The notes beneath the pieces are model-generated. The model did not search any database and was not told where the DNA came from. It saw only the letters and a list, made by a program, of their open reading frames with translations. From Candidatus Poseidoniaceae archaeon (GTDB taxonomy: Archaea > Thermoplasmatota > Poseidoniia > Poseidoniales > Poseidoniaceae), in contig DUHU01000039.1 in the NCBI GenBank assembly GCA_013330765.1, positions 1 through 13,660 of the forward strand: a stretch of DNA of 13,660 nucleotides, given 5' to 3'. A program made the position numbers and the translations under genes. Below are positions 1 through 13,660 of the stretch, in pieces; position 1 is the first letter of the stretch, and the number at the start of each line of letters is the position of its first letter.

Positions 1-6245: not shown

Positions 6246-7838
6246 TTACTTTCCCCAACGACGGATGTGCGGGATCATCTCCCTCAATTCATCGCTGGAA
6301 TAGACGCGGTTCGAGCTTACGAGCTCGACCAGGCGCGGTTCGCGCACCATTTGCATGATCTCCGCCGGGGACTTCCGTGCGAATTCGTCACGGGTCAGGT
6401 CATGGAGTTGCCGTACCTTCGAGAGGAAGGCCTCACGAGTACGGCGTTGGTATTGGGACGGGTCCAACTTGGTTGGACGCTCCCTGAAGCGAGTCAGGTC
6501 GAACACGTGTCGCCAGTTTTCCTTTTCTGGGACGACCATGATGGCGATGGCCAAGAGGGCGAAGAGGTTCATGCCGATGAGCCACTTCAGCAGCCCATCG
6601 CTGGTCAGCAGCACCACGGCGCCGACGGCCTCCGTGAAGGGCATGGTCAAGGCTCCTGCAACGTGACGGCTTTCGTCGAACACGACGTTGAAGCTGGAGA
6701 AGCTAAAGGCGACTGGAGCGGACAACTCGGTGTTGTCGTGCTCCATCATGGACGCGACAAGGGCGGTGAAGTAACGCTCGTTTCCGTACCAGGCGTTGTC
6801 GCCTTGGTCGATGCCTTGGCTGTCCGTGGTCCAGCAGGTGGCCGCGTCACGGCCCTCGTACTGAGGACTGTCACACTGCATTTTCCCGGTGAGTTCCGCC
6901 TTCTCCCACGTCCACATGTGGTTGGCAAAGACGGAGTGGTCGGCAACAAAGACGATGCTTCCCGTCACGCCGATTTGTCCTTGCCCTCCACCAACGGTGG
7001 TGTCAAGCACGCCCTCAACCGGGTAATCCATCCGGACGATCAATCCAGTTTTTCCGTCACCCAACACCGGGTTGGCGATGTTGTCAGGGTTGAAGTCGGC
7101 ACGAGCGATGAACGCTGGCGTGGACGCCGCTGCAAGGACGCTCACGGTGCGCTGGGTTTCAGCCTGGTCCTCAAGGACCTGAATGGCCGTCGGTCGGTGG
7201 AAGAGCACGGGGAGGCGGCAATTGTCGACGTCGCGGCTCATCACCTGTTCTTCGGTGCATGCTTGCCTTGCTTCGTCCTGCATTTCGGTGACGTTGCGAG
7301 TCAAGCTCGAGGCCGCCCAAACACGGCGAGCGTCCGAAGGGAGGGGGTTGCCGTCCGAGCCTTGCATCTCATAGTAGCGGTACGGGTCGACGACAGGGTC
7401 GCCGAAGTACTTCACACCGAAGAGGTCCGCCACAGGTTGGGCGTTGGAAGAGTTGGAGGCGAGGATGACTTTGCCTCCCTTTTTGGTGACGAAGTCGTGC
7501 AGGGCAGAGGCCTCTGCGGCATCGAAGGGTTTCTCCGGGGCCGTGATGATCAGCAGGGTGCGGTGGGGCTCTTTCCAGTCGTTGACGAGCATTGGGGTGG
7601 ACATGGTGTTGGCGATGCTGTACCCCATACCGCCCTCGTCACTGCCATAGGAGGAACGAGCGTCGGTGATCTGTTGGTAACTCAATGTTACTTCTTCCGT
7701 TTCTTCATACGGAGAAAAGACAACCTCTTTTCCTGCACTGACCAGCGTGATGACCGTCCCGGACATGAGAACGGTGACGATGAGCGCCACCAGCAGCCAC
7801 GACTCGAGACCGAGTCCTTTGCCGCCCTCCTCCGCCAT
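6246..7838 (-). CDS. DUF4350-like membrane protein, first gene of the MoxR operon
   Basis: A 530-residue protein with one N-terminal membrane segment (about 12-35), a large extracytoplasmic domain (about 36-400), a second hydrophobic region (about 401-437, strongest 417-437), and a basic cytoplasmic tail of about 90 residues. This topology, with an early segment containing LLIITAPEKPF (95-105), a later VVFDESRH (385-392) and a C-terminal helix, fits DUF4350-type proteins, which are common partners of MoxR and DUF58. In that family the domain resembles a GATase-like fold and the late motif is typically FDE followed by basic or His residues. Six cysteines (194, 207, 322, 335 and neighbours) in the outer domain could form disulfides. 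The function is unproven; a scaffold or sensor for the MoxR complex is plausible. A strong ribosome site (GAGGTGAT) supports the start. Confidence 0.85.
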   Translation of the reverse strand: MAEEGGKGLGLESWLLVALIVTVLMSGTVITLVSAGKEVVFSPYEETEEVTLSYQQITDARSSYGSDEGGMGYSIANTMSTPMLVNDWKEPHRTLLIITAPEKPFDAAEASALHDFVTKKGGKVILASNSSNAQPVADLFGVKYFGDPVVDPYRYYEMQGSDGNPLPSDARRVWAASSLTRNVTEMQDEARQACTEEQVMSRDVDNCRLPVLFHRPTAIQVLEDQAETQRTVSVLAAASTPAFIARADFNPDNIANPVLGDGKTGLIVRMDYPVEGVLDTTVGGGQGQIGVTGSIVFVADHSVFANHMWTWEKAELTGKMQCDSPQYEGRDAATCWTTDSQGIDQGDNAWYGNERYFTALVASMMEHDNTELSAPVAFSFSSFNVVFDESRHVAGALTMPFTEAVGAVVLLTSDGLLKWLIGMNLFALLAIAIMVVPEKENWRHVFDLTRFRERPTKLDPSQYQRRTREAFLSKVRQLHDLTRDEFARKSPAEIMQMVREPRLVELVSSNRVYSSDELREMIPHIRRWGK

Positions 7839-7988
7839 GGTATCACCTCATGGAACAACAGTTGCCTGTAGCACCATCTCTGCGATATTCACGGCCCACA
7901 TAATGATTCTCCCACCTTGTTCTTGACACATTGGGACGACGTACCTCATTCAGTTCGATTGACGATGGCGCCGATGGGCGCATCAACA
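7839..7988. other. Intergenic gap between two leftward operons
   Basis: Separates the stop of the secreted surface protein gene from the start of the MoxR operon, both on the minus strand. It holds the ribosome site at 7842-7849, a weak TATA candidate at 7899-7906, and a short imperfect hairpin at 7964-7984 (GCGCC / GGCGC around GATG, with GAT/ATC outside and one bulged base) just after the upstream stop. The hairpin has no T-tract after it, so it is at best a weak terminator. No gene seen. Confidence 0.5.
7842..7849 (-). promoter_or_regulatory. Ribosome binding site at the head of the MoxR operon
   Basis: GAGGTGAT on the minus strand, 3 bases before the ATG at 7838; an almost perfect match to the anti-Shine-Dalgarno. 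Further upstream on the minus strand, TCATTATG (7899-7906) is a weak TATA candidate that would give a leader of roughly 35-40 bases. The promoter itself is uncertain. Confidence 0.55.
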
Positions 7989-8936
7989 TCAGGAGTCTTC
8001 AGGACGGCGTTGACCGCCGAAAAAGGCCAGCATGACGGCCAGAAGAACGAGGGCATTTGGCAGCGGCATCGCGTCGCTTTCGGTTCCAGTCGAAGGATCA
8101 CTCGTTCCGACGTCGTTCGGGTTGCCGACCACTTCGTCTGGGTCTGCTGCGTTCACGTCAACTTCGATGGTCGTGCTTCGACTGGCACCGTCGCCTTCTG
8201 AAGTGACAATCAGCCTGATTTCGCACGTTCGTTCAGGGTGGCTGCTGGACGCTTCCAGGCGGAGTACGACTTCAACGGGGGCTTGCCCGCCGACGTCTGT
8301 AGGCTCCACGACGGTACCTGCAATTCCGTCCAAACCCACAACACTGAGCTGAGGACAGGAACGGATTTCGGCCTCTGCCTCGGTCACGGCGTCCTTTGAA
8401 TTGCCCATGTTGTTCAATTCCAAAGTCATCTCAATCCACGTGCCTGCATCGAAAGGACTCGGCGTGTTTGGGACGTTTGGCTCAAGCCGATGCACCCGAG
8501 GGAGTTCCAAGTCTGCTTCAATTTCTTGCGTGGAGCCGGAATTCGTTTGCGACGCTTCTGTGGCGGTCACGGTCAAAACCATGGCCGTGGCGGGTGCGTA
8601 AGCGCGCACCTCGTCGGCCGTGGTCCCGCTCAACGTGATCTCCACGGTTGTGTTTCCGTTGGCACCCACAGTGATGGGGGAATCGATCTCGGCCTCGAAC
8701 GGTGCGTCGCTTGGCCAATCGAGTTCCATTTCCACTTCAAGTTCAATGGGGCGGTTGTTGGCAATCCAAATCTCCAAGCTGTCACTGATGGTCCAGCGGT
8801 TCCCATCGAGGTTCAGAATCACGCCTTCCTCCACGTCGCTTTCCCATCCCATCTCCCAAGACGGGGCCTCCACTTGGGCCTGAACGGGAACGAGGGGGAG
8901 AAGCAACACGGCGAGCATCAACATCGTTCGGCGCAT
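7989..8936 (-). CDS. Secreted surface protein with C-terminal membrane anchor, last gene of the molybdenum hydroxylase operon
   Basis: A 315-residue exported protein. Residues 1-20 form a signal peptide (MRRTMLMLAV, cleavage likely after VQA). Two beta-rich regions follow (about 25-130 and 145-262). The second contains LELNNMGNSKD (172-182), the pattern of CARDB/NEW3-type Ig-like domains, and two cysteines (194, 238) that may pair. An acidic Pro/Asp/Ser/Thr linker (263-290) leads to a single hydrophobic segment (PLPNALVLLAVMLAFFGG, 291-308), then RR and a short tail. Signal, spacer, helix and basic end describe a C-terminally anchored archaeal surface protein; it lacks an obvious PGF-type sorting motif. 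The ATG is 2 bases from the stop of the FAD subunit gene, with AGGAGG (8944-8949) inside that gene, so it is translationally coupled to the enzyme operon. Its role there is unknown: a substrate-binding or cell-surface partner is possible. Confidence 0.85.
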   Translation of the reverse strand: MRRTMLMLAVLLLPLVPVQAQVEAPSWEMGWESDVEEGVILNLDGNRWTISDSLEIWIANNRPIELEVEMELDWPSDAPFEAEIDSPITVGANGNTTVEITLSGTTADEVRAYAPATAMVLTVTATEASQTNSGSTQEIEADLELPRVHRLEPNVPNTPSPFDAGTWIEMTLELNNMGNSKDAVTEAEAEIRSCPQLSVVGLDGIAGTVVEPTDVGGQAPVEVVLRLEASSSHPERTCEIRLIVTSEGDGASRSTTIEVDVNAADPDEVVGNPNDVGTSDPSTGTESDAMPLPNALVLLAVMLAFFGGQRRPEDS

Positions 8937-8938
8937 GT

Positions 8939-9913
8939 TCAGTCCTCCTGCATGATGGCACGAAGTGCACGCGAGGCAAGCACGCTCACCATCGAACGGC
9001 GATAACGGGGGGGAAGCACCGTGTTGTTCACCGGCTTAATCGCCTTTTGAAGCGCTTTTGACAGACGTTTTCTGCCTTCTTTTTCAGTCCAATCCTCATG
9101 GGCATCCACAAGATCGGCATGCAGGCCGGGAATGCTCTCGAGCCCAGTGCTGGCCACACGAAGGGAGCCTGCATCGCCGGGAATCCAAGAGGCAGCGATG
9201 CCGGCCTCGGGGAAATCCCACGTTTCGCGAACGCGCAGTTTGTGGTATGCCCCAACGCGGCTGGTGGCGTCCTCTGAGAGGTGGACTGAAAGCAAAAATT
9301 CGCCAGGTTGAAGCACGTTCTTCTTCATGCCGTCAAGTTCGAAGAAGTCCTCGAGAGGCATGCGTCGCTCACCGTTTGGCCCGACCAACTCCACCTCGGC
9401 CCCGAGGGCCATGAACGCAGCGGCCATGTCGCCTTGATAGGTGGCCACACAAAGCGTGTTTTGATTGGGAATGACCCGACAGTCTGCGCCCGTCCCACAG
9501 TCTGCTTTGTGGCACCACTCGATGGAGCGACGCCAATCTTCAGACTGATTGTACCAGAAGCACCGAGTGTCAAGGCACAAGTTCCCACCGATGGTCGCAC
9601 TGCGGCGGATGAGGCTCGATGCAACTTTGGCGGCAGCAGCGGCAAGAAGTGGATGCACGACTTCCGAGGTGGCGACATCGTGCAATCGGGCCATGCAACC
9701 GATGCGATCGGACGCCAATGCATCGGCGCCGTCAACGTGGGCCAACGAGATGACGTCGCCCTTTGGATTGAGGTGCCATTTGTAATTGGGCAGGAGATCT
9801 GTTCCCCCAGCCACCCAATCGAAGGGACGCCCTTCAGAGGCGAGGTGTGCAGCGATGGCGCATGCTTCCTCGACCGACTTCGGGCGATGGAGCACAAAGG
9901 GTGGGGTCAGCAT
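8939..9913 (-). CDS. hcrB: FAD subunit of a xanthine oxidase-family molybdenum enzyme, 4-hydroxybenzoyl-CoA reductase beta-like
   Basis: Medium (FAD) subunit of a three-subunit molybdenum hydroxylase. FAD contacts are suggested by AGGTDLLP (35-42) and TIGGNLCL (107-114), and a C-terminal CO-dehydrogenase-flavoprotein-like region starts near 215. Right after GGNLCLDTRC (109-118) is an insertion with cysteines at 118, 134, 139, 145 and 155. In Thauera aromatica HcrB four cysteines in this same place (122, 138, 146, 155 as I recall) bind a [4Fe-4S] cluster absent from ordinary xanthine dehydrogenases. Here 118, 134, 145 and 155 give spacings 16-11-10 against 16-8-9, and the 324-residue length equals that of HcrB as I recall it. 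The ATG overlaps the large-subunit stop as TGATG, with GGAGGGTGAT 5 bases upstream. The reaction could be reductive dehydroxylation of an aromatic CoA ester or an undescribed relative; the family call is firm, the substrate is not. Confidence 0.88.
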   Translation of the reverse strand: MLTPPFVLHRPKSVEEACAIAAHLASEGRPFDWVAGGTDLLPNYKWHLNPKGDVISLAHVDGADALASDRIGCMARLHDVATSEVVHPLLAAAAAKVASSLIRRSATIGGNLCLDTRCFWYNQSEDWRRSIEWCHKADCGTGADCRVIPNQNTLCVATYQGDMAAAFMALGAEVELVGPNGERRMPLEDFFELDGMKKNVLQPGEFLLSVHLSEDATSRVGAYHKLRVRETWDFPEAGIAASWIPGDAGSLRVASTGLESIPGLHADLVDAHEDWTEKEGRKRLSKALQKAIKPVNNTVLPPRYRRSMVSVLASRALRAIMQED

Positions 9914-12717
9914 CAGTCATCACCCTCCATGTGACGCTGCTCTTGTTTGAGCCAAGCACGTCCGGCGTAGCCCATTTCAGCCATGGATTCAGGGTCGGGA
10001 TCGTCGATCGCTGCCCAGCCTTCCAATTGCTCGTCAATCGGGCGCGTCGGATCGAATCCGAAGAGAACACCGTTCACGTACGGCGAGGTGTCTTCCGTCC
10101 GTTGGCGTGCATGGTCCCTTCCGTAGTGTTCCTCGGCCCTTGAGGCAAGTTTCTCCTGAAGCGGGCCGTGCGTGAGACGAGGCGATTCAAGGTCAAGGGG
10201 GTCTTCGACCCCTTCGGATTTCATCCGCTTTTGGATGTCGCCCCACACCACATCGGGCGACAGGGGCAGAGAAGAGGGTCGGACGCCTATGGCGTCGTAC
10301 ACGGCGTTGCACACGGCAGGCAAGATGGGGAGAAGCGGCCCTTCACCGGCTTCTTTCGCACCGAAGGGCCCTTCGGGGTCTGAAGACTCCACGATGATGG
10401 GCGTCACGTGCGGCATCTCGTGCACGGAGGGAATCTGGTACTGAAGCAGGTTCGCGTTCTGCAGGTGCCCGGTTCGCCCATAGGTCATGCGCTCGGAGAG
10501 CACCTGTCCGAGGCCCATGTGGCATGAACCAATGATTTGGCCCTCCACGGCCAAGGGGTTCAGGGCCTTACCACAATCGTGAGCGGCCCATACGCGCGTG
10601 CACTTCACCAAACCGGTTTCGACGTCCACGTCAACTTCTGCAACGTAGGCCGAGAAGGAATAGGCCGGCGCCAAACCCGCAGCAGCGCCCTTGTGGACGC
10701 CACCCATCGGGGGCGAACGGTAGGCGCCACGAGCGATGAGGGCGCCTTTGTCTTCCTGTGCCTTATGGAGGGCCTGAAGGTAGGACACACCTACGGACGG
10801 GTCGTGCTTGTAGACGATGCGTCGGTCGACCATCACCAAGGTCGTGGGGTGGTAGCCAAGCATGTCCCATGCTGCGTTGAGCAGCGATTCACGGATTTCC
10901 ATCGCCGCTCGAATCGCAGCGTTGCAATTCATGAAGGTCACGCGGCTGGAATATGAGCCAAGGTCGACCGGACTCGTGTCGCTTTCGTGGCTGCGAACGT
11001 GGATCATGTCCAAGGGCAAAGCAAGAACTTCCGAGACCACTTGAGCGACGGCGGTGGTCGAACCTTGTCCGATGTCGGCCGCGCCGGTGTGCACGGTCAC
11101 GCCGCCGTCCATGTCCACCTGAATGTGTACCGTGGCGTGGGGGAATCGGTTTGGATCCCAGTGAATCGGAAGACCCGACCCTGAGATGAAAAAGCCGCAC
11201 CCGATCCCGATGCCCTTGCCGAGAGGCATGTTTCGGAATTTCTGGTCCCATCCGCTTTCCTCGCGAACGCGGCGCAGCGCCTCGCGCATGCCGTTGCTGG
11301 TGATGCGGAAGCCAGAGATGGTCCGACTGTGAGGCGGCAACAAGTTGGCGAGACGCAAGTCGATGGGGTCCACCGCCAATTGCTCGGCGATGTCATCCAA
11401 GCCGACCTCCACAGCGCACCTGGTGTTGACCGCACCGTGACCGCGCATGGCACCGCTGGCCGGCTTGTTCGTCCAGACGCGGGCCCCTGTGTAGTGGAAG
11501 GATCCCAATTCGTAGGGAGCGGTGGCCAACACGCCGTTGTAATACGACGTCACGTGGCCGAAGGAAGCAAAGGCGCCTCCGTCAATGAGGGCGTCAACGT
11601 CCAGCCCCGCAACACGTCCGTCTTCGTCCGCATCGAGCTTGACTTCGATGTAGGAAGGGTGACGCCCACGGTTGATCCAATACACCTCTTCACGGTCGAA
11701 GGTGATCCGCACAGGTCGGCCGCTCTTTCGTGCGAGAATGGCCGCACACATTTCGTGAGGGAAGGGATCTGACTTTCCGCCAAAACCGCCCCCGACAAAG
11801 GTCCGAATGACGTTGATTTGGTGCATGGGGACATCGAGCACCGTAGCCAGCGCGCGGTGCGTGTAGTGCGGAACCTGCTGGGGAGTGTAGAGTTGCAAAC
11901 GTCCATTGGCGTCCCAATGCGCCACGACGGCATGGGGCTCAGTGAACCCGTGATGCACGCCCTCAAACCGCCAAGCGCGCCGTGAACTGGCGGCAGCATT
12001 CTCGATGTTGGAGCGGTCTCCAAAGGCCTGGTGGACACGCTTCTGGACGTTGGTGCGTCCGACGTGATACTTCCCTCGCCAGTGAATGGGTTCGTCCACG
12101 TCTTCGAGCCCTTTCCGAGGGTCGAACTCGGGGTCCAATTCTTCGTAATCGACGACGATGGCCCCCAACGCCTCCATGGCCGTCGCTTCGTCCACCGCAG
12201 CCACGCATGCCACCAAGTCACCGACGTGACGGACTTTCTCGACCGCCATGGCATGCTCGTCTTTGGTCACGGGGAGCACGCCGAAGGTCTTCGGCGCATC
12301 TTCACCGGTCGCCACGGCCAACACGCCCGGCATCGCCTCTGCGGCCGAGGTATCGATGGAACGGATACGGGCGTAATGGTGAGGGGACCTCAAAATGCGG
12401 CCAATGATTTCGTTTGGAAGGCGTACGTCATCGCCGTACCATGCCTGCCCGGTGATTTTCGCGTTGGCATCCACCAAAGCGGTCGCTTGACCGACCGTGG
12501 TGCCGGTGCGCAAACGGTCGTGCACGTGATGCCCGGCGGGCTGAGGTTCGTTGCCTCCGACGGATTCGGGAATGCCGTCGAGGTTGCGAGGATCGCTGAC
12601 CGGACGTGAACCGCCTGCACCGGGTGGCGTGAAGCGAAGCTTTCCAGCGACGCGCTTGCCGTCCTTTCTGACGCCTCCACCTGCACCACCGGGTTGCTGA
12701 CGGTATCCACCCGACAC
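9913..12717 (-). CDS. hcrA: Molybdopterin-binding large subunit, 4-hydroxybenzoyl-CoA reductase alpha-like
   Basis: Catalytic subunit of the molybdenum enzyme. Counting from the GTG at 12726 (937 residues), it has a Gly/Pro-rich N-terminal extension (1-70) absent from standard members, then the aldehyde oxidase/xanthine dehydrogenase hammerhead domain (ALVDANAKITGQAWYGDD, 83-100), GGGFGGK (312-318), GAMRGHG (425-431), DIGQGSTT (551-558), GSYSSRVTF (590-598), HDCGKALNP (716-724) and GPFGAKEAGEG (786-796) with Glu795 as the probable catalytic glutamate. GxxRGHG replaces the AFRGFG-type motif of xanthine dehydrogenases and is how I recall HcrA. It lacks the AYRCSFR loop of CO dehydrogenase. A C-terminal extension of about 100 residues (836-937) is also unusual; HcrA is about 769 residues. 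The start at 12717 is preferred because GAGGTGA ends 5 bases before it; the GTG at 12726 lies inside that ribosome site and overlaps the previous stop. Confidence 0.9.
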   Translation of the reverse strand: MSGGYRQQPGGAGGGVRKDGKRVAGKLRFTPPGAGGSRPVSDPRNLDGIPESVGGNEPQPAGHHVHDRLRTGTTVGQATALVDANAKITGQAWYGDDVRLPNEIIGRILRSPHHYARIRSIDTSAAEAMPGVLAVATGEDAPKTFGVLPVTKDEHAMAVEKVRHVGDLVACVAAVDEATAMEALGAIVVDYEELDPEFDPRKGLEDVDEPIHWRGKYHVGRTNVQKRVHQAFGDRSNIENAAASSRRAWRFEGVHHGFTEPHAVVAHWDANGRLQLYTPQQVPHYTHRALATVLDVPMHQINVIRTFVGGGFGGKSDPFPHEMCAAILARKSGRPVRITFDREEVYWINRGRHPSYIEVKLDADEDGRVAGLDVDALIDGGAFASFGHVTSYYNGVLATAPYELGSFHYTGARVWTNKPASGAMRGHGAVNTRCAVEVGLDDIAEQLAVDPIDLRLANLLPPHSRTISGFRITSNGMREALRRVREESGWDQKFRNMPLGKGIGIGCGFFISGSGLPIHWDPNRFPHATVHIQVDMDGGVTVHTGAADIGQGSTTAVAQVVSEVLALPLDMIHVRSHESDTSPVDLGSYSSRVTFMNCNAAIRAAMEIRESLLNAAWDMLGYHPTTLVMVDRRIVYKHDPSVGVSYLQALHKAQEDKGALIARGAYRSPPMGGVHKGAAAGLAPAYSFSAYVAEVDVDVETGLVKCTRVWAAHDCGKALNPLAVEGQIIGSCHMGLGQVLSERMTYGRTGHLQNANLLQYQIPSVHEMPHVTPIIVESSDPEGPFGAKEAGEGPLLPILPAVCNAVYDAIGVRPSSLPLSPDVVWGDIQKRMKSEGVEDPLDLESPRLTHGPLQEKLASRAEEHYGRDHARQRTEDTSPYVNGVLFGFDPTRPIDEQLEGWAAIDDPDPESMAEMGYAGRAWLKQEQRHMEGDD

Positions 12718-12722
12718 GAAAC

Positions 12723-12729
12723 TCACCTC
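12723..12729 (-). promoter_or_regulatory. Ribosome binding site that decides the large-subunit start
   Basis: GAGGTGA on the minus strand covers the stop of the small-subunit gene (12723-12725) and the GTG at 12726. It stands 5 bases before the in-frame GTG at 12717, the standard spacing. Initiation at 12717 therefore fits better than at 12726, shortening the protein by three residues. Confidence 0.6.
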
Positions 12730-13355
12730 GCGTGACCAGGGGGCAATTGCGGCTCGTCAGGACCGGAGGGATGGGGATCTGCATGGGGGTGTGTGGGCGG
12801 CTCAGGGGCCTCTCCTTCACCACGAAGCAATGCTGCGGCGGCCATGACCGATTCCACAATCGGTTGGAATCCTGTGCAACGGCAAAGGTTGCCTTCGATC
12901 GCCTCATTGACCTCTGCAAGCGTTGGACTTGACGTCTGAACGAGCAGGGCTTGTGCAGAAATGAGGAAGCCTGGCGTGCAGAACCCACACTGTGATCCTC
13001 CGTGTTCAGCAAAACAGGTCTGAATTGGAGCCAAGTGATGGCCGTCAGCGAGGCCTTCGACCGTGGTGATGGCACAGCCTTCAACGTCACCTGCAAGTGT
13101 CATGCACGACAGGCGGGGTTGGCCGTCCACAAGCACCGCACAGCAACCGCACGTGCCCAAATCGCAACCTCGCTTAACGCCGAGTTGCCCCACGTTGTCG
13201 CGCAACACATCGAGTAAAACCGCGTTGCTCGGAGCGAGGACCGCGACGGCGCGGTCGTTTACATCCGCTTTCCATACGGTCTTCGGTGCATGAGGCAGCA
13301 TGGGGACACGGGCTTCACCGACCATCCCCGCACCGTCCCTTGGTCGTGCCTTCAC
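12723..13355 (-). CDS. hcrC: [2Fe-2S] iron-sulfur subunit, 4-hydroxybenzoyl-CoA reductase gamma-like
   Basis: Electron-transfer subunit of the molybdenum enzyme. The plant-type [2Fe-2S] site uses GCDLGTCGCC (63-72) and Cys84 in RLSC; the second, helical [2Fe-2S] site uses CGFC (123-126) with CRC (158-160). All eight expected ligands (64, 69, 72, 84, 123, 126, 158, 160) are present. These clusters pass electrons between the molybdenum centre and FAD. At 210 residues it is longer than usual (about 160): there is an N-terminal addition of about 25 residues and a C-terminal tail (from about 179) rich in Pro, His and Glu. The start is uncertain. GTG 13355 has only AAAGG upstream and overlaps a GGGTGA; ATG 13325 or ATG 13301 are in-frame alternatives, the last leaving almost no N-terminal addition. 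It overlaps the large-subunit gene and heads the visible part of the operon. Confidence 0.9.
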   Translation of the reverse strand: MKARPRDGAGMVGEARVPMLPHAPKTVWKADVNDRAVAVLAPSNAVLLDVLRDNVGQLGVKRGCDLGTCGCCAVLVDGQPRLSCMTLAGDVEGCAITTVEGLADGHHLAPIQTCFAEHGGSQCGFCTPGFLISAQALLVQTSSPTLAEVNEAIEGNLCRCTGFQPIVESVMAAAALLRGEGEAPEPPTHPHADPHPSGPDEPQLPPGHAR

Positions 13356-13378
13356 CCTTTGAGGATTGGCCTGATGCG

Positions 13379-13528
13379 TTAGGATTCCTCGTCACCGCTG
13401 AGAATGGTTCGAAGGCGTTGTTCTTCCAATTCAATCGCATTTCGAAGCACCAGCCCGTGATGAACACGAAGCGTTCGATTGCGGATGAGATCATTGATTT
13501 GTGCCTCAATCTCGCTCAGACTTTCCAA
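13379..13528 (-). CDS. Possible small helical protein, or C-terminal part of a disrupted gene
   Basis: The minus-strand frame ending at TAA 13379-13381 reads like real protein: LESLSEIEAQINDLIRN, then two helix-like segments and a charged end (LRTILSGDEES). The frame is open back to about 13627, but contains no ATG or GTG before this stretch; the first usable codon is TTG at 13528, giving 49 residues, and it lacks a well-placed ribosome site. The coding-like character seems to continue upstream of that TTG (RGRFRAYGARIHACKD). Either translation starts at a rare codon, or a frameshift separates this stretch from the gene ending at 13588. It ends 23 bases before the small iron-sulfur subunit start. 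No family recognised. Confidence 0.35.
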   Translation of the reverse strand: MESLSEIEAQINDLIRNRTLRVHHGLVLRNAIELEEQRLRTILSGDEES

Positions 13529-13587
13529 GTCCTTGCACGCATGAATGCGGGCGCCATAGGCACGGAATCTGCCACGTGTTGTGCAGT

Positions 13588-13660
13588 TCAGACCTCGTCG
13601 ATGACGGCGTCCACCACGGCGGCAACGTCAGCGTCGTCTTCCGCCCAGAAGGGAGCCTTT
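13588..13660 (-). CDS. C-terminal end of an unidentified protein
   Basis: The last 23 codons of a gene entering from the right edge. It reads KAPFWAEDDADVAAVVDAVI and ends DEV before TGA, a Trp-containing segment followed by an acidic, amphipathic helix. The third-position GC and acidic composition match its neighbours, so it is likely real. KAPFW loosely recalls the PIWK segment near the C-terminus of MoaE-type molybdopterin synthase subunits, which would suit the operon, but the resemblance is too short to use. It probably belongs to the same transcription unit as the molybdenum enzyme. Confidence 0.5.
   Translation of the reverse strand, partial: KAPFWAEDDADVAAVVDAVIDEV

What the first reader, a model, noticed from the sequence alone, without database searches (positions are those of the whole stretch)
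9400..9620. HcrB-type [4Fe-4S] cysteine insertion in the FAD subunit of an archaeal molybdenum enzyme
The sequence directly after the FAD motif GGNLC contains DTRCFWYNQ and then cysteines at residues 134, 139, 145 and 155, replacing the short loop found in xanthine dehydrogenase. As I know the family, this insertion is the hallmark of 4-hydroxybenzoyl-CoA reductase and carries a low-potential [4Fe-4S] cluster that reverses the normal electron flow. The spacing (16-11-10) differs from the Thauera enzyme (16-8-9), so it may define a separate archaeal branch. Finding it beside a probable rhodopsin gene suggests an enzyme of anaerobic chemistry working in oxic water.
Basis: partly seen in the sequence, partly recalled or inferred. 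Interest (0 to 1): 0.82.

Follow-up and report, generated by a model that had tools for sequence, protein, structure and literature searches.

The report
Hydroxybenzoyl-CoA-reductase-like enzyme in marine archaea
The window encodes a three-part molybdenum enzyme related to an anaerobic aromatic-ring-reducing enzyme, with an extra iron-sulfur binding site, and nearly every genome of what appears to be an oxygen-breathing surface-ocean archaeal order carries it, so a core and mislabelled step of their metabolism may be exposed.

Summary
P0001 (8939-9913, minus strand) has DTRCFWYNQ and cysteines 118, 134, 139, 145 and 155. Its best solved relative is Thauera HcrB, by sequence (E 1.3e-44) and fold (TM 0.84). 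Cysteines 118/134/145/155 align with four HcrB cysteines and are invariant in 70 sequences of the window's order and 95 others (85 distinct). C139 is dispensable: replaced in 4 of 4 sampled sequences of one genus. Spacing 16-11-10 marks one clade; all 95 HCR-like relatives aligned outside it have 16-8-9.

Aldehyde oxidases (PaoB type) carry four cysteines in the same region, so the insertion does not show reversed electron flow. No rhodopsin lies in the window.

New here: the Mo subunit occurs in 188 of 193 genomes of the order (by inference Marine Group II), usually once. It sits in a conserved eight-gene block with MoxR-DUF58. A BoxB-like benzoyl-CoA epoxidase relative occurs in 112 of 127 genomes; a benzoyl-CoA reductase operon in only 4 of 193.

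Best reading: a divergent 4-hydroxyaroyl-CoA dehydroxylase feeding BoxB-type ring epoxidation. Substrate and direction are unproven.

The parts
12723..13355 (-). small subunit, two [2Fe-2S] domains (HcrC-like), 210 aa, P0003
   Evidence: Pfam Fer2_2/Fer2; best NCBIfam TIGR03193 163.5 bits, cut-off 257.8
9913..12726 (-). molybdenum-cofactor subunit (HcrA-like), 937 aa, P0002
   Evidence: 1rm6_A E 4.7e-181, 607 bits against 271 for the next chain; TIGR03194 783.7 bits, cut-off 994.6; 42.8% identity to Thauera HcrA over 745 columns
8939..9913 (-). FAD subunit (HcrB-like), 324 aa, P0001
   Evidence: 1rm6_B E 1.3e-44; TIGR03195 237 bits, cut-off 404.6; model pLDDT 85.6, Foldseek best 1rm6_B TM 0.84
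9449..9577 (-). four-cysteine insertion from C113 (GGNLC) to C155; predicted [4Fe-4S] ligands C118 (9560-9562), C134 (9512-9514), C145 (9479-9481), C155 (9449-9451); extra order-specific loop with C139 (9497-9499)
   Evidence: alignment of 50 order, 95 other and HcrB sequences, 20 more
7989..8936 (-). 315-aa protein with apparent signal peptide and C-terminal membrane segment (read by eye), 2 bases after the FAD gene; same place in 20 of 20 order loci
   Evidence: no Pfam match
6246..7838 (-). DUF4350-like protein, conserved block
   Evidence: PF14258 30.2 bits, cut-off 30.4; 20 of 20 order loci
5098..6228 (-). MoxR-type AAA+ ATPase, conserved block; possible maturation factor (inference)
   Evidence: PF07726 E 1.4e-64; 20 of 20 order loci, 1 of 96 others, many of them short
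3747..5060 (-). DUF58 protein, conserved block
   Evidence: PF01882; 19 of 20 order loci
2817..3737 (-).
   Evidence: no Pfam match at E 0.05; no PF01036 match in the genome; 19 of 20 order loci

Best explanation
The operon encodes a heterotrimeric molybdo-iron-sulfur flavoprotein of the 4-hydroxybenzoyl-CoA reductase branch of the xanthine oxidase family. Shown by sequence and fold: the three subunit types, their nearest relatives, and the four invariant cysteines. Inferred: these cysteines hold a [4Fe-4S] cluster beside FAD; electrons from a low-potential carrier such as ferredoxin pass [4Fe-4S] -> FAD -> two [2Fe-2S] -> Mo; and the Mo site removes a para-hydroxyl from an aroyl-CoA such as 4-hydroxybenzoyl-CoA. 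In most of the order the product would enter a ring-epoxidation route through a near-universal BoxB-like di-iron enzyme; in a few lineages it could enter a benzoyl-CoA reductase pathway. MobA-like and XdhC-like maturation proteins near the genes in relatives, and the MoxR-DUF58 genes downstream, probably serve cofactor loading.
For: HcrA and HcrB are by far the best solved relatives, and the HCR models are best for all three subunits. Foldseek puts 1rm6_B first. The four ligand positions are invariant. The Mo subunit has Q284, R428 and E795 in common with HcrA and with 100 of 100 aligned relatives, and Ser 319 where xanthine dehydrogenases have the substrate glutamate (xanthine oxidase residue roles recalled). 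Ucdh, given as 32.7% identical to 4-HBCR, is still a proven dehydroxylase (PMC12771579, section 7 read); the window's Mo subunit is 42.8% identical to HcrA. BoxB-like genes are in 112 of 127 order genomes; the G112 copy matches BoxB 3per at E 5.6e-48 and five copies keep its EExRH and EExxH-type motifs. A 3-hydroxyacyl-CoA dehydrogenase relative lies near it in five of five loci fetched and moaC in three of five. Outside the order, 17 of 27 genomes with the HCR-like gene also have a BoxB-like match, against 22 of 262 overall. A bcr-ECH-had-oah operon is in 4 of 193 genomes.
Against: All HCR scores are below curated cut-offs. Four cysteines in the same region also exist in oxidising enzymes. 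No benzoate-CoA-ligase match above cut-off in 40 genomes, and only 3 of 40 at E 1e-40. No BoxC or BoxB match above cut-off. No benzoyl-CoA reductase match in 189 of 193 genomes, many of them incomplete. The BoxB link was found after the fact, one of five pathway families tried; all f6 hits and the f22 hit are weak (74-87 bits). Counting only strong BoxB hits, 3 of 5 HCR families share it (p 0.022). HCR is described as oxygen-sensitive (PMC12771579), while the order I infer is described as aerobic (PMC6461757).
Confidence: 0.42

Rival explanations
1. An oxidising enzyme (aldehyde or aroyl-CoA hydroxylase) that uses the [4Fe-4S] cluster as an electron outlet, working like PaoABC.
For: Four cysteines in the same region in PaoB, 5y6q_B and two plasmid-borne homologues; aerobic host by inference (PMC6461757, section 24); no dedicated aroyl-CoA ligase found.
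Against: PaoB is distant (E 1.4e-17 against 1.3e-44), with another spacing and without YNQSxxWR; Mo subunit 607 bits to HcrA against 205 to PaoC; a 100/100 branch parts two PaoB-like rows from the window together with HcrB.
Confidence: 0.33
2. A canonical HCR of an anaerobic benzoyl-CoA reductase pathway.
For: Four genomes in four genera carry a benzoyl-CoA reductase operon with had and oah, one beside narGH, and all four have a PF20256 Mo subunit too.
Against: No such reductase match in 189 of 193 genomes; scores under the HCR cut-offs; HCR-like genes are not within the 13-20 kb fetched around the four reductase operons.
Confidence: 0.12
3. Xanthine or purine dehydrogenase, as published annotation (xdhC, yagS) suggests.
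For: PMC9723583 (passages read) reads genes of two MAGs this way, alongside transcription of a purine permease gene.
Against: XDH models are far weaker (XdhB 77 bits against 237, XdhA 509 against 784); Ser replaces the purine-binding glutamate (role recalled). That the genes meant in the paper are these is inferred from the name yagS.
Confidence: 0.05
4. The insertion binds no cluster or another metal; the cysteines are structural.
For: The insertion is modelled at pLDDT 52-71, though models carry no cofactor.
Against: Alignment with the HcrB cysteines and invariance in 50, 95 and 20 sequences.
Confidence: 0.05

Closest known systems
Thauera aromatica 4-hydroxybenzoyl-CoA reductase HcrABC (1rm6/1sb3)
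   Same: Mo, FAD and [2Fe-2S] subunits; FAD subunit with four-cysteine insertion and DTRCxxYNQSExWR; FAD subunit 36.5% and Mo subunit 42.8% identical
   Different: Spacing 16-11-10 instead of 16-8-9, below HCR curated cut-offs, no benzoyl-CoA reductase match in most genomes of the order, presumably oxic host
Ucdh, urolithin C dehydroxylase of Enterocloster bolteae (PMC12771579)
   Same: Three-subunit xanthine-oxidase-family dehydroxylase whose closest characterised relative is 4-HBCR
   Different: Gut anaerobe, substrate not a CoA thioester; its sequence was not compared here
E. coli PaoABC aldehyde oxidoreductase (5g5g)
   Same: Heterotrimer with a chaperone gene; four cysteines in the same region of the FAD subunit
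   Different: Converts aldehydes, periplasmic (PMC3958847, passages), distant sequence, spacing 10-9-19 (counted by eye)
Aerobic CO dehydrogenase CoxMSL with CoxD/CoxE maturation genes (PMC3471820)
   Same: MoxR-type AAA+ gene downstream of an XO-family trimer
   Different: CoxM rows leave only six residues (117-122) where the insertion would be; the partner here is DUF58, not CoxE; role in the archaeon untested

Membership tests
4-hydroxybenzoyl-CoA reductase (HCR) | Four cluster cysteines in the FAD subunit insertion | tested here: met
   Alignment to 1rm6_B; invariant in 50 order + 95 other rows and 20 more
4-hydroxybenzoyl-CoA reductase (HCR) | NCBIfam equivalog cut-offs TIGR03193/03194/03195 | tested here: not met
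   163.5 of 257.8, 783.7 of 994.6 and 237 of 404.6 bits
4-hydroxybenzoyl-CoA reductase (HCR) | Fold of the FAD subunit nearest to HcrB | tested here: met
   Foldseek rank 1, TM 0.84/0.84, E 8.8e-28
4-hydroxybenzoyl-CoA reductase (HCR) | Cysteines converge on one cluster site | tested here: inconclusive
   Insertion modelled at pLDDT 52-71; coordinates not available to measure
4-hydroxybenzoyl-CoA reductase (HCR) | Benzoyl-CoA reductase pathway in the genome | tested here: not met
   PF06050 in 4 of 193 and PF01869 in 1 of 40 genomes; none in the window's 60%-complete genome
4-hydroxybenzoyl-CoA reductase (HCR) | Reductive dehydroxylation of 4-hydroxybenzoyl-CoA with ferredoxin | not testable with these tools
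   needs purified enzyme
Xanthine dehydrogenase | Purine-binding Glu after GGGFGGK | tested here: not met
   Ser 319 in the window, Thr in HcrA; the Glu in XDH is recalled
PaoABC-type aldehyde oxidoreductase | Sequence nearest to PaoB/PaoC | tested here: not met
   67 bits to 5g5g_B against 156 to 1rm6_B; 205 to PaoC against 607 to HcrA

The most novel reading that the evidence does not exclude
Marine Group II archaea share a core, oxygen-compatible 'reduce then epoxidise' route for aromatic acyl-CoAs: an HCR-type enzyme with an order-specific loop beside its [4Fe-4S] cluster strips the para-hydroxyl with ferredoxin electrons, a BoxB-like di-iron enzyme epoxidises the ring, and a membrane-linked MoxR-DUF58 module matures the molybdenum enzyme.
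Probability: 0.2. Interest if true: 0.88.

Novelty: new variant of a known kind. Interest (0 to 1): 0.62.

Why it matters
A published survey reports that Ca. Poseidoniales make the molybdenum cofactor but names no enzyme of theirs that uses it in the section I read (PMC6461757, section 24); its Figure 4 legend does list nitrate reductase narGHI for part of the order. Another paper reads xdh-type genes of two MAGs as xanthine catabolism (PMC9723583, passages). Here a near-universal client is proposed and the xanthine reading is contradicted. If the reductive reading is right, chemistry known from anaerobes runs in oxic surface water, and abundant surface-ocean archaea would take part in turnover of aromatic carbon, with a short list of genes to test.

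Tried and rejected
Rejected: rhodopsin neighbour. Rejected: 'the only molybdenum enzyme of the order': PF00384 matches in 58 of 60 genomes; the one of 755 aa that was checked, in G015, is an FdhF/YdeP-type protein with an FdhD-like gene beside it; PF00174 in 0 of 60. Rejected: a shared regulator of the HCR and BoxB loci; the two HTH_10 proteins match only in the DNA-binding domain. Led nowhere: plasmid searches for true HCR; the rows listed reach 31% (25 of 636 records listed) and 40% (12 of 716 listed) identity, and the rest are under 60%. Neighbour clustering in GC-rich relatives was swamped by spurious frames. Two paper searches for the PaoABC cluster turned up no text stating it, so that cluster is recalled. 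In the Mo-subunit trees HcrA is a long branch and its place is unsure. Paper searches joining HCR, benzoyl-CoA or phenylacetate with Marine Group II, Poseidoniales or Thermoplasmatota gave no title or start of abstract on such a pathway in this order; of their hits I read only PMC6461757 (section 24 and passages) and PMC9723583 (passages) on this order, so a report in the text of the others is not ruled out.

Full report
WHAT IS THERE. On the minus strand, 13355 to 8939, three genes overlap head to tail: a [2Fe-2S] protein, a molybdopterin subunit and an FAD subunit. The FAD subunit P0001 holds the described insertion: DTRCFWYNQ at residue 115 and cysteines 118, 134, 139, 145 and 155. The contig is 13,660 bases long, so it ends 305 bases upstream of the first gene and shows nothing further.

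RELATIVES. Against solved structures the best match of P0001 is HcrB of Thauera aromatica (1rm6_B, E 1.3e-44, 155.8 bits); the next, PaoB, has 67 bits. The Mo subunit scores 607 bits to HcrA and 271 to the next chain. The small subunit was not searched against structures. The HCR models are best for all three subunits in NCBIfam, but all are below their curated cut-offs. Identity to Thauera is 36.5% for the FAD subunit and 42.8% for the Mo subunit.

LIGANDS. The HcrB row aligns its four cysteines with C118, C134, C145 and C155; that these four are the cluster ligands of HcrB I recall. They are identical in 50 of 50 order rows and 95 of 95 other rows, 85 of them distinct, and in 20 of 20 further order sequences read by eye. 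C139 sits in an extension of three residues that only the order has; it is C in 49 of the 50 rows, but A or E in all four sampled sequences of genus g11. A second extra cysteine, at 137, is present in 18 of 50. All 95 rows outside the order have 16-8-9. In the FAD tree the order (14 rows) is one clade (100/100) inside the 16-8-9 relatives; the Mo-subunit trees also give one clade, but HcrA is a long branch there.

NOT A HALLMARK OF HCR. PaoB, 5y6q_B, a Sulfitobacter 'subunit M' and an unannotated Caballeronia homologue have four cysteines in the same region in another pattern: TRC, CNKR, GxGC and C before IA. In the printed alignments not all four fall in the window's columns. PaoABC converts aldehydes (PMC3958847, passages read). 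That its FAD subunit holds a [4Fe-4S] cluster I recall; I did not find it in the library. The insertion therefore argues for a cluster, not for a direction of electron flow.

STRUCTURE. AlphaFold2 on A2 (32 sequences, all from the window or fetched loci) gave pLDDT 85.6 and pTM 0.87, with the insertion at 52-71. Foldseek ranks 1rm6_B first (TM 0.84, E 8.8e-28), then CO dehydrogenase and aldehyde oxidase chains. Coordinates are not exposed, so cysteine distances were not measured.

WHOSE GENOME. A contig of G040, in the same phylum as the window, has the same length (15,161 bases) and match position as record JAKAYL010000041.1, Thermoplasmata archaeon. PMC6461757 (section 24 read) describes Poseidoniales as aerobic and proteolytic, with all four steps of molybdenum cofactor synthesis.

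HOW COMMON. PF20256 (Mo subunit) is in 188 of 193 order genomes, 34 of 34 of the near-complete ones, mostly once each. In the phylum sample, 154 of 389 genomes match P0001; counted from the listing, 125 of these are among 127 order genomes. Outside the order 29 match, 27 of them at E below 1e-40.

CONSERVED BLOCK. In 20 order loci of 12-18 kb the genes FES, Mo, FAD, SIG, DUF4350, MoxR, DUF58, TM lie in the same order on the same strand: all eight in 18; L036 and L039 are cut by a contig end. Upstream genes differ between loci. MoxR was found near the trimer in 1 of 96 loci outside the order, but these are 3.7-19 kb long, so distant copies are not ruled out. In CO-oxidising bacteria coxDEF, with the MoxR-like CoxD, are grouped together and needed to mature CO dehydrogenase (PMC3471820, passages read). 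A maturation role here is an inference by analogy; MoxR-DUF58 pairs also occur alone (recalled). XdhC-like and MobA-like genes lie in the fetched stretch in 10 and 8 of 20 order loci, and in 65 and 64 of 96 others.

MO SITE. Against HcrA the window keeps Q284, R428 and E795, as do 100 of 100 aligned relatives, and has Ser 319 (98 of 100 relatives Ser, 2 Gly; HcrA Thr) where xanthine dehydrogenases have Glu (roles recalled from bovine xanthine oxidase). This speaks against the published xanthine reading (PMC9723583, passages).

PATHWAY CONTEXT. I tried five families. PF01869 is in 1 of 40 order genomes and PF06050 in 4 of 193, in four genera of both families. The four loci share the order 2x HGD-D, 2x BcrAD, ECH, had, (HHE in three), oah, SDR; in G112 had is above and oah just below its cut-off, and narG and narH are above theirs. 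The reductase subunits themselves are below the benzoyl-CoA reductase cut-offs. BoxB (TIGR03225) matches in 57 of 60 order genomes, none above the cut-off; at E 1e-20 in 112 of 127 order and 22 of 262 other genomes. The window's own incomplete genome has only a fragment. The G112 copy matches BoxB 3per at E 5.6e-48; five copies keep the EEQRH and KEESFH motifs. Its neighbours include a 3-hydroxyacyl-CoA dehydrogenase relative in five of five loci and moaC in three of five (L186-L188). BoxC: 0 of 40 above cut-off. Benzoate-CoA ligase: 0 of 40 above cut-off. Outside the order, HCR-like and BoxB-like genes go together in 17 genomes (27 and 22 of 262; Fisher 8.5e-16, not corrected for kinship). 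By family, 5 of 5 HCR families against 8 of at least 37 give p 1.3e-4 (37 is the highest code seen, less two). All f6 hits and the f22 hit are weak (74-87 bits); with strong hits alone 3 of 5 families remain, p 0.022. Lifestyle may confound this.

MECHANISM. Electron path, cluster type, substrate and direction are inferred. Ucdh shows that an HCR relative at 32.7% identity still dehydroxylates (PMC12771579, section 7 read), which raises the reductive reading. The oxic host, the missing CoA ligase and the aldehyde oxidases with four cysteines in the same region lower it. I put reductive dehydroxylation of an aroyl-CoA at 0.42 and an oxidising role at 0.33.

Noticed in passing
L175 (G112 contig C5 27000-46900); L182, L183, L184: Benzoyl-CoA-reductase-type operon with dienoyl-CoA hydratase-like ECH, had and oah in 4 of 193 genomes of the order, in four genera of both families; in G112 beside narGH and a tryptophanase/tyrosine phenol-lyase-like gene. 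Suggests nitrate-linked anaerobic aromatic degradation in rare members.
   Followed up: partly
L181:3959-5155, L185:8799-10046, L186:8271-9407, L187:2549-3709, L188:8377-9714: Near-universal BoxB-like di-iron protein in an acyl-CoA gene cluster, with moaC close by in L186-L188 and a moaE-like gene in L186.
   Followed up: partly
L150:791-3055 and L150:57-863: FdhF/YdeP-type oxidoreductase beside an FdhD-like gene in G015; a PF00384 protein is found in 58 of 60 order genomes, so a second kind of molybdenum or tungsten enzyme is common.
   Followed up: partly
G445: G445 has four PF20256 matches where nearly all others have one (five listed genomes have two); possible extra xanthine-oxidase-family enzymes or assembly mixing.
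   Followed up: no
L135:10700-18000: Many translated repeats (FNPTMVRFR / FQSHDGSIQT) that look like a long CRISPR array in a KSB1 contig.
   Followed up: no
P0001 residues 137-139 and order relatives: Many order sequences have CHKCDCGTGADC, with two extra cysteines beside the cluster ligands; position 137 is Cys in 18 of 50 and 139 in 49 of 50. A second metal site or an oxygen shield is possible.
   Followed up: partly
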